64,000 nt of DNA from Terriglobia bacterium (lineage in GTDB: Bacteria > Acidobacteriota > Terriglobia > JAIQFV01): NCBI GenBank assembly GCA_028716525.1, contig JAQUPQ010000002.1, forward strand, positions 124,001 to 188,000, in the 5' to 3' direction. Shown piece by piece: positions 1 through 64,000 of the stretch. Numbering within the stretch: position 1 is the stretch's first letter; the number at the start of each line of letters is the position of its first letter. Made by a program: the position numbers and the translations under genes. A model generated the notes under the pieces. It saw nothing but the letters and a program-made list of their open reading frames with translations, made no database searches and was not told where the DNA came from.

Positions 1-279
1 GGGTTCTCCGGAATTGCGGAGATGCTTGCCCTTTTGGATTTGGCCGGGTCCCGAATTGTCGAACATCCGTCCACTTTGAGGTCGAGATGGATCGGTCGTT
101 CCAAGATGCAAGTCTCGCGACAGATATTCCGCCATTGGCGTTTATTGGGACGCATCGTGTGGTTGCGGGCAGTAAAGAAGCCCGATCGGGTCAGGGCTCG
201 AAAACTTACGACATCGACTCGACCTTTGCTGACGACCGCCTCGAGACCCTCCTCCGAGGGCAAACGAATTCGCGGATGA
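1..279 (+). CDS. GT2 family glycosyltransferase, C-terminal end (partial at window start)
   Basis: The reading frame is open from base 1 and stops with TGA at 277-279, so only the last 92 residues are visible. The segment EHPSTLRSRWIGRSKM followed by a basic, hydrophobic tail matches the end of GT2 enzymes that make polyprenyl-phosphate sugars (dolichol-phosphate mannose synthase type), where a substrate-loop 'G-x-SKM' motif precedes an amphipathic or membrane-associated helix. The catalytic N-terminal domain lies outside the window. It is followed after 34 nt by the aminotransferase on the same strand, so it is probably the upstream member of the glycan locus. A lipid-linked sugar donor would fit the GT-C enzymes downstream. 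Family assignment rests on the short motif only. Confidence 0.6.
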   Translation, partial: GFSGIAEMLALLDLAGSRIVEHPSTLRSRWIGRSKMQVSRQIFRHWRLLGRIVWLRAVKKPDRVRARKLTTSTRPLLTTASRPSSEGKRIRG

Positions 280-313
280 GGTTTTTGGGTTGAAACACCG
301 AAAGGATATTGAA

Positions 314-1555
314 GTGACCAAGGCTGTTGCCGATTTGAATCACAGGCTGGATCTTCCCTCGGATCAGGACTCCACCGGACGATCCCTGGGCCAGGAAGAG
401 ATGCAGCTTCTTCGGGAGGTGATTGAGCGAGGACACCTGAACAGCACTCGCGGCACAATGGTGGAGCGGCTGGAAAAGGAATTTGCCGCTTCCTTGGATG
501 TGAAGTATGCCTATGCCTGCGCTTCAGGCACAGCGGCCATCCATACCGCCATTGCAGCCATTAACCCCGATCCGGGAGATGAAATAATCACGTCGCCCAT
601 TACGGACATGGGAGCCATCACTCCGATTCTCTATCAGGGCGCCATTCCCGTCTTTGCTGAAGTGGACCCGCGGAGTTGGAATGTGACCGCAGAGTCGATT
701 GAAGCTTGTTTGAGTGCGCGGACCCGCGCCATCGTGGTGACCCACCTATTTGGCAATCCCTGTGATATGGATCCCATTCTGGATCTTGCGGAGCGGCGGG
801 AGATTCCTGTGATTGAAGATTGTGCCCAGGCCTACTGCGCCGAGGATCGAGGGAGGTTGGCAGGAACGATGGGCGCCATCGGATGTTTCAGTTTGCAACA
901 GGGAAAGCACATGACGGCCGGCGAAGGCGGCTTGGTGGTTACACGAAATGATCAGCTGGCGCGACGCCTGTTTCTTTTTATCAATAAAGCTTGGGGCTAC
1001 GGCGATCCTCAGCCCGATCATTATTTTCTGGCGCTGAATTATCGCCTGACGGAGCTGCAAGGCGCAGTCGCGGTGGCCCAGTTGAAAAAACTTCGCCCGA
1101 TGGTCGAACAGCGCATCACTGCGGCTTCCCAATTGACGGCGCATCTCAAAGGGGTGAGGGGCATCGAAGCGCCCGGGGTGCGACCGGAAAGCGTGCACAC
1201 GTTTTGGAAATATTGTTTGAGGGTGGACGACAAAGTTATTTCAGGAGGCGCCGCCACGCTGGCGTCACGGCTGAAGAAAATGAATATCAGCTCGGCACCG
1301 CGGTATATACAAAAGCCGGCGTTCATGTGCGAGCTGTTCCAAAAGCAGAGAACCTTTGGTCATAGCCATTATCCCTTCAATCTTGCCCGGCCTGAGGTTT
1401 TGCATTATGACCGCGAGCACTTTCCGATGACCTTCGAGGCCCTGGAACACATTTTGGTTCTTCCCTGGAACGAGCGATACACTGAAGAGCACGTGGAGCG
1501 ATTGGCGCAGGGGATTCGAACGGCAGTGGGCGAGTCTGTGGGAGGCGTCGGATGA
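314..1555 (+). CDS. DegT/DnrJ/EryC1/StrS-family sugar aminotransferase
   Basis: A PLP-dependent aminotransferase of about 413 residues that should transfer an amino group to a keto-sugar nucleotide. The sequence shows the family's GTAAIHTAI start of the PLP fold, the DCAQA aspartate motif and the lysine region QQGKHMTAGEGG, with the expected Schiff-base lysine near residue 198. The GTG at 314 is preferred because AAAGGA (301-306) lies 7 nt upstream; a TTG at 290 is also in frame but has no comparable site. The 3' end overlaps the oxidoreductase start by 4 nt (ATGA). Together with the next two genes it resembles a WbpE/WbpB/WbpD or FdtB/FdtC-type module for acetamido sugars. The exact substrate cannot be read from the sequence. 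Confidence 0.9.
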   Translation: MTKAVADLNHRLDLPSDQDSTGRSLGQEEMQLLREVIERGHLNSTRGTMVERLEKEFAASLDVKYAYACASGTAAIHTAIAAINPDPGDEIITSPITDMGAITPILYQGAIPVFAEVDPRSWNVTAESIEACLSARTRAIVVTHLFGNPCDMDPILDLAERREIPVIEDCAQAYCAEDRGRLAGTMGAIGCFSLQQGKHMTAGEGGLVVTRNDQLARRLFLFINKAWGYGDPQPDHYFLALNYRLTELQGAVAVAQLKKLRPMVEQRITAASQLTAHLKGVRGIEAPGVRPESVHTFWKYCLRVDDKVISGGAATLASRLKKMNISSAPRYIQKPAFMCELFQKQRTFGHSHYPFNLARPEVLHYDREHFPMTFEALEHILVLPWNERYTEEHVERLAQGIRTAVGESVGGVG

Positions 1556-2592
1556 ATTCGAAGATACGATTTGGAATGGTGGGGACAGGGCGGATCGCTC
1601 ACGCCTATGCCGAGGCGTTCCGCTCGTCCGAGGTGGCTGAGTTGGTGGCCGTGGCTGATACTCGTGAGGATGCCGTGCGCGCGTTTGCCGAGGAGACGAG
1701 ATGCCAAGGCTACACCCGTTATGAGGACCTGGCGAAACATCCCAGCTTGGAAGCGGTGGTGGTGTGTACGCCCCCGGTCAGTCATCCCGAGATCAGCACT
1801 CACTTCCTGGAGCGACGTGTCCATGTGATGTGCGAAAAGCCGGTGAGTATCGACATTCCGAGCGCCAAGCAAATGATTGAGACGGCGGATCGGGCCGGTG
1901 TCCTGCTGACCATGGCATCGAAGTTCCGGTATGTATCCGATGTGGTGCAGGCCAAGAGCATCGTGGCTTCGGGTGTTTTGGGCGACATCGTCCAGTTTGA
2001 AAATTGTTTTTGTGCGCATGTGGATATGGCCCGCCGTTGGAATTCGGATCCCGCCATCAGCGGGGGAGGCGTGTTGATCGACAACGGCACACACTCCGTC
2101 GACATCTTGAGATACTTTTTGGGGCCCATCGCCGAAATTAACGTCGTTGAAGGAATTCGAGAACAGAATCTTCAGACCGAAGAGACGGTATACGTCCTGA
2201 CACACAATGTGAATGGAGTCATCGGCATGCTGGATTTGTCGTGGACCATCAGCAAGAGTCAGGCCAGCTACATTCGCGTTTTTGGAACGCAAGGTTCGCT
2301 CTCGGTGGGCTGGACCGAGTCGCGTTACCGATACAACTCTTCGCGCCATTGGTTCACCTTCGGGAGCGGCTACGACAAGATTCAGGCCCTGCGCAGTCAA
2401 GTTGAAAACTTCGCCCGGGCCATTCGCGGCGAAGAAAAGTTGCTGGTGACTTCTGAAGACATTCTGGCTTCGGTGGAAGTGATTATTGCGGCCTACGTCT
2501 CCTTGCGGCAGAAGCGGTGGATCCCGATTCAATCCGCAGGAGTAATCAAGGGCGACGAAGAAGCGACGCGCCGATTGCGGGTGGTTCCATGA
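1552..2592 (+). CDS. Gfo/Idh/MocA-family NAD(P)-dependent sugar oxidoreductase
   Basis: A 346-residue dehydrogenase with an N-terminal Rossmann fold (GMVGTGRIAHAYAEAF) and the diagnostic CEKPVSIDIPSAKQM stretch, where the lysine of EKP is the family's catalytic/cofactor lysine. A GGGVLIDNGTHSVDILRYF segment contains the conserved histidine region of the C-terminal alpha/beta domain. It begins inside the stop of the aminotransferase gene and ends inside the start of the acetyltransferase gene, so translation is likely coupled. In comparable loci (WbpB-type) this family oxidises C3 of a UDP-sugar before transamination. That role is inferred from the neighbours. Confidence 0.9.
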   Translation: MNSKIRFGMVGTGRIAHAYAEAFRSSEVAELVAVADTREDAVRAFAEETRCQGYTRYEDLAKHPSLEAVVVCTPPVSHPEISTHFLERRVHVMCEKPVSIDIPSAKQMIETADRAGVLLTMASKFRYVSDVVQAKSIVASGVLGDIVQFENCFCAHVDMARRWNSDPAISGGGVLIDNGTHSVDILRYFLGPIAEINVVEGIREQNLQTEETVYVLTHNVNGVIGMLDLSWTISKSQASYIRVFGTQGSLSVGWTESRYRYNSSRHWFTFGSGYDKIQALRSQVENFARAIRGEEKLLVTSEDILASVEVIIAAYVSLRQKRWIPIQSAGVIKGDEEATRRLRVVP

Positions 2593-3242
2593 AGGCGGCA
2601 ACATTTGTCCATCCGACGGCCCTCATTGAGGAAGGCGTTCATCTGGGAGCCGGATCAACCGTTTGGGATCACGTTCACATTCGGAAGAATGCTTTCATCG
2701 GGGACGAGTGCATTCTCGGCGAGAAAACTTACATCGCGTATGACGTACGGATCGGAAATCGCGTCAAGATCAATGCCCAAGTATACATTTGCGCGGGCGT
2801 GAGTATTGAAGACGGGGTCATGATCAGCGCCAGGACCGTGTTTACAAACGACCGATTTCCCCGGGCCGCCACTTCTGATTTGCAGCATCTGCTTCCCTCC
2901 GAACCGGACGAGCATCTGGGACTAACCCGTGTCAAAGCGGGCGCCACGATCGGCGCCGGCTGCACCATCGGCAATGATTTATCCATTGGTCGATTTGCCA
3001 TGGTCGGAATGGGATCCGTGATCACTCATTCTGTCGATGATTTTCACCTGGTTTATGGCAATCCTGCACGGTCCCGAGGCGCTGTGTGCCGCTGCGGCGT
3101 TCCGTTGATCCGCTGGTCGGGGGATGAAGCGCCGACGTCTCGGAAAGTCGCCTGTAATCGGTGTGGCCTTCAATACCACATCGCGGGAATGGCCGTCACT
3201 GAAATTGAAAGGGTCGAGTCAGGAGAACCGGCACGCCGATGA
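2589..3242 (+). CDS. Left-handed beta-helix N-acetyltransferase with C-terminal zinc-ribbon tail
   Basis: About 217 residues. Hexapeptide repeats (VHLGAGSTVWDHVHI, CILGEKTYIAYDVRIG, GATIGAGCTIGNDLSIG) form a left-handed parallel beta-helix acyltransferase of the WbpD/FdtC/WlbB type, expected to acetylate the amino sugar made by the upstream aminotransferase with acetyl-CoA. The ATG at 2589 overlaps the previous stop and starts exactly at the MKAATFVHPTA helix cap; a longer frame upstream lies inside the oxidoreductase gene. The last 45 residues contain two cysteine pairs (CRCG and CNRCG) that look like a small zinc ribbon added after the helix. It overlaps the next gene by 4 nt. Confidence 0.88.
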   Translation: MKAATFVHPTALIEEGVHLGAGSTVWDHVHIRKNAFIGDECILGEKTYIAYDVRIGNRVKINAQVYICAGVSIEDGVMISARTVFTNDRFPRAATSDLQHLLPSEPDEHLGLTRVKAGATIGAGCTIGNDLSIGRFAMVGMGSVITHSVDDFHLVYGNPARSRGAVCRCGVPLIRWSGDEAPTSRKVACNRCGLQYHIAGMAVTEIERVESGEPARR

Positions 3243-4627
3243 GTGTGGATAGCATCTCAAGAGAGCGCTGGGGGATTGTGGGCGGCGGGATGTTGGGCAT
3301 GACGCTGGCCTACCGGCTTGCTCAACAGGGCAGAGATGTTACGCTGTTTGAAGCGGCCGACCACTGCGGAGGTTTGGCGAGCGCCTGGTCTTTGGGCGAT
3401 GTTGTTTGGGACCGTCACTATCATGTCATCCTGCGCTCCGACCGGTTTCTCAGATCTTTGCTGGGGGAACTGGACCTTGAGAAGGAAATCCGCTGGACCA
3501 CCACGAAAACGGGGTTTTTCACGGAAGGGCATCTCCACTCTTTGTCGAATGCCTGGGAATTTCTTCGATTTCCCGCGTTGAACTTGTGGGATAAAACGCG
3601 GCTTGCTGTCACCATCCTGCATGCAGCTCATCTGAAAGACTGGCAGGGATTGGAGCACATTCGGGTCGATGAATGGTTGCGACGATGGTCCGGAAAACGA
3701 GCGACCGAAAAAATCTGGATTCCCCTGCTTCGAGCCAAGCTGAGCGAAAATTACACCAAGGCTTCGGCTGCTTTTATTTGGGCTATTATCCAAAGAATGT
3801 ACGGAGCGCGAAGATCGACCCGCCGGGTTGAAGAGTTTGGATATGTGCCGGGAGGTTACGCGCGCATTCTGGATCGTTTTGCGACGGCCCTGGTCGAGGC
3901 GGGCGTACGCGTGCGACCCCGCAGTCGGGTGAAGCAGCTCCGGGCCCTGAACGGAGGAGTACGAGTTGCCTTGGATGACGGGCATGTTGAAATGGTGGAC
4001 CGGTGCATTGTTACAGCGGCAGCACCGCAGGCTGAACGCTTGTGCGAGGGCCTGAATCAGGACGAACGAGCCCGAATGAGGGGAATTACCTACCAGGGTG
4101 TAGTTTGCGCTTCTCTTCTTCTCAAACAGCCTTTGTCAGAGTTTTACATAACCAACATCACCGATTCGAATATTCCATTTACGGCCGTGATCGAAATGTC
4201 GGCCTTGGTGGACCGGAGTCTGCTGAACGGAAAGACACTCGTCTATCTGCCGAAGTACGTTGTTCCCGACAGTCCCTGGTTCGAGAAAGACGAAGCGGAA
4301 ATCCGTGAATGTTTTTTCGAGGGGATTAAGAAAATTCATCCGTCTTTTGGTCCCGAACAAGTCGAGGCGTTTCGCGTGTCTCGAGTTCGATATGTTCTTC
4401 CGATTTCGACACTGGGATATTCAGAGGGCGTCCCCAACAAGAAATCCTCTGTTCCGGGTCTTTATATTGTCAACTCCGCCCACATTCTTAATGGAACGCT
4501 CAATGTGAATGAGACTGTTCAACTGGCGGAACAATCGATCAAGGAAATGTTGTCGGCCGGGCAGGCGGTCTCAATTGAGAATGCAGGTTATGAAATCAAG
4601 AAAACCCTTCGCCAGTCTGTCGCTTGA
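3239..4627 (+). CDS. FAD-dependent amine-oxidase/UDP-galactopyranose-mutase-like oxidoreductase
   Basis: 462 residues with an N-terminal dinucleotide-binding motif (GIVGGGMLGMTLAYRL, then FEAADHCGGLASAW) typical of NAD(P)-binding Rossmann/FAD proteins of the amine oxidase and protoporphyrinogen oxidase/UGM superfamily. A C-terminal LYIVNSAHILNGTLNVNE segment corresponds to the second FAD-contact region. It starts 4 nt inside the acetyltransferase gene and its end overlaps the deacetylase start. Homologues next to glycosyltransferases are commonly annotated as FAD-dependent oxidoreductases of polysaccharide clusters; the substrate may be a sugar nucleotide or a lipid-linked sugar. No specific reaction can be assigned. 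Confidence 0.82.
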   Translation: MSVDSISRERWGIVGGGMLGMTLAYRLAQQGRDVTLFEAADHCGGLASAWSLGDVVWDRHYHVILRSDRFLRSLLGELDLEKEIRWTTTKTGFFTEGHLHSLSNAWEFLRFPALNLWDKTRLAVTILHAAHLKDWQGLEHIRVDEWLRRWSGKRATEKIWIPLLRAKLSENYTKASAAFIWAIIQRMYGARRSTRRVEEFGYVPGGYARILDRFATALVEAGVRVRPRSRVKQLRALNGGVRVALDDGHVEMVDRCIVTAAAPQAERLCEGLNQDERARMRGITYQGVVCASLLLKQPLSEFYITNITDSNIPFTAVIEMSALVDRSLLNGKTLVYLPKYVVPDSPWFEKDEAEIRECFFEGIKKIHPSFGPEQVEAFRVSRVRYVLPISTLGYSEGVPNKKSSVPGLYIVNSAHILNGTLNVNETVQLAEQSIKEMLSAGQAVSIENAGYEIKKTLRQSVA

Positions 4628-5615
4628 TTTGGATAACCTGTGGTCGTATATGAAGACGCACGGGGATTCCGGCTGGCATAGTTTTCCCTCCTATTTGCCC
4701 ACCTTCATCCCTTCTGTGTTGAAGCTCCTCCGGGAACACGAGGTGCGGATTACCTTTTTCGTTGTGGGTCAAGACGCTGCTCTGGGGAAAAACCGCGAGG
4801 CGTTGCAGCAATTGAAGTCTGATGGGCATGAGATAGGGAACCACTCTTTCAACCACGAGCCCTGGATATCGCGATATTCGAAGGCTGAGATCGATCGGGA
4901 GATTGCTCTTTCTGAAGAAGAAATTGAGCACTGCACGGGGATGAAGCCTCGAGGTTTCCGCGGCCCCGGATTTGCATGGAGCCCGGACCTGCTGGAGGTA
5001 TTGGCGCTACGCGGATATTTGTATGATGCTTCCACTTTGCCCACTTTCCTGGGACCGCTTGCCCGGTTGTACTATTTCCGTTCCACGAAAATGGATGGGC
5101 CGGAAAGGGACCGCCGAAAGGAACTTTTTGGGCATGCTCGAGATGGCTTCCGTCCGGCCACGGCGTTCCGATGGAAGCTTGATTCCGGAAATTCGATTCT
5201 CGAAATTCCAGTCTCCACGATGCCGTTGTTTAAGATTCCGTTTCACCTCAGCTATTTGATTTACCTGGCCGGCACTTCCGAAGCTCTAATGGTTTCTTAT
5301 TTGCGTTTGGCTTTATCACTGTGCCGGTTGACTTCTGCAGAGCCCAGTTTCTTGCTTCATCCCCTGGATTTCCTGGACGCCCACGAGTATTCACAGTTGA
5401 GCTTCTTTCCCGGCATGAAAATAAGCTCCGAACGGAAAAACCGGATTTTTACTCGTGTAATTTCCATTCTGAGAGAACACTATGATCTGGTGCCGTTGGG
5501 AGTGTATGCCGAATCGTTGAGTGGAAAGGCGCACCTGAGGGAGCTGTCGGCCCGGAAGGAATTCCGAGGAAGCCCCGGGCCGCTTCCAGACGAGTTTCTC
5601 CGGAGGGTCCACTGA
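4590..5615 (+). CDS. Polysaccharide deacetylase (NodB-homology) family protein
   Basis: About 341 residues. The NodB fold is recognisable from LSLDLDNLW (D13 and D15 as the catalytic base/metal aspartates) and HEIGNHSFNH (H85 and H89 as metal ligands), followed by RGPGFAWSPD, which corresponds to the R-x-P-G motif. It should remove N- or O-acetyl groups from a glycan; no signal peptide is evident. ATG 4590 is used; ATG 4581 in the same frame is equally possible and neither has a strong ribosome-binding site. The start lies 38 nt inside the preceding gene, which argues for coupled expression. Confidence 0.85.
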   Translation: MKSRKPFASLSLDLDNLWSYMKTHGDSGWHSFPSYLPTFIPSVLKLLREHEVRITFFVVGQDAALGKNREALQQLKSDGHEIGNHSFNHEPWISRYSKAEIDREIALSEEEIEHCTGMKPRGFRGPGFAWSPDLLEVLALRGYLYDASTLPTFLGPLARLYYFRSTKMDGPERDRRKELFGHARDGFRPATAFRWKLDSGNSILEIPVSTMPLFKIPFHLSYLIYLAGTSEALMVSYLRLALSLCRLTSAEPSFLLHPLDFLDAHEYSQLSFFPGMKISSERKNRIFTRVISILREHYDLVPLGVYAESLSGKAHLRELSARKEFRGSPGPLPDEFLRRVH

Positions 5616-5619
5616 CGCC

Positions 5620-6567
5620 ATGACCGCGCAAACTATACCTCCTGCGGTTTCGACGCCACAGGCCGAGCATCCTTCAGTTCTGTGGGCGCTGTGGACCAGC
5701 TTGCGGCCATACCAGTGGACGAAGAACACTCTCGTTTTTGGCGGTTTAATCTTTTCCCATTCGCTGTTGAATTCGGGGGCCTTGTGGACGAGTCTCCTGG
5801 CTTTTGTGTGGTTTTGTTGCGCCAGCAGCGGGGTCTACCTGCTGAACGATCTACACGACATCTCTGAGGATCGACTGCATCCCACCAAGCAGTTCCGGCC
5901 GATCGCGTCCGGAGCATTGAACCAATCGGTTGCCGCGGTAGCCTTGGTCACTTTGTTCCTGCTCTCGATTTGGCGCGGCGTCGCGCTCCAACGTGGGTTC
6001 GGCATTATTCTGATCATCTACGTTGTGTTGAACGTCAGCTACACGCTGCTTTTCAAATACGTCGTGATCCTGGATGTGCTGGTGGTGGCCGTAGGTTTTG
6101 TGTGCCGGGCCGTCGCAGGGGCCGTGGCGATAGGGGTGACCGCATCACCGTGGTTGATACTGTGTACGCTGATGCTGGCGCTGTTGGTGGCCTGCGGCAA
6201 GCGCCGGAGTGAACTGGTTCTTCTCAGCGACCAAGCGGCCAACCATCGAAAGAGTTTGAAGGACTATTCTCTGCAATTTCTGGATTTGATGATGTCGATG
6301 ACAGGCGCCTCGGTTGTCATTACCTATGCCTTATACACATTGGCCCCGGAAACCACAACACGCTTCCGCACGAGCGGGATGGTCCTGACGACACCGGCCG
6401 TAATTTACGGGGTGTTTCGCTACCTCTACCTGGTTCATAAGCGACGCGAGGGAGGCGATCCGGCGCGCCTTCTGTTGAAAGATTGGCCGACGCTGATCAA
6501 CGCGTTTCTGTGGGTGGGTCTGGTGTGCGTAATTCTGTATGGACCACGGGATTGGGTTCCGTGGTGA
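5620..6567 (+). CDS. UbiA-family polyprenyl-phosphate phosphoribosyltransferase-like membrane enzyme
   Basis: 315 residues, mostly transmembrane helices. The first aspartate-rich motif reads NDLHDISEDRLHPTKQFRP followed by IASG, which is the signature of decaprenyl-phosphate phosphoribosyltransferase (DPPR synthase) rather than of quinone-pathway UbiA enzymes. The N-terminal LRPYQWTKN also fits that branch. The family transfers phosphoribose from PRPP to polyprenyl phosphate at the cytoplasmic membrane. GGAGGG at 5602-5607 precedes the ATG. In a glycan locus it would supply a polyprenyl-linked pentose for GT-C enzymes such as those at 9256-15051. Later enzymes of the mycobacterial arabinose route (DprE1/DprE2 types) were not seen here, so the final sugar is unknown. 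Confidence 0.8.
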   Translation: MTAQTIPPAVSTPQAEHPSVLWALWTSLRPYQWTKNTLVFGGLIFSHSLLNSGALWTSLLAFVWFCCASSGVYLLNDLHDISEDRLHPTKQFRPIASGALNQSVAAVALVTLFLLSIWRGVALQRGFGIILIIYVVLNVSYTLLFKYVVILDVLVVAVGFVCRAVAGAVAIGVTASPWLILCTLMLALLVACGKRRSELVLLSDQAANHRKSLKDYSLQFLDLMMSMTGASVVITYALYTLAPETTTRFRTSGMVLTTPAVIYGVFRYLYLVHKRREGGDPARLLLKDWPTLINAFLWVGLVCVILYGPRDWVPW

Positions 6568-6632
6568 TTCACCACCCTTCGGTCGCGGCAACTCAACAAT
6601 CCTATTTGAATTCAAGGTGAGGTCAGGTAACG

Positions 6633-9254
6633 ATGTCGGAGGAGCGAATCCACCCACCGCATTTGGATTGGCTGGATCCCATCAAAGCTCTCGCGCTACT
6701 CGGGATTCTTTTGAACCATTGGGTGGAGGAATTTGGTGCCGGTCCGTGGTTCACGAATCCGGGCAACGATTGGCCGGGTCTCGCCACGCGGCTCCATTCC
6801 ATCTTCCCTCAGAACACCCATTTCATTGTTGCTCTGGTGCAGTTCTTGGGATGGCTGGGTGACAGCGGTCCAGGTGTGTTTATTCTGTTAAGTGGCTTTG
6901 GGCTGGCGTGGTCTGCTGTTCACAGTCAGAAGGGGGCTTATGACTACGGCCCTTTCCTGAAACGTCGCCTCGGGCGCCTCTTCCCCACGTATATCGCCGT
7001 TCACCTGGTTGTATTGGCGGGTTTCCTGCTTCTGCGCTCCAGCACCATGACTTTTGCGAGTCGCAGGACGCTGCTCAGTTTGCTGGGCCTGCGATTTACA
7101 GACTCACTTTTCTTTTACATGGTTCCAGCTTGGTGGTTCGTGTGGACCATACTGCAACTGTACGCGCTGTTTCCCCTATTGTGGCGCCTTATAAATCGGG
7201 TGGGACGGGGAAATTTCATTGCAATCACTTTTGGAATTAGCTTCGTTTCACGGTCAGCAGGATTGTTTCTCTCCGGCGGCCGCTATTTTTGGATGACGGG
7301 GATGTTTTGCGGCACTCGATTGGCCGAATTTGCTTTCGGCATGCTACTGGCTGTTTATTTGTTTCAAGAAAACAAGCGGAAAGCTTCGGTGCCCTCGCAC
7401 CCGAGAATCGGATGGATCTCCGCGGCGGTGTATGTGGTGGGCTTCGGATGTTCTTTAACACTGCCGGGCAGCATTGTTTCCAATCTGTTGGTCAGTGTGG
7501 GGTTGACAGGACTGTTTTACGTCGTGTGGAAAACGCTGCTCAGCAGAATCCGGGCGCTTTCGCTGTGTGTATCCTGGCTGGGAGCTGAATCCTACGCCAT
7601 CTATTTGTTTCATCAAGCACCGCTTTTGTGGACGTCTTCCTTGTTTTCAGGGCGCTTCAAGATTCATTTCATGAGTTCAATTGCTGCATTGATTGTTTCT
7701 GTCCCTGCGGCCTGGGCGATTGATCGGGTAACAAAGTTTGCGCTGGAGTTTGTCCGGCGGAGGGAAACCCTGCCGTGGCGGCGAATAATCAATTTTGCTA
7801 TTTGTTCGGGCGTGTGGGCTTCATTTGTGGCCGTTGATGATCGGTTGGGAGATCCCTGGAAATTCCGCGTGTTTGCATGGACGCTGGGCGTTTGCCTGGT
7901 TGGATTGGTACTGCTGGAATGGCAGGTGGGTGAAGAGGCACATTCTTTGGAACGATGGTTTCGATGGTCAGCTATTGCGAGCGCCTTCACTCAATTGTTT
8001 GTCGTACAGCCGCAGATGGGAGCAATGTCGCTCACGGCGGGAATTGTGTTCGCAACACTTGTGGCAGTGGCCAGGGCGTATGCGCCCAAATCCCAGCGGT
8101 CTTGGATTTATGCATTGCTGATGATGGCAGTCGTGGTTGCGCTGTTGGAATTTTCGTTGAAAAATTTTTCTCCACTTGAGGCGGGATCGTGGGGAGAGTT
8201 GCCGGCGCTTCAGATCGATCCTACATGCACTTATTCGCTGAAACCCAATCAGGTCACACGGTTGAGATACAACAACTACGATTACACCGTCCGAACCAAT
8301 TCTTATGGATTGAATTCCCCGGAAATCTCATTGAATCGGCCGACGCCGGATACCTACCGTGTTTTGGCCATAGGCGATGCGTTCACCATGCCGGAGGGGT
8401 TGGATTACGCGGAGTCCTATCCGGCCCGCCTTCAGGCATTGCTTTCTCAAAGGATGGCACCTCGCGAGGTGCAGGTGATCAATGCCGGGGTGACGGGGTA
8501 CGGGCCCCCCGAAGAGTTGCCGCAGTTAGCCGAGCTGTGTCCGCTCTTTAAGCCCAATGTGGTGGTGTATCAATTCTTCATCGATGAGTTCACTCAAGCA
8601 CTTCTGACGCGCCAGGATCGGCTGAGGGAAATTGGTCTGGATGAATCGGGCGTATCCAAAATCCAGCTCGCCTTGGAGCGTTCCCAGATCATTGCTCATT
8701 TCAACCTCTGGCAGGACAGAATCATTGCGCAATTGACAGGCCGCACCTCCCCCTGGCGGTATGGAAAAGCCCTGCTGCAGTATTATGCATTAGGTGAACA
8801 TTCCATTTACTGCACAGAGAGTCTCGAGAAGGTGCGGTACGACTTGGACCAAATGCGGCATATCGCTCGCTCCGAGGGCGCCGACTTCATTGTGGTGTTT
8901 GTGCCGGGCGCCATTGAGGTTTCGAGAGCCGAGGATATCGATTATTTTCCCAAAGGCCAGGATTTAAAGGACCGGAGCAAGTTTGACCTGAATTTACCGG
9001 AACACAATCTCCTGCGCATCGCATCGGAATTAGGAATTGAGGTCGTTAATTTAACTCCCTATCTCAGGAACGACCCGAGGCAACCTGTTTATTTTAGAAA
9101 CTCCTGGCATTGGAATGCTGAGGGGCACCGCGTGGCGGCTCAAGTGATGGCCAATGTTCTGCTGAATCCTGTTGAAATGGCCAGCCACCAGAGCATCCCT
9201 GGGCGAGCCCTTGACGAGATCGCTCCACGGATAGGCTGGCAGCCCGAACATTGA
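6633..9254 (+). CDS. Acyltransferase-3 membrane domain fused to an SGNH-like domain lacking the usual nucleophile
   Basis: 873 residues. Residues about 1-370 form an acyltransferase-3 (OafA/YrhL-type) polytopic domain, with WLDPIKALALLGILLNHW at the N terminus carrying the conserved histidine region. More membrane segments follow to about residue 515. The C-terminal third is a periplasmic SGNH-like domain: VLAIGDAFTMPEG (residues about 578-590), a GYGPPEE block and HWNAEGH (826-832). In active relatives the first block reads GDS; here the serine is alanine (A583, codon GCG). The acidic residue usually just before the final histidine is also absent (NSWHWN). It may acetylate a glycan using the membrane domain while the SGNH part only binds substrate. 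Confidence 0.82.
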   Translation: MSEERIHPPHLDWLDPIKALALLGILLNHWVEEFGAGPWFTNPGNDWPGLATRLHSIFPQNTHFIVALVQFLGWLGDSGPGVFILLSGFGLAWSAVHSQKGAYDYGPFLKRRLGRLFPTYIAVHLVVLAGFLLLRSSTMTFASRRTLLSLLGLRFTDSLFFYMVPAWWFVWTILQLYALFPLLWRLINRVGRGNFIAITFGISFVSRSAGLFLSGGRYFWMTGMFCGTRLAEFAFGMLLAVYLFQENKRKASVPSHPRIGWISAAVYVVGFGCSLTLPGSIVSNLLVSVGLTGLFYVVWKTLLSRIRALSLCVSWLGAESYAIYLFHQAPLLWTSSLFSGRFKIHFMSSIAALIVSVPAAWAIDRVTKFALEFVRRRETLPWRRIINFAICSGVWASFVAVDDRLGDPWKFRVFAWTLGVCLVGLVLLEWQVGEEAHSLERWFRWSAIASAFTQLFVVQPQMGAMSLTAGIVFATLVAVARAYAPKSQRSWIYALLMMAVVVALLEFSLKNFSPLEAGSWGELPALQIDPTCTYSLKPNQVTRLRYNNYDYTVRTNSYGLNSPEISLNRPTPDTYRVLAIGDAFTMPEGLDYAESYPARLQALLSQRMAPREVQVINAGVTGYGPPEELPQLAELCPLFKPNVVVYQFFIDEFTQALLTRQDRLREIGLDESGVSKIQLALERSQIIAHFNLWQDRIIAQLTGRTSPWRYGKALLQYYALGEHSIYCTESLEKVRYDLDQMRHIARSEGADFIVVFVPGAIEVSRAEDIDYFPKGQDLKDRSKFDLNLPEHNLLRIASELGIEVVNLTPYLRNDPRQPVYFRNSWHWNAEGHRVAAQVMANVLLNPVEMASHQSIPGRALDEIAPRIGWQPEH

Positions 9255-9255
9255 T

Positions 9256-10845
9256 ATGAATCGTTTTTTCATTCACTGGCGGCAACAGTTTTGTGAATTG
9301 CTTGAGCCCGAGGTGTTGCCCGTGGCCTTTCAGCGCGCCATTCTGGGCCTGATTGTCGTGTTCATGCTGAGTGTTCATGTGTGGACGATGAAGGCGCCGG
9401 CGCTGGATCGTACTCAATGGAAGGAAATCGACTACATTGAAATCTCCACCAACTTTTGGCATCACGGTTTCAATTTCTTTAAACCGGAAGTCAGCTGGCC
9501 GGCTACCCCGCCGCGAGTCACCGCCATGGAGTTTCCGCTGGTTCCTTATGCGGCCTCCTTACTCTATGGGTTGTGGGGATTTAATGTTTACACCGTGAGG
9601 CTTTTGCCTATGGTGGGATTTGCGTTGATGACCATTTACATCTTCCGATTGGCAAGGCGGGAAGTGGGACCGGTTGTGGGGCTGCTGGCTGCCCTGGCTT
9701 CCGCCATTATGCCGCTGTATCAATCCTACGGTCGTTTTTTGTTCTCCGATTCTCTGATGGTGGCGTTTTCAGTGATGACGTTGTTTCATTTTTCCGAATG
9801 GATGGACCACGAACGATTTCGGGACCGGTTTATTGCGGGAGCATCCCTTTCCATCGCGCTGGCCTTGAAGCTCTACCCGTTGTATCTGTTGGTTCCGCTT
9901 TCGTGGATCGTATTCCGTCGGCAAGGACTGAAATGGAGCAAATATTGGGGCCTCCTGAAACTGGTGCTGATGGCGTCAATTCTTCCGGCACTCTGGTTCG
10001 CCTATGCCGTTTATCTCAAATACAGTTCCATTGACCTGTTTTATATTTTTGATGATCGCAAGTTCGAAACTCTACTTATGCTGTCGGATCCGCAGTGGTA
10101 CCACACTATCGCGGAACGACTCTATGGGGTTGTGGCGGGAAAGCTGGGATTGGGATTGGTCTTGATGGGCATCGCGGCCTCGGCATTGCATCGGCGTGCA
10201 GCGTTGCTGTTCATCTATTTGCTCACCATCCTCGGGTATATCGGCTTGGTGGCGCAAGCCAATCAAGGAGCTTCTTATTATCAGTGGCCCATAATGCCGC
10301 CCTTTTCATTCTTCATGGCGTTGGGTGCCGTGGCCCTGATCGCCGGCACCTTTGCTGTTTATGACTTGTGGATGACAAATGTACTTGTTTCCGCCGGTCG
10401 GCGTGCAGTGATCTGTACGCTTTTGGGTTTGTTGGTCGTTTCGATCATGGTTGTAAAACGGCGGGCAGAGATCTTCGATCGGGATTCCGCACGCCCGGCC
10501 GATGAGGCGAAGTGGGAGTTGGCCCAAGTGATTAAACAGGAGCGCAGTTCGTCGGCAAGATTATTGACGGTGGGGGAGTATGCCCTTTACGCCCATGGGC
10601 GACACGATCTCAGCCCGGTTCTCTATTATTACGCGGGAATGCAAGGCTGGTCGTTGGAGAATGATGAGTGGAATTTAAGCAGGGTGCGTTCTTTTATCGA
10701 TCAAGGAGCCGAGTTTCTGGCTGCAGAGCAAGTGAGCAAGATTCCTGACAGTCAGATGTTTCTTGATCAATTGAAGAAGCATTATCGAATTGTTTACTAC
10801 GAAGACGACAAGATGCTGTTTGATCTGCGACGGACCTTGCCTTGA
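9256..10845 (+). CDS. GT-C (family 39-like) membrane glycosyltransferase, paralogue 1
   Basis: 529 residues with roughly a dozen hydrophobic segments and a short soluble C-terminal domain (from about residue 400). The first extracytoplasmic loop has an acidic motif (WKEIDYIEIS) in the place where PMT/ArnT-like GT-C enzymes keep their catalytic acidic residues, followed by EFPLVPY. Such enzymes transfer a sugar from a polyprenyl-phosphate donor to a lipid, glycan or protein on the outer face of the inner membrane. It starts 1 nt after the acyltransferase stop. The next gene is clearly a duplicate. Donor and acceptor are unknown. Confidence 0.8.
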   Translation: MNRFFIHWRQQFCELLEPEVLPVAFQRAILGLIVVFMLSVHVWTMKAPALDRTQWKEIDYIEISTNFWHHGFNFFKPEVSWPATPPRVTAMEFPLVPYAASLLYGLWGFNVYTVRLLPMVGFALMTIYIFRLARREVGPVVGLLAALASAIMPLYQSYGRFLFSDSLMVAFSVMTLFHFSEWMDHERFRDRFIAGASLSIALALKLYPLYLLVPLSWIVFRRQGLKWSKYWGLLKLVLMASILPALWFAYAVYLKYSSIDLFYIFDDRKFETLLMLSDPQWYHTIAERLYGVVAGKLGLGLVLMGIAASALHRRAALLFIYLLTILGYIGLVAQANQGASYYQWPIMPPFSFFMALGAVALIAGTFAVYDLWMTNVLVSAGRRAVICTLLGLLVVSIMVVKRRAEIFDRDSARPADEAKWELAQVIKQERSSSARLLTVGEYALYAHGRHDLSPVLYYYAGMQGWSLENDEWNLSRVRSFIDQGAEFLAAEQVSKIPDSQMFLDQLKKHYRIVYYEDDKMLFDLRRTLP

Positions 10846-10867
10846 GGATTTGAGAGTTCAGCCGAAC

Positions 10868-12466
10868 ATGAGCATCTACAATCGTTGGACCGACACACTT
10901 CATTCAATTCTCGCCGGCACAAGCCTGTCGAAACGCTTTCAGCTGGTGTTCTTGATGCTGATTCTGTGGGCTTGTATCGGGGTTCGCGTCTTCACCCTGA
11001 AAGCCCCCGCTTTGGATCGCACCTTTTGGAAGGAAATCGATTACATCACGATCTCCACGAACTACTGGCATCATGGGATGAATTTTCTCAGACCCGAGAT
11101 CAACTGGCCTGCCGATCCCCATCGTGTGACGGCCATGGAGTTTCCATTGGTCCCATACTCCGCCGCTTTCCTTTACTCCCTCTTTGGATTTAATGTTTTC
11201 TCGGTCCGGCTGATTACCCTGTGCGCCTTTCTCGTGATGATTGTCTATGTGTTTCTGTTGGTAAGAAGAGAACTGGGACCCATTGCGGGGTTGGTGTCCG
11301 GGTGGACGTGTGCCATCCTGCCGTTGTATCACCCCTTCGGAAAATTGTTGTTTTCAGATCCCTTGATGATTGCCTTGTGTGTCGTGGCCATGTTTCACTG
11401 GACGGAGTGGGTGGAATCTCAAAAGCGCCGGGATTGGTGGATTGCCTTGGTGAGTTTCACGCTGGCGGTGGCCCTAAAGTTGGAGCCGCTATACTTGCTG
11501 TTGGTGCTGGCGTGGGTGATGTTCCGACGGCATCATTTCACGCTCCGGGAGTATGCACCCTTGGTGAAATTTGCATTGATTTCCTTGATCTTGCCGGTGT
11601 TGTGGTATTCGTTCGCATATCATTTGGCCCGCACTTCGATTGATGTATTCGGGATTTTTGGCGGACTGGGCCATACCGGGCACGATAAATTTCAATCTCT
11701 GCAGGAACTTACGGACCCGGCATGGTATCACATTATGGCCCAACGGCTGTTGGCAATAGTCGCCGGAAAGGTCGGACTAATTCTGTTGGTTGCCGGACTT
11801 TTAGTTGTCTTGTCAGTTCGCAAGACGGGCCTCTTCTTTGTTTATCTCGGTTCAGTCATGGCGTATTTTGGAATTGTCGCTGAAGGACAGATCGACGCTC
11901 CGTATCGACAATTGGCGATCATTCCGGTGTTTTCCGTATTCATCGCATTGGGTGCGGTGGGCATCGTATGTGCAATTATTTCGATGTTGCCCAAGAGCTC
12001 CTCGGGGTCGACAGTTGGCCCCCGATCCGTTTTAATTTTGTGCATTTCCGGAGTGCTTGTGCTTGGACTCGCTTATCAGCGGCGCGCAGATATTCTCTTT
12101 CGGGATTCCTCCCGACCTGTCGATCCGATTCGTTGGGAGTTGGCGCAAGCCATAAAGCATCACGCAACGGCATCCACTAAATTGATCGCCGCAGGGGAAT
12201 ACTCTCTGAATCGGGGAGGCAATGATCTAAGTCCGGTTCTGTACTACTATGCCGGCGTGCAGGGGTGGACGATTCAACGCGCGGACTGGAACGTTGATGA
12301 GGTCGCCCATCTCATCGATAAGGGAGCCACTTTATTCTCCGCCGTTGAGATGTCGCGAGAGCCCGACTCGAAGCCATTTCTTGATGCCATGCGAAACAAG
12401 TACGCAACACTTCATGATGCCCCGGACGAGCTCCTGTTGGATTTGACCCGTCCCGCGGGACATTGA
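10868..12466 (+). CDS. GT-C (family 39-like) membrane glycosyltransferase, paralogue 2
   Basis: 532 residues, colinear with the upstream protein along its whole length. Shared blocks include LDRT-WKEIDYI-ISTN, RVTAMEFPLVPY, the SIDLFYIF / SIDVFGIF region and the soluble C-terminal LSPVLYYYAG-QGW. This is a tandem duplication that has since diverged: the loops and the spacing around the middle helices differ. ATG 10868 is chosen because it aligns with the paralogue's N terminus and lies just after its stop; an open frame extends upstream but overlaps paralogue 1. The two copies may use different donors or acceptors. The stop overlaps the start of the next gene by 4 nt (TTGA). Confidence 0.8.
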   Translation: MSIYNRWTDTLHSILAGTSLSKRFQLVFLMLILWACIGVRVFTLKAPALDRTFWKEIDYITISTNYWHHGMNFLRPEINWPADPHRVTAMEFPLVPYSAAFLYSLFGFNVFSVRLITLCAFLVMIVYVFLLVRRELGPIAGLVSGWTCAILPLYHPFGKLLFSDPLMIALCVVAMFHWTEWVESQKRRDWWIALVSFTLAVALKLEPLYLLLVLAWVMFRRHHFTLREYAPLVKFALISLILPVLWYSFAYHLARTSIDVFGIFGGLGHTGHDKFQSLQELTDPAWYHIMAQRLLAIVAGKVGLILLVAGLLVVLSVRKTGLFFVYLGSVMAYFGIVAEGQIDAPYRQLAIIPVFSVFIALGAVGIVCAIISMLPKSSSGSTVGPRSVLILCISGVLVLGLAYQRRADILFRDSSRPVDPIRWELAQAIKHHATASTKLIAAGEYSLNRGGNDLSPVLYYYAGVQGWTIQRADWNVDEVAHLIDKGATLFSAVEMSREPDSKPFLDAMRNKYATLHDAPDELLLDLTRPAGH

Positions 12467-15051
12467 AAGAGCCCCATTTGCTGCCGCGTCCACGATTCAA
12501 TACGATGATGAGCTTCTTTTCGATGGGATCAAGAATGGAGTCGGCGTCTGGCTCGGGCCAAGAGGTGACGAAGGAAGCGCACACCTCCTCATGGCTGGCC
12601 CCTTGCCTACTTTCCATTGTATTTCTTGCCCTCACCATCCCGCTGGCAGCCCGATTGAACATTTGGAATGACGAGGCCTTCACCCTTCACACCACGAGCG
12701 GAAGCTTGAAGTATGCTTTGGATCAGGCTCTGTTCTTTGAAGTCCAGCCTCCCTTTTACTTTGTCCTGTTGAGGTTGTGGCGGTTTCTCAATTCCTCCAT
12801 CGTATTTGCACGGCTCTTTTCGATCTTCTTTTGCCTGAGTGCGGGACTGATCTCCTTTCGACTCTCCCGGCGCTGGTTCAAGGATTTTCATCCCGCTTGG
12901 TTTGCCATGTTGCTGGCCTTTAATCCTTTTACCATTTGGACGGCATTGGAAATTCGAGTGTATGGATTGACGCTGCTCCTTTCCGTTTTGCTCCTGCTAT
13001 TTTTTGAGGAAGGGTATCTGGCGGAGTCGACAAGTCGAAGGTCGCGCTGGGCCTTTCTGCTCAGTGCTATTATTTCCATCTATACATTTTATTACTTGGG
13101 TTTCATCCTCCTGGCCTGTGCTGTGGTTCTCCTGGCTGTGAAGCGGTGGAGAACCCTGCGGGACTATCTGGTCGGAATGGTCTTGGTAGGGGCGGTCTTC
13201 ACTCCTGAATTGGTATTGCTCCCCCGGCAGATGCACGAGCATCTTGGAACTATTCAAGCCACGATTTCACCGTGGGCGGGGATTCGTTTTGTTCTTTGGC
13301 GGATCCAGGACTACATCTTCCCGGCGCAATGGGATCCGTCTGTTGTATGGCGACATTGGATTGTGATCATCGGTTTGATGTTGGCGGTGCTGTTGCTGGG
13401 ATTGCTGCACCGCCGCCGGGTGGAAATCCATCAGGTCGCCAGCTGGATTCTCTTTGGAGTAGTGAGTATGTGTTTTCTTGGAGTATTGCAGTGGACGGGA
13501 GACACGCTCTTGGAGGTGAGGCACACAACGCCGTTGTTTGTCCCGGCCCTGCTGGCCGTCTTTTCCTGCTTGCGGCTGGACGTCAGAAAGAGAGGTCTTT
13601 TGATCTGGGTGGCGCTCATGGCGTTTTTCTATCCCACGTCGCTGTGGGATACCTATCGGCCCATGGCCAAACGGGGCGACTGGAAGCGCGTGGCCGCGTT
13701 CATTCAATCGCGGGAGCGTTCGGATGAGCCCATTGTGACTTTCACATCAACTATTGAACTGTCGTTGTCGCATTATTATTCAGGTATTAATCGAATCCTG
13801 CCGATGCCGCGCGAAAATGTGTTTAGTTCATACAATGTCGCGAATTACGCTTTAACAAGTCCCGACCAGTTTGCTCGAGTGTTGGATGAGGTTCCGGGCA
13901 GTGACGAGTTTGTGTGGATGGTCACGGATTATGGTTGTGGGTACCTGGGTGTGAATTACAACTGCGATCTGCTCGAACACTTTCTGGATCACTATTTCAC
14001 CGTGGAAACCGATCGGATCTTCTTCCTTTCCCGCGTCCGCCTATTGCGTCGACGCGCAGGTACGTTTACTCCCGACCTTTCCGGGGAAGATGTGTACTCA
14101 AATTGGAGAACGGAAGGCGAAATACCCTCGTCCATGGGCTACCTTGACTCGAGCGGCCGCTTCGCGATCGCTCCGCAATTCGATGAGGTGTGGCCTTTTT
14201 CGGAAGGCTTGGCCGCTGTCCGGACGGGCAACCGCTTCGGTTTCATTGATAAGAACGGGTCTGTGGCCGTTCCCTTGAAGTTTGACCATGCGGGCGCCTT
14301 TCAGGAGGGGTTGGCCCCAGTGAGCCTGGGTGGGAAAGCGGGGTTTATTGGTCCCACGGGGAAGATAGCGATAGCGCTACAGTTCGAAGACGCCTCTTCG
14401 TTTTCTGAAGGAATGGCCGTTGTGCGGGCGAGCGGAAAGTCGGGATATATCGATGTGAATGGAACGTGGCAAATCTCTCCGCGCTTCGAGGAAGCATGGA
14501 GTTTTTCAGAGGGGCTGGCGTTGGTGCGTGAGGGGGCGCGTTGGGGGTACATCGATCACACCGGAGCGTGGCAGATCGCTCCCCGGTTTGAGGACGCGGG
14601 CGATTTTAGCGAGGGCCTGGCGCCGGTCAAAGTGCGTGGAAAGTACGGCTATATCGACCCGACGGGGCGATTTGTTATTCCGGCGCAATTTGATTTTGCT
14701 CACCGTTTTTCAGAGGGTTGGGCGGCGGTTCGCCTTAATGGCAAATGTGGATATATTGATCCTCAGGGGAAATGGAAAGTGCAGCCTCGCTATGACGGCG
14801 CCGAGAATCTTTCGGAAGGGCGGGGGCGCGTGAGAATCGGCGGCAAGACAGGATTTGTCGATAAGACCGGCAAGGAGATTATCATCACACAATTCGATGA
14901 TGCCAAGGACTACTCGAATAATCTGGCGCCGGTCGTGAATGAGGGAAGCGCCGGATTCGCTGATCGGAATGGAAATATTGTTATTCCTTTTCAATTCATC
15001 GAAGTTCAGGGATTTTCGGAATCACTGGCCGGGGTGAGGATACACAAATAA
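12463..15051 (+). CDS. GT39-like membrane glycosyltransferase fused to nine WG repeats
   Basis: 862 residues from the TTG at 12463, which overlaps the previous stop (TTGA); an in-frame ATG at 12505 is the alternative. The N-terminal ~420 residues are a GT39/PMT-2-like polytopic domain with the typical first-loop motif IWNDEAFTLHTT and a second FFEVQPPFYF block. After a soluble linker, residues about 558-862 consist of nine consecutive ~34-residue WG (KWG) repeats of the pattern GYID-x2-G-x-(W/F)-x-I-x-P-x-F-(D/E)-x-A-x2-FSEGLA-V. The repeats should form a beta-propeller or solenoid, probably extracytoplasmic, that could bind glycan or protein. I do not know this fusion as a described architecture. 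Confidence 0.82.
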   Translation: MKEPHLLPRPRFNTMMSFFSMGSRMESASGSGQEVTKEAHTSSWLAPCLLSIVFLALTIPLAARLNIWNDEAFTLHTTSGSLKYALDQALFFEVQPPFYFVLLRLWRFLNSSIVFARLFSIFFCLSAGLISFRLSRRWFKDFHPAWFAMLLAFNPFTIWTALEIRVYGLTLLLSVLLLLFFEEGYLAESTSRRSRWAFLLSAIISIYTFYYLGFILLACAVVLLAVKRWRTLRDYLVGMVLVGAVFTPELVLLPRQMHEHLGTIQATISPWAGIRFVLWRIQDYIFPAQWDPSVVWRHWIVIIGLMLAVLLLGLLHRRRVEIHQVASWILFGVVSMCFLGVLQWTGDTLLEVRHTTPLFVPALLAVFSCLRLDVRKRGLLIWVALMAFFYPTSLWDTYRPMAKRGDWKRVAAFIQSRERSDEPIVTFTSTIELSLSHYYSGINRILPMPRENVFSSYNVANYALTSPDQFARVLDEVPGSDEFVWMVTDYGCGYLGVNYNCDLLEHFLDHYFTVETDRIFFLSRVRLLRRRAGTFTPDLSGEDVYSNWRTEGEIPSSMGYLDSSGRFAIAPQFDEVWPFSEGLAAVRTGNRFGFIDKNGSVAVPLKFDHAGAFQEGLAPVSLGGKAGFIGPTGKIAIALQFEDASSFSEGMAVVRASGKSGYIDVNGTWQISPRFEEAWSFSEGLALVREGARWGYIDHTGAWQIAPRFEDAGDFSEGLAPVKVRGKYGYIDPTGRFVIPAQFDFAHRFSEGWAAVRLNGKCGYIDPQGKWKVQPRYDGAENLSEGRGRVRIGGKTGFVDKTGKEIIITQFDDAKDYSNNLAPVVNEGSAGFADRNGNIVIPFQFIEVQGFSESLAGVRIHK
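14133..15048 (+). repeat. Nine tandem WG-repeat coding units of about 102 bp
   Basis: Within the 3' third of the gene starting at 12463, a 34-codon unit recurs nine times without interruption. Each unit begins with GY/GF-I-D and carries FSEG(L/M/W) near its 24th residue. The fourth and fifth units are the most alike (aromatic W at position 10 and IxPRFE). The last two units are the most diverged, with NNLAPV and SESLAG replacing the consensus. The gradient suggests internal duplication of central units. The DNA-level identity is modest, so the expansion is not very recent. Confidence 0.85.
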
Positions 15052-15096
15052 CGACCGGACAAATTCTGGCCGGTTCAGAAGCGTCCGAGGCACAAC

Positions 15097-15711
15097 TTAC
15101 CCGGCTTCCAAGGAGTATTGAAAATAGTCGTGGACGCGTTCCAGGGCCTTACCGCGGTGACTGATTCTGTTTTTTTCCTCGGCCGTCAGTTCCGCAAAAG
15201 TCTTTTTCAGGGCGGGGATGTAAAACAAAGGATCGTAGCCAAATCCCTGGATGCCGCGGGGCTTCGTGAGAATCAACCCTTCACAAGTTCCCAGGAATGA
15301 TTTGATCAGACGTCCTCGAAATCCCAGCGCCATGACGCAGACAAATCGCGCCGTGCGGCGCGCCTCAGGAATATTTTCCAACTCCTGCAGGAGTTTCATG
15401 TTGTTGTCTTCGTAAGTGGCCGTCTCGCCGGCGTAACGAGCCGAATGAACGCCGGGTCTTCCCATCAAAGCATCGACCTCCAAGCCGGTATCGTCAGCCA
15501 ATGTCATGGCCTCGGAATAACGGCTGTAAAACATTCCCTTGTAGATGGCGTTTTCAAGGACCGTGGGTTTATCTTCGGCGCACACTTCGAAATCTTTAAT
15601 TTCCCGCAGTGTGGATAAAGTGATGGGCAAATCCTCGAGGGCGTGACGAATTTCGAGAATTTTACCTTCATTGGTGGTGGCCAGGAATAGTCGGGTTTCG
15701 GGGGAACTCAT
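15097..15711 (-). CDS. rdgB: RdgB/HAM1 family XTP/dITP diphosphatase
   Basis: 204 residues, the usual length for the family. It hydrolyses non-canonical purine nucleoside triphosphates (XTP, dITP, ITP) to the monophosphate, keeping them out of DNA and RNA. Diagnostic blocks are LFLATTNEGKILEIRHAL at the N terminus (the S/T-x-N-x-x-K motif), LADDTGLEVDAL, PGVHSARYAG and FGYDPLFYIP, with SHRGKAL near the end. It starts 3 nt after the stop of rph; the rph-rdgB pair is widespread in bacteria, and the two are surely cotranscribed. No terminator with a U-tract is evident downstream. Confidence 0.96.
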   Translation of the reverse strand: MSSPETRLFLATTNEGKILEIRHALEDLPITLSTLREIKDFEVCAEDKPTVLENAIYKGMFYSRYSEAMTLADDTGLEVDALMGRPGVHSARYAGETATYEDNNMKLLQELENIPEARRTARFVCVMALGFRGRLIKSFLGTCEGLILTKPRGIQGFGYDPLFYIPALKKTFAELTAEEKNRISHRGKALERVHDYFQYSLEAG

Positions 15712-15714
15712 GTG

Positions 15715-16437
15715 TTAGCGATGTGCGCTCTCCAAGATCTCTTTCTGTTTGCGAATGAGCCGGTCAATTCCTTCGCGCGCGAGATTCAACAGTGAATCCA
15801 GTTCGGGCTTGCTGAACGTGTGGCCTTCGGCGGTGGCCTGCACTTCTACAAAATTTCCGTCGGCTGTCATGACCACATTCATATCGGCATCGGCGCTGCT
15901 GTCTTCAGAATAATCCAAATCCAAAAGTAAATCTCCTCGAACGATGCCCACGCTGGTGGCGGCTACCAGCTGTTTCAAAGGGTTCCTTGCCAGGTTTCTT
16001 TGGCCGCGCAATTTTTCAAGAGCCAAAGCCAGGGCCACCGTGGCGCCGGTAATGGATGCAGTTCGAGTGCCGCCATCGGCTTCGATGACATCACAATCGA
16101 TGTAGATCGTTCTTTCGCCCAGAAGCGGCAATTCTACCACACTTCGAAGTGAGCGCCCGATGAGGCGCTGAATCTCGTGCGTCCGGCCCGATTGGCGTCC
16201 GCGCGTGGCCTCCCGGGGCGTGCGGGTCGCCGTGGCGCGCGGCAGCATGGCGTATTCACTTGTGATCCATCCCTTTCCTTTTCCTTTCAAAAAAGGAGGC
16301 ACGTTCTCTTCAATGGAGGCTGTGCAGATGACGCGTGTTCGCCCGAGCGAAATGAGGGCCGATCCCTCGGCAGTCGGGGTAAAGTCGGGCACAATGGTAA
16401 CCTCGCGCATTTCATGAGGGCCTCGTTTGTCTCGCAT
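15715..16437 (-). CDS. rph: Ribonuclease PH
   Basis: 240 residues, a phosphorolytic 3'-5' exoribonuclease that trims tRNA 3' extensions. Visible blocks are [45 protein letters not shown] and [19 protein letters not shown], the last being the phosphate-binding/catalytic region. The start is fixed at 16437 because AGGAGG lies 8 nt upstream in the - strand and the protein then begins as expected with [11 protein letters not shown]; longer in-frame extensions overlap the GerMN gene. It belongs to the amidase-GerMN-rph-rdgB run. A comparable gerM-rph-rdgB order is known from Bacillus. Confidence 0.97.
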
Positions 16438-16453
16438 ACAGATGGCCTCCTGA

Positions 16454-17092
16454 TCAGGTTTTGGGTACTGGGATATCCGATGAAGCCGGACGTGTAGCCG
16501 GCACGACATAACTCATGTCGGGTGTGAAGGCTTGTGACAGATCGACGTGACCCACCAGGGTTTCCGCCGTAGAGTCATTGATAAGAAAACGAACACGCTT
16601 GATGGATGGAATGTTGGCCGTCAGGGAGTCCGTGACGGCAAATATGGTTTGCAATTCGCATTCGATTTCGCCGGGATGCCCGGTTTGAATGGCGTTTGAA
16701 AAATCAACGATGGCCGTTCCATCCGGTGTCAAGAAAAGCTCCCGAAGAACCGTATCCTGTGAAAGGGTCCGCCCGCGATGTTCCGTGGAGCCTTCGATCA
16801 GTTTCAATATGATCTGTTTGGCGCGGTTTTGATCCAGTCCAGAGGCGCGGATTTCTCCACGCTCCTCCTCCAGCCTCCCCGGATTATTCAAGGATGGGAA
16901 GAAGAGCCGAACCTGTAATTGAGGATTGGCTTGGTTCAGCAGGGGAGCCGAGGGTTGAAACGGGCGCGCCGATTGCGCCGTCTGCTTCCTGAAAAAGCTG
17001 ACAACCCGCGCAAAGCCGCGGAAATAATAAGTGGCAACGCCGCTGGCCACCAGTAAGGCTACAACCACGATGGATTTAAGGTGTCTTCGCAT
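16454..17092 (-). CDS. GerMN-domain exported protein
   Basis: About 212 residues: a short basic N terminus and one hydrophobic segment ([19 protein letters not shown], signal anchor), then a low-complexity linker and a GerMN domain (residues about 80-190: [57 protein letters not shown]). GerMN domains were named from Bacillus GerM and occur with amidases and cell-wall proteins; the biochemical role is not settled. The ATG at 17092 lies 17 nt inside the amidase gene, and the stop is 16 nt before rph. Adjacency to the amidase suggests a role in peptidoglycan or envelope maturation. Confidence 0.85.
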
Positions 17093-18677
17093 CCCGGAGT
17101 TGACCCTCGTAAATCGGCTTGAATTGCTGAATGGCATTGGCAATGGCCGAGGCAATGCTGGTTTGAAACTGCACGTCGCGCAACCGTTTGACATCCTCTT
17201 CGGAGTTTAAATTACCAATTTCAACCATGACCGCAGGCATTACAACGTTGGCCAGGGGCCTTAGAGGTGCCGTACGGGGCGGCTGAGGCTCGCGATTCCA
17301 CAAAATGGCAAGTTGGCTCTGTATCGTTTCTGCAAGGATGTCATTCATTTTGAAATTATCTGCATTGGCCCGCGCCCAGTCTCGAAAGTAGGTATGCTCC
17401 AGCGGTGGGGCTTGCGCCGAAGGTGTCGATGTCTCGTTCGTACCGTCTCCGACCTCTGCCGGTGCAGAAGGGGCCGGAGGGGGTTCCAGGGGACTGAAAA
17501 TGTAGACGCGTGCTCCGGAGTAATTTTGTGCCAGAGAAAAGCCCACATGAATCGAAATGAAGACGTCGGATCGGTTCATATTGGCAATCATGGCCCTTTG
17601 ATCCAGTGAAACATCGCTGTCGCCTTCCCGTGTGAGGTAAACCTGAAGACCGAAACGGCGCTGCAGGATGAAACGAATCCTTTGGGCTATCAGAAGGTTC
17701 AGGTCCTTTGCAAAGACCTCATTTCCCATGGATCGCGCTCCTGTGTCGACGCCTCCATGACCGGGATCGATTGTGACTATGTGGAGTTGGCGCGATTGTC
17801 CCAGCGGCAGCGGGGGAGCCGGTGTCGTGGATGGCGTCGCCGCAGAAGGTTTTTGGGGGGGTGCTTTCTTCGGCGCCGGCGGAGCTGTTTGAATGCGAGA
17901 CAATGTCATGACGAACAGATGACCGTCCTGGCTGACGGAAGTTTTCACGTCGGTCGGGCCTGGTGTCAAGGCGATGCGAATCTTGGGCTTGAAATCGGCA
18001 TCATCAAACGCGATCGATTGGATCAAATCGTCGGAATAGTTCAGTCTTTCGTTTGCGGGATCCAAGGGCTGCACTCCGAGCGAAATGACGATTTGCTGGC
18101 CATCACGCCGCGGTTCAAAAGGCACGGGTTGCCCCACCTCGATGGCAAGGCGCGAGGTGAGAATTCCCTTGGATGCTTCAAAATAGACCTTCGATGGGAT
18201 CTGCGAAGAGACAAAGGCCCGCAGGGCACCCGAATGAAAGACGACTTTGCGGTCGGTCAAGCGGGGGAAAAGCTTAGCGATGGAGTCCAACGGAATCATC
18301 CAAGCCCCGGACAGGACCAATGAGGGATCGTTCAAAGACACCAAAGTTCCATTGACAACCGCTAAGGTGGAGTTGGGCCGAAAGATGAGGTTGTTGCGAC
18401 CGAGTCGAATTTGGAGAAGCGATTCGGACCTCTCGACAACATTGACCGTTCCCGCCGCCGATAACAAATCGAGCAAACGGACATAACGTTTTCCTTCTAT
18501 GGTTGAAACGGAGAGGACGCGCGCCTGCGAATCCACATAAAGGATGAAGCTTTCCGTGGCGTCAAACAGGACCATCGGGGCCGCGACAAGCAAAAAAAGA
18601 ATCACGGCAATGAAGAAACGATAATGTCCGCGGTGGCGTGTTTCGACGGGGAATAGGTGTTGACTTGGCCAGAACAC
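17076..18677 (-). CDS. N-acetylmuramoyl-L-alanine amidase (Amidase_3) with N-terminal copper-amine-oxidase-like and AMIN-like region
   Basis: 533 residues. A signal anchor (FFIAVILFLLVAAPMVLF) is followed by a copper-amine-oxidase-N-like domain (YVRLLDLLSAAGTVNV...AWMIPLDSIAKLF), an AMIN-like beta domain and a proline/alanine linker (about 275-300). The zinc amidase domain follows: IDPGHGGVDTGA, the NEVFAKDLNL glutamate, ISIHVG histidine and the catalytic glutamate in MVEIGNLNSEED. It cleaves the amide between MurNAc and the stem peptide during cell separation or wall turnover. A proline/alanine-rich insertion (PPPAPSAPAEVGDG) interrupts the catalytic domain. The end overlaps the GerMN gene by 17 nt. 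Confidence 0.92.
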   Translation of the reverse strand: MFWPSQHLFPVETRHRGHYRFFIAVILFLLVAAPMVLFDATESFILYVDSQARVLSVSTIEGKRYVRLLDLLSAAGTVNVVERSESLLQIRLGRNNLIFRPNSTLAVVNGTLVSLNDPSLVLSGAWMIPLDSIAKLFPRLTDRKVVFHSGALRAFVSSQIPSKVYFEASKGILTSRLAIEVGQPVPFEPRRDGQQIVISLGVQPLDPANERLNYSDDLIQSIAFDDADFKPKIRIALTPGPTDVKTSVSQDGHLFVMTLSRIQTAPPAPKKAPPQKPSAATPSTTPAPPLPLGQSRQLHIVTIDPGHGGVDTGARSMGNEVFAKDLNLLIAQRIRFILQRRFGLQVYLTREGDSDVSLDQRAMIANMNRSDVFISIHVGFSLAQNYSGARVYIFSPLEPPPAPSAPAEVGDGTNETSTPSAQAPPLEHTYFRDWARANADNFKMNDILAETIQSQLAILWNREPQPPRTAPLRPLANVVMPAVMVEIGNLNSEEDVKRLRDVQFQTSIASAIANAIQQFKPIYEGQLRDAKTP

Positions 18678-18803
18678 AGTTTTAGTTGGGTCCGACGGGC
18701 GAAGCGCGGCCGGCGTTTTTTCACACCAAGGCCTGCGCTATGAGAAAACCGTAATATAGCACAAGCCTTGCAGGCGGCGCGTAAGGATACCTTGAAGCAA
18801 CGT

Positions 18804-21680
18804 CTAAGGGCGCTCTCCTTCGCTTGCAGAGTCTTTTGGAGGCGGTCCTTCGAAAACCCGGAAACCAATGTAGGCGGGCGCGGGTCGACGCAGTTTAGCG
18901 GGTATTCGTGGATCGAGGGGCGTGTCGGCGCTAGCTCCGACCGCCAAGCCGCTTCCGTCCTCAACCAATGCCCATTCAGCCACATTTCCATCCAGGTCGA
19001 AGACGAGGTCTTCCTCCTCCTTCCCGAATCCCGAGAAACTACCCACCGGCTTCAACAAGGCGCCTCGCTCGATACCTCCAAGTTCAGAGACGGCCTTTTG
19101 AATCGCACGGGCGTCGTCGGGATTTACGCTATACCCCGCCCAATAATCGAGTGTGTTCCCGTGAGCGCCGGCGGCTTTGCCCAGAGCTTCCAATTCCTTG
19201 ATCTTCGGAAGTCGAAAACTCTTGCCCGTGAGATTGTTCAACCAAGCGCAATACGCTTTGGCATTGTCGAAGGAGATATGGTTTGCCGGGTAATTCTCAG
19301 TTCCAGCATCAACCGGGTAGGACTTATCAAACGCTCTATACTGCGCCCGCGTAATCTCGAATCGACCCAGTTGCACAGACCCGTGTTGGACGACCTCCGG
19401 GATGAGAATCGATGAGGATGTTTTGGCCGAGGCGCTTGTTGGCACCCTGGACTCGCCGTAGAGAAGGCCGACTTTCTTGATCGACTTCTTGCGTATCTCC
19501 TGCGACAGCGGCGAATTCGGCTTCAGCGCTTCGTTCTTGTCTTTCACCTCTCCAAACAGGTATTTGTCGATCCACACGACATCTTCCTCCAGCTTTCGTC
19601 GCTGGTGAGAAAGTTTTTGGAACCCGTGCGGCTCACCGGGAAAAAGAAGGAATCGAACATCGGTCTTGCCGAGTTGCTGGAGGGCCCGGTAGTGGAGCCA
19701 ACCTTGTTGCGTCGGAACATTGGTGTCCATCGTTCCAAAATAAATGATCGTAGGCGTCTTGACGCGATCGAGCTTGAAGAAGGGAGATTTTTGTCGGTAC
19801 AGTTCCGGATCTTCCAGTGGAGTTTTTCCAAAATAGTAGTTATCGAACGAGGCTCCGAAATGGGCGTTGCCCCAGTCGCTGGTCCAGTCCACATCGCCGG
19901 CTCCGGCGGAGCATACCTTGTAGCGATCGGTGGTGACGGTCAACTGGATCGAAAGAATGGCGCCGTTCGACCAGCCCATGGTTCCCAGCTTTTCGGGGTC
20001 GACCAATCCGCGGGAAATCAGCGCGTCGACACCTTTCTCTATATCAGGGATTTCGAGCTCGTAATATTTGCCGTGCGCAATGGACTCGACCCATTTCAAT
20101 CCGTAGCCGGAGCTGCCGTGGTAGTTGGGACGCAACACGAAAGCTCCATGCTGGGTGAGCAAATTGACGGGGTAGGCGTAGGACAAACCCCAAGCATCAC
20201 GATCGAAACCCGCAGGCCCCCCATGGATCATCAACATGAGCGGATATTTGTTCCCTGTTTGATAATTCTCGGGGTAGTAAAGAATCCCTTCGACCTGTTC
20301 ATCGAGCGCGCCTTTCCAATGCACAATCTCGGATTTGGCGATGTGACGATGTTTGAGATTGGGATTGAGATCTGTGATCTGAACCGGCGAGATGATCTTG
20401 TTTCCTTCCAGCAGAGCCCGGTACCATTGGCTCGGCGTGCTGGCTGTGGAGTAGTCATACACCATGCTCCGGCCATCGTGACTGAAATTCAACTGCCAGA
20501 TATGGCCGGTGTGTTCTGCCTCAACCCACGAATGCGACCAATGCATCCCGTTGGCCTCTCGCACATACCGGGCCAGTTTGCTGAGGGCCCCGTTCGCCAG
20601 GCTGCAGAGAAATCCATCAGGTGTAATCTCAAGTCGCCCCGCCAGGCCGTTCTCCCACCCTAAATCCACGGGTGTCGATTTCCCGCTGGCCACATCGTAG
20701 AAGTACAAGAGGCTGATTGTTGCGTTCAGGTAAACCGGGTCGTTGGAATATTGGCTGGCGACGTAGAAACCGCTGTCGTCGAACGTCCAATGAAATTGAG
20801 AAGGATTTATTTTTTCTCCCACAAAGAGCTGTTTTCGGGTATGTGCTGCCAGGTCGTATAGATAGGCGGTGGGTTTGATGCGCTGATCGTAAATGTAACT
20901 CAGGCTTCGCTGAACCAGGGCCACGGCCTGAGTACCATGATGGGATAGCGCAAAGCTTTGAATGCGATCGTCCGTGTTGTCGCTGAGGCGTGTGACCGTT
21001 TTTGTTTTGATGGCGACTTGATACAGGCGCACCGGAACGGCGTGAACTTCGTCATCGACCACGTTGGTGGTGTCCTTCTTCTCCTTGTTCGTCTGTTCGT
21101 ACAGCGCGGCGTCCTCCTGAGCCGTGAACACAATAGTGTCGTTGTTGGCCCAATCAAAACTGGTGACAGACCGTTTGCCGCTGGTGATGGGCCACGGCTC
21201 GCCGCCATTGGGATTGATGAGCCATAACTGGTTGGTGGGGCCTTCAGCAGAGGGCCCCGCCGGCGAAGGCGTCTTGGCCATGGGATCCGGGCGCGTGCTC
21301 AGGAAAGCGATCACCTGGCTATTGGGCGAAAACTTCGGGGAGCTGTGATTGTCTTTTCCCCGCGTTAATTGGATTTCCTTCTTTTCCAGCATGCTCGTGA
21401 GATAGAGATTCGAATACCGCCCGTCTTTGTCGTTGTCGGCCAGGCTCTTCACCCAGACAACCCAATGGCCATCGGGTGAAACTTCAAACTGGCTGGCAGT
21501 TTCGCCCATAATGAAATCGTCCACCTGCCATTTCTCGGTCTTGGCGGGGGCGGGCGCAGCCGGGGTCGAGGGTTGAGGTGCAGGATCGGCGGCCCGCACG
21601 TTCATTGTTAGAAAAATCAGGCATGCAATGGGCACAAATTGAAACCAACGCAAAAAGATGAGATTTTGACGCCCTGCCAT
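18804..21680 (-). CDS. S9 prolyl-oligopeptidase-family peptidase fused to a C-terminal FGE-sulfatase (SUMF1-like) domain
   Basis: 958 residues from ATG 21680, chosen because AAAGGAG lies 6 nt upstream and a signal peptide follows (FVPIACLIFLTMNVRAAD). After a Pro/Ala stretch comes a TolB-like beta-propeller (about 50-440) and an alpha/beta-hydrolase domain with MGWSNGAILSIQ (nucleophile S571), MDTNVP (Asp near 650) and PGEPHGF (His near 684). Residues about 770-950 form a formylglycine-generating-enzyme-like domain (FEITRAQYRAFD, AKAYCAWLNNLTGKSFRLP, DLDGNVAEWAL, YIGFRVFEG). It is probably an exported exopeptidase. In SUMF1-like domains outside true FGE the fold often serves for binding; no FGE cysteine pair is obvious. 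Confidence 0.88.
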   Translation of the reverse strand: MAGRQNLIFLRWFQFVPIACLIFLTMNVRAADPAPQPSTPAAPAPAKTEKWQVDDFIMGETASQFEVSPDGHWVVWVKSLADNDKDGRYSNLYLTSMLEKKEIQLTRGKDNHSSPKFSPNSQVIAFLSTRPDPMAKTPSPAGPSAEGPTNQLWLINPNGGEPWPITSGKRSVTSFDWANNDTIVFTAQEDAALYEQTNKEKKDTTNVVDDEVHAVPVRLYQVAIKTKTVTRLSDNTDDRIQSFALSHHGTQAVALVQRSLSYIYDQRIKPTAYLYDLAAHTRKQLFVGEKINPSQFHWTFDDSGFYVASQYSNDPVYLNATISLLYFYDVASGKSTPVDLGWENGLAGRLEITPDGFLCSLANGALSKLARYVREANGMHWSHSWVEAEHTGHIWQLNFSHDGRSMVYDYSTASTPSQWYRALLEGNKIISPVQITDLNPNLKHRHIAKSEIVHWKGALDEQVEGILYYPENYQTGNKYPLMLMIHGGPAGFDRDAWGLSYAYPVNLLTQHGAFVLRPNYHGSSGYGLKWVESIAHGKYYELEIPDIEKGVDALISRGLVDPEKLGTMGWSNGAILSIQLTVTTDRYKVCSAGAGDVDWTSDWGNAHFGASFDNYYFGKTPLEDPELYRQKSPFFKLDRVKTPTIIYFGTMDTNVPTQQGWLHYRALQQLGKTDVRFLLFPGEPHGFQKLSHQRRKLEEDVVWIDKYLFGEVKDKNEALKPNSPLSQEIRKKSIKKVGLLYGESRVPTSASAKTSSSILIPEVVQHGSVQLGRFEITRAQYRAFDKSYPVDAGTENYPANHISFDNAKAYCAWLNNLTGKSFRLPKIKELEALGKAAGAHGNTLDYWAGYSVNPDDARAIQKAVSELGGIERGALLKPVGSFSGFGKEEEDLVFDLDGNVAEWALVEDGSGLAVGASADTPLDPRIPAKLRRPAPAYIGFRVFEGPPPKDSASEGERP

Positions 21681-21756
21681 AGGATTCTCCTTTAGGTTCC
21701 GAGTCCAATGAAAGCTTATGGAACGGACGGGAATGATAGAAATTCGAAAGACGAAC

Positions 21757-23013
21757 TCAATGATCGAGAGGCTGCTCGCTGCCGCGGCCAAATTTGTTGA
21801 GGATATGGTTCAGCGCTCCGATTGGAATCGCTTCGGCAACATGACCGTCGCGACCGTGCACAGTGGCGGCTTGGAGCAGGGAATTGTAAATGGCCTCCTC
21901 GGTGGCGTCTTCAGCGGCCTCAAAAAAGGGAGAAAGGTCGTCGTCGTGCAGCGTCACACGGGCCGTAATGCTGGCCTTTCCCGAAGCGGATAAAAACTCG
22001 GGAGCCGTTGAAAAGGCAATGACGTAATCTCCGCTGCCATTTGAGAAGGTGGAGCCGGTTCGGGCCATACCCGCAAAGGCTCTCCTGGCCAACCTGGTCA
22101 ACTGGCGGGCGTCAAGGGGCGCATCGGTCGCTAGTACGATCATGCAACTTCCATCGGCCGACGAAACGGACTCTGAAATTGTTGTTGGGGCGGGAACCTT
22201 GGTTGGTGAGCCGGGTTGCGAAGGTTGGCGAATGGCGGCCTGTGGTTTCAGTTCCTGCCATATGGGAACACCATCAATGGTCAGATGCCCTCCAAAGTTC
22301 GTCTGAACTAAAGCGCCGAGCGTGTATCGGCTTTCCCCGCGGGGAAGGAGGCGGGATGACGTTCCGATCCCACCTTTCCACTGAAAAGCCACTGTTCCGG
22401 CTCCCGCGCCAACACTGCCTTCCTCCAGAGGCCCGTCTTTTGCGGATCGAAGTGCCTCCAGAACATCTTGCTTCAAAATGTGGCGGCCGCGAATGTCGTT
22501 GAGATATCCATCGTTGGTTTCACCGACGATGGGATTTATCGAACGCACGTCTTCATTTCCGGGTAAACTCAGCATGTAATCGACAACGGCATCTGCCGCA
22601 GTCCAAACACTCAAGGTATTTGTGAGAACAATCGGCGTTTCCATTTCGCCGAGTTCATTGACCTGTGTGAACCCAATCAACTTTCCAAATCCATTACCCA
22701 CGACGATCGCGGCGGCTAACTTGTTTTTGAAAGGGTTGTCCGGAGTTGGGAAGATGGCGGTCACGCCGGTTCGCACGTTTTCGCCTTCAACGCGAGTGAC
22801 TTGGCCCACTCGCACCCCTTTCACATCGGTGATGGCATTCAGTTTCCCCGGTTCGTAAATTCCCGGGTGGATACCCAGGCTGCGGGCACGAGGCCGAGTC
22901 GCTTGAACGGAGCTACCCGGAGCGCTTTGGGAAAAGACAGGATGCGCGGAAGTGAGAAACAATAAGACCGTGGCGATAGAAACAGCTCGATTGAACATCT
23001 TGGAATCGGTCAT
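21757..23013 (-). CDS. P1-family (DmpA/BapA-like) aminopeptidase, exported
   Basis: 418 residues with a signal peptide (IATVLLFLTSAHPVFSQS). The DmpA fold is shown by ITDVKGVRVGQVT, VGNGFGKLIGF, VGAGAGTVAF, KGGIGTSSR and ADGSCMIVLATDAPLDARQL. The serine after DG in that last motif is where the family self-cleaves to expose an N-terminal nucleophile. Enzymes of the group remove N-terminal residues or beta-amino acids from peptides and amino-acid amides. The gene sits 25 nt after ftcD and 76 nt before the S9 peptidase on the same strand, consistent with a peptide/amino-acid utilisation operon. Confidence 0.93.
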   Translation of the reverse strand: MTDSKMFNRAVSIATVLLFLTSAHPVFSQSAPGSSVQATRPRARSLGIHPGIYEPGKLNAITDVKGVRVGQVTRVEGENVRTGVTAIFPTPDNPFKNKLAAAIVVGNGFGKLIGFTQVNELGEMETPIVLTNTLSVWTAADAVVDYMLSLPGNEDVRSINPIVGETNDGYLNDIRGRHILKQDVLEALRSAKDGPLEEGSVGAGAGTVAFQWKGGIGTSSRLLPRGESRYTLGALVQTNFGGHLTIDGVPIWQELKPQAAIRQPSQPGSPTKVPAPTTISESVSSADGSCMIVLATDAPLDARQLTRLARRAFAGMARTGSTFSNGSGDYVIAFSTAPEFLSASGKASITARVTLHDDDLSPFFEAAEDATEEAIYNSLLQAATVHGRDGHVAEAIPIGALNHILNKFGRGSEQPLDH

Positions 23014-23038
23014 GAATGGATACTCCGGCTAAGCACCG

Positions 23039-24568
23039 TCACTTGAGTTTCTCGGCGAGTGGTGCAAGTTCGCGCAGGACCTCGTCGGCGTAACCTCGAT
23101 CGGTCATGGAGTCCACATTGATTCTTACATTTTCAATCGCTCCGAAGAGCGCCGTTCGAGCCATCTCACGTGCCACGCGAATATCAGAAATCATATTCTT
23201 GTTTCCGATCGCTTCGAGCCGAAGCGTGTGTGCCAAAACCTCGGCAGCTTGACCGGCGACGAAGAAAGGGACTCGCGTTGCTTCCTTTAATGCGGCTTCG
23301 ATGGCTTCTTGACGGGCTGTTTTCTGCGGCTCGTCTTCTTTGGGGAGCTTGTAAGCGGCCGTGACGAGATTGTAAGCCTCTGTGTCGGCGTCAATTGAAC
23401 GCTTGAGCTCTGCGCAGAGTTTCTCGAGCGATGTCAGAATCTGAGAAAGCTCCTCTTCAAAGCCTGCGGCCGATTTCTTTCCTTTGGAACGGGCGGTTAC
23501 CATTTGGCCAAGGGCCGCGGCGAGCGCACCCGCCGCTGCTGCCACGCTCCCACCTCCGGGAGCCGGTGTGGGCGCTGCGACTGCATCGACAAAAGCTTCG
23601 CATCCTTGGAGAAGAGGCCTCTCTGAAGATCGGCGCGGAGCTGTGGCTGCGCCTTTGGCTTGGGATAGAACCGTTGTCAGGCGATTTTCAAGGATCATCT
23701 GAGGATTAAAGTTCTCAATTTTGAGGGCGTGCTCCGCCGTCATCTCAAGGGCCTTTTTGGGAATTAGACCGACAATTTCGCTTCCCATCACCGAGGAGCC
23801 CAATCGAGCAGCTTCCTGCGTGACGGCTTCAAACACCACGTGGATGGGTGTTTGTTCGAAGTCCGTAAGGTTCATCGAGACTTGGGCTAATTGACGAGCT
23901 TTCAAATCTACGCCCATGGCTTTAACAAAGGGGAAGCCGCCACTGGAAAAGCGGATTTTCTTGGCAATGGCTTTGGCGACGGCGACGTCGCTCGTCGAGA
24001 GATTGATGTTATAGGCAATCAAAAATTTTCGCGACCCCATCACAATGGCGCCGGCGGTGGGATGGAGCGCCGCCGTCCCGATGTCGGGCTGTCGATCGTG
24101 ATTGGTTTTGACTTCCTCGCGCAAACCCTCGAATTGTCCTTTGCGAATATTCTCAAGGTTCACGCGGTCGGCCCGGGTGGCCGCGGCTTCGTAAAAATAG
24201 ATTGGAATATGGAATTTGTCCCAAATCTGTCGCCCGATTTCTTTCGACAGTTTCACACACTCCTCGACGGTGACCCCCTCGATGGGAATGAACGGCAACA
24301 CATCGGTGGCACCGATGCGCGGATGGGCGCCCTGGTGATGGTTCAAATCGATGAGCTCGGCGGCCTTGCCCACCGCCCTCAGAGCGGCTTCACCTACCGC
24401 CTCTCTCGAGGCGATAAAAGTGATGACGCTGCGATTGTGATCGGCATCCATCTCCTGATCCAAAATTGATACGCCCGAAACACTTTGGATGGCATCAATT
24501 ATTTTTTGAACCACCTCGGGGCGACGCCCTTCGCTGAAATTCGGAACACACTCGATTAAGGTATTCAT
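23039..24568 (-). CDS. ftcD: Bifunctional glutamate formimidoyltransferase / formimidotetrahydrofolate cyclodeaminase
   Basis: 509 residues. The first ~300 are the formiminotransferase (MNTLIECVPNFSEGRRPEV, HHQGAHPRIGATDVLPFIP, SMNLTDFEQTPIH). The rest is the all-helical cyclodeaminase (CEAFVDAVAAPTPAPGGGS, AALGQMVTARSKGK, IDADTEAY). It moves the formimino group of N-formimino-L-glutamate to tetrahydrofolate and converts the product to 5,10-methenyl-THF with ammonia release. This is the last step of histidine degradation. ATG 24568 marks the recognisable start; extra upstream codons overlap the space after hutI. It lies 34 nt after hutI. Many bacteria keep the two activities separate; here they are fused as in animals. 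Confidence 0.97.
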   Translation of the reverse strand: MNTLIECVPNFSEGRRPEVVQKIIDAIQSVSGVSILDQEMDADHNRSVITFIASREAVGEAALRAVGKAAELIDLNHHQGAHPRIGATDVLPFIPIEGVTVEECVKLSKEIGRQIWDKFHIPIYFYEAAATRADRVNLENIRKGQFEGLREEVKTNHDRQPDIGTAALHPTAGAIVMGSRKFLIAYNINLSTSDVAVAKAIAKKIRFSSGGFPFVKAMGVDLKARQLAQVSMNLTDFEQTPIHVVFEAVTQEAARLGSSVMGSEIVGLIPKKALEMTAEHALKIENFNPQMILENRLTTVLSQAKGAATAPRRSSERPLLQGCEAFVDAVAAPTPAPGGGSVAAAAGALAAALGQMVTARSKGKKSAAGFEEELSQILTSLEKLCAELKRSIDADTEAYNLVTAAYKLPKEDEPQKTARQEAIEAALKEATRVPFFVAGQAAEVLAHTLRLEAIGNKNMISDIRVAREMARTALFGAIENVRINVDSMTDRGYADEVLRELAPLAEKLK

Positions 24569-24602
24569 GAAAGCCTCGGATGTCTGTGAATGAAGAAAAA
24601 AA

Positions 24603-25877
24603 TCAATTCCAATGATCAAAAAGAACCTGACCGTCTTTGATGACAGCCCGGACATGGTTCATCCCGAAATGATAGGGCACAAGCCGGTAGTCTGGAACAT
24701 CAAAGATGGCAAGGTCCGCCGCCTTTCCCGGATCAAGCGAACCACGGTCCCCATGCCGGTTGAGGGCCATGGCTCCACCCAGTGTGGCCGCCGCAAAGGC
24801 CTCTGCGGGGCTCATGTGCAATTGAGAGCAGGCGAGGGAAAGAACCATTTGCATATTGACGGTCGGCGATGTCCCGGGATTGAAATCAGTGGCGAGCGCC
24901 ACGCGAGCTCCTGAGTCAATTAACTTTCTTGCTGGAGCATAGTTTCCCTTACCCAGATGAAACGTAGCACCGGGGAGAAGCGTGGCGACCACGTTGGAAT
25001 GCGAGAGAGCTTCGACGTCGCGATCCTCGATGCATTCCAGGTGGTCGGCGGAAATCGCGTTGAGTTCAACGGCTAACTGAGCGCCCCCATTGCGGGTTAA
25101 TTGATCAGCATGAAGCTTCAGCTTCAAACCATGTTGGCGTGCAGTCAAGAGTATCTGTCGTGACTCCCCGAGATTGAACACAGTACGTTCGCAGAATACG
25201 TCACAAAACTCTGCCAGGTTTTCTTGCGCCACCTTCGGGATCATTTGCGAACAGATCAGATTGACGTAGCCCCGGCGGTCCTTCTGGAATTCTTCGGGGA
25301 TTTCATGGGCGCCCAAAAACGTGGACACGATTTCAACAGGGAGGGTCGAATCTTCGCGAAGCCGCCGCACGACCCTGAGAATTTTGAATTCGTTGTCCGG
25401 GTCGAGTCCGTAGCCGCTTTTGGCCTCCAAAGTGGTTGTGCCATGATCGAGAAATTCTCGACAGCGCTGTTTTGCGGCCTCCAGAAGGGAGTCCTCGGAG
25501 GTCCGGCGGACCTGACGCACCGTTTCCTGAATCCCGCCGCCCGAGGCCGCTATTTCCTCGTACGATGTTCCTTGAATCCGCTTCTCGTACTCGAGCTGGC
25601 GAGTTCCCGCAAACACCAAATGCGTGTGGCTGTCGACAAAACCGGGCGCGACAACGCAGTCGGTACAATTCAACTGTGGCACATGTTGAACCCGGGGGTC
25701 GGATTTCAAGTCACGCGTCGGCCCTAGCGCCGCAATCTTTGAATCTATAATGAGAACCGCCCCATCCTCAATCACACGCAGCGCCAGGGCGGGACTCGGT
25801 CCGCTCGTTGAAAGTGCGGGTGTGATGACTTGAGCGGCGTTGTGAATAAAAAGATTCTGTGCAGATCGGTCGGCCAT
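24603..25877 (-). CDS. hutI: Imidazolonepropionase
   Basis: 424 residues, amidohydrolase superfamily. It hydrolyses 4-imidazolone-5-propionate to N-formimino-L-glutamate, the third step of histidine use. Motifs: VVAPGFVDSHTHLVFAG (HxH metal ligands), EAKSGYGLD, KLHADQL (third histidine), SADHLE and ALATDFNPGTSP (metal aspartate). It is the first gene of the - strand run, divergent from the FmdB gene across a 179-bp gap (25878-26056) that probably holds its promoter; no clear consensus was picked out there. Confidence 0.97.
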   Translation of the reverse strand: MADRSAQNLFIHNAAQVITPALSTSGPSPALALRVIEDGAVLIIDSKIAALGPTRDLKSDPRVQHVPQLNCTDCVVAPGFVDSHTHLVFAGTRQLEYEKRIQGTSYEEIAASGGGIQETVRQVRRTSEDSLLEAAKQRCREFLDHGTTTLEAKSGYGLDPDNEFKILRVVRRLREDSTLPVEIVSTFLGAHEIPEEFQKDRRGYVNLICSQMIPKVAQENLAEFCDVFCERTVFNLGESRQILLTARQHGLKLKLHADQLTRNGGAQLAVELNAISADHLECIEDRDVEALSHSNVVATLLPGATFHLGKGNYAPARKLIDSGARVALATDFNPGTSPTVNMQMVLSLACSQLHMSPAEAFAAATLGGAMALNRHGDRGSLDPGKAADLAIFDVPDYRLVPYHFGMNHVRAVIKDGQVLFDHWN

Positions 25878-26056
25878 GAGGCGAGGAACGCTGAGATTGA
25901 CTATTTGCCGGTTCTCGATACAATGAAAATGAAATCGACGATGGACACAAGCAACAGCCCGAAATCATACCCCAAAGCCCAAAGGGGCATACACAAATTT
26001 TTGGCGCCCTCGGGCGCATATTTGAGTCAACCTGATTGAATTGTGGAGCAAGCGCC

Positions 26057-26278
26057 ATGCCGCTTTATGAGTATCGTTGCAAAGACTGCGACACACTGTT
26101 CGAGCAATTGACCTTTACCCGAGAGCCTGAAATTCATTGCTCTCGTTGCGACAGTTCGAACGTGGAACGCGAGCTTTCTGTATTTGCGGTGGGGAACTCG
26201 CGCAGCACCCGGACGCCTGATCCCGGACCCTGCGGCTCGTGCGGTGCCCCGGAACGGGGGATGTGCCGTTGGAACTAG
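26057..26278 (+). CDS. FmdB-type zinc-ribbon regulatory-like protein
   Basis: A 73-residue protein starting MPLYEYRCKDCD, the hallmark of the FmdB/CxxC_CxxC_SSSS family. Two CxxC pairs (CKDC and CSRC) form a rubredoxin-like zinc ribbon, followed by a further CGSC...C near the C-terminal end (GPCGSCGAPERGMC). ATG 26057 is preceded by GGAG about 10 nt upstream. The family is common but functionally uncharacterised; FmdB was proposed as a regulator of formamidase. Convergent with the pterin dehydratase gene, 9 nt apart. Confidence 0.9.
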   Translation: MPLYEYRCKDCDTLFEQLTFTREPEIHCSRCDSSNVERELSVFAVGNSRSTRTPDPGPCGSCGAPERGMCRWN

Positions 26279-26287
26279 GCGGAAGCC

Positions 26288-26575
26288 TCAGCGCAGGCTG
26301 ATGGCCGCTTCGATTTGCTTGATGAGCTGGAAGTCTTTTTCGGTGATCCCGTTTTCGCTGTGGGTCGAGGCACGAACGGTGAGACGGCGATACCGGATGT
26401 CCATATCGGGATGATGGTCCGCAGATTCTGCAAGAAATCCTACTTTCACGAGGAAAGAGATCAAGTCCGGAAAGCTCGGGAATTCAAATTCCTTGACCAG
26501 CTGTCCTTCCATGAGCTTCCAGCCGGGAAGGGCTTTCAGTTGATCTTCAATCTCCGATGAGGAGAGCTTAGCCAT
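26288..26575 (-). CDS. phhB: 4a-hydroxytetrahydrobiopterin dehydratase (pterin-4a-carbinolamine dehydratase)
   Basis: 95 residues, the full size of the PCD/DCoH family. The active-site block ADHHPDMDIRY followed by ASTHSENGITEKDFQL contains the catalytic histidines. It dehydrates 4a-hydroxy-tetrahydropterin so the cofactor of phenylalanine hydroxylase can be recycled. No aromatic amino acid hydroxylase lies in the window. It is divergent from the M16 pair across 136 bp (26576-26711). The gene symbol is by family resemblance. Confidence 0.93.
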   Translation of the reverse strand: MAKLSSSEIEDQLKALPGWKLMEGQLVKEFEFPSFPDLISFLVKVGFLAESADHHPDMDIRYRRLTVRASTHSENGITEKDFQLIKQIEAAISLR

Positions 26576-26711
26576 TGAATTTCTCCATTCGCGTTGCCAG
26601 ACTGCTAGTTTAGCGTTTAACTACAGGTAATTTCAAGCTTTACGCGGTGGAATTGTGCGGCGCTCGGGAATGCAATTCTTGGGTTTCAGAGGACGAAAGA
26701 AGGAGTCGGCC

Positions 26712-28088
26712 ATGATGAGGTCAAGGATGAGGTTTTTGTGTCTCGGCATTGTGATGGGGTTGGGGTTTTTGACCACTGCGGTTTTTTCGCAGGAATTTGA
26801 TGTAAAAGCCCGTCAGCTGAAGAATGGAATGAAGATTTTGACACTGGAAGATCATTCCATTCCGAACATCGCGCTTTACTTTTTTTATCATGTCGGATCG
26901 CGCAACGAACACGTGGGGATCACCGGACTTTCGCACTTTTTCGAGCACATGATGTTCAATGGAGCGAAGAAATACGGTCCGGGCATGTTCGACCGGCGCC
27001 TGGAGGATAGCGGGGGTTCCAACAATGCCTATACCAGCGAGGACATCACCGTCTATCAAGACTGGATTCCTTCTTCGGCGCTGCCCTTGACGTTCGATTT
27101 GGAATCCGACCGAATGAGCTCTTTGGCTTTTGATCCGAAAATGGTGGCTTCGGAGCGCGAGGTGGTGGCCAACGAACGCCGCCTCACCGTGGACAACAAC
27201 AATGCCGGCATTCTTAATGAGCAGTTGATGGCGTCGGCCTTCCTGGCGCATCCCTATCATTGGCCGGTGCTGGGTTGGATGTCGGACATTGAGAATTGGA
27301 AGCGACAGGATTTGCTGGATTATTTCAAGACCTACTACGCGCCCAATAATTGTGAAATGGTCGTGGTGGGCGATTTCAAGACGGACGAGGTGGTCGCGGC
27401 CGCCGAGAAGTATTTTGGTTCGATTCCCACCCAGCCGACTGCTCCCCCCGTCACCACCAAGGAGCCTGAACAGCTCGGAGAGCATCGAGTTTACGTCAAT
27501 AAGTTTGCCCAGTTGCCGATGCTTTCGGTGGCTTATCATTCACCCGCTGGAGTGGATCCGGACTTCATTCCTCTGAACATTTTGGAGTACATCCTGCTGC
27601 GTGGGGAAAGCTCGCGGCTGTATAAACGGCTGGTGGATCAGGAACAAGTGGCCATCAGCGTGGACGGCGGGCAGTCCGAGCATACGGATCCGTTTGTCTT
27701 CTTGATTAACGTGCAGCCGCGTTCGGGCGTAGATCCCGGGCGGGTCGAGAAAATCCTCTATGATGAACTCGCACGAATAAATAAGGACCTGGTGGACCCG
27801 CAAGAGTTGCAAAAGGCCAAGAACAGCGCGGTCGCGGATTTTTATCGCGGTATGAAAACCAACAGCGGCAAGGCCAACGTCCTGGGTTTCTATGATGTCG
27901 TGGAAGGGGATTATCACCGCCTGTTCACTCGCGTAGACTTGCTGAACAAAGTAACGCGGGAAGACGTGCAGCGGGTGGTCAAAAAGTATTTTAGCGAGCG
28001 GAATCGGACCGTGGCCATTTTGATTCCCGAGGCTAAGGAGCCTGAGAAGAAATCCAATGATGCCATGCTCTCGGACGGGACCCATTAA
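26712..28088 (+). CDS. M16-family zinc peptidase, catalytically competent subunit
   Basis: 458 residues with a signal peptide (FLCLGIVMGLGFLTTAVFSQ). The inverted zinc motif HxxEH reads H75-F-F-E78-H79 within LSHFFEHMMFNG, and the distal glutamate is in the region VVANERRLTVDNNNAG. The two M16 half-domains (PF00675 and PF05193 types) are both present. ATG 26712 is chosen over 26655 because AAGGAG sits 7 nt upstream and the signal peptide starts there. It likely pairs with the product of the next gene (16 nt away) as a periplasmic peptidase or peptide-degrading clamshell. Confidence 0.93.
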   Translation: MMRSRMRFLCLGIVMGLGFLTTAVFSQEFDVKARQLKNGMKILTLEDHSIPNIALYFFYHVGSRNEHVGITGLSHFFEHMMFNGAKKYGPGMFDRRLEDSGGSNNAYTSEDITVYQDWIPSSALPLTFDLESDRMSSLAFDPKMVASEREVVANERRLTVDNNNAGILNEQLMASAFLAHPYHWPVLGWMSDIENWKRQDLLDYFKTYYAPNNCEMVVVGDFKTDEVVAAAEKYFGSIPTQPTAPPVTTKEPEQLGEHRVYVNKFAQLPMLSVAYHSPAGVDPDFIPLNILEYILLRGESSRLYKRLVDQEQVAISVDGGQSEHTDPFVFLINVQPRSGVDPGRVEKILYDELARINKDLVDPQELQKAKNSAVADFYRGMKTNSGKANVLGFYDVVEGDYHRLFTRVDLLNKVTREDVQRVVKKYFSERNRTVAILIPEAKEPEKKSNDAMLSDGTH

Positions 28089-28104
28089 TTGAATTGAGGA
28101 AAAC

Positions 28105-29517
28105 ATGAAACCGGGGATTAAAACATTCAGCGTGATGTGCCTTGCTGCAGTTTTGTTGGTGATTTGGAGTGGGGCTCAGTATGCCGACGCGCCCAAGATT
28201 CAATTGCCGAAGTATACGCGCGCGGTCCTGCCCAACGGGATGATTGTGCTTTTGATGGAACGCCATGAGCTTCCACTCGTCAATTTTCGCTGGGTCTTGA
28301 AATCCGGCGGTTCGATTGGCGATCCCGCCGGAAAGGAAGGCGTGGCGGCGTTGACGGCGGGACTGCTGCGCAAGGGGACAACAGGGCGGACGGCCGATCA
28401 AATTGCGTCGGCCTTGGATTTTGTGGGCGCCACCTATGAAGCCAATGCAGCCCTGGAGTTCTCCGCAGGATCGGCGGAGCTTCTGAAGAAAGATGCACCC
28501 TTGGGCGTGGAGATGATTGCCGACATGCTCATGCACCCCGTGTTTCCTCAGGACGAGGTCGTCAAACTTCGAGAGCAGAGTATTGACGCCATCAAGGAAG
28601 CGAAGTCAGTTCCCGGACAGATCATTCAAAATTATTTTGCCGGAGCTTTGTACGGTTCCACCTTATACGGCCGGCCGGTGGGCGGGACTGAAAAGAGTTT
28701 GGCAACCATTTCGCGGGACGACGTGGTCCGGTTTTACCAAACACACTACGCTCCCAATCAACTGATGCTCGTGGCCGTGGGCGATTTTGCCGCCCCCGAA
28801 ATGGAACGCTTGGTACGCGGGAAGTTTGGCACGTGGGAAAAGATAGATGTAACGAGTCCGGCCGTGTCCGATCAAACCTCAGCTCAGGGCCATCACTTCT
28901 TGTTGGTGGAGAAGCCTGATTCGACTCAAACATTTTTCCGGATTGGGAATGTGGGTTTGGCCCGAACCAGTGCTGACTGGATTCCCTTGGATGTGGTGAA
29001 CACGTTGTTCGGCGGACGCTTCACGTCGCTCATTAATAGCGCTTTGAGAATCAAATCCGGTCTGACTTATGGGGCAGATAGTTTCTTCTCCTCCCGCCGG
29101 GCCCGGGGCGCTTTCACGATTGCCTCCTATACTCCCAATGAGACAACTGAAAAAGCCATTGAGATGACCTTGGACGTTCTGAAACAATTTCGCCAACAGG
29201 GGATCACGGAGGAACAGCTGCAATCCGCAAAAGCGTATATCAAGGGTCAGTTTGGTTTGTCCATTGAGACCAATGATGAATTGGCCGAGACGGTCTCCAG
29301 CATGGAGTTTTACGGTCTTCCGTCAGATTACATCGATACATACTTTGATAAGATCGATGCCCTGACGCTGGCTCGAGCCAACGAAATGGTGCAGAAATAC
29401 TATCCTTCGGAAAATCTGGTTTTTGTCCTCATCGGGAAGCGAGACGTTATTGAGCCCGTCGCCAAGAAATTGGGCGGGGAGACGAAGATCAAATCCATCG
29501 TTGATGAGGGATTTTGA
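28105..29517 (+). CDS. M16-family peptidase, non-catalytic partner subunit
   Basis: 470 residues with an N-terminal hydrophobic segment (VMCLAAVLLVIWSGAQYADA). It has the same two-domain M16 layout as the upstream protein, but the place of the HxxEH motif reads VAALTAGLLRKGT, so the zinc ligands and catalytic glutamate are missing. Such active/inactive pairs are typical of bacterial two-gene M16B systems and of mitochondrial processing peptidase alpha/beta. The C-terminal half keeps the substrate-binding features (RIKSGLTYGADSFFSSRRARG). Translation starts 16 nt after the first subunit. Confidence 0.92.
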   Translation: MKPGIKTFSVMCLAAVLLVIWSGAQYADAPKIQLPKYTRAVLPNGMIVLLMERHELPLVNFRWVLKSGGSIGDPAGKEGVAALTAGLLRKGTTGRTADQIASALDFVGATYEANAALEFSAGSAELLKKDAPLGVEMIADMLMHPVFPQDEVVKLREQSIDAIKEAKSVPGQIIQNYFAGALYGSTLYGRPVGGTEKSLATISRDDVVRFYQTHYAPNQLMLVAVGDFAAPEMERLVRGKFGTWEKIDVTSPAVSDQTSAQGHHFLLVEKPDSTQTFFRIGNVGLARTSADWIPLDVVNTLFGGRFTSLINSALRIKSGLTYGADSFFSSRRARGAFTIASYTPNETTEKAIEMTLDVLKQFRQQGITEEQLQSAKAYIKGQFGLSIETNDELAETVSSMEFYGLPSDYIDTYFDKIDALTLARANEMVQKYYPSENLVFVLIGKRDVIEPVAKKLGGETKIKSIVDEGF

Positions 29518-29728
29518 ACGGCGGCTTTAAAGTATCAACGCATTCTTCAGTGGTGTTGGAAGCCAAAAATAAGGAGGTAAATGGAGATTTGACGGATTCC
29601 AAGAAGAAGATCGAGGATTCACGGAAAATTCCAATCACATTCGAAATCCTTCCAGCCCTTAACATTCCTGTTCGCCGCAATCCTAAAGATCGATTGAAAA
29701 TCCAATAGCTGTTGGTGTGAGTTGTGTC

Positions 29729-29842
29729 GCCCCATAAATGGGGCTCGTCGATAGCGATGCGAGGGTTTTTGGTAATTAGGTGTTTCTATTTTCCCGCCCC
29801 TGAAGGGGCTGGCTGATAGAAACAAGGCGCATAAATACGCCT
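29729..29842. repeat. Three short hairpins with GC stems (29729-29744, 29796-29809, 29825-29842)
   Basis: GCCCCATAAATGGGGC at 29729 is a perfect 7-bp inverted repeat around AA. GCCCCTGAAGGGGC at 29796 has a 5-bp stem and TGAA loop. AGGCGCATAAATACGCCT at 29825 has a 5-bp outer stem with the same ATAAAT centre as the first. They sit within GC-arm/AT-loop contexts (GGCTGATAGAAACAAGG between the second and third) like those flanking IS200-type elements. None is followed by a U-tract, so terminator function is not supported. Confidence 0.65.
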
Positions 29843-29970
29843 CGAGTCACGGCCTTTGCGCCTGGCTCATGATGAATGCGCCTCGAATTTCGTTCTTTCC
29901 GACCTGGCCATTGATGGTTATACGGAGGCGTTTCGTATTTGCAGGAGCAATCCATAATTGGCCCCAAGCA

Positions 29971-30175
29971 ATTAGCCGCATTCATGTGGCTTGAATCGCG
30001 CGGACATACGATTAGCCGCATTCATGTATGTTGAATCCATCCGTACCGCCTCGAGATGCAAGAACTAAATTTCGAGTAGACACGCCAGAATCCCAAAGCG
30101 GAGAGACGATCGTCCGCATTCGTGTGGCTTTAATCGGTCGGATAAACGATCAGCCGCATTCATGCGGCTTGAATC
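29971..30175. repeat. Four 27-bp REP-like palindromic repeats arranged as two doublets
   Basis: Copies lie at 29971-29997, 30011-30037, 30109-30135 and 30149-30175. The consensus is ATTAGCCGCATTCATG plus YGGCTTGAATC; the fourth copy contains the perfect inverted repeat AGCCGCAT-TC-ATGCGGCT. Within each doublet the copies start exactly 40 bp apart, and the 13-bp spacers are themselves similar (GCGCGGACATACG and GGTCGGATAAACG), so the true unit is about 40 bp. Doublets start 138 bp apart. The layout resembles REP doublets (REPINs) rather than CRISPR. Confidence 0.75.
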
Positions 30176-30181
30176 CCTCAG

Positions 30182-30201
30182 CCCGCCCCTTCAGGGGCGG
30201 G
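30182..30201. repeat. 9-bp-stem GC hairpin just past the hutU stop
   Basis: CCCGCCCCT-TC-AGGGGCGGG is a perfect inverted repeat ending 9 bp beyond the hutU stop codon (which reads from the other strand). It could stabilise or end the hutU transcript, but the - strand has no run of T after it, so a classical rho-independent terminator is not supported. Its core repeats the CCCCT/AGGGG arms of the hairpin at 29796. Confidence 0.6.
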
Positions 30202-30210
30202 AAGGCGGCT

Positions 30211-31905
30211 CTATTTCCCATTCTTCATCATCGGAATCTTAATATCCTTCACCTGCGCCGTCTTAATGGCCTCTTCGTACCCGGCATCGACGTGGCGGGC
30301 GACTCCGATCCCCGGATCATTGGTCAACACACGGTTAATTCGAAGGCCCATCTCCTTTGTCCCGTCGGCGACGGTGACCTGCCCGGCGTGCAACGAATAA
30401 CCAATCCCCACGCCGCCGCCGTGGTGGAACGACACCCAACTGGCGCCGCTGGCGGTGTTCAACAGGGCGTTGAGAATGGGCCAGTCGGCAATGGCATCAC
30501 TTCCGTCGCGCATGCCCTCCGTTTCGCGATAGGGTGAAGCCACGCTGCCGCAATCGAGGTGATCACGGCCGATGACGATGGGCGCCTTGATTTTGCCCCG
30601 AGCCACGAGGTCATTGATGCGTTCGCCGAAAAGGGCTCGTTCACCATAGCCTAACCAACAGATCCTTGCCGGCAATCCCTGAAAGGGAATTTTCGCCTGC
30701 GCCATCGGAATCCATCGGCGGAGCACGGAGTCCTCAGGAAATAAATCCAAAACCAGTCGGTCGGTTTCTTGAATATCCGTGGGATCGCCGGAAAGCGCTA
30801 CCCAGCGAAAAGGTCCACGCCCTTCGCCAAAGAGCGGTCGAATATACTCCGGGACAAATCCGGGGAAATTGAAGGCATTCTTGACGCCGGCTTTCTCGGC
30901 AAAAGCGCGGATGTTGTTCCCGTAATCAAAAGTCACGGCGCCCATGGACTGAAGCTTCAGCATCCCTTCGACGTGGATTCCGATGGATTCCAGAGAGCGC
31001 TTGATGTATCCCTCGGGATTCTTTCGGCGCATTTCATTGATTTCCAAAAGCGTCATGCCGCGCGCGGCATAACCATTCAAAGGATCATGGGCCGAGGTCT
31101 GGTCGGTCAAGAGATCCGGAACCACCGAGCGGCGAGCCAGCTCGGGAATCACATCAGCACAATTTCCCACCAAGCCAATGGAGAGTGGCAGGCGTTTCTT
31201 CTGGGCCTCCTTGGCCCAATTCAATGCTTCATCCAAGGAATTGGTCATGCGATCGCAGTATTTTTGGCGGACACGCCGCTCGATTCGAGCGGGATCCACA
31301 TCGATTCCGAGAAATACCGCGCCGTTGAGTGTTGCCGCCAGAGGTTGAGCGCCGCCCATTCCACCCATGCCGCCGCTTACGATAAGCCGGCCGGCCAAAT
31401 CACCGGCAAAATGTTTTTTTCCTGCGGCCGCGAAAGTCTCGAAGGTTCCCTGAATAATTCCCTGTGAGCCGATGTAAATCCAGCTCCCGGCGGTCATCTG
31501 ACCGAACATGATGAGGCCCAGCTTCTCGAGATGATGGAAATAATCCCAGTTGGCCCAGTTCCCGACCAAGTTGGCGTTGGCGATCAAGACGCGGGGAGCG
31601 TATTCGTGTGTTCGAAAGATGCCCACGGGCTTGCCGCTCTGAACGAGCAAAGTTTCGTCGTTCCCCAATTCGCGGAGCGAGCGCACGATGGCGTGAAAGG
31701 CTTCCCAAGTCCGGGCTGCTTTTCCAGTGCCGCCGTACACAATCAATTCCCGCGGATTCTCGCCCACCTGTTCGTCCAAATTATTCATCAGCATTCGCAG
31801 GGCGGCTTCCTGTGCCCAGCCCTTGCATGAGAGCGAGGTTCCGCGCGGGGCAGTGATCGGTGAATAAGCTGTGGCGCCGGATTTCTTTTCTCCGGTTTCA
31901 ATCAT
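30211..31905 (-). CDS. hutU: Urocanate hydratase
   Basis: 564 residues. It adds water to urocanate to give imidazolonepropionate using tightly bound NAD+. Recognisable blocks include [44 protein letters not shown] (NAD-binding glycines) and [12 protein letters not shown], with a C-terminal [14 protein letters not shown]. The ATG at 31905 with AGGT about 6 nt upstream gives the usual N terminus; a longer frame to 31950 has no good site. It lies 130 nt after hutH on the same strand. Downstream is the palindrome cluster. Confidence 0.97.
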
Positions 31906-32035
31906 GGTTGTACCTGTTATGAATCGGTCGAATGAAAACCATAGCGTCAAGTGTGTAAGCGTGGTGTGTGAAGAGTTTCATTGTGATTTGAAGTCTAGCA
32001 TTCAGGGAGATCGCAGTAAATAGCGCGTGGCCGGA

Positions 32036-33565
32036 CTAACGGGGATTGGATAGAACGCCCGCGATTGTTCCGGTCTGGATGAATTGTGTGGCCACAGCGA
32101 TATCAGGCGCGAGGCTGCGATCGGCGCCCAGGGCAGGAACGGCTTTACGTAACGAATGATAAGCGCGCCGGGCCAGGCGGCCGGTTTGTTTCGGCGCCAG
32201 AAAATCCAGCCCTTGAGCGGAAGCGAGCAGCTCAATTCCCAAAATCGTCTCACAGTTTGTGAGAATCTGTTTGAGTTTAAGAGCTGCGCCCATGCCCATA
32301 GAAACGTGGTCTTCTTTGTTGCCGGAGGTGGGGATGGAATCGACCGACGCCGGGTGGGCCAGCACCTTGTTTTCGGAAGCGAGTGCCGCTGCCGTGACCT
32401 GTGCAATCATGAAGCCGGAATTCAGGCCGGGATGTGGAGTAAGAAAAGGGGGCAGATCTCCAAACTCCGGATTCACGAGGCGTTCAATTCTTCTCTCCGA
32501 GATGGCTCCGAGTTCAGCGATAGCGATGGCCAAAAAGTCGAGAGCCTGGGCCAATGGCTGTCCGTGGAAATTTCCCCCGGAAATAACCTCGCCTGTTTTT
32601 GGAAACACCAAGGGATTGTCGGTGGCGCTGTTCATTTCGATTTCAAACACGTTCGAAACAAAATCGATGGTGTCGCGAACTGCGCCGTGGACCTGAGGCA
32701 TACAACGAAGGCTGTACACATCTTGCACACGCGGATCTTTGCGGGCATCGCGGTGAGACTCTCGAATCTCACTTCCGGCATTCAAACGGCGAAGATTCTG
32801 AGCTGAGATTGCCTGTCCGTGGTGGGGCCGCGCTTCCTGAATTTTGGTATCGAAAGCGTCGGGAGTTCCTTCCAGCGCATCCAGGGTCAACGCGCCCACA
32901 ACATCTGCGGAATCAGCCAGTACTTTCGCTCGCACCAACGACAGAAGGCCGATGGCCAGCATGACTTGCGTGCCGTTTAAAAGCGCCAAGCCTTCCTTGG
33001 CCTCGAGGTGGAGCGGTCGGAGGCGTGCATGGCTCAAGGCGGAATGGCCGTTGTGTCGCCGGCCCTTATGAAAAGCTTCACCCTCGCCAATCATGACTTG
33101 GGATAAATGAGCCAGAGGAGCCAAATCACCGCTCGCTCCCACCGAGCCTTTGGAGGGTATGACAGGGTGTACGCGCCGATTCAGCATTTCACAAAGGAGC
33201 TCGATGACTGCCGGACGCACTCCCGAATACCCCTTGGCCAGCACATTGGCCCGAAGCAGCATGATGCCGCGGACCTCGGTTTCAGACAGCGGATCACCTA
33301 CACCGCAGGCATGCGATCGAACCAGGTTGATTTGGAGCTGTTGAATATCCGATGCCGGAATACGTCGGTCGCTCAACTTGCCAAAGCCGGTATTGACACC
33401 GTATACCGCGGTGCCTTTCTTCAGGATGGATTCGACAAGTCGGCGCGATGCCATGACGCGCGCTCTTGCTTTGGGATGCAGGGCCACCTTCGCACGGGAC
33501 GAGTTCACAACTTCACAAAATTCCTGCAAGGTCAGGGTGTGGCCGGTCAAATGGAGAGTTTTCAT
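32036..33565 (-). CDS. hutH: Histidine ammonia-lyase
   Basis: 509 residues. It deaminates L-histidine to urocanate using the MIO prosthetic group formed from the Ala-Ser-Gly triad, visible as A144-S145-G146 in GSVGASGDLAPLAH. Other family blocks are YGVNTGFGKLSD, SNPEFGDLPPFL-like NPEFGDLPPFLTP and FMIAQVTAAALASE-NK. It is the first committed step of the Hut pathway; with hutU it forms one block, 4.7 kb away from hutI-ftcD. A 63-bp gap separates it from the thioesterase gene. Confidence 0.98.
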   Translation of the reverse strand: MKTLHLTGHTLTLQEFCEVVNSSRAKVALHPKARARVMASRRLVESILKKGTAVYGVNTGFGKLSDRRIPASDIQQLQINLVRSHACGVGDPLSETEVRGIMLLRANVLAKGYSGVRPAVIELLCEMLNRRVHPVIPSKGSVGASGDLAPLAHLSQVMIGEGEAFHKGRRHNGHSALSHARLRPLHLEAKEGLALLNGTQVMLAIGLLSLVRAKVLADSADVVGALTLDALEGTPDAFDTKIQEARPHHGQAISAQNLRRLNAGSEIRESHRDARKDPRVQDVYSLRCMPQVHGAVRDTIDFVSNVFEIEMNSATDNPLVFPKTGEVISGGNFHGQPLAQALDFLAIAIAELGAISERRIERLVNPEFGDLPPFLTPHPGLNSGFMIAQVTAAALASENKVLAHPASVDSIPTSGNKEDHVSMGMGAALKLKQILTNCETILGIELLASAQGLDFLAPKQTGRLARRAYHSLRKAVPALGADRSLAPDIAVATQFIQTGTIAGVLSNPR

Positions 33566-33628
33566 GAATGTAAAATGATTACGGTCTATTCAAATGAAAT
33601 TTATTGTTCTATTCACCCGACTGTGAAC

Positions 33629-34033
33629 CTAGCTGAAAAAACGGACATACTTCTCAGGAAGCGAGCGAACGCGTCCGTTGCGATCGGTCACCACATGGAC
33701 GGATTCTCCCGCCGCCACTACCTCGCGGGTCGCCGCATTCAAGATTTCGTAGCCAAATGTGATGAGGCGTTTCTTGAAATTATTCACTTGGGTTCGGATG
33801 GTCAGCACGTCGTCATAGCGGGCCGGGGATTTGTATCGGCATCGAACTTCGGCAACCATCAACAGTATGCCTTCTTTCGTTTCCAAATCACGATAGGTAA
33901 ATCCCTTGGCACGGCACCACTCTGTCCGGCCGACTTCAAACCACGCCAGGTAGTTGGCATGATGCGCCACCGACATTTGATCGGTTTCAACGTAGCGCAC
34001 CCGGACTTGTGCTTCGACAGGATCAGCGTTCAA
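33629..34033 (-). CDS. Hotdog-fold acyl-CoA thioesterase (YbgC/4-hydroxybenzoyl-CoA type)
   Basis: 134 residues, a single hotdog domain. The family signature is VRYVETDQMSVAHHANYLAWFEVGR, containing the catalytic aspartate region (ETDQMSVAHH) and the NYLAWFE helix. It hydrolyses acyl-CoA thioesters of short or medium chain length. Unlike the classical ybgC, it is not next to tol-pal genes here, so the cellular substrate is open. It is 63 nt upstream-separated from hutH and 59 nt from bacterioferritin. Confidence 0.92.
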   Translation of the reverse strand: MNADPVEAQVRVRYVETDQMSVAHHANYLAWFEVGRTEWCRAKGFTYRDLETKEGILLMVAEVRCRYKSPARYDDVLTIRTQVNNFKKRLITFGYEILNAATREVVAAGESVHVVTDRNGRVRSLPEKYVRFFS

Positions 34034-34092
34034 GAATCACCCTTCATTGAGATTTCAAAGGCAGAGGATTGGAAGCAGTGATTTGTACCGCC

Positions 34093-34563
34093 TCATTTCT
34101 TCATCTGCTCGGCGAGGTAAGCCTCGATGCCGATCTCCTTGATCAAGCGCAGTTGAATCTCCAACCAGTCGGCATGCTCTTCTTCGTCGACCAAAATATG
34201 CTCCAACAACTCGCGGGTTCCACCATCGCCCTCTTCGAGACATGTTTGGACGCCGACGTTCAGACGCGGGATGGCGGATTCCTCCAGGGCCAGGTCGTTT
34301 TCGAGTTGCTTCTTAACGTCGTCCCCAATGTTGATCTTGAAGTAGTCGGTCATGTTGGGAGTGCCCTCGAGAAACAAAATGCGGTCCACCAGTTTGTCGG
34401 CGTGTTTCATTTCATCGATGGATTCGGCGTAGACCTTTTCAAACAGCCGATCATATCCCCAATTTTGACACATCTTGGCGTGGACGAAATACTGATTGAT
34501 GGCTGTCAACTCGGCTTTTAAGACTTCGTTGAGCAACTTGTGGATTTTAGGATTGCCCTTCAT
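34093..34563 (-). CDS. bfr: Bacterioferritin
   Basis: 156 residues, full length for the family. The ferroxidase di-iron ligands are visible as E18, E51 and H54 (ESIDEMKHAD), with the distal pair in VDEEEHADWLE, and M52 is the expected haem-axial methionine. It stores iron in a 24-subunit shell and oxidises Fe(II). ATG 34563 is fixed by GGAGG 5 nt upstream; the longer open frame to 34776 is rejected because it overlaps the divergent carboxyltransferase start. It is divergent from the acyl-CoA carboxylase gene across 197 bp. Confidence 0.96.
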   Translation of the reverse strand: MKGNPKIHKLLNEVLKAELTAINQYFVHAKMCQNWGYDRLFEKVYAESIDEMKHADKLVDRILFLEGTPNMTDYFKINIGDDVKKQLENDLALEESAIPRLNVGVQTCLEEGDGGTRELLEHILVDEEEHADWLEIQLRLIKEIGIEAYLAEQMKK

Positions 34564-34760
34564 TATGTCCTCCGCGGCGCGTCGGTGAAATAATCTGAGA
34601 GCATGGAGCCATGCTTGCCCGATCCTGTGAAGCAGGCAGAGATTATAAATCGATTTTGAAACGGAGGTGCAGAGAAAAATCACCCAGACAAGTCTTTGCG
34701 ATAGATAAATCCCTGTGGTATTGTTGCCGAGGATTCTCTGGCACATCTCTTGCAGCAAGC

Positions 34761-36428
34761 ATGACTTCAACTTCAAAATTCAAAGTCAAGAAACCCACCG
34801 CCCACACACCGGTTGCACCTCCTTCGGCCCGAGAACATCTGGAGCAGCTTGTTCGACAATGGAGAGAGATTGAAGAGCGCGTGCAGCAGGGTGGGGGGGC
34901 TGAAAAGATTGAAAAACAGCACAAACAACGAAAGTTGACGGCCCGCGAGCGGGTTCATTTGCTGTTTGATGCGGGCACGTTATTTCAGGAAGTCGGGTCG
35001 TTGGTGGCCTATGACCTTTACGAGGGTCAGGCGCCGGCGGCCGGCGTGGTGACCGGTTTTGGCCTGATTCGCGGACGTGAGTGTGTGGTAGTGGCCAACG
35101 ACGCGACGGTCAAGGCCGGATCGTGGTGGCCGGAAACCATCAAAAAAATTTTGAGGGCGCAAGAGATCGCCATGCGGTGTCATGTGCCCATCGTGTACTT
35201 GGTCGACTCCGCCGGAGTGAATCTTCCCTATCAGGGCGGCGTTTTTCCGGGGCAATATGGCGCCGGGCGTATTTTCTATTACAACTCCATCATGCGGCGC
35301 TATCTGAAGGTGCCGCAGCTGGCCGCGGTTATGGGTCCTTGCGTGGCGGGAGGCGCTTACCTGCCGGCGCTGTCCGATGTAATGATCATGACAGAACAAA
35401 CCTCTTTCATGGGATTGGGAGGTCCCAATCTTGTGAAAGGAGCCACGGGTCAAACCGTGGATGCGGAAACGCTCGGTGGAGCCTGGACTCACAATGCCAT
35501 TTCAGGAGTGGCTCATTATCGGGCTAAAAACGATGAAGAGTGTTTGGAGAAGTTGCGTGAAATGATCGCAGAACTTCCGCCGGCGCCCTCCCAGCGACCC
35601 GCCGCCGCTTCGGCCCAGGTTGACCCGATTCAGCCTCCCGGCCGGATTTATGATCTTTTCCCGTTGGACCATCGGCAACAGTACGACATGCGTGCGGTCC
35701 TGGATTGTCTTATCGACGCGAAGAGCTTCGATGAGTTTCAAGCGGACTATGCCCGCGAGATGATCTGCGGTCATGCCCGGCTGTGCGGAGTCACAATCGG
35801 ATTGATAGCCAACTATCGCGGGATTTTGAAACCCCAAACAGCCAACGGCTCGACGCGCTTCGGGGGAATTATTTATACCGAGAGCGCGGAGAAGGTGGCT
35901 TATTTCATCGAGACGTGCGCACGCCAGGGGACTCCCATTTTATTTGTCCAGGATGTGTCAGGTTTCATGGTGGGGACGGAGGCGGAGCAATCGGGGATTA
36001 TCCGGGCCGGCGCCCGATTTGTCGAGGCGATGAGTTGTGCCGGTGTTCCCAAGATTGTGCTGACCCTTAACCATGCCTCGGGAGCGGGATATTACGCCAT
36101 GGCAGGACAAGGCTTTGATCCCGATTTTATTTTTACCTGGCCGACCGGCCGGATGGGCGTTATGGAAGGCGACAGCGCTGTTCAGGCAGCGTTCGGGACC
36201 GAATTGGAGAAGCTGGAACGCATCGGCAAAACTCCCGACGGTGAATTGGAAGCACGGATGGTCAAAGTGCGAGGAGACTACGACCATCAACTGGACGCGA
36301 AATTTGCCGCCGCACGAGGATTTGTCGACGCCATCATTGCTCCCGAAGATACGCGGCAAGTGCTGTCGCTGGCCCTTCGGACAGCCTTGAATAATGCGGG
36401 CCCGCACCTCGGCCCGTTTGGATTGTAG
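34761..36428 (+). CDS. Acyl-CoA carboxylase carboxyltransferase subunit (PccB/MccB/AtuC family)
   Basis: About 555 residues with both crotonase-like halves of a biotin-dependent carboxyltransferase. N half: ARERVHLLFDAGTLFQEVGS, GQAPAAGVVTGFG, YLVDSAGVNLPYQ, MGPCVAGGAYLPALSDV, MGLGGPNLVKGATGQTVDAETLGGA. C half: IPILFVQDVSGFMVG, GAGYYAMAGQGFDPDF and WPTGRMGVMEG. It carboxylates an acyl-CoA with carboxybiotin. The length and GGPNLVKGATG block are closest to methylcrotonyl- or geranyl-CoA carboxylase beta subunits, which fits the AtuA gene after it. The biotin carboxylase/biotin carrier subunit is not in the window. ATG 34761 is chosen by family alignment; its ribosome site is weak. Confidence 0.9.
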   Translation: MTSTSKFKVKKPTAHTPVAPPSAREHLEQLVRQWREIEERVQQGGGAEKIEKQHKQRKLTARERVHLLFDAGTLFQEVGSLVAYDLYEGQAPAAGVVTGFGLIRGRECVVVANDATVKAGSWWPETIKKILRAQEIAMRCHVPIVYLVDSAGVNLPYQGGVFPGQYGAGRIFYYNSIMRRYLKVPQLAAVMGPCVAGGAYLPALSDVMIMTEQTSFMGLGGPNLVKGATGQTVDAETLGGAWTHNAISGVAHYRAKNDEECLEKLREMIAELPPAPSQRPAAASAQVDPIQPPGRIYDLFPLDHRQQYDMRAVLDCLIDAKSFDEFQADYAREMICGHARLCGVTIGLIANYRGILKPQTANGSTRFGGIIYTESAEKVAYFIETCARQGTPILFVQDVSGFMVGTEAEQSGIIRAGARFVEAMSCAGVPKIVLTLNHASGAGYYAMAGQGFDPDFIFTWPTGRMGVMEGDSAVQAAFGTELEKLERIGKTPDGELEARMVKVRGDYDHQLDAKFAAARGFVDAIIAPEDTRQVLSLALRTALNNAGPHLGPFGL

Positions 36429-36497
36429 GCGTTCCCGCTCCGTCTGAGCGTCCCGAGGGAATTCGACCCGGATTTGTCCTCAAAAGGAAATCTCTCA

Positions 36498-37856
36498 TTG
36501 AAAACGATTCGTATCGGCTGTGGGCAGGGTTTTTGGGGTGATTGGCCGGAAGCTCCGCGTCGACTTGTGGAAGATGGGCCGCTCGATTATTTGGTGATGG
36601 ATTATCTTGCCGAAATCACCATGTCGATTCTCCAGAAACAGAAGGCGCGGGATCCGAAGCTGGGTTACGCCAAAGATTTTGTTGTCGTCGCAGAACAGAT
36701 ACTCCGGACCTGTATCGAAAAGGGAATTCGGATCATTGCCAACGCCGGAGGTGTGAACCCCAGGGCATGCGCTGAAGCCGTTCGCGCGGTCGCCGAAAAA
36801 ATGGCTTTGGGGCCCCAAACTCGCATCGGCATCGTGAGCGGGGATGACATCGTCCCCCGGCTTGAAGAGTTTTTGGGACGCGGCATTGAGTTGCCGAATA
36901 TGGAAACCCGGGAATCCATGCGTTCCATTCGGAGTCGTGTTCAAAGCGCCAATGTTTATTTCGGGGCCTGGCCGATTGTGGAGGCCCTTCGTCAAGGCGC
37001 GAACATTATCATCACCGGACGGTGCACAGACACCGGACTGTCTTTGGCGCCGATGATTCATGAGTTTGGATGGCATGAGGAGGATTGGAACCTCCTGGCG
37101 GCCGGAACCATCGCGGGTCACACGGTGGAATGCGGGGCCCAATGCACCGGTGGAAATTCGCTTAGTCAATGGGAACGGGTTCCGAATTTGGCAGAGGTCG
37201 GTTATCCCATTATCGAGGCTGGCGAGGACGGATCATTCGTCATCACCAAGCACAAGGGCTCGGGCGGGCGTGTGGATGTACCCACTGTGAAAGAGCAACT
37301 TGTTTATGAAATGGGCGACCCACGAGAGTACATCACTCCGGACGTCGTCGCGGATTTCACGACGATCTATTTGGAACAGGAGGGGCGGGATCGGGTGCGC
37401 TTCAGCGGCATCCAGGGGCGTCCGGCGACAGCCTTCTACAAAGTTTCCGTGAGCTATACCGCCGGTTGGAAGGCGGTGGGGACACTCGTATACGCCTGGC
37501 CGCAGGCCTTCGAAAAAGCTCGAGCGGCCGACCGCATTCTTCGAACACGACTGAAAAATCTGGGATTGAACTTTGAGGAAGCCTTGACGGAGTTTTTGGG
37601 TGTTGATGCTTGTCATGGGCCATTATCAGGTACCCCAGATCCGCAAATTCCCGAGGTGCAGTGGCGTTTTGGAGTGCGATCGCAAATTCGCGACGATGTG
37701 GAGCGATTTTCGAGAGAGCTTGTTCCTCTGGTTCTAAACGGCCCGCCCACGGTCACGGGATTTGCAGGCGGGCGGCCCAAGGTTGAAGAGGTCATCGCTT
37801 ACTGGCCGGCGTTGATTCCAAAATCGGAAGTCCAGCCCGTGGTTGAATTGTTGTAG
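36498..37856 (+). CDS. Acyclic terpene utilisation AtuA-family protein
   Basis: About 452 residues. [45 protein letters not shown] and [24 protein letters not shown] are the conserved blocks of the AtuA (formerly DUF1446) family. Pseudomonas AtuA is needed for citronellol/geranyl-CoA degradation, but the reaction is not established. The TTG at 36498 is preferred to the TTG at 36474 because AAAAGGAAA (36482-36490) is 7 nt upstream. It lies 69 nt after the carboxyltransferase and 33 nt before its small partner. Confidence 0.88.
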
Positions 37857-37889
37857 AGTTTCGTCTCTAAGGCGCAGGATACGGTACAG

Positions 37890-38255
37890 ATGAAAATTCA
37901 ATTGCTTCAGTTGGCACATGCGCGGTCCGGCGACAAGGGTGACACAGCCAATATTGGATTGATCGCCCTGAAAGAAGAATACTACCCGACCCTGGTGCGG
38001 GAGGTTACGACGGCCCGCGTGAAGAAGCATTTTCGAGGCATCTGCAAAGGGAAGGTGGAGCGGTATGAGATTCCGAATTTGCACGCTTTGAATTTTCTGC
38101 TGCACGAATCGTTGGGCGGCGGGGGGACCGTTTCACTGAAGACGGACGCCCAGGGGAAAACATACTCCACGGCAATGCTGCGCATGATGATCGATGTGCC
38201 ACCCAGTCTCCTGAAAGATCGTTCCGGCGAAAAAAAGAAGACCCGGAAGCGATGA
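37890..38255 (+). CDS. AtuA C-terminal-like small partner protein
   Basis: 121 residues beginning MKIQLLQLAHARSGDKGDTANIGLIAL, which is the segment found at the C terminus of longer AtuA proteins; here the two parts are encoded by neighbouring genes. The HARSGDKGD-x-ANIG motif is its most constant region. A GGGGTVSLKTDAQGK strand pair is followed by a basic tail (SGEKKKTRKR). It likely forms a complex with the upstream AtuA protein. Function beyond association with acyl-CoA/terpene degradation is unknown. Confidence 0.85.
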   Translation: MKIQLLQLAHARSGDKGDTANIGLIALKEEYYPTLVREVTTARVKKHFRGICKGKVERYEIPNLHALNFLLHESLGGGGTVSLKTDAQGKTYSTAMLRMMIDVPPSLLKDRSGEKKKTRKR

Positions 38256-38362
38256 ACCGGGTCGCCAACACTTGATCGGGAACAAACAGAGGATTACGGG
38301 TTTGAGAGATTGAACCGCACGTTGCCAGTACGTCGAGGCAGTCCATGGGGAGGATGATGCCG

Positions 38363-39127
38363 GTGGCCTATTCGAAACTCGTTTACGCACAGGCCGATGG
38401 AATTGCACGGGTCACACTCAATCGTCCCGACAAGCGCAACGCGCTTGACCGGGAATTGATTTCGGAACTCAAGGCGGCTTTCATCGATGCCGGTGCCGAT
38501 GAGGCCGTCCGTGTGATCGTTCTTCGCGGGGCGGGTAAGGACTTTTGCGCGGGGATGGATTTGGGTGAGCTCCGGAACTTGCAGGAGCTCGATGTCATGG
38601 AAAACAGGGCTGACGCCGAGTCGTTGAGGGAGCTGTTTGTTCAGATGCGCCGTTTGCAGAAACCGATCGTCGCGGCCGTCCATGGACGGGCCCTGGCGGG
38701 CGGCTGTGGATTGGCGACCGCCTGCGATCTCATCGTCGCGGCGCATTCCGCTCAATTCGCCTACACGGAGACGCGTATTGGATTTGTGCCGGCCATTGTG
38801 TCGGCCATTGTTCGACGAGCGGTTTCCGAGAAGCGGGCCTTTGAAATGTTGGTTCGCGCGGAGCCTTTTTCAGCAACAGAAGCAGAGCGTTTGGGATTGA
38901 TCAATCGGGTGTTCGAGGATTCGGCGTTCGATTCTCAAGTCGAAGAATTCGTCTCACACTTCCGAAGCCTCAGCAGCTCGGCTGTAGCCTTGACCAAATC
39001 CCTCTTGTATGCCACGGACGGCATGCCCTGGGAGCAGGCCATGGGCGCGGCTGTAGATGTCAATACGATTGCTCGTTTGACCGATGATTGCAAACAAGGG
39101 GTGGCGCAGTTCTTGAAAAAGAAATAA
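38363..39127 (+). CDS. Enoyl-CoA hydratase/isomerase (crotonase) family protein
   Basis: About 254 residues with the crotonase fold: ARVTLNRPDKRNALDREL, GAGKDFCAGMDLGEL (oxyanion-hole loop), AVHGRALAGGCGLATACD and FAYTETRIGFVPAIVS. The glutamate in the last block (TETRIGFVPA) sits where hydratases keep a catalytic acid. GTG 38363 has GGGGAGG at 38347-38353 with a 9-nt spacing and gives MAYSKLVYAQADG; ATGs at 38345, 38354 and 38357 are alternatives. In context a methylglutaconyl-CoA or isohexenylglutaconyl-CoA hydratase role is plausible, since carboxylation of methylcrotonyl- or geranyl-CoA is followed by hydration. Confidence 0.88.
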   Translation: MAYSKLVYAQADGIARVTLNRPDKRNALDRELISELKAAFIDAGADEAVRVIVLRGAGKDFCAGMDLGELRNLQELDVMENRADAESLRELFVQMRRLQKPIVAAVHGRALAGGCGLATACDLIVAAHSAQFAYTETRIGFVPAIVSAIVRRAVSEKRAFEMLVRAEPFSATEAERLGLINRVFEDSAFDSQVEEFVSHFRSLSSSAVALTKSLLYATDGMPWEQAMGAAVDVNTIARLTDDCKQGVAQFLKKK

Positions 39128-39168
39128 GCACGGAGTGGGTGAGAAATTCTTCGGGTGGTTGAAAAGGT

Positions 39169-39708
39169 TCACAAGAGAATCAGATCTGATAAACCTGCAA
39201 TAATTTCCTCTTCTTTTGTTACCTCCTTCAGCAGATCATAGTCTTGGGGAAAAATATCGGTGATCTTCTTCCACGTATCCAACATGTGAGGCCACGGGGA
39301 GCCGAACAGAAAAATGGGTCGGCGGTTCGCGAGTTGGTTCATTTGCACCAGGTTCCAAGCCAGACATAACTCGGCGATGGTTCCCATGCCGCCAGGGAAT
39401 ACCACATAAGCATTGCCGAGCTCCATCAATTGTTCCAGACGAGCGAAGAGGGTGGCCGCTCGTATTTCTTCCGTGATGAAAGGATTCGCTTTCCCCGAAA
39501 ACGATTTGACGGTGACGCCGATGGAATGACCTCCGGCTTCATGCGCTCCACGCGACACGCCTTCCATCACCCCGCTATAGCCTCCGGTGCACACGGCGAG
39601 GCCGTTTTGCGCCAGTAATCGCCCCAACCTCCGGGCGGCTTCATAATCCGCATGGCCGTCGGAGGGATAGCGGCTGCCAAATACGGTAACTGTTTTTCTG
39701 GAGTTCAT
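39169..39708 (-). CDS. LOG/TIGR00730-type Rossmann-fold protein
   Basis: 179 residues starting TVTVFGSRYPSDGHADY, with GGYSGVMEGVSRGAHEAGG and the family signature FPGGMGTIAELCLAW (PGGxGTxxE). Members act as cytokinin-activating phosphoribohydrolases or nucleoside 5'-monophosphate glycosidases and were long mis-annotated as lysine decarboxylases. ATG 39708 fits the family's N terminus; an in-frame ATG at 39732 is possible. It overlaps nothing but lies 73 nt from the metallopeptidase gene on the same strand. Confidence 0.9.
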   Translation of the reverse strand: MNSRKTVTVFGSRYPSDGHADYEAARRLGRLLAQNGLAVCTGGYSGVMEGVSRGAHEAGGHSIGVTVKSFSGKANPFITEEIRAATLFARLEQLMELGNAYVVFPGGMGTIAELCLAWNLVQMNQLANRRPIFLFGSPWPHMLDTWKKITDIFPQDYDLLKEVTKEEEIIAGLSDLILL

Positions 39709-39781
39709 GGTGACTATTGAAACGACCTCCATGGTTATCGCGGGCGGTAAAAAACCGGCTGGTGTTCGACGAATGCACGGA

Positions 39782-41131
39782 TCAGGGAGCGTCGAGTTTG
39801 GCGGCGGGATGATGAGGGGCGGTCTGCGCACTCTTCCACAGGAGTGTTCGGAGGGCTTCGAATTGAGCCGCTGGAGCCCCCTCGATCACGATGACATCAT
39901 GCCCCTGAATTTCCACGGCCACTTGATTGTCGTCTGAATCCCAGCGAAACAGCTTGTGTTCCTCTCCGTTCAGTAGTTTGAGATGTTTGTATTTCTTGTC
40001 GAGGAGCACCCGATAACTGTTGAAAAACTGTGTGGCATCGGTTTCCGTGTCCCACGTGGAAAAAAGGAGGAGCAACAGATTTCCTCGGGTGTCTTCGAAC
40101 AGTTGGTATTGGTCGCCGCCCCAGCCCTCACTGGCAATCTTGGCGTTGTCGTCCGAAAGAAATTGCTGACACACCAGCAGCATCCCCAGTTCGCCCAGAA
40201 CGTTAGTGTCGACCGGTTTCCACGTTTTCTGGAGCTCCTGAGGAAGGCCGGGGATGGCCACGGCGACGGGATCATCGCGGTGTGTGAAATATTTTTCCGG
40301 ATGCATCATCTGTTCCATGGATGAAGGCGGATCTTTAAACAGGGCGGCTGCCCGGGGCCAGTCGTTGTGATTTCTGAAGAACTGGAAAAATGAGGTCCCA
40401 TAAAGGTAGGGCGCTGTCAGTATGACTTGAATGGCCTTGGGGGCATTGCGGTAGTTGGGCAAGCTGACGGCGGCCGCCTGAGCGTCATTCATCATTTCCC
40501 GGACGTCAAACCCCAGAGTCGCCAGGCTTCTGCCGCTGGGCTGGAGAATATAATCCAACATCACCGCCGTGGCTTCTCCTTCCACCATCGATTCGTGAGC
40601 TTCCGTCAAATCATCATTGTGCTCCGCGGGCTCATTGAATTCCTTGAGGTTGATTTCCTGGTCCTGCAAAGCATGCGTCAACTCATGAATGAGGACTGGA
40701 ACCTGTAAATTGACGGGCGTCGAATCCATGAGATTCAATTGATGGGTGCGGTAGTCGTAAAACCCGGCGATTTGCTCGGTCAGAAGGTCCAGCGCGAATT
40801 GTGAATAAGGAAAGTCTTTTGAAATAAAACCGAATTTCACCATCGTCTTACGTTCGGCTTCCAATGTGGCTTGGTTCTTTTGTTCTTTGGCATAACGGAG
40901 CAAAAGGTCACGCAACTGCGCGCGGCTCATAAATTGGCGCTGGACCGGATGCACGGTTGAGATACCCAGCATTGTCGAGAGTTCTTTCAAGATGGAGTCG
41001 GCCTGCGACAGGACTTCGGATTGCTGCTTCTTCGTGAGCGATGAATCTTGGGATGACTGCGAGGAGGGGACCAGAAGGCTTGTCAGGAAGAGGACAACGA
41101 TCAGGACTGCAATAACTCGTCTTCGTATCAA
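39782..41131 (-). CDS. Exported HExxH metallopeptidase-like protein of unknown family
   Basis: 449 residues with an N-terminal signal peptide (VIAVLIVVLFLTSLLVPSSQ). LIHELTHALQDQ contains H149-E150-x-x-H153, and a downstream EAHESMVEGEATAVMLDY offers E184 as the third gluzincin zinc ligand. The remainder (LTAPYLYGTSFFQFFRN, HPEKYFTHRDDP) has no motif I can assign. The likely role is a periplasmic zinc protease or a degenerate protease. The name is not recognised; the assignment rests on the zinc motif. It is followed on the same strand by the LOG gene. Confidence 0.75.
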   Translation of the reverse strand: MIRRRVIAVLIVVLFLTSLLVPSSQSSQDSSLTKKQQSEVLSQADSILKELSTMLGISTVHPVQRQFMSRAQLRDLLLRYAKEQKNQATLEAERKTMVKFGFISKDFPYSQFALDLLTEQIAGFYDYRTHQLNLMDSTPVNLQVPVLIHELTHALQDQEINLKEFNEPAEHNDDLTEAHESMVEGEATAVMLDYILQPSGRSLATLGFDVREMMNDAQAAAVSLPNYRNAPKAIQVILTAPYLYGTSFFQFFRNHNDWPRAAALFKDPPSSMEQMMHPEKYFTHRDDPVAVAIPGLPQELQKTWKPVDTNVLGELGMLLVCQQFLSDDNAKIASEGWGGDQYQLFEDTRGNLLLLLFSTWDTETDATQFFNSYRVLLDKKYKHLKLLNGEEHKLFRWDSDDNQVAVEIQGHDVIVIEGAPAAQFEALRTLLWKSAQTAPHHPAAKLDAP

Positions 41132-41203
41132 GATGGCTGGGTCACCTCAGGACCGAATGATTCACTGCCGCTTGGGGCCACCGATTGAAACATTTTGGGG
41201 GAT

Positions 41204-41650
41204 TCAACGCTTTCGAACGTGGTTTTGTATAAACCGGACCGTGTCTTCTGTGGAAGTTCCCGGAAGGAAGACTTCGGCCACTCCGATCTGCTTCAATGCG
41301 ACGACATCCTGGTCCGGAATAATTCCGCCGACGATCACCAACACGTCGTTCAGTTGTTTTTCCTTTAAGAGATCCATGACGCGCGGAACGATGGTATTGT
41401 GCGCGCCCGAGAGAATCGAAAGACCGATGGCATCCACATCTTCCTGGAGAGCGGCATTCACGATCTGTTCGGGGCTTTGTCGAAGACCCGTGTAGATGAC
41501 TTCCATGCCGGCGTCACGCAGGGCGCGCGCAACGACCTTGGCTCCGCGGTCATGTCCGTCCAATCCCGGCTTGGCGACCAGTACTCGAATGCGGTTTTCA
41601 GCCACGGCGGCACGGGGAACATTCGGAGAGCTCTGTTTGGATGTACTCAC
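41204..41650 (-). CDS. mcmA2: Methylmalonyl-CoA mutase, cobalamin-binding subunit
   Basis: 148 residues. [20 protein letters not shown] contains the DxHxxG cobalamin motif (D-G-H-D-R-G), and SILSGAH and VGGIIPDQD are the following lower-ligand and phosphate-contact loops. It supplies adenosylcobalamin to the catalytic subunit encoded at 42928-44574, in a two-gene layout known from archaea and many bacteria. Unusually, a CsgG-family gene sits between the two subunits. It may instead serve a related mutase (isobutyryl- or ethylmalonyl-CoA). Confidence 0.93.
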
Positions 41651-41739
41651 AGTATAGATCCAATGAAATGAAATTAGTCCTGCATCAGGTTATTGATTCT
41701 ATCACAGAGGATAATTTTCAGACGGAAAGAATCCCATGC

Positions 41740-41777
41740 AAAAAAAAGGAAGGCAAGCCTCGCGGCTCGCCTTCCTT
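41740..41777 (-). terminator. Rho-independent terminator after the CsgG-family gene
   Basis: On the - strand AAGGAAGGCGAGCC-GCGA-GGCTTGCCTTCCTT forms a 14-bp stem (one G-U pair) and is followed by TTTTTT and further T (eight in all, 41740-41747 read as A on +). It lies 46 bp past the stop codon of the gene at 41824-42807 and precedes mcmA2, so it should separate the two transcripts. Confidence 0.85.
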
Positions 41778-41823
41778 TGTAATGAGATTCTGTCACATCC
41801 ATGGAAGGCCGGTACGCCGGAGG

Positions 41824-42807
41824 CTAATTCCCTGGAGAAATACTCTTGATCACGTCGCCCACTTTGGCCGGGCCCGTCGTGACGCCCGAGGCAGAACTGG
41901 TTTGAACCTCGGTGATTCTGATGGTGGCAACGACACTGGTCACCTGACGAAGCACTTTGCCGGTGGCAGGATCCTTGACCGTGCGAGTCACTCGTTCGAC
42001 CTGATACACGTCGCCCACCTTCACTCCGTTGTCTCTGCCGATATTGATGATGGCATTGGCTCCATCGACGTCTGCGACGAGACCATTGATGACGATCTTG
42101 GTGGTCTCAATCTTTCCCGAGTTACTGATAAGCTCGCCCGCGACTCCGTCGACCGCCGAACGCGTCGCTTCACCGAGAATGGTGTCCTGAAAGTTGCTGC
42201 TGCCCATGTCGATGCCGCCGGCGCCCCAGCCGCCGCCACCGCCGCCTGCGCCACCGAGGCTAAAACCGCCGCGCTTGGATTCGCCTTGACCTTGAGCCAC
42301 GGCGAGAATCTCAGCGGTGCTGGTATCCACCATGCGGGCATCGATCGCCACCATCGCCTTCATGCTCCTTTTGCCGATGCTCCCGAGTCCAAAGCCGCCC
42401 CAACTGCCTCCGCCTCCTCCAAGTTTGAAATTCTTATCGTCAAAACCGAATTGAGTGATGCTGCCCACGATGATGGCGTTCACACCCAGGACTTTTCCGA
42501 TTTTGGCGGCCGTCAGGGGATTGGCACGGTCACTATTGGAGAAGTTTTGCTCCGCCAAGATCTGGTCCAGGATCTTGCGCTCGACGAGCGAGTAGGTGCC
42601 GTCCTTAACCAACTTGGTGACTAGCATGTCGGAAATTCCCTTTCCAATGTCCCAATTCCCGGACCACCATTGTTGGACGGTTCCGAAATCAAAATTCATG
42701 ATCGCGATTCGCTTCTTGGCGACGGCATCCGGCGGCGCGGCCAGAACGAATGAAGTCGTCAGCAGGATCGCCAGACCCACCAGAACTGATTTCACACTTC
42801 GAGACAT
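41824..42807 (-). CDS. CsgG/HfaB-family exported protein with glycine-rich inserts
   Basis: 327 residues with a signal peptide (SVLVGLAILLTTSFVLAAPP). The CsgG fold is shown by KRIAIMNFDFG, GISDMLVTKLVKDGTYSLVER, LGVNAIIVGSITQFG and ARMVDTSTAEILAVAQGQG. A C-terminal segment (about 220-320, VADVDGANAIINIGRDNGVKVGD) resembles FlgT/OB-like domains. Unlike CsgG there is no lipobox cysteine, and two glycine/tryptophan-rich loops (LGGGGGSWGGFGLG and GGAGGGGGGWGAGG) are inserted. It could be a periplasmic/outer-membrane assembly factor, but no curli-like subunit gene is nearby. Confidence 0.85.
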   Translation of the reverse strand: MSRSVKSVLVGLAILLTTSFVLAAPPDAVAKKRIAIMNFDFGTVQQWWSGNWDIGKGISDMLVTKLVKDGTYSLVERKILDQILAEQNFSNSDRANPLTAAKIGKVLGVNAIIVGSITQFGFDDKNFKLGGGGGSWGGFGLGSIGKRSMKAMVAIDARMVDTSTAEILAVAQGQGESKRGGFSLGGAGGGGGGWGAGGIDMGSSNFQDTILGEATRSAVDGVAGELISNSGKIETTKIVINGLVADVDGANAIINIGRDNGVKVGDVYQVERVTRTVKDPATGKVLRQVTSVVATIRITEVQTSSASGVTTGPAKVGDVIKSISPGN

Positions 42808-42927
42808 ACATGAACCTCCTGTGCTTATGATTTGTTACGAGACATCAAAAGTTGTTCGTCAAAAGTGTCCGCTGCTTAAGCGTGTGTTCCAACCCAAATG
42901 GAGAAGGATTAAGGATGGAAATAAGTT

Positions 42928-44574
42928 CTAGATCACCGGTTCTTCGTAGACTCCAAAAACCGTTTTAAGCTCCCCGCAGATTTCTGTCAAGGTGCAATAA
43001 GCCTCCACGCAATCCAACAAGCGCGGCATCAAATTTTCGGTTCCGGTCGCCGCTTGGTGCAGCGCCTGGAGCGTACGGGCGACGGCCTTCTGATCGCGCT
43101 CTTTCCGAAGCTTCGCCAGCTTTTCATTCTGGCGTTCAGCGACCGTATGGTCGATATAAAGAACCTCGATAGGCGGATCGTTGGTGGCGATGTAATCATT
43201 GACGCCGACGATAATCTTGTCCTTGCGTTCCACGGCTTTCTGAAATTGGTATGCGCTCTCTTGAATCTCGCGCTGGGGATATCCGCGTTCAATAGCGGCC
43301 ACCATGCCGCCCATAGCGTCAATCTTCTCGAAGTAATCCAGGCATTCTTTTTCGAGGTCCAACGTCAGGCGTTCCAAGAAATAAGAACCGGCCAACGGAT
43401 CGACGGTGTTGGCCACCCCCGACTCGTAGGCAATAATTTGTTGGGTCCGCAGCGCAATGGTCACCGCATGCTCCGAAGGGAGGGCCAGGGTCTCATCCAG
43501 GGAATTCGTGTGCAGTGATTGCGTGCCGCCCAGCACTGCGGCGAGTGCCTGGATGGCCACGCGCACCACGTTGTTGTAGGGCTGCCGGGCCGTCAAGGAA
43601 ACTCCCGCGGTCTGACCATGAGTTCTCAACATCAAGGAGCGGGGATTTTTGGCGTGGAAGCGGTCTCGCATGGTGTTGTACCAAATCTTTCGAGCCGCCC
43701 GGTATTTTGCGATTTCTTCAAAGAAGTCGTTGTGCGCATTGAAAAAGAAAGACAGCCGCGGCGCAAACTCATCCACATCCATTCCCGCCTCGATACCGGC
43801 TTGAACATATTCAATGCCATCACGCAGAGTGAATGCCAGTTCCTGCGCGGCGGTGGCGCCGGCCTCGCGAATGTGATAACCGGATATGGAAATGCTATTC
43901 CATCGCGGGACCTCCCGGGCGCAGAATTTGAATCCGTCGGTAATCAACCGAATCGAGGGCCGCGGGGGATAGATCCATTCTTTTTGAGCGATGTATTCCT
44001 TCAGAATGTCGTTTTGAATTGTCCCCGAGATACTTTTCCAGTCCGCTCCCTGTTTCTTGGCCACGGCCAGGTACATGGCAAAGATGACATGGGCCGGTGC
44101 GTTGATGGTCATGGAGGTGGTCACATCGGCCAATGGAATTCCATCGAACAATGTTTCCATATCCGCCAACGAAGAAACGGCAACTCCACACTTGCCGACT
44201 TCTCCTTCGCTGAGGGGATCATCGGAGTCGTACCCCATCAGTGTGGGGAGATCGAAGGCCACCGAAAGTCCGGTTTGTCCCTGCTCCAAAAGGTATTTGA
44301 AACGTTGGTTGGTCTGTTCCGGCGTTCCAAAGCCGGCAAACTGGCGCATCGTCCACAGCTTGCCGCGGTAGCCTGTTTCGTGAATGCCTCGGGTATAAGG
44401 AGGCGTACCGGGAGTTCCCAAGTCCCGCTGAGCATCGAGTTCCCGGAGGTCCTCCGGAGTGTAAACACGCTCCACGGGACGCATCGAAACGGTTGTGAAA
44501 GGACCGCGTGCTTCTTGATGTCCGGAAATATTTTTATCAGAAAGGAGTGTCGAAGAGTTCTTGGTTGAATCCAA
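42928..44574 (-). CDS. mcmA1: Methylmalonyl-CoA mutase, catalytic (alpha/N-terminal) subunit
   Basis: 548 residues, the TIM-barrel part without the B12 domain. Blocks: [21 protein letters not shown] as two stretches, [58 protein letters not shown] and [19 protein letters not shown]. It isomerises methylmalonyl-CoA and succinyl-CoA. The TTG at 44574 has GAGGA 6 nt upstream; an in-frame ATG at 44481 would remove the N-terminal 31 residues. It is divergent from leuS, with the inverted-repeat element between. A related acyl-CoA mutase specificity cannot be excluded. Confidence 0.93.
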
Positions 44575-44911
44575 TCCCGTTCCTCGTTATCGAATCTCTG
44601 TGACCGAGATTCTGAGTAATCTTATGCTACCGCAAAACCAAATGTCAACGGGCGGTGGAACCCGGTAATGACTCATTTTGAATGGGGTGGCGCACACATG
44701 CGCTCCAGGCATGTGTGCGGAGTCCCCCTTGTTGATGTACGCACACATCGTCCCCCACGGCGGCCGATGTGTGCGCCACCCAGAGGTGAAAAAGAATTCA
44801 AAATGAGTCACTACCTGGAACCCGGTTTTCTTGACGCTCCTAGACCCCTTTGTTAAACTCAGCGCCTCTTCGGAGCTGGGTCTGGTCATCGATACGATCC
44901 AAAGACAAACC
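44575..44911. other. 337-bp divergent interval between mcmA1 and leuS
   Basis: No gene is seen. About half of it is the inverted-repeat insertion at 44656-44826. The remaining 85 bp before the leuS ATG (44827-44911) should contain the leuS promoter or leader; no confident consensus was picked out. The region before mcmA1 (44575-44655) likewise shows no clear promoter. Confidence 0.6.
44656..44826. mobile_element. MITE-like inverted-repeat element flanked by 11-bp direct repeats
   Basis: TGGAACCCGGT occurs at 44656-44666 and again at 44816-44826 as direct repeats, consistent with a target-site duplication. Inside, a perfect 15-bp inverted repeat (TGACTCATTTTGAAT, 44669-44683 with 44796-44810) and a second one (GGGTGGCGCACACAT, 44685-44699 with 44767-44781) make a long stem. 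The inner DNA can alternatively fold as two 11-bp hairpins: 44691-44701 with 44709-44719, and 44740-44750 with 44765-44775. A 14-bp stretch (44782-44795) is present on the right arm only. No open frame is contained, so it is non-autonomous. Confidence 0.75.
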
Positions 44912-47401
44912 ATGCCTGAAAAACGATACGAGCCTCGTGTATTGGAACCCAAGTGGCAGCGCATTTGGGAACAAAACAGAGAATTTGCTGCCGACCCCAA
45001 ATCGACGAAGCCCAAGTACTATACCTTGGAGATGTTCCTCTATCCATCGGGCCATGTCCACATGGGGCATGTTCGAAATTATTCTCTGGTCGATGCGGTG
45101 GCTCGCTACCGGCGCATGCGAGGATTCAATGTGATGCATCCGGTGGGATGGGATGCCTTCGGTCTTCCCGCTGAAAACGCCGCGATCAAGAATCAGGTCC
45201 ATCCGGAAAAATGGACCCGCCAATGCATTTCCGTCATGCGGCAGCAACTCAAAAAAATGGGTTTCAGTTGCGACTGGTCGCTGGAGTTTGCCACCTGCGA
45301 CGTCGACTACTACCGTTGGAATCAGTGGTTCTTCATCAAGATGTTTGAGAAGGGATTGGCCTATCGCAAGAAGAGCACGGTCAACTGGTGTCCCAATTGC
45401 GAAACCACGCTCGCAAACGAGCAGGTGGTCGGAGGCTGTTGTTGGCGCCACGAAGAGACCCCCGTGGAGTTGCGCGACCTGGAGCAGTGGTTTTTGCGCA
45501 TCACGGATTATGCCGATGAGTTGAACTCCTGGCTGGACCGGCTGACGGGATTCCCGGACCGCACGTTGCTGATGCAGCGTAACTGGATTGGAAAATCGAC
45601 GGGAGTTCATGTCGACTTCGCCGTTGAGAACAGCAAGGAAAAGATCACGATTTTCACGACCCGCCTCGACACTATATTTGGCGCGACCTACATGGTCTTG
45701 GCGCCTGAACATCCTTTGGTCCAACAGCTCGTCCAAGGCCGAGGCGAAGCTTCTCAGGTCAAGGAGTTTTGTGAACGGATTCGTCGTGAGGACAAAGTCC
45801 GCCGTGTCGCCGCGGATCAGGAAAAGGAAGGAGTGTTTACGGGCTGTTATGCCCTCAATCCTTTTTCCGGCGAACGCATCTCGATCTGGATCGCCAATTT
45901 CGTATTGATGGAGTATGGCACCGGAGCGGTCATGTCGGTGCCGGCCCACGACCAGCGGGATTTTGAGTTTGCCAAGAAGTATGATCTTCCTATTCGGGTA
46001 GTGATTCAGAATGCCGGCCGATCTTTGTTGTCCCATTCCATGAAAGAGGCTTTCGTGGATGATGGACGGGTGGTCGATTCGGGCGAATTTACAGGATTGG
46101 ATTCCTCGGTGGCGCGTGACCAGATGGTCCTCAAAGCAGAAATGGGCGGATTCGGAGGCCACACCGTTCATTTTCGGATCAAGGATTGGGGAGTCTCGAG
46201 ACAGCGGTTTTGGGGAACCCCCATTCCCATGATTCACTGCGGCAGCTGCGGAATCGTCCCCGTTCCCGAAAAGGATCTGCCGGTGGTCCTTCCAGCGGTG
46301 GAGCGTTTTACAGGGACGGGTGGATCTCCTCTGGCGGGTGTGGAAACGTTTATAAATACCACGTGTCCAAAATGCGGCGGCCAGGCCCGGCGCGATTCCG
46401 ACACCATGGATACCTTTGTGGATTCCTCCTGGTACTTTTTCCGGTATTGTGATCCGCGCAATGCCGCGCGTCCTTTCGAATCCCCGGCGGTCAAGAAATG
46501 GTTTCCTATCGACCTGTACATCGGCGGTATTGAACACGCCATTCTGCATCTTATTTATTCGCGCTTTTGGACCAAGGTCATGCGCGATATGGGTCTTGTG
46601 GAAGTGGATGAACCCATCCAACACTTGTTTCACCAGGGCATGGTGCTGAAAGACGGCGCCGTGATGTCGAAGTCCCGGGGCAACATTGTTGATCCGGAAG
46701 AAATCATCGCCAACTTCGGGGCCGACACGGCCCGCCTCTTTATCCTGTTTGCTGCGCCTCCCGAAAAAGAGCTGGACTGGACCGATACGGCGGTGGAAGG
46801 CATGTTCAAGTTTCTGCAAAGGGTCTTCCGGTTGATGGCGCAGCATTCCGATTTGTTTCAGAGAACAGAGGAAAGCCGGGCGGGAGATCTTTCAGCATCG
46901 GGACAGCAGTTGCGGCGGAAAACCCACCAGACCATTCGGCGTGTGACGGAGGATCTTGAAGAGCGCATGCATTTTAATACCTCCATTGCGGCGTTGATGG
47001 AGTTGGTCAATGAAATGTATGCCGTTGAATGCGGGGAATTCTCTCAACCGGCCATGCGGCCCGTGTTCAAAGAGGCGGCCGAATCGTTGATCAAAATGAT
47101 CTCAATCTTCGCGCCCCACATGGCCGAAGAAATGTGGGAAATGACCGGCCATAGCAATCGCTTGACGTATGAGTCTTGGCCCGAATTCGATGCCGCGGCC
47201 GCGGCCGAGGATCAGATTGAAATCCCGATCCAAATTAACGGCAAGCTCCGCGGGAAAATTACGGTGGGCGTGGAAACCTCAGAGAAGGAGTTGGAACAAC
47301 GCGCTCTCGAGGACCAAAAGCTGTCGGGTTGGATTCTGGGAAAGTCGATTGTGAAAGTGATTGTTGTTCCCAAACGATTGGTGAACATCGTGGTGAAGTA
47401 A
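44912..47401 (+). CDS. leuS: Leucyl-tRNA synthetase
   Basis: 829 residues. The class I signature HIGH reads HMGH in YPSGHVHMGHVRNYS and the KMSKS loop reads VMSKSRGN in DGAVMSKSRGNI. A CP1 editing domain with TTRLDTIFGATYMVLAPEH and DQRDFEFAKKYDLPI lies between the two. Two zinc-like cysteine groups are present (WCPNCETT...CCW; CGSCG...CPKCGG). It charges tRNA-Leu and edits mischarged products. ATG 44912 gives the standard N terminus MPEKRYEPRVLEPKWQ; extra upstream codons overlap the insertion region. lptE follows after 10 nt, the common leuS-lptE arrangement. Confidence 0.98.
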   Translation: MPEKRYEPRVLEPKWQRIWEQNREFAADPKSTKPKYYTLEMFLYPSGHVHMGHVRNYSLVDAVARYRRMRGFNVMHPVGWDAFGLPAENAAIKNQVHPEKWTRQCISVMRQQLKKMGFSCDWSLEFATCDVDYYRWNQWFFIKMFEKGLAYRKKSTVNWCPNCETTLANEQVVGGCCWRHEETPVELRDLEQWFLRITDYADELNSWLDRLTGFPDRTLLMQRNWIGKSTGVHVDFAVENSKEKITIFTTRLDTIFGATYMVLAPEHPLVQQLVQGRGEASQVKEFCERIRREDKVRRVAADQEKEGVFTGCYALNPFSGERISIWIANFVLMEYGTGAVMSVPAHDQRDFEFAKKYDLPIRVVIQNAGRSLLSHSMKEAFVDDGRVVDSGEFTGLDSSVARDQMVLKAEMGGFGGHTVHFRIKDWGVSRQRFWGTPIPMIHCGSCGIVPVPEKDLPVVLPAVERFTGTGGSPLAGVETFINTTCPKCGGQARRDSDTMDTFVDSSWYFFRYCDPRNAARPFESPAVKKWFPIDLYIGGIEHAILHLIYSRFWTKVMRDMGLVEVDEPIQHLFHQGMVLKDGAVMSKSRGNIVDPEEIIANFGADTARLFILFAAPPEKELDWTDTAVEGMFKFLQRVFRLMAQHSDLFQRTEESRAGDLSASGQQLRRKTHQTIRRVTEDLEERMHFNTSIAALMELVNEMYAVECGEFSQPAMRPVFKEAAESLIKMISIFAPHMAEEMWEMTGHSNRLTYESWPEFDAAAAAEDQIEIPIQINGKLRGKITVGVETSEKELEQRALEDQKLSGWILGKSIVKVIVVPKRLVNIVVK

Positions 47402-47411
47402 AGGCGATTCT

Positions 47412-47978
47412 ATGAACAACTCCGAGGCAAGTCGAATCAAGATTGTGGGTGCCAGTGGCCGTTTGATCGCGGGGGCGGCTTTCTTCCTACTGTTGCTTCT
47501 CGCGCCTGCGGGATGTGGATATCATGTGGCGGGGAAAGCGAATGCTCTTCCGCCGTCCATTCGCACCATTGCGGTTCCGACATTCACAAATGTCACGATC
47601 TATTTCAAAGCCGAGCAGAAATTGACGCGCGCCTTGTTGACGGAGCTTATTTCGAGAACCAAGTATCGCGTGGTATCTTCTCCCGAGGGAGCCGATGCGG
47701 TCATCAGCGGCCGGGTCAACAATATTGTGGCCACGCCGGTCATCTTCGATTCGAGCGGCCGGGCGACAACCTTTTTGATCACCATTGCGATTTCGGTGTC
47801 CATGACCGATCCGTCGAAGAAGACAGTTTATTACGAGAACAAGAACTTCAATTTTCGTGATCAATACGAGATCAGCGGCGATCCCAGCCAGTTTTTCCAG
47901 GAGGATACCGCGGCGCTGGACCGCCTATCGCGTCAGTTTGCACAAACCTTGGTCAGCGCTATTTTAGAGAATTTTTGA
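47412..47978 (+). CDS. lptE: LPS-assembly lipoprotein LptE
   Basis: 188 residues with a lipoprotein signal (FFLLLLLAPAG then C35). The mature part shows the LptE pattern GYHVAGKANALPPSIRTIAV, then FTRALLTEL-like KLTRALLTELISR and ADAVISGRVNNI. LptE plugs the LptD barrel that inserts lipopolysaccharide in the outer membrane, so it supports a didermic, LPS-bearing cell. The gene follows leuS by 10 nt and is almost certainly cotranscribed; the holA gene often found next is not present here. Confidence 0.9.
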   Translation: MNNSEASRIKIVGASGRLIAGAAFFLLLLLAPAGCGYHVAGKANALPPSIRTIAVPTFTNVTIYFKAEQKLTRALLTELISRTKYRVVSSPEGADAVISGRVNNIVATPVIFDSSGRATTFLITIAISVSMTDPSKKTVYYENKNFNFRDQYEISGDPSQFFQEDTAALDRLSRQFAQTLVSAILENF

Positions 47979-48004
47979 GTCTCATTCTTGAACCGCGATT
48001 GGCG

Positions 48005-48033
48005 TTGTTCCGGAAAAGGGACAAGGCTATAAT
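48005..48033 (+). promoter_or_regulatory. Putative sigma-70 type promoter upstream of the coiled-coil protein
   Basis: TTGTTC (48005-48010) and a perfect TATAAT (48028-48033) are separated by exactly 17 bp. The start codon of the next gene is 80 bp downstream, leaving a short leader. It lies after the lptE stop, so it would give the gene at 48114 its own transcript. Confidence 0.55.
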
Positions 48034-48113
48034 TTCAATCAAGAGGGGAATTAAAACCTGACCGCAGACCCATTACGAAGTTGAATCCTGTTTCAAGCGA
48101 AAGGAAAGGTGTT

Positions 48114-49016
48114 ATGAATCCGTTTCTGGATGGCAAGCCGTTGGAAAGCAACCCGCGTTCGGGAGGCGGCACTTCTCCTGCCGCTCCATCGGGTGGCGGT
48201 AAATCGTCGTATCTCCCCCTGATCCTTGCGATCGTTGCGCTGCTCCTGCTGGGATACGTGATCTATGATTTGACCAACACAAAGAACGTTCTCAAGAAAG
48301 CCGAGAACGACCTGGCCGACCTGACGAAGAAAAGCGAGTCGGCGGATCAAAGATTGTTGAACTTGAGGGCGGATTTTGGAGTGGTCAAAGAGCGATTGGG
48401 AATTACGCAGCGCGAGCTGGATACCGCGCGAGCCCAAGCGGCACAATTGCAGAAACAGCAGGAACAGAGCACCAAAGATCTGCAAGCCCAGCTTTCACAG
48501 AAGGCGGAGTCGACCGATGTCAACCAATTGAAAGAAGAGACCAGCACCAAGCTGGGCGCGGTGTCGGGGCAGGTCAGCGATGTGAAGACCGACGTCGAAA
48601 AGACCAAGAAGGATTTGGAGTCCGCCCGGCGCGAATTGCTGGACGTGCGCGACACTCTGAGCACTCAGATTGCCCACAATGGTTCGGAGCTTAATGACCT
48701 GAGACGCAAAGGCGAGCGAAACTATGTGGAATTCACGCTCACCAAGAAGGATGGCTTTAAGAAGGTGGGCGACATTGCCTTGATGCTGACCCGGGTGGAC
48801 GCGAAACGGAAGAAGTATTCGGTCAAGGTGTCGGTGGATGACAACACCCTGGAGAAGCGCGATAAGACGGTCGATGAGCCGGTTCAATTCCTGGTGGGAA
48901 AGGATCGGTTGCGGTATGAAGTGGTCATCAACCACGTGGCTAAAGCCTCTGTGACGGGTTACCTCAGTACGCCGAAGGATGCAAAACTCTCTTCGGAGGC
49001 GCCCCGAGGGAATTAG
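48114..49016 (+). CDS. Single-pass membrane protein with long coiled coil
   Basis: 300 residues. A glycine/proline/serine-rich N terminus (about 1-30) is followed by one transmembrane helix (YLPLILAIVALLLLGYVIYDL), then a coiled coil from about 55 to 205 rich in Lys, Glu, Gln and Ala with regular heptads. A compact C-terminal beta-like region (about 210-295: YVEFTLTKKDGFKKVGDIALML, KYSVKVSVDDN) follows. ATG 48114 is preceded by AAAGG. No family is recognised. The topology suggests a cell-envelope scaffold or sensor-like protein; nothing in the sequence assigns a reaction. Confidence 0.8.
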   Translation: MNPFLDGKPLESNPRSGGGTSPAAPSGGGKSSYLPLILAIVALLLLGYVIYDLTNTKNVLKKAENDLADLTKKSESADQRLLNLRADFGVVKERLGITQRELDTARAQAAQLQKQQEQSTKDLQAQLSQKAESTDVNQLKEETSTKLGAVSGQVSDVKTDVEKTKKDLESARRELLDVRDTLSTQIAHNGSELNDLRRKGERNYVEFTLTKKDGFKKVGDIALMLTRVDAKRKKYSVKVSVDDNTLEKRDKTVDEPVQFLVGKDRLRYEVVINHVAKASVTGYLSTPKDAKLSSEAPRGN

Positions 49017-49031
49017 TTCTTCTGAAATGAG

Positions 49032-49066
49032 TTGTACTTCCGCCTGTGTGTCAGGCGGAAGTACAA
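49032..49066 (+). terminator. Perfect 15-bp hairpin after the coiled-coil gene
   Basis: TTGTACTTCCGCCTG (49032-49046) and CAGGCGGAAGTACAA (49052-49066) are exact reverse complements around a TGTGT loop. A T-rich stretch (TTTTCTCTTTT) begins about 10 bp later, too far for a textbook U-tract, so it may be a terminator or an RNA-stabilising hairpin for the preceding gene. It begins 16 bp after the stop codon. Confidence 0.65.
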
Positions 49067-49224
49067 TCGACACGTTTTCTCTTTTATCGGGATTTTGATT
49101 GTTGAGGCGACCCGGTGTCGCTGCAGAGCCTGAAATCCCAATTGAAAAGAACCTGCCTGACGTTTCTCCCATAAGGAGTTGCCTGTTTCAAACCTGTTGT
49201 TGTTCCATTGCCAGGAGGTGAACG

Positions 49225-49509
49225 GTGTTTAAGCGCGACCTGCGACTGGGAGACAATGTCGATGATTATTGCGTTCGGTGCAAGCTGCCGCTGGACCATA
49301 CCATCGTCGCCATTGTGAACGGGGAAGTGATGAAGGTGCGCTGCTGCACTTGCTCGTTTGAGCATGCGTATCGCCAGGGAAAAGGTGGAAAACCAAAAAA
49401 GAACGACGTTCAATCGCTGTTCGATCAGGTGGCTTCCTCATTGCAAAAAGGTGGCACACCGAAAGAGGAGCCTGCCGGGAAATCGAAGAAGCAACGCGAT
49501 AAGGGATGA
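49225..49509 (+). CDS. Small cysteine-rich (zinc-ribbon-like) protein
   Basis: 94 residues from a GTG at 49225 supported by AGGAGGTGA (49214-49222). The N-terminal half has CVRC and CCTC pairs 29 residues apart (DYCVRCKLPLDHTIVAIV ... VRCCTCSFEHAYR), which can form one zinc ribbon. The C-terminal half is lysine-rich and includes NDVQSLFDQVASSLQ, an amphipathic helix. No family was recognised. It is the first gene of a possible two-gene unit with the AhpD-like protein. Confidence 0.75.
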   Translation: MFKRDLRLGDNVDDYCVRCKLPLDHTIVAIVNGEVMKVRCCTCSFEHAYRQGKGGKPKKNDVQSLFDQVASSLQKGGTPKEEPAGKSKKQRDKG

Positions 49510-49582
49510 GGTGAAGCCGTGCGGGCGTTGTCAAATTACGGACGTCGAAGCGAGCGATAACCGACTGAATTGAGGGATGACC

Positions 49583-49987
49583 ATGAGAGGATCCGTTTCT
49601 AAAACCCGTAAATACCGCGCCGATTTGAATGAGCGCATCTTGAACAGCGGGTTTCAGGAGTTCAACAAGTTTTTTGCGATGGACGCGCGCGCCTATGTCA
49701 AAGGCCGCTTGGATGCCAAAACCAAGGAGATGCTCGGCCTGGTCGCTTCCATGGTGCTGCGATGTAATGACTGCATCTTTTATCACTTGGATCGCTGTGT
49801 CACCGAAGGATGTTCTCGGGAGGAATTATACGAGGCGATGCACATCGCTCTCATTGTGGGAGGGAGCATTGTGATTCCGCATTTGCGATACGGATTTCAA
49901 ATGTTGGATGAATTGATGAGTGAGGATACGCGGGGATCATCTCCCGCACCGAGGCATTCCCATGCCTCCTCCGTTCGAAAACGCTAA
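49583..49987 (+). CDS. Carboxymuconolactone decarboxylase/AhpD-like family protein
   Basis: 134 residues. LGLVASMVLRCNDCIFYHLD carries the CxxCxxxH motif of AhpD-like proteins (C61, C64 and H68), and the following ELYEAMHIALIVGGS is the conserved helix. Such proteins use the cysteine pair for thiol redox or peroxidase-coupled chemistry. ATG 49583 has GAGGG 6 nt before it; ATG 49577 is in frame. The end overlaps the convergent panE stop by 4 nt. The basic, histidine-containing tail has no assigned role. Confidence 0.85.
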   Translation: MRGSVSKTRKYRADLNERILNSGFQEFNKFFAMDARAYVKGRLDAKTKEMLGLVASMVLRCNDCIFYHLDRCVTEGCSREELYEAMHIALIVGGSIVIPHLRYGFQMLDELMSEDTRGSSPAPRHSHASSVRKR

Positions 49988-50961
49988 GCGTCACGTCGAC
50001 CCATCGAATGAGGCGCCAAGGCGGCGTAAATCGCGAAGTTCATGGGAACCGGGATCCCATGTTTCTTGGCCAGCTGCAAAACCCTTCCATTTAAAGCTTC
50101 GAGCTCCAATCGCTTTCCGTTTGCCAGGTCCGTGTGCATGGAAGCTCGGCCGTTGGGTTCCAGGCTTTCCGTCCACTTCATCGTCTTTTCCAAGAATTGC
50201 GGATCGAATGGAACCCCTTCGGCGATCCCGACGGTGACCACTTCCTTCATCGCCTTTTCGAGCATGGAACGGGTGTTGGTGTTGGATAACATTTCTCCGA
50301 AGGTGGCCCGGGTGAGCGCGCTCATGCCACCGTTGGCGCAGATCATCGCAAATTTCTCCCACAAAGTTTTTCTGATATTTGAAGACACTTCACTGGAAAA
50401 ACCCGCTTGCTCGAAAATGTGATGCAGTTCTTGAGTGCGCTGGGAAAGGCTGCCGTCGAGTTCTCCGAATACGATGCGACCGGGATTCCCGGCGTGTTTA
50501 ATGACGCCGGGCTGCAGCAGGGAAGAAAGAATGTATGCAACTCCCGCGAGCACGTGATTTCGGCCGTGGTCTCGCCCAAGTTTGTCGTGTGAATCAATCC
50601 CGTTCTGCAGGGGAAGAAAGACGGTTGGAGGCCCGACCAAATGAAAGCATTGCTTGGATGCGGCTTCCGTGTCGTAGGTCTTGACGCAAAAGAGCACCAG
50701 GTCGACGGGGCCGGGGATTTTAGAGTCATCCGAAGCGAAAGCAAATGAGCCTTTGGAAGCGTCGTTCAATTCCTGTGCGTCTTGAAGGCGCCGAATGGGC
50801 AGCGTGAATCCTTCACGGACGGAATCTATTTGCAACCCTTTTTCAAGCATGGCGCTGAGATTTGCGCCGCGCGCGAGGTAACAGACACTATTACCGGACC
50901 GGGCCAGAAGAGCACCAAAATAGCCCCCCACAGCTCCGCTTCCCATAACCGCGATCTTCAC
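49984..50961 (-). CDS. panE: 2-dehydropantoate 2-reductase
   Basis: 325 residues with the Rossmann motif MGSGAVGGYFGALLARSG at the N terminus, VDLVLFCVKTYDTEAA and the active-site lysine region IRKTLWEKFAMICANGGMSAL. It reduces ketopantoate with NADPH on the route to pantothenate and CoA. The GTG at 50961 is preferred, with GGAGGG about 8 nt upstream; the longer TTG frame from 51006 adds 15 residues that precede the Rossmann start. Homologues exist with other 2-keto acid substrates, so panE is a family assignment. Confidence 0.88.
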   Translation of the reverse strand: MKIAVMGSGAVGGYFGALLARSGNSVCYLARGANLSAMLEKGLQIDSVREGFTLPIRRLQDAQELNDASKGSFAFASDDSKIPGPVDLVLFCVKTYDTEAASKQCFHLVGPPTVFLPLQNGIDSHDKLGRDHGRNHVLAGVAYILSSLLQPGVIKHAGNPGRIVFGELDGSLSQRTQELHHIFEQAGFSSEVSSNIRKTLWEKFAMICANGGMSALTRATFGEMLSNTNTRSMLEKAMKEVVTVGIAEGVPFDPQFLEKTMKWTESLEPNGRASMHTDLANGKRLELEALNGRVLQLAKKHGIPVPMNFAIYAALAPHSMGRRDA

Positions 50962-51032
50962 CGAACTGTCCCTCCAGCTCTTGAATTTGTCCAAACCCTC
51001 CGGCAATCCGCTGTCCTAACTCCCTAATCCCG

Positions 51033-52616
51033 TCATCGCGGTTCAAATAAATCCCATCCATCCGAGTGGAAAACTTCCCGCGTATGGTCTTGCAGTTGTT
51101 CCAAAATTTGTGGCGCTGGGTCGCGGGTCAAAAAGTATTGATAAGAATCATGGTGTTTCTCCCAATTGAATCCCCGGGGATCAAACGATCCCACCGCCGG
51201 TAGCTCATCGAGCGCGCGGTAGTGCACGGGCATTTGCGGCATGTTCTGAAACAACAGATAGGGATTAGTTCCACCTTTTTCGAGGTGATAATAATTGATG
51301 ACATGTAGAAATGGATAGGTTTTGAGATGCGCACAATGCAGATTCGCGAACAGGGGAAGCACACGAGCGTCAGGTTTCATATGCTGAACCAACTCCATGA
51401 ACGGGCGCATCTCTTGGTTGAACTCATAAGCATAATATCCATTGAGCGCCAAGACGAGTCCCGTAACGGCAATCAGCACAGCGCGCCATGTTTGCTTTTG
51501 GAAAATTGTGCCGGGTATCACGGCACAAATGCTGAACATAACGAGCACTGACAAGCGATGCCCCACGGAAGCTGATGGAATCTGGGAAGGGAAAATAATC
51601 GCCGTGAGAGTGAAACACCCTAGAATGATCCAACCGATTGAGCGGGTGGTTGCCGCCGATCGGCCGCTGATGTTGTTGTCTCGGATTGGACCATGTATCG
51701 ATAGCAGCATTGAAACCGCTACCGTCAACACCCAAATCCCCAAAAGAATCAAATAGAGGCGGTTAATGACAATGTGGTGGAAGACATCATCACGGTAGAT
51801 CAAAAAGGGTTGCAGGAGATCAAACAGTCTGTCTCGAAAGGGAAGCCAGCTCATTTCATACGAACTCGGAGCTGCGGAGCGCTGATGCCAGAGCAAATAG
51901 GCGGTCAGCACAATCGAGGGCAAGAGGCTCACGATCGCGTACCGTATCGGTCTCCGACGGGCCAAGGCATGCCCTAGGAGAACTACTGCAACAAAAAGAA
52001 CAGCAACGAAGGTAACGATGTGGGAATAGAGCAACGCTATCGAAAGTAAACACAAAATGGCCGACGAAATCCATGGCCTCGAAATCTTGTTCTGAGCGTC
52101 TCTGGGTCGGGCAGGGGTTTCTGCCAACCCCTGTGTCGCTTGAAGGAGCAATGCCAAAAGAAAAAATGCCAGGAAAATCGAGAGCAAGAAATTGAGGCTG
52201 CCGAGATAATAGAAAAGATTGAACAGAAGGCCGATAGAAACAATGGCATTCCAAGGTGAAAGCCCCGGAATGGAACGGACCAGCATAAGGATACTTGCCG
52301 GTGTCAGCACAACATAGAGCGATAAGATGATTTTTCCCACCGTGTAAACTGAGAAGATGCGAACCAAGCCCATTCCCAGCAAATAAACGGAGATGTAAGG
52401 GAGGTTGTGCAAGTCATAGGTATAATTTCGTGCAAATTCAAAAGCCGTGTCGTGATAATGCCCGAGGACTTGGATGGCCAGAAGGTGTTCCGGGTAATCC
52501 GTTAAAGGAAGGTAGTGGGGGACCCAGATCAGGGACAGGGTCAGGGCGACTAAGATGCCAAAGGTGATCCGAAAAGCCGGCGTGAGCGGTGGTGGATTCG
52601 TCATTTGTGTGAACAT
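51033..52616 (-). CDS. Polytopic membrane protein, GT-C-like, function unknown
   Basis: 527 residues with about ten hydrophobic segments through residue 400 and a soluble C terminus. The first loop, LPLTDYPEHLLAIQVLGHYH, has an acidic centre similar in position to the catalytic loops of GT-C glycosyltransferases, and VLPLFANLHCAHLKTYPFLHVINYYH begins the soluble part. No family name is certain. It starts 1 nt after the thrC stop codon, so it is probably cotranscribed with threonine synthase although no functional link is evident. Confidence 0.7.
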   Translation of the reverse strand: MFTQMTNPPPLTPAFRITFGILVALTLSLIWVPHYLPLTDYPEHLLAIQVLGHYHDTAFEFARNYTYDLHNLPYISVYLLGMGLVRIFSVYTVGKIILSLYVVLTPASILMLVRSIPGLSPWNAIVSIGLLFNLFYYLGSLNFLLSIFLAFFLLALLLQATQGLAETPARPRDAQNKISRPWISSAILCLLSIALLYSHIVTFVAVLFVAVVLLGHALARRRPIRYAIVSLLPSIVLTAYLLWHQRSAAPSSYEMSWLPFRDRLFDLLQPFLIYRDDVFHHIVINRLYLILLGIWVLTVAVSMLLSIHGPIRDNNISGRSAATTRSIGWIILGCFTLTAIIFPSQIPSASVGHRLSVLVMFSICAVIPGTIFQKQTWRAVLIAVTGLVLALNGYYAYEFNQEMRPFMELVQHMKPDARVLPLFANLHCAHLKTYPFLHVINYYHLEKGGTNPYLLFQNMPQMPVHYRALDELPAVGSFDPRGFNWEKHHDSYQYFLTRDPAPQILEQLQDHTREVFHSDGWDLFEPR

Positions 52617-52617
52617 T

Positions 52618-53907
52618 TTATGAAATCAATTTCCGAATGGCTCCCGCTTCTGCCGGCACGCTATGAATGACATTTCTGAATTGAGAGGCGATGTGTTTGC
52701 CCTCATGAGACAGATCTCCGGCATGGTACTTGACAATATATTCGGGATCTTTGAGCTGATGTCCCGTCAAGATGAGCACGATATCATCGCTAGCTTTCAA
52801 ACGCCTCTCATTGCTGAGTTTCAGCAGGCCCGCGGCGGATGCCGCAGAGGCCGGTTCGCATCCGATTCCATCTTGAGCCAGAAGTGCCCGGGCATCGGCG
52901 ATTTCCTTCTCTGAAACGTCGATCACATCACCTTGCGTCCATTCCAGCGCCCGTCGCGCCTTCTTCCATGAAACGGGATTTCCGATTTGAATGGCCGTCG
53001 CCAAAGTGGACGCTTGAAGGGGTTGCAATGCCGACGCCTTTTGGTGAACCAGGCGCGCAAAGGGATTGGCGCCTTCAGCTTGGACCACGGTTAACCGCGG
53101 CAGCGGGTTAATGAATTTCATTTCATGCAATTCTTTCAAAGCCTTTCCAAAGGCGGAACAATTCCCAAGGTTTCCGCCAGGCAATATGATCCGGTCGGGC
53201 GGCCGCCAACCACGTTGTTCGAGCAACTCCATGACGATCGCTTTTTGCCCTTCCAAGCGGAAGGGATTGAGGGAATTCAGCAGGTACGCTTGTCCCTCGC
53301 GAGCCAGCTCATCGACCAAAAGCATGGCTTCGTCAAAACTCCCGTCGATTTGAGCGACCCTTGCGCCGTAGTCGATGGCTTGCGCCAGTTTTCCTAATGC
53401 TATTTGGCCTTGTGGAATCAAGACCACGCCCTTCATGCCGGCCCGAGCCGCATAGGCTGCCATGGAAGCGGCCGTGTTACCGGTGCTGGCGCACAACACG
53501 GTTTGCATGCCCAGAGCTTTGGCCTGCGAAATCGCTGTGGTCATGCCGTAGTCCTTAAAAGAGCCCGTGGGATTCATCCCGAGATGCTTCACTGTGAGTT
53601 GTTGCAGGCCTGCACGCTTCGCTACTCTCGGGGAGTTCCACAGAGGCGTATTTCCTTCCCGCAAAGAAACGACATAGGTCATCGAGCCAAGAAAAGGGAA
53701 CAGGTCCCGGAACCGCCACACTCCGCTCTGGTCTTCCGGTGTGGGTGAAAGCTTGCGGTTCTGAAACGTCAGTTTGAGATTTCGAGGATCGGGTGCCGGA
53801 CCGTCGTACTTTACATCCAACAGATCGCCACAGCGGGTGCAGTGATAGAGAATCTCATCGACTCGGAACTTTGAGGGGCAACTGATGCATTGGAGATAAG
53901 CAGACAT
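52618..53907 (-). CDS. thrC: Threonine synthase
   Basis: 429 residues. A four-cysteine N-terminal zinc-ribbon-like segment (CISC...CTRCG) precedes the PLP fold. The cofactor lysine is in NPTGSFKDYGM, SVLCASTGNTAASMAAYAARAG-like CASTGNTAASMAAY binds the phosphate, and GGNLGNCSAFGKAL is the second phosphate loop. It converts O-phosphohomoserine to threonine. It is divergent from the EEP gene across 193 bp. The two genes downstream on - share the transcript. Confidence 0.93.
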   Translation of the reverse strand: MSAYLQCISCPSKFRVDEILYHCTRCGDLLDVKYDGPAPDPRNLKLTFQNRKLSPTPEDQSGVWRFRDLFPFLGSMTYVVSLREGNTPLWNSPRVAKRAGLQQLTVKHLGMNPTGSFKDYGMTTAISQAKALGMQTVLCASTGNTAASMAAYAARAGMKGVVLIPQGQIALGKLAQAIDYGARVAQIDGSFDEAMLLVDELAREGQAYLLNSLNPFRLEGQKAIVMELLEQRGWRPPDRIILPGGNLGNCSAFGKALKELHEMKFINPLPRLTVVQAEGANPFARLVHQKASALQPLQASTLATAIQIGNPVSWKKARRALEWTQGDVIDVSEKEIADARALLAQDGIGCEPASAASAAGLLKLSNERRLKASDDIVLILTGHQLKDPEYIVKYHAGDLSHEGKHIASQFRNVIHSVPAEAGAIRKLIS

Positions 53908-54100
53908 GCGGTATGCGTAGGGCCGATGAATTCAGATGCGATCGCGCGAGTGAATTGTAGACTGAAGGTCGGCGCAAATGAAAGCGTGAAGTCATACATG
54001 GATTAACGAACCTTCTTTCGATAAAATCGCAATCGACTCCTCAGGAGCCGGGTTGCTCCGGGATGCCTTGCCTTCAGCTTACGTTCGGAATTCCGCTGAA

Positions 54101-55270
54101 ATGAAAAAAGAACATCAAACATTCCAAGATTCCTCGATACGGGAAGTCAACAATCTGGCGGTCAATCTCTCCAGATTTCCCAACTGGCGCGCGCTGAGAG
54201 ACTCTCAGTGGTTTGGGGCCAACAAACATCGTCTGGATAAAGTCCTGAACACGGTCCGGGTAGAAAATCCCTGTGCGGTGCAATTTGAGCAGCCCACGCT
54301 GCGAGTCGTCTCGTGGAATATCGAGAAGGGGAAAAGGTTTCGGGAAATCCTTCATCAGTTCGAATCGGACGACCGGCTGGCCGGGGCCGATGTCATCGCG
54401 ATGCAGGAAGTGGATGGGGGAATGGCGCGATCGGAGAATCGTTTCATTGCGGCGGATCTGGCCCGATCGCTTCATATGAATTATGCCTATGCACCGGCGC
54501 TGATCGAGTTAACCAAGGGCATCGGTGATGACCTGGAGAGTAACAGTGAAAATATCTGTGGCCTTCAGGGCAACGCCGTTTTGTCGCGCGCCGAGATCCT
54601 CGAAGCGCACTCGGTGGGGTTGCCGCAGTGTTTCGAACCGTTTGACCATTCCGAAAAGCGTTACGGAGGCCGCAACGCCCTTTTCTGCCGATTCCATTGG
54701 AAAGACCGGGATTTGATGGTTGTGTCCACGCATCTGGAGGTTAGAAATACCCCGGCCTGCCGTGCCCGCCAGATGAAAGTATTGCTCGATAAGTTGGCGG
54801 GATTTGGTTCTTCTTCTGCGGTGTTGGGAGGTGATTTCAACACCAATACTTTCGCGCGTGGCTCGCGATGGCGTACGCTCAAGTCATTCTGCCGATTGGC
54901 GTGGACCGGCGAGAACGCTCTTCTTCAATCTCTTTTGAACCCTCAGGATCGGGAACCGCTTTTTCACGCCCTTGAATCGCGGGGATTTGAGTGGCGGTCA
55001 GGAAATGATGACCGGCCCAGCTCGTCGACCCACCTTCAATCGTTGGAGGACATCCGCTGGATTCCCCGGAGTTTGCTTCAGCGCGGTCGCCGGGTCATCG
55101 AACGGTACAAAGCCGGCCTGCCGCTACGGTTGGACTGGTTATGCGTGAGAGATCTTCAGGTGGTGGCCAATGAAGAAAGCCCATTGACCTTGGAAACATT
55201 TTCCGATGGCAGCCCCACGGAGCGCATATCGGATCATCGTCCCATTATCTGCACGGTCGAAATGAAATGA
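54101..55270 (+). CDS. Endonuclease/exonuclease/phosphatase (EEP) family protein
   Basis: About 389 residues with a Mg-dependent EEP domain: VVSWNIEKGKRF (N), AMQEVDGG (E), THLEVRNTP (H), LGGDFNTNTF (D-x-N) and ISDHRPIICTVE (D-H). These are the metal-binding and catalytic residues shared by APE1, DNase I and inositol-phosphate phosphatases. No signal peptide is apparent. ATG 54101 is used; a TTG at 54053 with AGGAG upstream is an alternative start. The substrate cannot be read from the fold alone. Confidence 0.85.
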   Translation: MKKEHQTFQDSSIREVNNLAVNLSRFPNWRALRDSQWFGANKHRLDKVLNTVRVENPCAVQFEQPTLRVVSWNIEKGKRFREILHQFESDDRLAGADVIAMQEVDGGMARSENRFIAADLARSLHMNYAYAPALIELTKGIGDDLESNSENICGLQGNAVLSRAEILEAHSVGLPQCFEPFDHSEKRYGGRNALFCRFHWKDRDLMVVSTHLEVRNTPACRARQMKVLLDKLAGFGSSSAVLGGDFNTNTFARGSRWRTLKSFCRLAWTGENALLQSLLNPQDREPLFHALESRGFEWRSGNDDRPSSSTHLQSLEDIRWIPRSLLQRGRRVIERYKAGLPLRLDWLCVRDLQVVANEESPLTLETFSDGSPTERISDHRPIICTVEMK

Positions 55271-55285
55271 GCGGCGAGCCGGCTT

Positions 55286-56326
55286 TCATGCCGCCGGGCC
55301 GGAAAGCAGTGATTTTCGAAGAAACCGGATCATTCGCGCCGCGATAAACCAGCTGAAAGGGAACTCGCCCAGGGTGTAGTGGCCACAAGGCATCAATTGA
55401 ATTTCTACAGGGATCTTGTGAGCATGGTATTCACGAAAGACATCGGCGGAAAATTCCGGCAGAAACGAAAGATCGTACTTTGCGGAGATGAGGAGCATTT
55501 TACGCGGATTGGTCTTCAGCTTTTGAATGAACGGAAACGGGCTGATGGGCGACCAAAAACGGCGTAATTCCTCCTGAGTCAATTCAGTTTCCAGTCCTTT
55601 GCGGACGTGTTGAGTGGTTATCCCCGTCCAAACGACATCGCCGAAATAGCTGGAACCATGGTTGAAAATGGCGGCGTCGAACCGGGCGTCGTGGGCAAAC
55701 GTCAGAAACGCCACGCTCGATCCGATGGATGTTCCCATCACAGCGAGTCGATTGTATCCCTGTTGCTGCAACCAATCGGCGGCTCGTCGCACATCCAAAA
55801 TGGCTTGAAGCGACGCTTGCAGGGTTCTCCCCACATTGGAGCACACCATGTAGTCGGAGCGTTCGAGTTCAGCCGGCTTTCTCCAGTCGTGATAAGGGAG
55901 ACTCAGGCGCAGGGCGGATATTCCGAAGCGCGCGAACAATTTCGACAACGCCACATGCGCCTGGATGTCGCCGTTCCATTGGGGCATGACGATGACGGCG
56001 GGGCGAAGTCTCGGGTGCTTCGAACCGTATGTGGCGGGAAAGTAGCGGGCATGGACGGTGTTGTTCTCAAGACTGGGCGTTTCGACCTGGCTGGGGAACC
56101 GGAGGTGAAAACCGTCGAAGGAATATTGGCTGGGTGACGTGTGTCGGAAGAATTCGTCGCTGTTCTTCATGGCCCGGTCGACGTAGGCTTCCAGTGTCTG
56201 ACGCGGGTTCCCATGCCCGTCGCGAAGTCCCAGAAATTCGAGTCCCCATTCGAACGGAAGAACTTTCCGGTTCGTGTCGCGTGAAAGCCGCCGTTTTTCT
56301 TCAAATGCGATGAGTTGTCTCAACAT
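55286..56326 (-). CDS. Alpha/beta-hydrolase-fold esterase-like protein
   Basis: 346 residues. The nucleophile elbow reads VMGTSIGSSVAF (G-T-S-I-G), an aspartate lies in KMLLISAKYDLSFLPE and the likely catalytic histidine in MPCGHYTLGEFPFSWF. PAVIVMPQWNGDIQAHV is the oxyanion-hole strand. A broad hydrolase/esterase role is likely; the leader sequence (EKRRLSRDTNRKVLPFEWG) is not a classical signal peptide. It is the first gene leftward of the transposon and its 3' end is 15 bp from the EEP stop. Confidence 0.82.
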   Translation of the reverse strand: MLRQLIAFEEKRRLSRDTNRKVLPFEWGLEFLGLRDGHGNPRQTLEAYVDRAMKNSDEFFRHTSPSQYSFDGFHLRFPSQVETPSLENNTVHARYFPATYGSKHPRLRPAVIVMPQWNGDIQAHVALSKLFARFGISALRLSLPYHDWRKPAELERSDYMVCSNVGRTLQASLQAILDVRRAADWLQQQGYNRLAVMGTSIGSSVAFLTFAHDARFDAAIFNHGSSYFGDVVWTGITTQHVRKGLETELTQEELRRFWSPISPFPFIQKLKTNPRKMLLISAKYDLSFLPEFSADVFREYHAHKIPVEIQLMPCGHYTLGEFPFSWFIAARMIRFLRKSLLSGPAA

Positions 56327-56640
56327 CCGCGTGGACTCTCCAAAAAACCGAGTATTGTACGTCGTTCTGGAAATTTTTCAAGCATCACGCCGGAATTCGG
56401 TAGCGGGTCAGTTTGAATGTAGCATGCGCATGAACCACAGACTGGACCTCGGTGCCACCCTCGAAATTGACCTACTACCCGAAGCCAGCGTCGAACATCC
56501 CATCGAAGCGGCATTCGAAGGACGCGAAAGCGAGATCGAGAGGCAAGATTGAAAATTGGGAAGCGGAGGCATCCGGGGCTTTGAGTCGCACAATCCTTCG
56601 GATTCTTTCCGGAGATCCCTGACTAAGCTCGCATGATCCA
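56327..56640. other. Non-coding gap upstream of the transposon, with a possible coding remnant
   Basis: No complete gene is visible. Bases about 56425-56552 can be read as a short, compositionally gene-like peptide (MRMNHRLDLGATLEID and a further acidic stretch ending in TGA), but it has no ribosome site or recognisable family. It could be the remnant of a gene broken by the insertion. This is offered as an observation only. Confidence 0.35.
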
Positions 56641-56656
56641 GCTCCGTCAGGAGCGC

Positions 56657-56726
56657 CATCTTTATAGCAACGATCTCTCTAATTCCACTCCTCTGATAGA
56701 GTCCCATCGGGACGATATCTGGGCTG
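56657..56726. repeat. Left inverted flank of the IS200-like element
   Basis: CATCTTTATAGCAAC at the outer end and GATAGAGTCCCATCGGGACG further in match the reverse complement of the right flank (57401-57472) over about 70 positions with scattered mismatches. It contains its own hairpin GTCCC-ATC-GGGAC at 56701-56713. Confidence 0.7.
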
Positions 56727-56921
56727 CCACGTCTCGACCACCAATCTCGACAGGCCGAAACAAAAATTATTGTATTCTCCACAAAATGTTTTCCTGCCTG
56801 TGCCGCGAACCTGCTATCCTTTTGCGGTGGCTTTCCCCCAGCCCCCCGCAGGGGACGACTTATTCATGACCACGTCCAACCCTTAACCCACCCCCACAAG
56901 TTTCGGAGGAGCGATCTCTTC

Positions 56922-57401
56922 ATGGCTAATACTTATACTCAAATCTACATCCATGTCGTCTTTGCAGTAAGGGGGAGATTCAATCTGATTCGTCGCGAAC
57001 ATAACGACGAGCTCCAGAAATACATCACCGGCATTGTCTCCGCTCAGAAACAAAAACTGATCGCGATCAACAACCGTCCCGATCATATGCATATCCTGTT
57101 GGGACAAAAACCAACCATCGCGCTATCCGACTTGGTCGGGAAGGTAAAATCCGGATCTTCAGGATTCATAAACCGATGCGGCTGGGTACGGGTTCGATTT
57201 GAATGGCAGGAAGGGTTCGGTGCTTTCTCCCATTCGCACTCCCAATTGGGCCAAGTGATTCGCTACATTCAAAATCAAGAGAAGCATCACCATCGAAGAA
57301 CATTCCGGGAAGAATACCTGCAACTGCTGAAGAAGTTTCAGGTCTCCTTTGATGAAAGATACCTGTTTACGCCCGTGGAAATGGACGGCAGCGAGGGTTA
57401 G
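56922..57401 (+). CDS. IS200/IS605-family Y1 transposase (TnpA-like)
   Basis: 159 residues, full size for a Y1 single-strand transposase. The HUH motif is RPDHMHILLG (H55, H57), and the catalytic tyrosine is Y115 in VIRYIQNQEKHHHRRTF. The N-terminal TYTQIYIHVVFAVRGR strand and EWQEGFGAFSHSHSQ block are typical. A GGAGGAG lies about 10 nt before the ATG. It uses single-stranded intermediates; no tnpB companion is present. The frame is intact, so the element may still be active. Confidence 0.93.
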   Translation: MANTYTQIYIHVVFAVRGRFNLIRREHNDELQKYITGIVSAQKQKLIAINNRPDHMHILLGQKPTIALSDLVGKVKSGSSGFINRCGWVRVRFEWQEGFGAFSHSHSQLGQVIRYIQNQEKHHHRRTFREEYLQLLKKFQVSFDERYLFTPVEMDGSEG

Positions 57402-57472
57402 CAGCACAGATGTCGTCCTGATGGGACTGGTTCAGAAGATGGGAAAGCGGAGAGCGGTTGCTATAAAGATAC
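57401..57472. repeat. Right inverted flank of the IS200-like element
   Basis: Reads GCAGCACAGATGTCGTCC at its inner edge, then GATGGGACTGGTTCAGAAG, and ends with GGTTGCTATAAAGATACCG. Its reverse complement matches 56657-56726. The inner edge begins directly at the transposase stop codon, so the gene uses part of the flank. Confidence 0.7.
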
Positions 57473-57785
57473 CGCGCCGATGGCGCTGCGTCCTTGCAGA
57501 AAGCAATTGGAAGAGTCTGACCCCAACAATGTGGAGTATCCACTCAATATGGAACGACGAGCAGCAAGCGCATTTGATACTTTCTTTAGAAAATAATTAT
57601 GACACTTGACGATCAACGCCCGATCAAAATTACGTCATTGGGATTCGGCGAACAAGCGTGCCATGACGCTTGCTTTTTTCTTTTCCACTGAGTATTGTCT
57701 CGATGCTTGCGCTGTGACTGAAGCGCACCGGACTGAGTGGCAGCAGGTCGCGCGTCAGACAGAATGACTTCCTGGAATCAAGAGT
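57473..57785. other. Gap between the transposon and the EamA transporter gene
   Basis: No gene is supported in these 313 bp. It holds the outer GCGCC/GGCGC hairpin (57474-57486) and a strong hairpin with a T-run at 57653-57683. The rest has no pattern that I could assign. Confidence 0.5.
57653..57683 (+). terminator. Rho-independent terminator
   Basis: CAAGCGT (57653-57659) and ACGCTTG (57666-57672) form a 7-bp stem around GCCATG and are followed by C, TTTTTT, C and TTTT. It is oriented to stop + strand transcripts reading out of the transposon region, about 100 bp before the EamA gene. Confidence 0.8.
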
Positions 57786-58688
57786 TTGAGCACCCACACA
57801 ATCGTTCCATCGCGCCGTACCAGCATACTGATGTTGATTCTGGGCATCATCGGCATCAGCTTTGGCTCGATCTTTGTGCGTTTGTGCGACGCACCTTCGC
57901 TGATCATTGCAGCCTATCGCCTGTCGATTGCGACGCTGGTTGTGGTGCCTTTCCAATTCACAAAAGGCGCAAGAGAAACGCAACGGACGCGTTTAAAAGA
58001 GGCGTGGTTTTATCTCTTCGCAGGATCTTTTCTAGCCATGCATTTTGCGACCTGGATCGCGTCGTTGCAATACACCTCGGTAGCCAGCTCGGTGGTTCTC
58101 GTGAGCACCAATCCCATTTTCGTGGCGATTTTATCGACCCTCCTCTTGAAGGAGCGGCTCTCACGGCGCGCGCTGATTGGGGCGGTTATCGCTTTAGCCG
58201 GCTGTGTTTGGATTGCGCGTTTTGACACCCGATTGGGAGCGTCCAACGTTAAAGGCGATCTGCTGGCATTGGCGGGCGCGGTCATGATGGCGGGATATCT
58301 GCTGACCGGCCGGGTCGTCCGGCGGGGCACCCCGCTGAAAGAATATGTGTGCCGGGTGTATGGCATAGCAGCCGTGATTCTTGTTATTCTCTGTGCTTTC
58401 AAGGAGCCGAACTGGATCCACTTTTCGGCCAGGACCTATTTGTTTTTTGCATTGTCGGCACTGGTGCCGCAATCGATCGGGCACACTTCTCTGAATTGGG
58501 CGTTACGATTTCTTCCGCCCGTCATCGTGGCCACATGCACATTATTTGAACCGGTTGGAGCTTCGCTTTTGGCCCTGGCGATCTTCAAAGAGGTGCTCAC
58601 GTGGCAGAAGATTGCGGGGGGCCTGGTTATTTTGACCGGAGTGTTTCTTTCGATGACTGAAATTCCAGCAGCTGAGGCAACGGTATGA
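57786..58688 (+). CDS. EamA/DMT-superfamily transporter
   Basis: 300 residues with ten predicted membrane segments arranged as two EamA repeats. GIIGISFGSIFVRLC opens the first and GDLLALAGAVMMAGYLLTGR the second; ASLQYTSVASSVVLVSTNPIF carries the typical polar pairs. Members export amino acids, nucleotides or drugs. The TTG at 57786 gives the expected N terminus; the ribosome site is weak. The end overlaps the carboxypeptidase gene by 4 nt, so they are coupled. The transported compound is unknown; a murein-derived peptide or amino acid is one guess from context. Confidence 0.85.
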   Translation: MSTHTIVPSRRTSILMLILGIIGISFGSIFVRLCDAPSLIIAAYRLSIATLVVVPFQFTKGARETQRTRLKEAWFYLFAGSFLAMHFATWIASLQYTSVASSVVLVSTNPIFVAILSTLLLKERLSRRALIGAVIALAGCVWIARFDTRLGASNVKGDLLALAGAVMMAGYLLTGRVVRRGTPLKEYVCRVYGIAAVILVILCAFKEPNWIHFSARTYLFFALSALVPQSIGHTSLNWALRFLPPVIVATCTLFEPVGASLLALAIFKEVLTWQKIAGGLVILTGVFLSMTEIPAAEATV

Positions 58689-59632
58689 AAATGATTCGAC
58701 CCGACGGTCTCGAACGGGGTGACACAATCGGTGTGGTTTCTCCGGCCAGCCCTGTCCTTCGCGGATCGGCGCACTTGGGGGCGGAGTATTTGAGATCATT
58801 AGGTTTTAACGTGCGCTTCGGTCGTCATGCCTTTGATCAGAACGGATACTTTTCAGGAAATCACAGCGCTCGGCTTTCGGACTTCAACGAATTCATACGT
58901 GACCCCGACATTAAAGCCATCTTTTGCACCCGGGGTGGATATGGGGCGGTCTATTTGCTGGAAAAGCTGGATTATGGAAGTTTGCGCCGTCACCCCAAAA
59001 TTATCATGGGCGCAAGCGATCTGACAATCTTATTGAATGTCGTTTCCGCACGGACTGGATTGATCACCTTTCACGGGCCCATGGTGGCTGCAAACTTCTC
59101 AAAGGGAAGGGCGGCCATACACCGGGATTCTTTCAATACTTTGCTGAAAGGCAAAATAGGGCCACACAGCGATAACTTCGGGAAAATCATCCTCCAGGCT
59201 CGCAAGGTGGTTCGTCAGGGCCGTGCGAATGGACGTCTTGTTGGAGGTTGTCTCTCCTTGCTGGTCAGCACCTTGGGAACGGAATATGAAATCAAGACCC
59301 GCCATTCCATTCTTTTTCTCGAGGATGTGAACGAACCTCCATATCGCATTGATCGCATGCTGAAACAGCTCTGGGATGCCGGGAAGTTTGAGGGAGTTCG
59401 AGGCGTGATCTTCGGCGACATGTTGAATTGTTCCGATGCCAAATATTCATCTATGTCGGCGCAAAGAGTCATCACCTCTGTGCTGAAAAACTTTTCCGGA
59501 CCGTTGGTTTTGGGGTTGAGTTCAGGTCACACTCGCCGACCGTTTGTCACTCTGCCTATCGGACTTCCGTGTCGTCTGGAAACACGGGCTCATCCGCAGC
59601 TTCTTTTTGCTCAAGCGCCGGTACGGGAATAA
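58685..59632 (+). CDS. LD-carboxypeptidase (S66/MccF-like)
   Basis: 315 residues. The S66 triad is visible: Ser in IMGASDLTILLN, Glu in LFLEDVNEPPYRIDR and His in GLSSGHTRRP. GVVSPASPV and FCTRGGYGAVYLLEKLD are the family's N-terminal blocks. Cytoplasmic LdcA removes the terminal D-Ala from murein tetrapeptide; MccF relatives cleave other acyl-amide peptides. Followed within 71 nt by mpl, whose substrate is the resulting tripeptide, which favours the LdcA role. Confidence 0.9.
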   Translation: MKMIRPDGLERGDTIGVVSPASPVLRGSAHLGAEYLRSLGFNVRFGRHAFDQNGYFSGNHSARLSDFNEFIRDPDIKAIFCTRGGYGAVYLLEKLDYGSLRRHPKIIMGASDLTILLNVVSARTGLITFHGPMVAANFSKGRAAIHRDSFNTLLKGKIGPHSDNFGKIILQARKVVRQGRANGRLVGGCLSLLVSTLGTEYEIKTRHSILFLEDVNEPPYRIDRMLKQLWDAGKFEGVRGVIFGDMLNCSDAKYSSMSAQRVITSVLKNFSGPLVLGLSSGHTRRPFVTLPIGLPCRLETRAHPQLLFAQAPVRE

Positions 59633-59702
59633 GAACGGACGGCAACCGGGATTCGTTGGTGAAATCGTTGAACAATTGATCTGAAATTTGTCCGTGGTGC
59701 TC

Positions 59703-61163
59703 ATGAGTTCATTTGCAGGATTGAAACGCGTTCATTTGATCGGAATCTGTGGCACGGCCATGGCCTCTCTGGCCGGCATGCTGAAGGAGCAAGGCTTTGA
59801 TGTTCGGGGCTCGGATCAAAATGTATATCCCCCGATGTCGGAGGAGCTGGCTCGTCAGCAGATTCCCTGTTTTTCCGGGTACCACGAAAAGAATCTTGAA
59901 TGGAAACCGGATGTCGTCGTGATCGGCAACGCCATCTCCCGTGGAAATCCCGAAGTGGAAAAGGTGCTGGATGAGGGAATTCGATATGCCTCTCTGCCGG
60001 AGATGGTTCGGGAATGCTTTTTGCGGGGACATCACTCCATTGTGGTGGCGGGAACTCATGGAAAGACTACGACAACCTCCTTGCTGGCTTGGATATTTGA
60101 ATGTGCCGGGAAGAAACCCAATTTCTTGATTGGAGGAATCGCTCAAAATTTCGGCCGGAGCTTTCAGTTGAGTTCGAGCGACCCGTTCATTCTTGAGGGG
60201 GACGAGTACGACACGGTGTTTTATGACAAAGGCCCGAAGTTCTTGCACTATCTGCCGCGCACAGTTTTGATCAACAACATTGAGTTTGATCACGCCGACA
60301 TCTATGCCAACTTGGAGGCTGTTCGACTGTCCTTTCAAAGGCTCGTCAACATCATTCCTCGCAACGGATTGCTGGTGGCCAACGCCTCAGACCCCACTGT
60401 CGTGGACGTTTCGAAGGCCGCCTTTTGCCGCGTTCAGTATTTTCAGCTTGGTCAAAGCGCGCTATCTGGAAGGGTTGCTTCTTCGAGACCGGTTTTCTGG
60501 GCGGATAAGGTGTCCATCTTGGCCGAGGGAACGAGTTTTGCCTTGATGTTGGGACAGCAGCTCGTGGGCGAGCTGTTTGTGCCATTGTTTGGGGATTTCA
60601 ATGCCTCGAATGCCGTCGCAGCGGCGGTGGTCGCATTGCAGCATGGAATTTCAATCGAGGCCGTCCGCGAGGCTCTGCGGACGTTTCTCAGCGTGCGACG
60701 CCGCATGGAAGTCCGTGGGGAGGCTCAGGGAATTACTGTGATTGATGATTTCGCGCATCATCCTACGGCCATTCGGGAAACGTTGCGGGGAGTGAAAGCG
60801 CGCTTTCCGGGACGACGGATCTGGGCCGTGGTCGAGCCGCGCTCGGCCACCATGCGGCGGAGCGTGTATCAGGAAGACTTGGTGGAAGCGTTGAAGCAGG
60901 CTGATGTGTCGGTAATCGCGGATCTGTTTTCTCCCGAAAAGGTGCCGGTCGATCAGCGCCTGTCCCCGGGGGATGTGGTCGCTGCACTGACGAAGCTCGG
61001 CCATTCTGCACATTTCATAAAAAGCGCTGAGGAGATCGTCAGCTTTTATCTGCCCGTGGCGCGGCGTGGTGATGTGTTCGTTGTATTTTCCAACGGCGCA
61101 TTCGAGAATATCCATGAACGGCTTTTGTCGAAGTTGAGATCGAATGCCGCCCCAATCGAATGA
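59703..61163 (+). CDS. mpl: UDP-N-acetylmuramate:L-alanyl-gamma-D-glutamyl-meso-diaminopimelate ligase
   Basis: About 486 residues, a Mur-ligase family protein. KRVHLIGICGTAMASLAGML is the UDP-sugar-binding Rossmann start, and VAGTHGKTTTTSLLAW the ATP P-loop. A middle LEGDEYDTVFYDKGPKF, then VIDDFAHHPTAIRETL (Mur C-domain) follow. Mpl attaches recycled murein tripeptide to UDP-MurNAc. It differs from MurC, which uses L-alanine alone, by its GDEYDTVFYDKG-type block. ATG 59703 is used; upstream in-frame TTG/GTG codons (59688, 59694) are possible. Confidence 0.92.
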   Translation: MSSFAGLKRVHLIGICGTAMASLAGMLKEQGFDVRGSDQNVYPPMSEELARQQIPCFSGYHEKNLEWKPDVVVIGNAISRGNPEVEKVLDEGIRYASLPEMVRECFLRGHHSIVVAGTHGKTTTTSLLAWIFECAGKKPNFLIGGIAQNFGRSFQLSSSDPFILEGDEYDTVFYDKGPKFLHYLPRTVLINNIEFDHADIYANLEAVRLSFQRLVNIIPRNGLLVANASDPTVVDVSKAAFCRVQYFQLGQSALSGRVASSRPVFWADKVSILAEGTSFALMLGQQLVGELFVPLFGDFNASNAVAAAVVALQHGISIEAVREALRTFLSVRRRMEVRGEAQGITVIDDFAHHPTAIRETLRGVKARFPGRRIWAVVEPRSATMRRSVYQEDLVEALKQADVSVIADLFSPEKVPVDQRLSPGDVVAALTKLGHSAHFIKSAEEIVSFYLPVARRGDVFVVFSNGAFENIHERLLSKLRSNAAPIE

Positions 61164-61190
61164 CGAGTGGGTTTTCGGAGCAGTTCCTCA

Positions 61191-61258
61191 TGCCCCGATG
61201 CATCGGGGCACGCGCTATCGGGGCGACAGATAATCGCCGGCATAAAGAAATGCCGGCG
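61191..61258. repeat. Two perfect palindromes in the mpl-plsC gap
   Basis: TGCCCCGATGCATCGGGGCA (61191-61210) is a perfect 20-bp palindrome, and CGCCGGCAT-AAAGAA-ATGCCGGCG (61235-61258) is a 9-bp-stem hairpin. A partial copy of the first (TATCGGGGCGACAGATAATC) lies between them. The GC stem and AT-rich loop style matches the hairpins at 29729-30201. No T-run follows, so they look like repeat-element ends rather than terminators. Confidence 0.65.
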
Positions 61259-61332
61259 CTGCCAAAGCTGATTTCGGAGTAGACAGGTCGAGCAAACCAT
61301 CTGGCTAATGAAGCGTGAGGGAAACCTGATCC

Positions 61333-62091
61333 ATGTTTCGAGCTCTAGTGACACTGATTGGCGTGGGATTATACATTCTTTTGACAGGGCCGTTTTCTTT
61401 ACTGATCACCTGGATTTTCGGAACAGATCATTTTCTGTACAGTGTGGCGCGGGTCGGCGCACGACTGGCGCTGCGGCTTTCCGGCGGGACCCTGTCGATC
61501 GAGGGTCAGGAGAACCTTCAGCCGCGCCAAAACTACATTTTTATGCCGAATCATGAAAGTAACGTGGATCCGGTAGCGGTTTTTCTGGCAATTCCGCACG
61601 ATGTAAAAGCCATCGCGAAGAAGGAATTCTTTCGGGTGCCCTTATTGAACATGGCGTGTCGATTGGAACACTTTATCTCTGTTGACCGGCAGAATCACGA
61701 GAGTGCGGTCGAAAGCGTCGAGCAGGCGGTGAAGCAGCTTGAAGCGGGAGATTCCTTTCTGATTTATCCCGAAGGGACGCGCACGCGAACCGGAGCTCTG
61801 GGTGCCTTTCGAAAGGGTGGGTTCATCGCGGCTATCCGATCCAAAGTTCCCATTGTCCCCATGACTGTGGAAGGTTGTTACGAGATGATGCGCAAAGGGG
61901 AATTCAAAATTGTGCCGGGGAAAATCACGGTTACATTTCATAAACCCATCGATCCTTCACATTTGACCCTGGAAGATCGGGATACATTGATCCTCAAAGT
62001 TCGAAATGCCATTGTCGCGGGGTTGAAAGAAGATATGGCGTCGAACGGGGCTGTTTCCAGCACCGGGGCTGAAACAACGGAGCTCACCTAA
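61333..62091 (+). CDS. Lysophospholipid acyltransferase (PlsC-like)
   Basis: 252 residues with an N-terminal hydrophobic stretch (VTLIGVGLYILLTGPFSLLITW). The HX4D motif is H74-E-S-N-V-D79 in MPNHESNVDPV and the second block is LIYPEGTRTRTG. FIAAIRSKVPIVPMTVEG is the third block. It transfers an acyl chain to 1-acyl-glycerol-3-phosphate during phospholipid synthesis. It is separated from mpl by the palindrome pair and followed closely (21 nt) by the next gene. Confidence 0.92.
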   Translation: MFRALVTLIGVGLYILLTGPFSLLITWIFGTDHFLYSVARVGARLALRLSGGTLSIEGQENLQPRQNYIFMPNHESNVDPVAVFLAIPHDVKAIAKKEFFRVPLLNMACRLEHFISVDRQNHESAVESVEQAVKQLEAGDSFLIYPEGTRTRTGALGAFRKGGFIAAIRSKVPIVPMTVEGCYEMMRKGEFKIVPGKITVTFHKPIDPSHLTLEDRDTLILKVRNAIVAGLKEDMASNGAVSSTGAETTELT

Positions 62092-62112
62092 AGCATTATC
62101 AAGGAGGCAGAC

Positions 62113-62535
62113 ATGGCCACGCCATCATTGAACGCACGGTTGGAATATTCTCTTCTCTGCGACGATGTGCGGGTGGAACTTGGAAATAAGCTCAGCTTGA
62201 TGGGGTTGTTTCGAAACATCTATTTTTACGCGTTGCCTTCTACCATGTTGAAATTCGCCGTCATTAATCATTGGACCGGGAGCGGTCAGTACACATCAGA
62301 GGTGAAGATTCTCTCTCCCGACCGTTCCAAAATCGTGGCCCAGGCTCAGGCGGCGCCCTTTGTGATCGAACCGCAGGGATTTGCCGACAACATCACCATT
62401 TTTGCCAATGTGACCTTTGACCGCGAAGGTCCACATCACCTGCAGGTCTATGTCAACGGGGTGATGATCCGGGAGATAGATTTGTTAATTAGTTTGATCC
62501 CGACTTCGGCCGGCGGCCCCACCACCGTGCAGTAG
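62113..62535 (+). CDS. Small conserved protein (DUF6941-like)
   Basis: 140 residues: MATPSLNARLEYSLLCDDVR, then KLSLMGLFRNIYFYALPS and GPHHLQVYVNGVMIREIDL. The pattern resembles a family annotated as DUF6941 in Acidobacteria-like genomes; function is unknown. AAGGAGG lies about 7 nt before the ATG (62100-62106). The beta-strand-rich composition with no signal peptide or metal motif suggests a cytosolic beta-sandwich. Confidence 0.75.
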   Translation: MATPSLNARLEYSLLCDDVRVELGNKLSLMGLFRNIYFYALPSTMLKFAVINHWTGSGQYTSEVKILSPDRSKIVAQAQAAPFVIEPQGFADNITIFANVTFDREGPHHLQVYVNGVMIREIDLLISLIPTSAGGPTTVQ

Positions 62536-62545
62536 AGGCGCTGTA

Positions 62546-63661
62546 TTAATTGACGGCGATGGCGCGAGGGGACAATCCCACCGGAATGACCGTGAAAACT
62601 CGAAACGTTTGGGCATCAATGACGGAGACGTCGTTGGATCGGGAATTGACGACCAGGAGATATTGATTTCCGGCAGTCAGTGCAATGGCGTCCGGGGCCG
62701 CTCCGACGGGAATCGACGCCAGCATGGTTCGTTCGTCGATATTGAAGACCTGCACCGAGTTTGAACCGTAATTCGCTATATAAAATCGTGAGTTGTCGCT
62801 GGAGATCACACTTTGATTGGGGTGATGTCCGACTCCAATGGTGGTCGACACGTTGTTGGCGGAAGTGTTTAACAGAGTCACCGTGTCTCGGTCGGCATCA
62901 CTGACAAACAATTCGCCCCCATCCGGCTTCAGCTGCATAAAAACGGGCGCCCGGCCGGTCGTCAAGGTCGTCAGTAGTGCACCCCTCCTGATGTCAAATA
63001 TCGAAATCTTGCCGGTGTCGGCGCTCGACACAAAAAGCTTCGAATTGTCGGGAAGAACAGCCAACGAGACGGGATGTGCCACCACGTCGATGTTGGCTTC
63101 CACCGTGTCATCGGACGTGCGGATAGAAACGACTTGTGCGGATGTGTAGCACGCCACAAAAACATGTTTGCCGTCGGGGCTGACGGTGAGCTGGCTCGGC
63201 CCCGGCGCGACGCGGACTTGCCCGATGACCATCAAGCGAGGGACATCAATAACTGTCACGTCACTCGATCCCGAATTAGGAACGTAAGCTTTGCGGCCGT
63301 CCGGCGTGAAGGCGATGAAGAAAGGACGCGATCGAACCGGAATCTCGCGTACCACACGCTGCGTCTCGGAGTTGATCACACTTACGGAGTTGGAGCTGGT
63401 GTTCACCACAAAGACCAGGTTCGAGTGCGGACAGAGCGCGATCCCTGTGGGGCTCATTCCGACAGGGACTTCTGCCACCACCCGCATCTTTGAAAGATCG
63501 ATGATGGAAACGGAGTTCGCTTGACCGTTGGAAATGAAAGCCAAGGACGAATGGTGCCACACCGTGTTGGGTGAAGCACTGGAGTTGCAGGCGGCGAGGC
63601 TGCAAGCCAATAAAGCGCTGAGAAGTAGACCTCCAAACGTGCTTCTGGATTTTAGATTCAT
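62546..63661 (-). CDS. YVTN-type beta-propeller lipoprotein
   Basis: 371 residues. The signal LLLSALLACSLAAC ends in a lipobox (LAAC, C25). The mature part has about seven YVTN-like repeats such as LVFVVNTSSNSVSVI, KAYVPNSGSSDVTVID and RFYIANYGSNSVQVFN, each with a preceding VGxxP turn. Such seven-bladed propellers are surface or periplasmic proteins, often thought to bind other proteins. The gene is convergent with the preceding small protein gene and ends 10 bp from it. Confidence 0.9.
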   Translation of the reverse strand: MNLKSRSTFGGLLLSALLACSLAACNSSASPNTVWHHSSLAFISNGQANSVSIIDLSKMRVVAEVPVGMSPTGIALCPHSNLVFVVNTSSNSVSVINSETQRVVREIPVRSRPFFIAFTPDGRKAYVPNSGSSDVTVIDVPRLMVIGQVRVAPGPSQLTVSPDGKHVFVACYTSAQVVSIRTSDDTVEANIDVVAHPVSLAVLPDNSKLFVSSADTGKISIFDIRRGALLTTLTTGRAPVFMQLKPDGGELFVSDADRDTVTLLNTSANNVSTTIGVGHHPNQSVISSDNSRFYIANYGSNSVQVFNIDERTMLASIPVGAAPDAIALTAGNQYLLVVNSRSNDVSVIDAQTFRVFTVIPVGLSPRAIAVN

Positions 63662-63697
63662 CGGGAATGACCCTGGAAAGGTGCGGCAGCCGGCTGC

Positions 63698-64000
63698 TCA
63701 GTTAACCACGCGGTCCACCACACTGGCGATCTGACGTATCTCGAGCATGAGACGATCGAACTCTTCCGGATAAATCGATTGAGCGCCGTCCGAAAGAGCA
63801 TGGTCGGGCTGATGGTGGACTTCAATCAACAACCCATCGGCTCCTGCGGCAACGGCGGCGCGTGACAGCGGTCGGATCTTGTCGCGACGGCCTGTCCCAT
63901 GACTGGGGTCGACCAGAATCGGCAAATGCGAGAGCCGTTGCACGGCGGGAACCACGCTTAAATCCAATGTGTTGCGCGTGTGATCGGCAAAGGTTCGAAC
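63698..64000 (-). CDS. 3-deoxy-7-phosphoheptulonate (DAHP) synthase, C-terminal part
   Basis: Runs off the right edge; 100 residues are visible. LPILVDPSHGTGRRDKI, then GADGLLIEVHHQPDHALSDGAQ is the signature of the beta-type (AroAQ/AroG-like of Gram-positives and others) DAHP synthase, including the metal-binding EVHHxP and the substrate loop. It condenses PEP and erythrose-4-phosphate, the first step of aromatic amino acid synthesis. The N-terminal part lies beyond the window. Confidence 0.93.
   Translation of the reverse strand, partial: VRTFADHTRNTLDLSVVPAVQRLSHLPILVDPSHGTGRRDKIRPLSRAAVAAGADGLLIEVHHQPDHALSDGAQSIYPEEFDRLMLEIRQIASVVDRVVN

Follow-up and report, generated by a model that had tools for sequence, protein, structure and literature searches.

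Bacterial MITEs such as MITEAba12 (PMC6382973), Correia and RUP are short, TIR-bounded, non-coding, multi-copy elements that carry target duplications and are likely to be moved in trans. An IS1-family insertion sequence, the ISAba3-like element, has the TIR GGTGGTGTTTCAAAAAGTATGCTG and an 8-bp target-site duplication (TSD; PMC6382973). REPINs and BIMEs consist of inverted REP pairs with GTGG-type heads that can form two hairpins or one long one; the inverted pair is the REPIN layout (Bertels and Rainey 2011, PMC3116915), and a GT(A/G)G head has been described for REPs linked to genes for RAYTs (REP-associated tyrosine transposases; PMC2817692). TIRtrons and TIRYT elements, known in Acidobacteria, combine tyrosine-transposase or REP systems with TIRs; in the passages covered (PMC3733652), the TIRs flank the tyrosine transposase gene itself and target duplications are not described.

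Here we analyse a small element in the window (the whole stretch of 64,000 nucleotides of Terriglobia DNA that was studied). It is of a known kind, a genuine MITE, and what is unusual is its composite build, with IS1-type ends around a REPIN; it is largely an ordinary transposon relic with an unusual interior. It shares the general features of the bacterial MITEs listed above, but has IS1-type ends and an interior that is a REP pair, not a shrunken IS. As in IS1-family insertion sequences, its ends begin with GGTnGTGnnTCA, it is flanked by an 8-bp duplication and elements that share its ends contain an IS1-like transposase. By contrast with those insertion sequences, it holds no gene, no autonomous copy was found in the genome of the window, and the related transposases are single ORFs of approximately 280–300 amino acids that diverge from IS1 models. 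Its interior has the layout, heads and alternative folds of REPINs and BIMEs; however, DDE-type TIRs and target duplications enclose the REP pair, which has been amplified together with them. Its TIR is of the IS1 type, which sets it apart from TIRtrons and TIRYT elements. A partial literature search found no published description of REPs inside IS1-type MITEs, which is not proof of absence.

Boundaries and structure of the element

The genome of the window (G000; 4.2 Mb, 104 contigs, 96.5% complete) contains at least 16 full-length copies of the element, each 151–152 bp in length and located at unrelated loci. Comparison of 16 copies placed the element of the window at 44664-44815 (152 bp), between an mcmA-like gene and leuS. 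The copies exhibit pairwise identities of 92–100%, two being identical, and similarity in their alignment ends at GGTAGTGACTC...GAGTCACTACC. The element is short, lacks coding capacity and is bounded by 20-bp TIRs that differ at one position (Table 1).

Outside these ends, the 8-bp flanks are exact duplicates in 12 of the 16 copies and agree at 7 of 8 positions in the other four, and no such matches (0) were observed when flanks were mis-paired between different copies. At positions 9–12, beyond the duplication, the flanks agree in 1, 6, 6 and 1 of the 16 copies, respectively. The original prediction had proposed an 11-bp target duplication, and the 11-bp direct repeat, TGGAACCCGGT at 44656-44666 and 44816-44826, is indeed there. 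The duplication itself is confirmed; its length is not, as just 8 bases (TGGAACCC) duplicate across the 16 copies. The apparent 11 bp arises because GGT forms the first three bases of the element on the left and belongs to the host flank (44824-44826) on the right, a match to the element start that is due to chance.

The other predicted repeats are also present in the sequence. The outer perfect 15-bp inverted repeat (44669-44683 and 44796-44810) is the inner part of the 20-bp TIR. Nested within it is a second perfect 15-bp inverted repeat (44685-44699 and 44767-44781), together with two exact 11-bp hairpins (44691-44701/44709-44719 and 44740-44750/44765-44775), both of which start with CGCACACAT. 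The element can fold as two hairpins or as a single long one, and the predicted fold is stable far beyond chance, with z = −8.0 as DNA and −7.0 as RNA relative to shuffled sequence and 0 of 200 shuffles as good. A check for further copies of the stems in the genome returned the 16 full copies, each with its own 8-bp duplication. The view of this DNA as a non-autonomous mobile miniature element therefore stands, with three amendments: the duplication measures 8 bp, the inner hairpins are REPs and are not IS-derived, and the element overlaps neither predicted promoter.

The element is, in all probability, a 152-bp IS1-type MITE that was moved in trans by an IS1-like transposase, carries a captured REPIN and is near-neutral at its present site.

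Table 1. Features of the element and of the surrounding intergenic region (window coordinates)
Feature	Position	Strand	Remarks
Predicted sigma-70 promoter of the mcmA-like gene, TTGACA-18-TAAGAT	44619-44648	-	Consensus match only; 15 bp left of the element
Left target-site duplication, TGGAACCC	44656-44663		8 bp; flanks match at ≥7/8 in 16/16 copies
Left TIR, GGTAATGACTCATTTTGAAT (family consensus GGTAGTGACTCATTTTGAAT)	44664-44683	+	Also found at the ends of IS1-like elements of other genomes
REP 1, GTGG-type head and palindrome CGCACACATGC / GCATGTGTGCG	44685-44722	+	
Upstream copy of direct repeat CGCACACAT	44691-44699	+	Recombination with 44740-44748 gives the 103-bp form
Downstream copy of direct repeat CGCACACAT	44740-44748	+	
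REP 2, inverted (GGGTGGCGCACACATCGGCCGCC... on the minus strand)	44740-44781	-	Completes the inverted REP pair (REPIN layout)
Right TIR (GGTAGTGACTCATTTTGAAT on the minus strand)	44796-44815	-	
Right target-site duplication, TGGAACCC	44816-44823		
Predicted sigma-70 promoter of leuS, TTGACG-17-TAAACT	44831-44859	+	Also in G001 and G002; 15 bp right of the element

Insertion between mcmA and leuS

Family models confirm the identity of both neighbours, an mcmA-like gene (methylmalonyl-CoA mutase N-terminal domain) and leuS, which diverge from the intergenic region. Just two promoter-like sites were found in this region, both facing outward from the element. Their −35 boxes are separated by 182 bp with the insert and by 22 bp without it. 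Two same-family relatives, G001 and G002, conserve the leuS-side promoter, with a different gene downstream of it. A check for a relative that lacks the element was positive in both genomes, which are without it at the orthologous site; towards mcmA, their intergenic region has diverged too far for a clean single copy of TGGAACCC to be recognised.

The original prediction also held that the element could affect expression of either gene. Such an effect is possible, but a strong one is not indicated, because the element lies upstream of both predicted −35 boxes and breaks neither promoter. A near-neutral insertion is the simplest reading, and the element would have come to lie between the divergent promoters and left both uncut. 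That the insertion is instead adaptive and alters mcmA or leuS expression is unlikely. The wider −35 spacing could keep apart two promoters competing for polymerase, or shift an upstream site; however, both −35 boxes are intact and lie 15 bp from the element ends.

IS1-type ends and the likely mover

Named genomes were scanned for exact matches to the 20-bp TIR. Two complete elements with the same TIR and an IS1-like DDE transposase were found in source records that are both labelled Acidobacteria: a 2302-bp element in PMUS01000093.1 (L132), with the exact 8-bp duplication TGGCGCGC, and a 2723-bp element in PMOP01000140.1 (L139), with the exact 8-bp duplication CATTGCTG. Transposases of this type score 24.3–29.9 bits against the Pfam IS1 transposase family (PF03400, cut-off 24.1). 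The NCBIfam IS1 model is their best hit, but at 54–59 bits it remains below its cut-off of 100, and these scores mark them as divergent for IS1. A genome of the same family contains a 2188-bp element (L097) with variant ends, the 8-bp TSD GATAATCC and a homologous transposase, and a further relative, G004, has a 588-bp internally deleted copy that retains the C-terminal end of such a transposase gene. No IS1-like transposase was detected in G000 (96.5% complete, 104 contigs) by Pfam family, C-terminal fragment or full-length protein.

The MITE thus has its TIRs and TSD length in common with the autonomous L132 and L139 elements of other genomes, and no such element was found in G000. An 8-bp duplication accompanies all 16 copies as well as L132, L139 and L097, and the ends start with GG, as in the IS1 family with its target duplications of 8–9 bp. 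From these sequence comparisons, the assignment of the ends to the IS1 type appears well supported. Because elements in other genomes share its TIR and duplication length, we infer that an IS1-like DDE transposase family is the likely mover of the MITE copies.

It is very unlikely that the MITE belongs to a non-IS1 transposase family that shares 8-bp duplications and GGT...ACC ends by chance. Such a family would account for the lack of an IS1-like gene in G000, and a 1.1-kb element with related ends (C83:7156-8265) does have an IS200-like gene. However, the exact 17-bp TIR and 8-bp duplications surround IS1-like transposase genes in two other Acidobacteria, and the IS200-like gene of the C83 unit looks like a passenger. 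IS200-type enzymes are not known to produce target duplications of this kind.

An inverted REP pair as cargo

The inner hairpins constitute an inverted REP pair, and each of the two inner ends bears the GT(A/G)G head, GGGTGGCGCACACAT.... Stand-alone palindromes elsewhere in G000 share GGGTGGCGCACACAT with them and have no TIR: in a REP-to-TIR check at a fixed offset, the REPs of the MITE exhibited 0–1 mismatches in 17 positions and all other REPs 7–11. In G002, RAYT genes (L161 and L165) have the same REPs, in inverted orientation, on either side, and an equivalent inverted REP pair without TIRs is found at G002:C59:53262-53392. Several of the same REPs lie beside one RAYT gene in G001 (L158).

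These observations raise the alternative that a RAYT mobilised the 152-bp unit in its entirety as a REPIN or BIME, spread by single-strand transposition, with the outer repeats forming part of the hairpin. The inner hairpins are genuine REPs that are RAYT-associated in relatives, and the unit is able to form a single long hairpin, as this reading would have it. It is nevertheless highly improbable, being strongly disfavoured by the 8-bp target duplication at every copy. Target duplications are typical of DDE transposases and are not expected from IS200/IS605-type tyrosine transposases. Moreover, REPs elsewhere occur without the outer TIRs, and the TIRs occur around IS1-like genes. Three weak RAYT-like genes were found in G000, none of them flanked by the REP of the MITE, and because no cognate RAYT was found in G000 we do not place the complete MITE among RAYT-mobilised REPINs. 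The repeat on the flanks of the best of the three (L156, G000:C6) is a different one, GGGGACAGACACC / GGTGTCTGTCCCC.

The weakest alternative, a conserved regulatory structure of the mcmA–leuS intergenic region (terminator, attenuator or protein-binding hairpin), would fit the very stable predicted fold between two divergent genes but can be set aside as extremely improbable, because 15 other copies lie at unrelated loci, the orthologous site of both relatives lacks the element, its position upstream of both predicted promoters means that it is not expected in either transcript, and a regulatory RNA or terminator was rejected when the intergenic region gave no Rfam match and no terminator-like site.

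For the preferred reading, an IS1-type MITE with a captured REPIN, the history would be as follows. The cargo would be a REPIN from a separate tyrosine-transposase (RAYT) system, not an IS remnant. It would have been captured between IS1-type ends, after which the composite would have been amplified to at least 16 copies by an IS1-like DDE transposase supplied in trans, which recognises the 20-bp TIRs as ends, mobilises the DNA that they enclose and generates the 8-bp duplication. The direction of capture was probably REPIN into MITE, because the REPs are more widespread and are RAYT-linked. A 103-bp form would have arisen later through deletion between the CGCACACAT direct repeats. Two such copies correspond to the 152-bp form minus exactly 44691-44739, with 4 point differences each, and the 103-bp form would be the exact product of this deletion. 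The copy at C3:104527 is flanked by an exact duplication, GAGCCAAC. Because searches of G000 yielded no IS1-like transposase and no RAYT with these REPs on its flanks, the family has probably become immobile there, or its partner lies in unassembled sequence.

With a DDE-transposon shell and a tyrosine-transposase cargo recognised within one 152-bp unit, what looked puzzling becomes a history that can be tested. REP pairs are considered RAYT-dependent. Spread of a REP family by another transposase would demonstrate that palindromic repeats are able to switch vehicles, and such a switch bears on the persistence of REPs in genomes without a cognate RAYT.

Recurrence in other lineages

Palindromic interiors also occur in MITEs of other genomes whose ends are the same or closely related. 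One of these genomes, G019, belongs to the same class as G000; the ends of its MITEs are closely related to those of the 152-bp element, and the inverted pair inside them is unrelated. All six inverted pairs sampled outside MITEs in G019 lack the TIR, which is present in two MITE controls. Sampled interior matches mostly have recognisable TIRs in G400 (Chitinophagaceae), and several have decayed TIRs in G399. Local REPIN cargo in four lineages was considered and rejected, as the G400 and G399 matches are MITE copies and not free REPs, and only G000 and G019 lend support. Evidence suggestive of recurrent capture thus comes from those two lineages only. It is possible, but somewhat doubtful, that enclosure of local REP pairs, or of similar palindromic repeats, by the ends of IS1-type MITEs has happened repeatedly and in different lineages of bacteria. 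If it is true, REPINs gain a second, RAYT-independent route of spread, or the MITE gains a hairpin core that aids its persistence.

Related elements

The 1.1-kb TIR-bounded unit at C83 (L031 1157-2266; G000:C83:7156-8265) was rejected as an autonomous partner of the MITE, as it holds an IS200-like gene and its duplication is imperfect (CGTCC shared). It has the same TIR family at its ends and contains several other palindromes and an IS200/IS605 transposase (142 aa), which is best seen as a passenger. A start similar to that of this unit occurs at L041 1437 (G000:C58). A 3.2-kb unit in WHTF01000002.1 (L145 3145-6377) is bounded by the TIRs of the MITE and by an exact 8-bp duplication. By eye, its largest ORF (390 aa) resembles an HTH/ImmA-IrrE-type protein, neither of the two listed ORFs encodes a transposase, and the unit is possibly a passenger-gene transposon.

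The site of the C3 103-bp copy (L024 1301-1630, G000:C3:104300-104629) contains an N run with identical sequence on both sides, probably a scaffolding artefact caused by the hairpins. A 46-bp form at C22:59964 has the duplication CTCCAGAG. Elements with related ends measure 160 bp (L036 1174-1333), 74 bp (L033 1567-1640) and 46 bp (L032 1465-1510), the last consisting of almost nothing but two TIRs while keeping an exact 8-bp duplication. A second MITE type of 318–324 bp (L038 1088-1405, C8:25087-25404; L040 1195-1518, C3) has ends as in the 152-bp MITE and many GTAG-like palindromes, and its C8 copy is flanked by the exact 8-bp duplication CTTCAACG.
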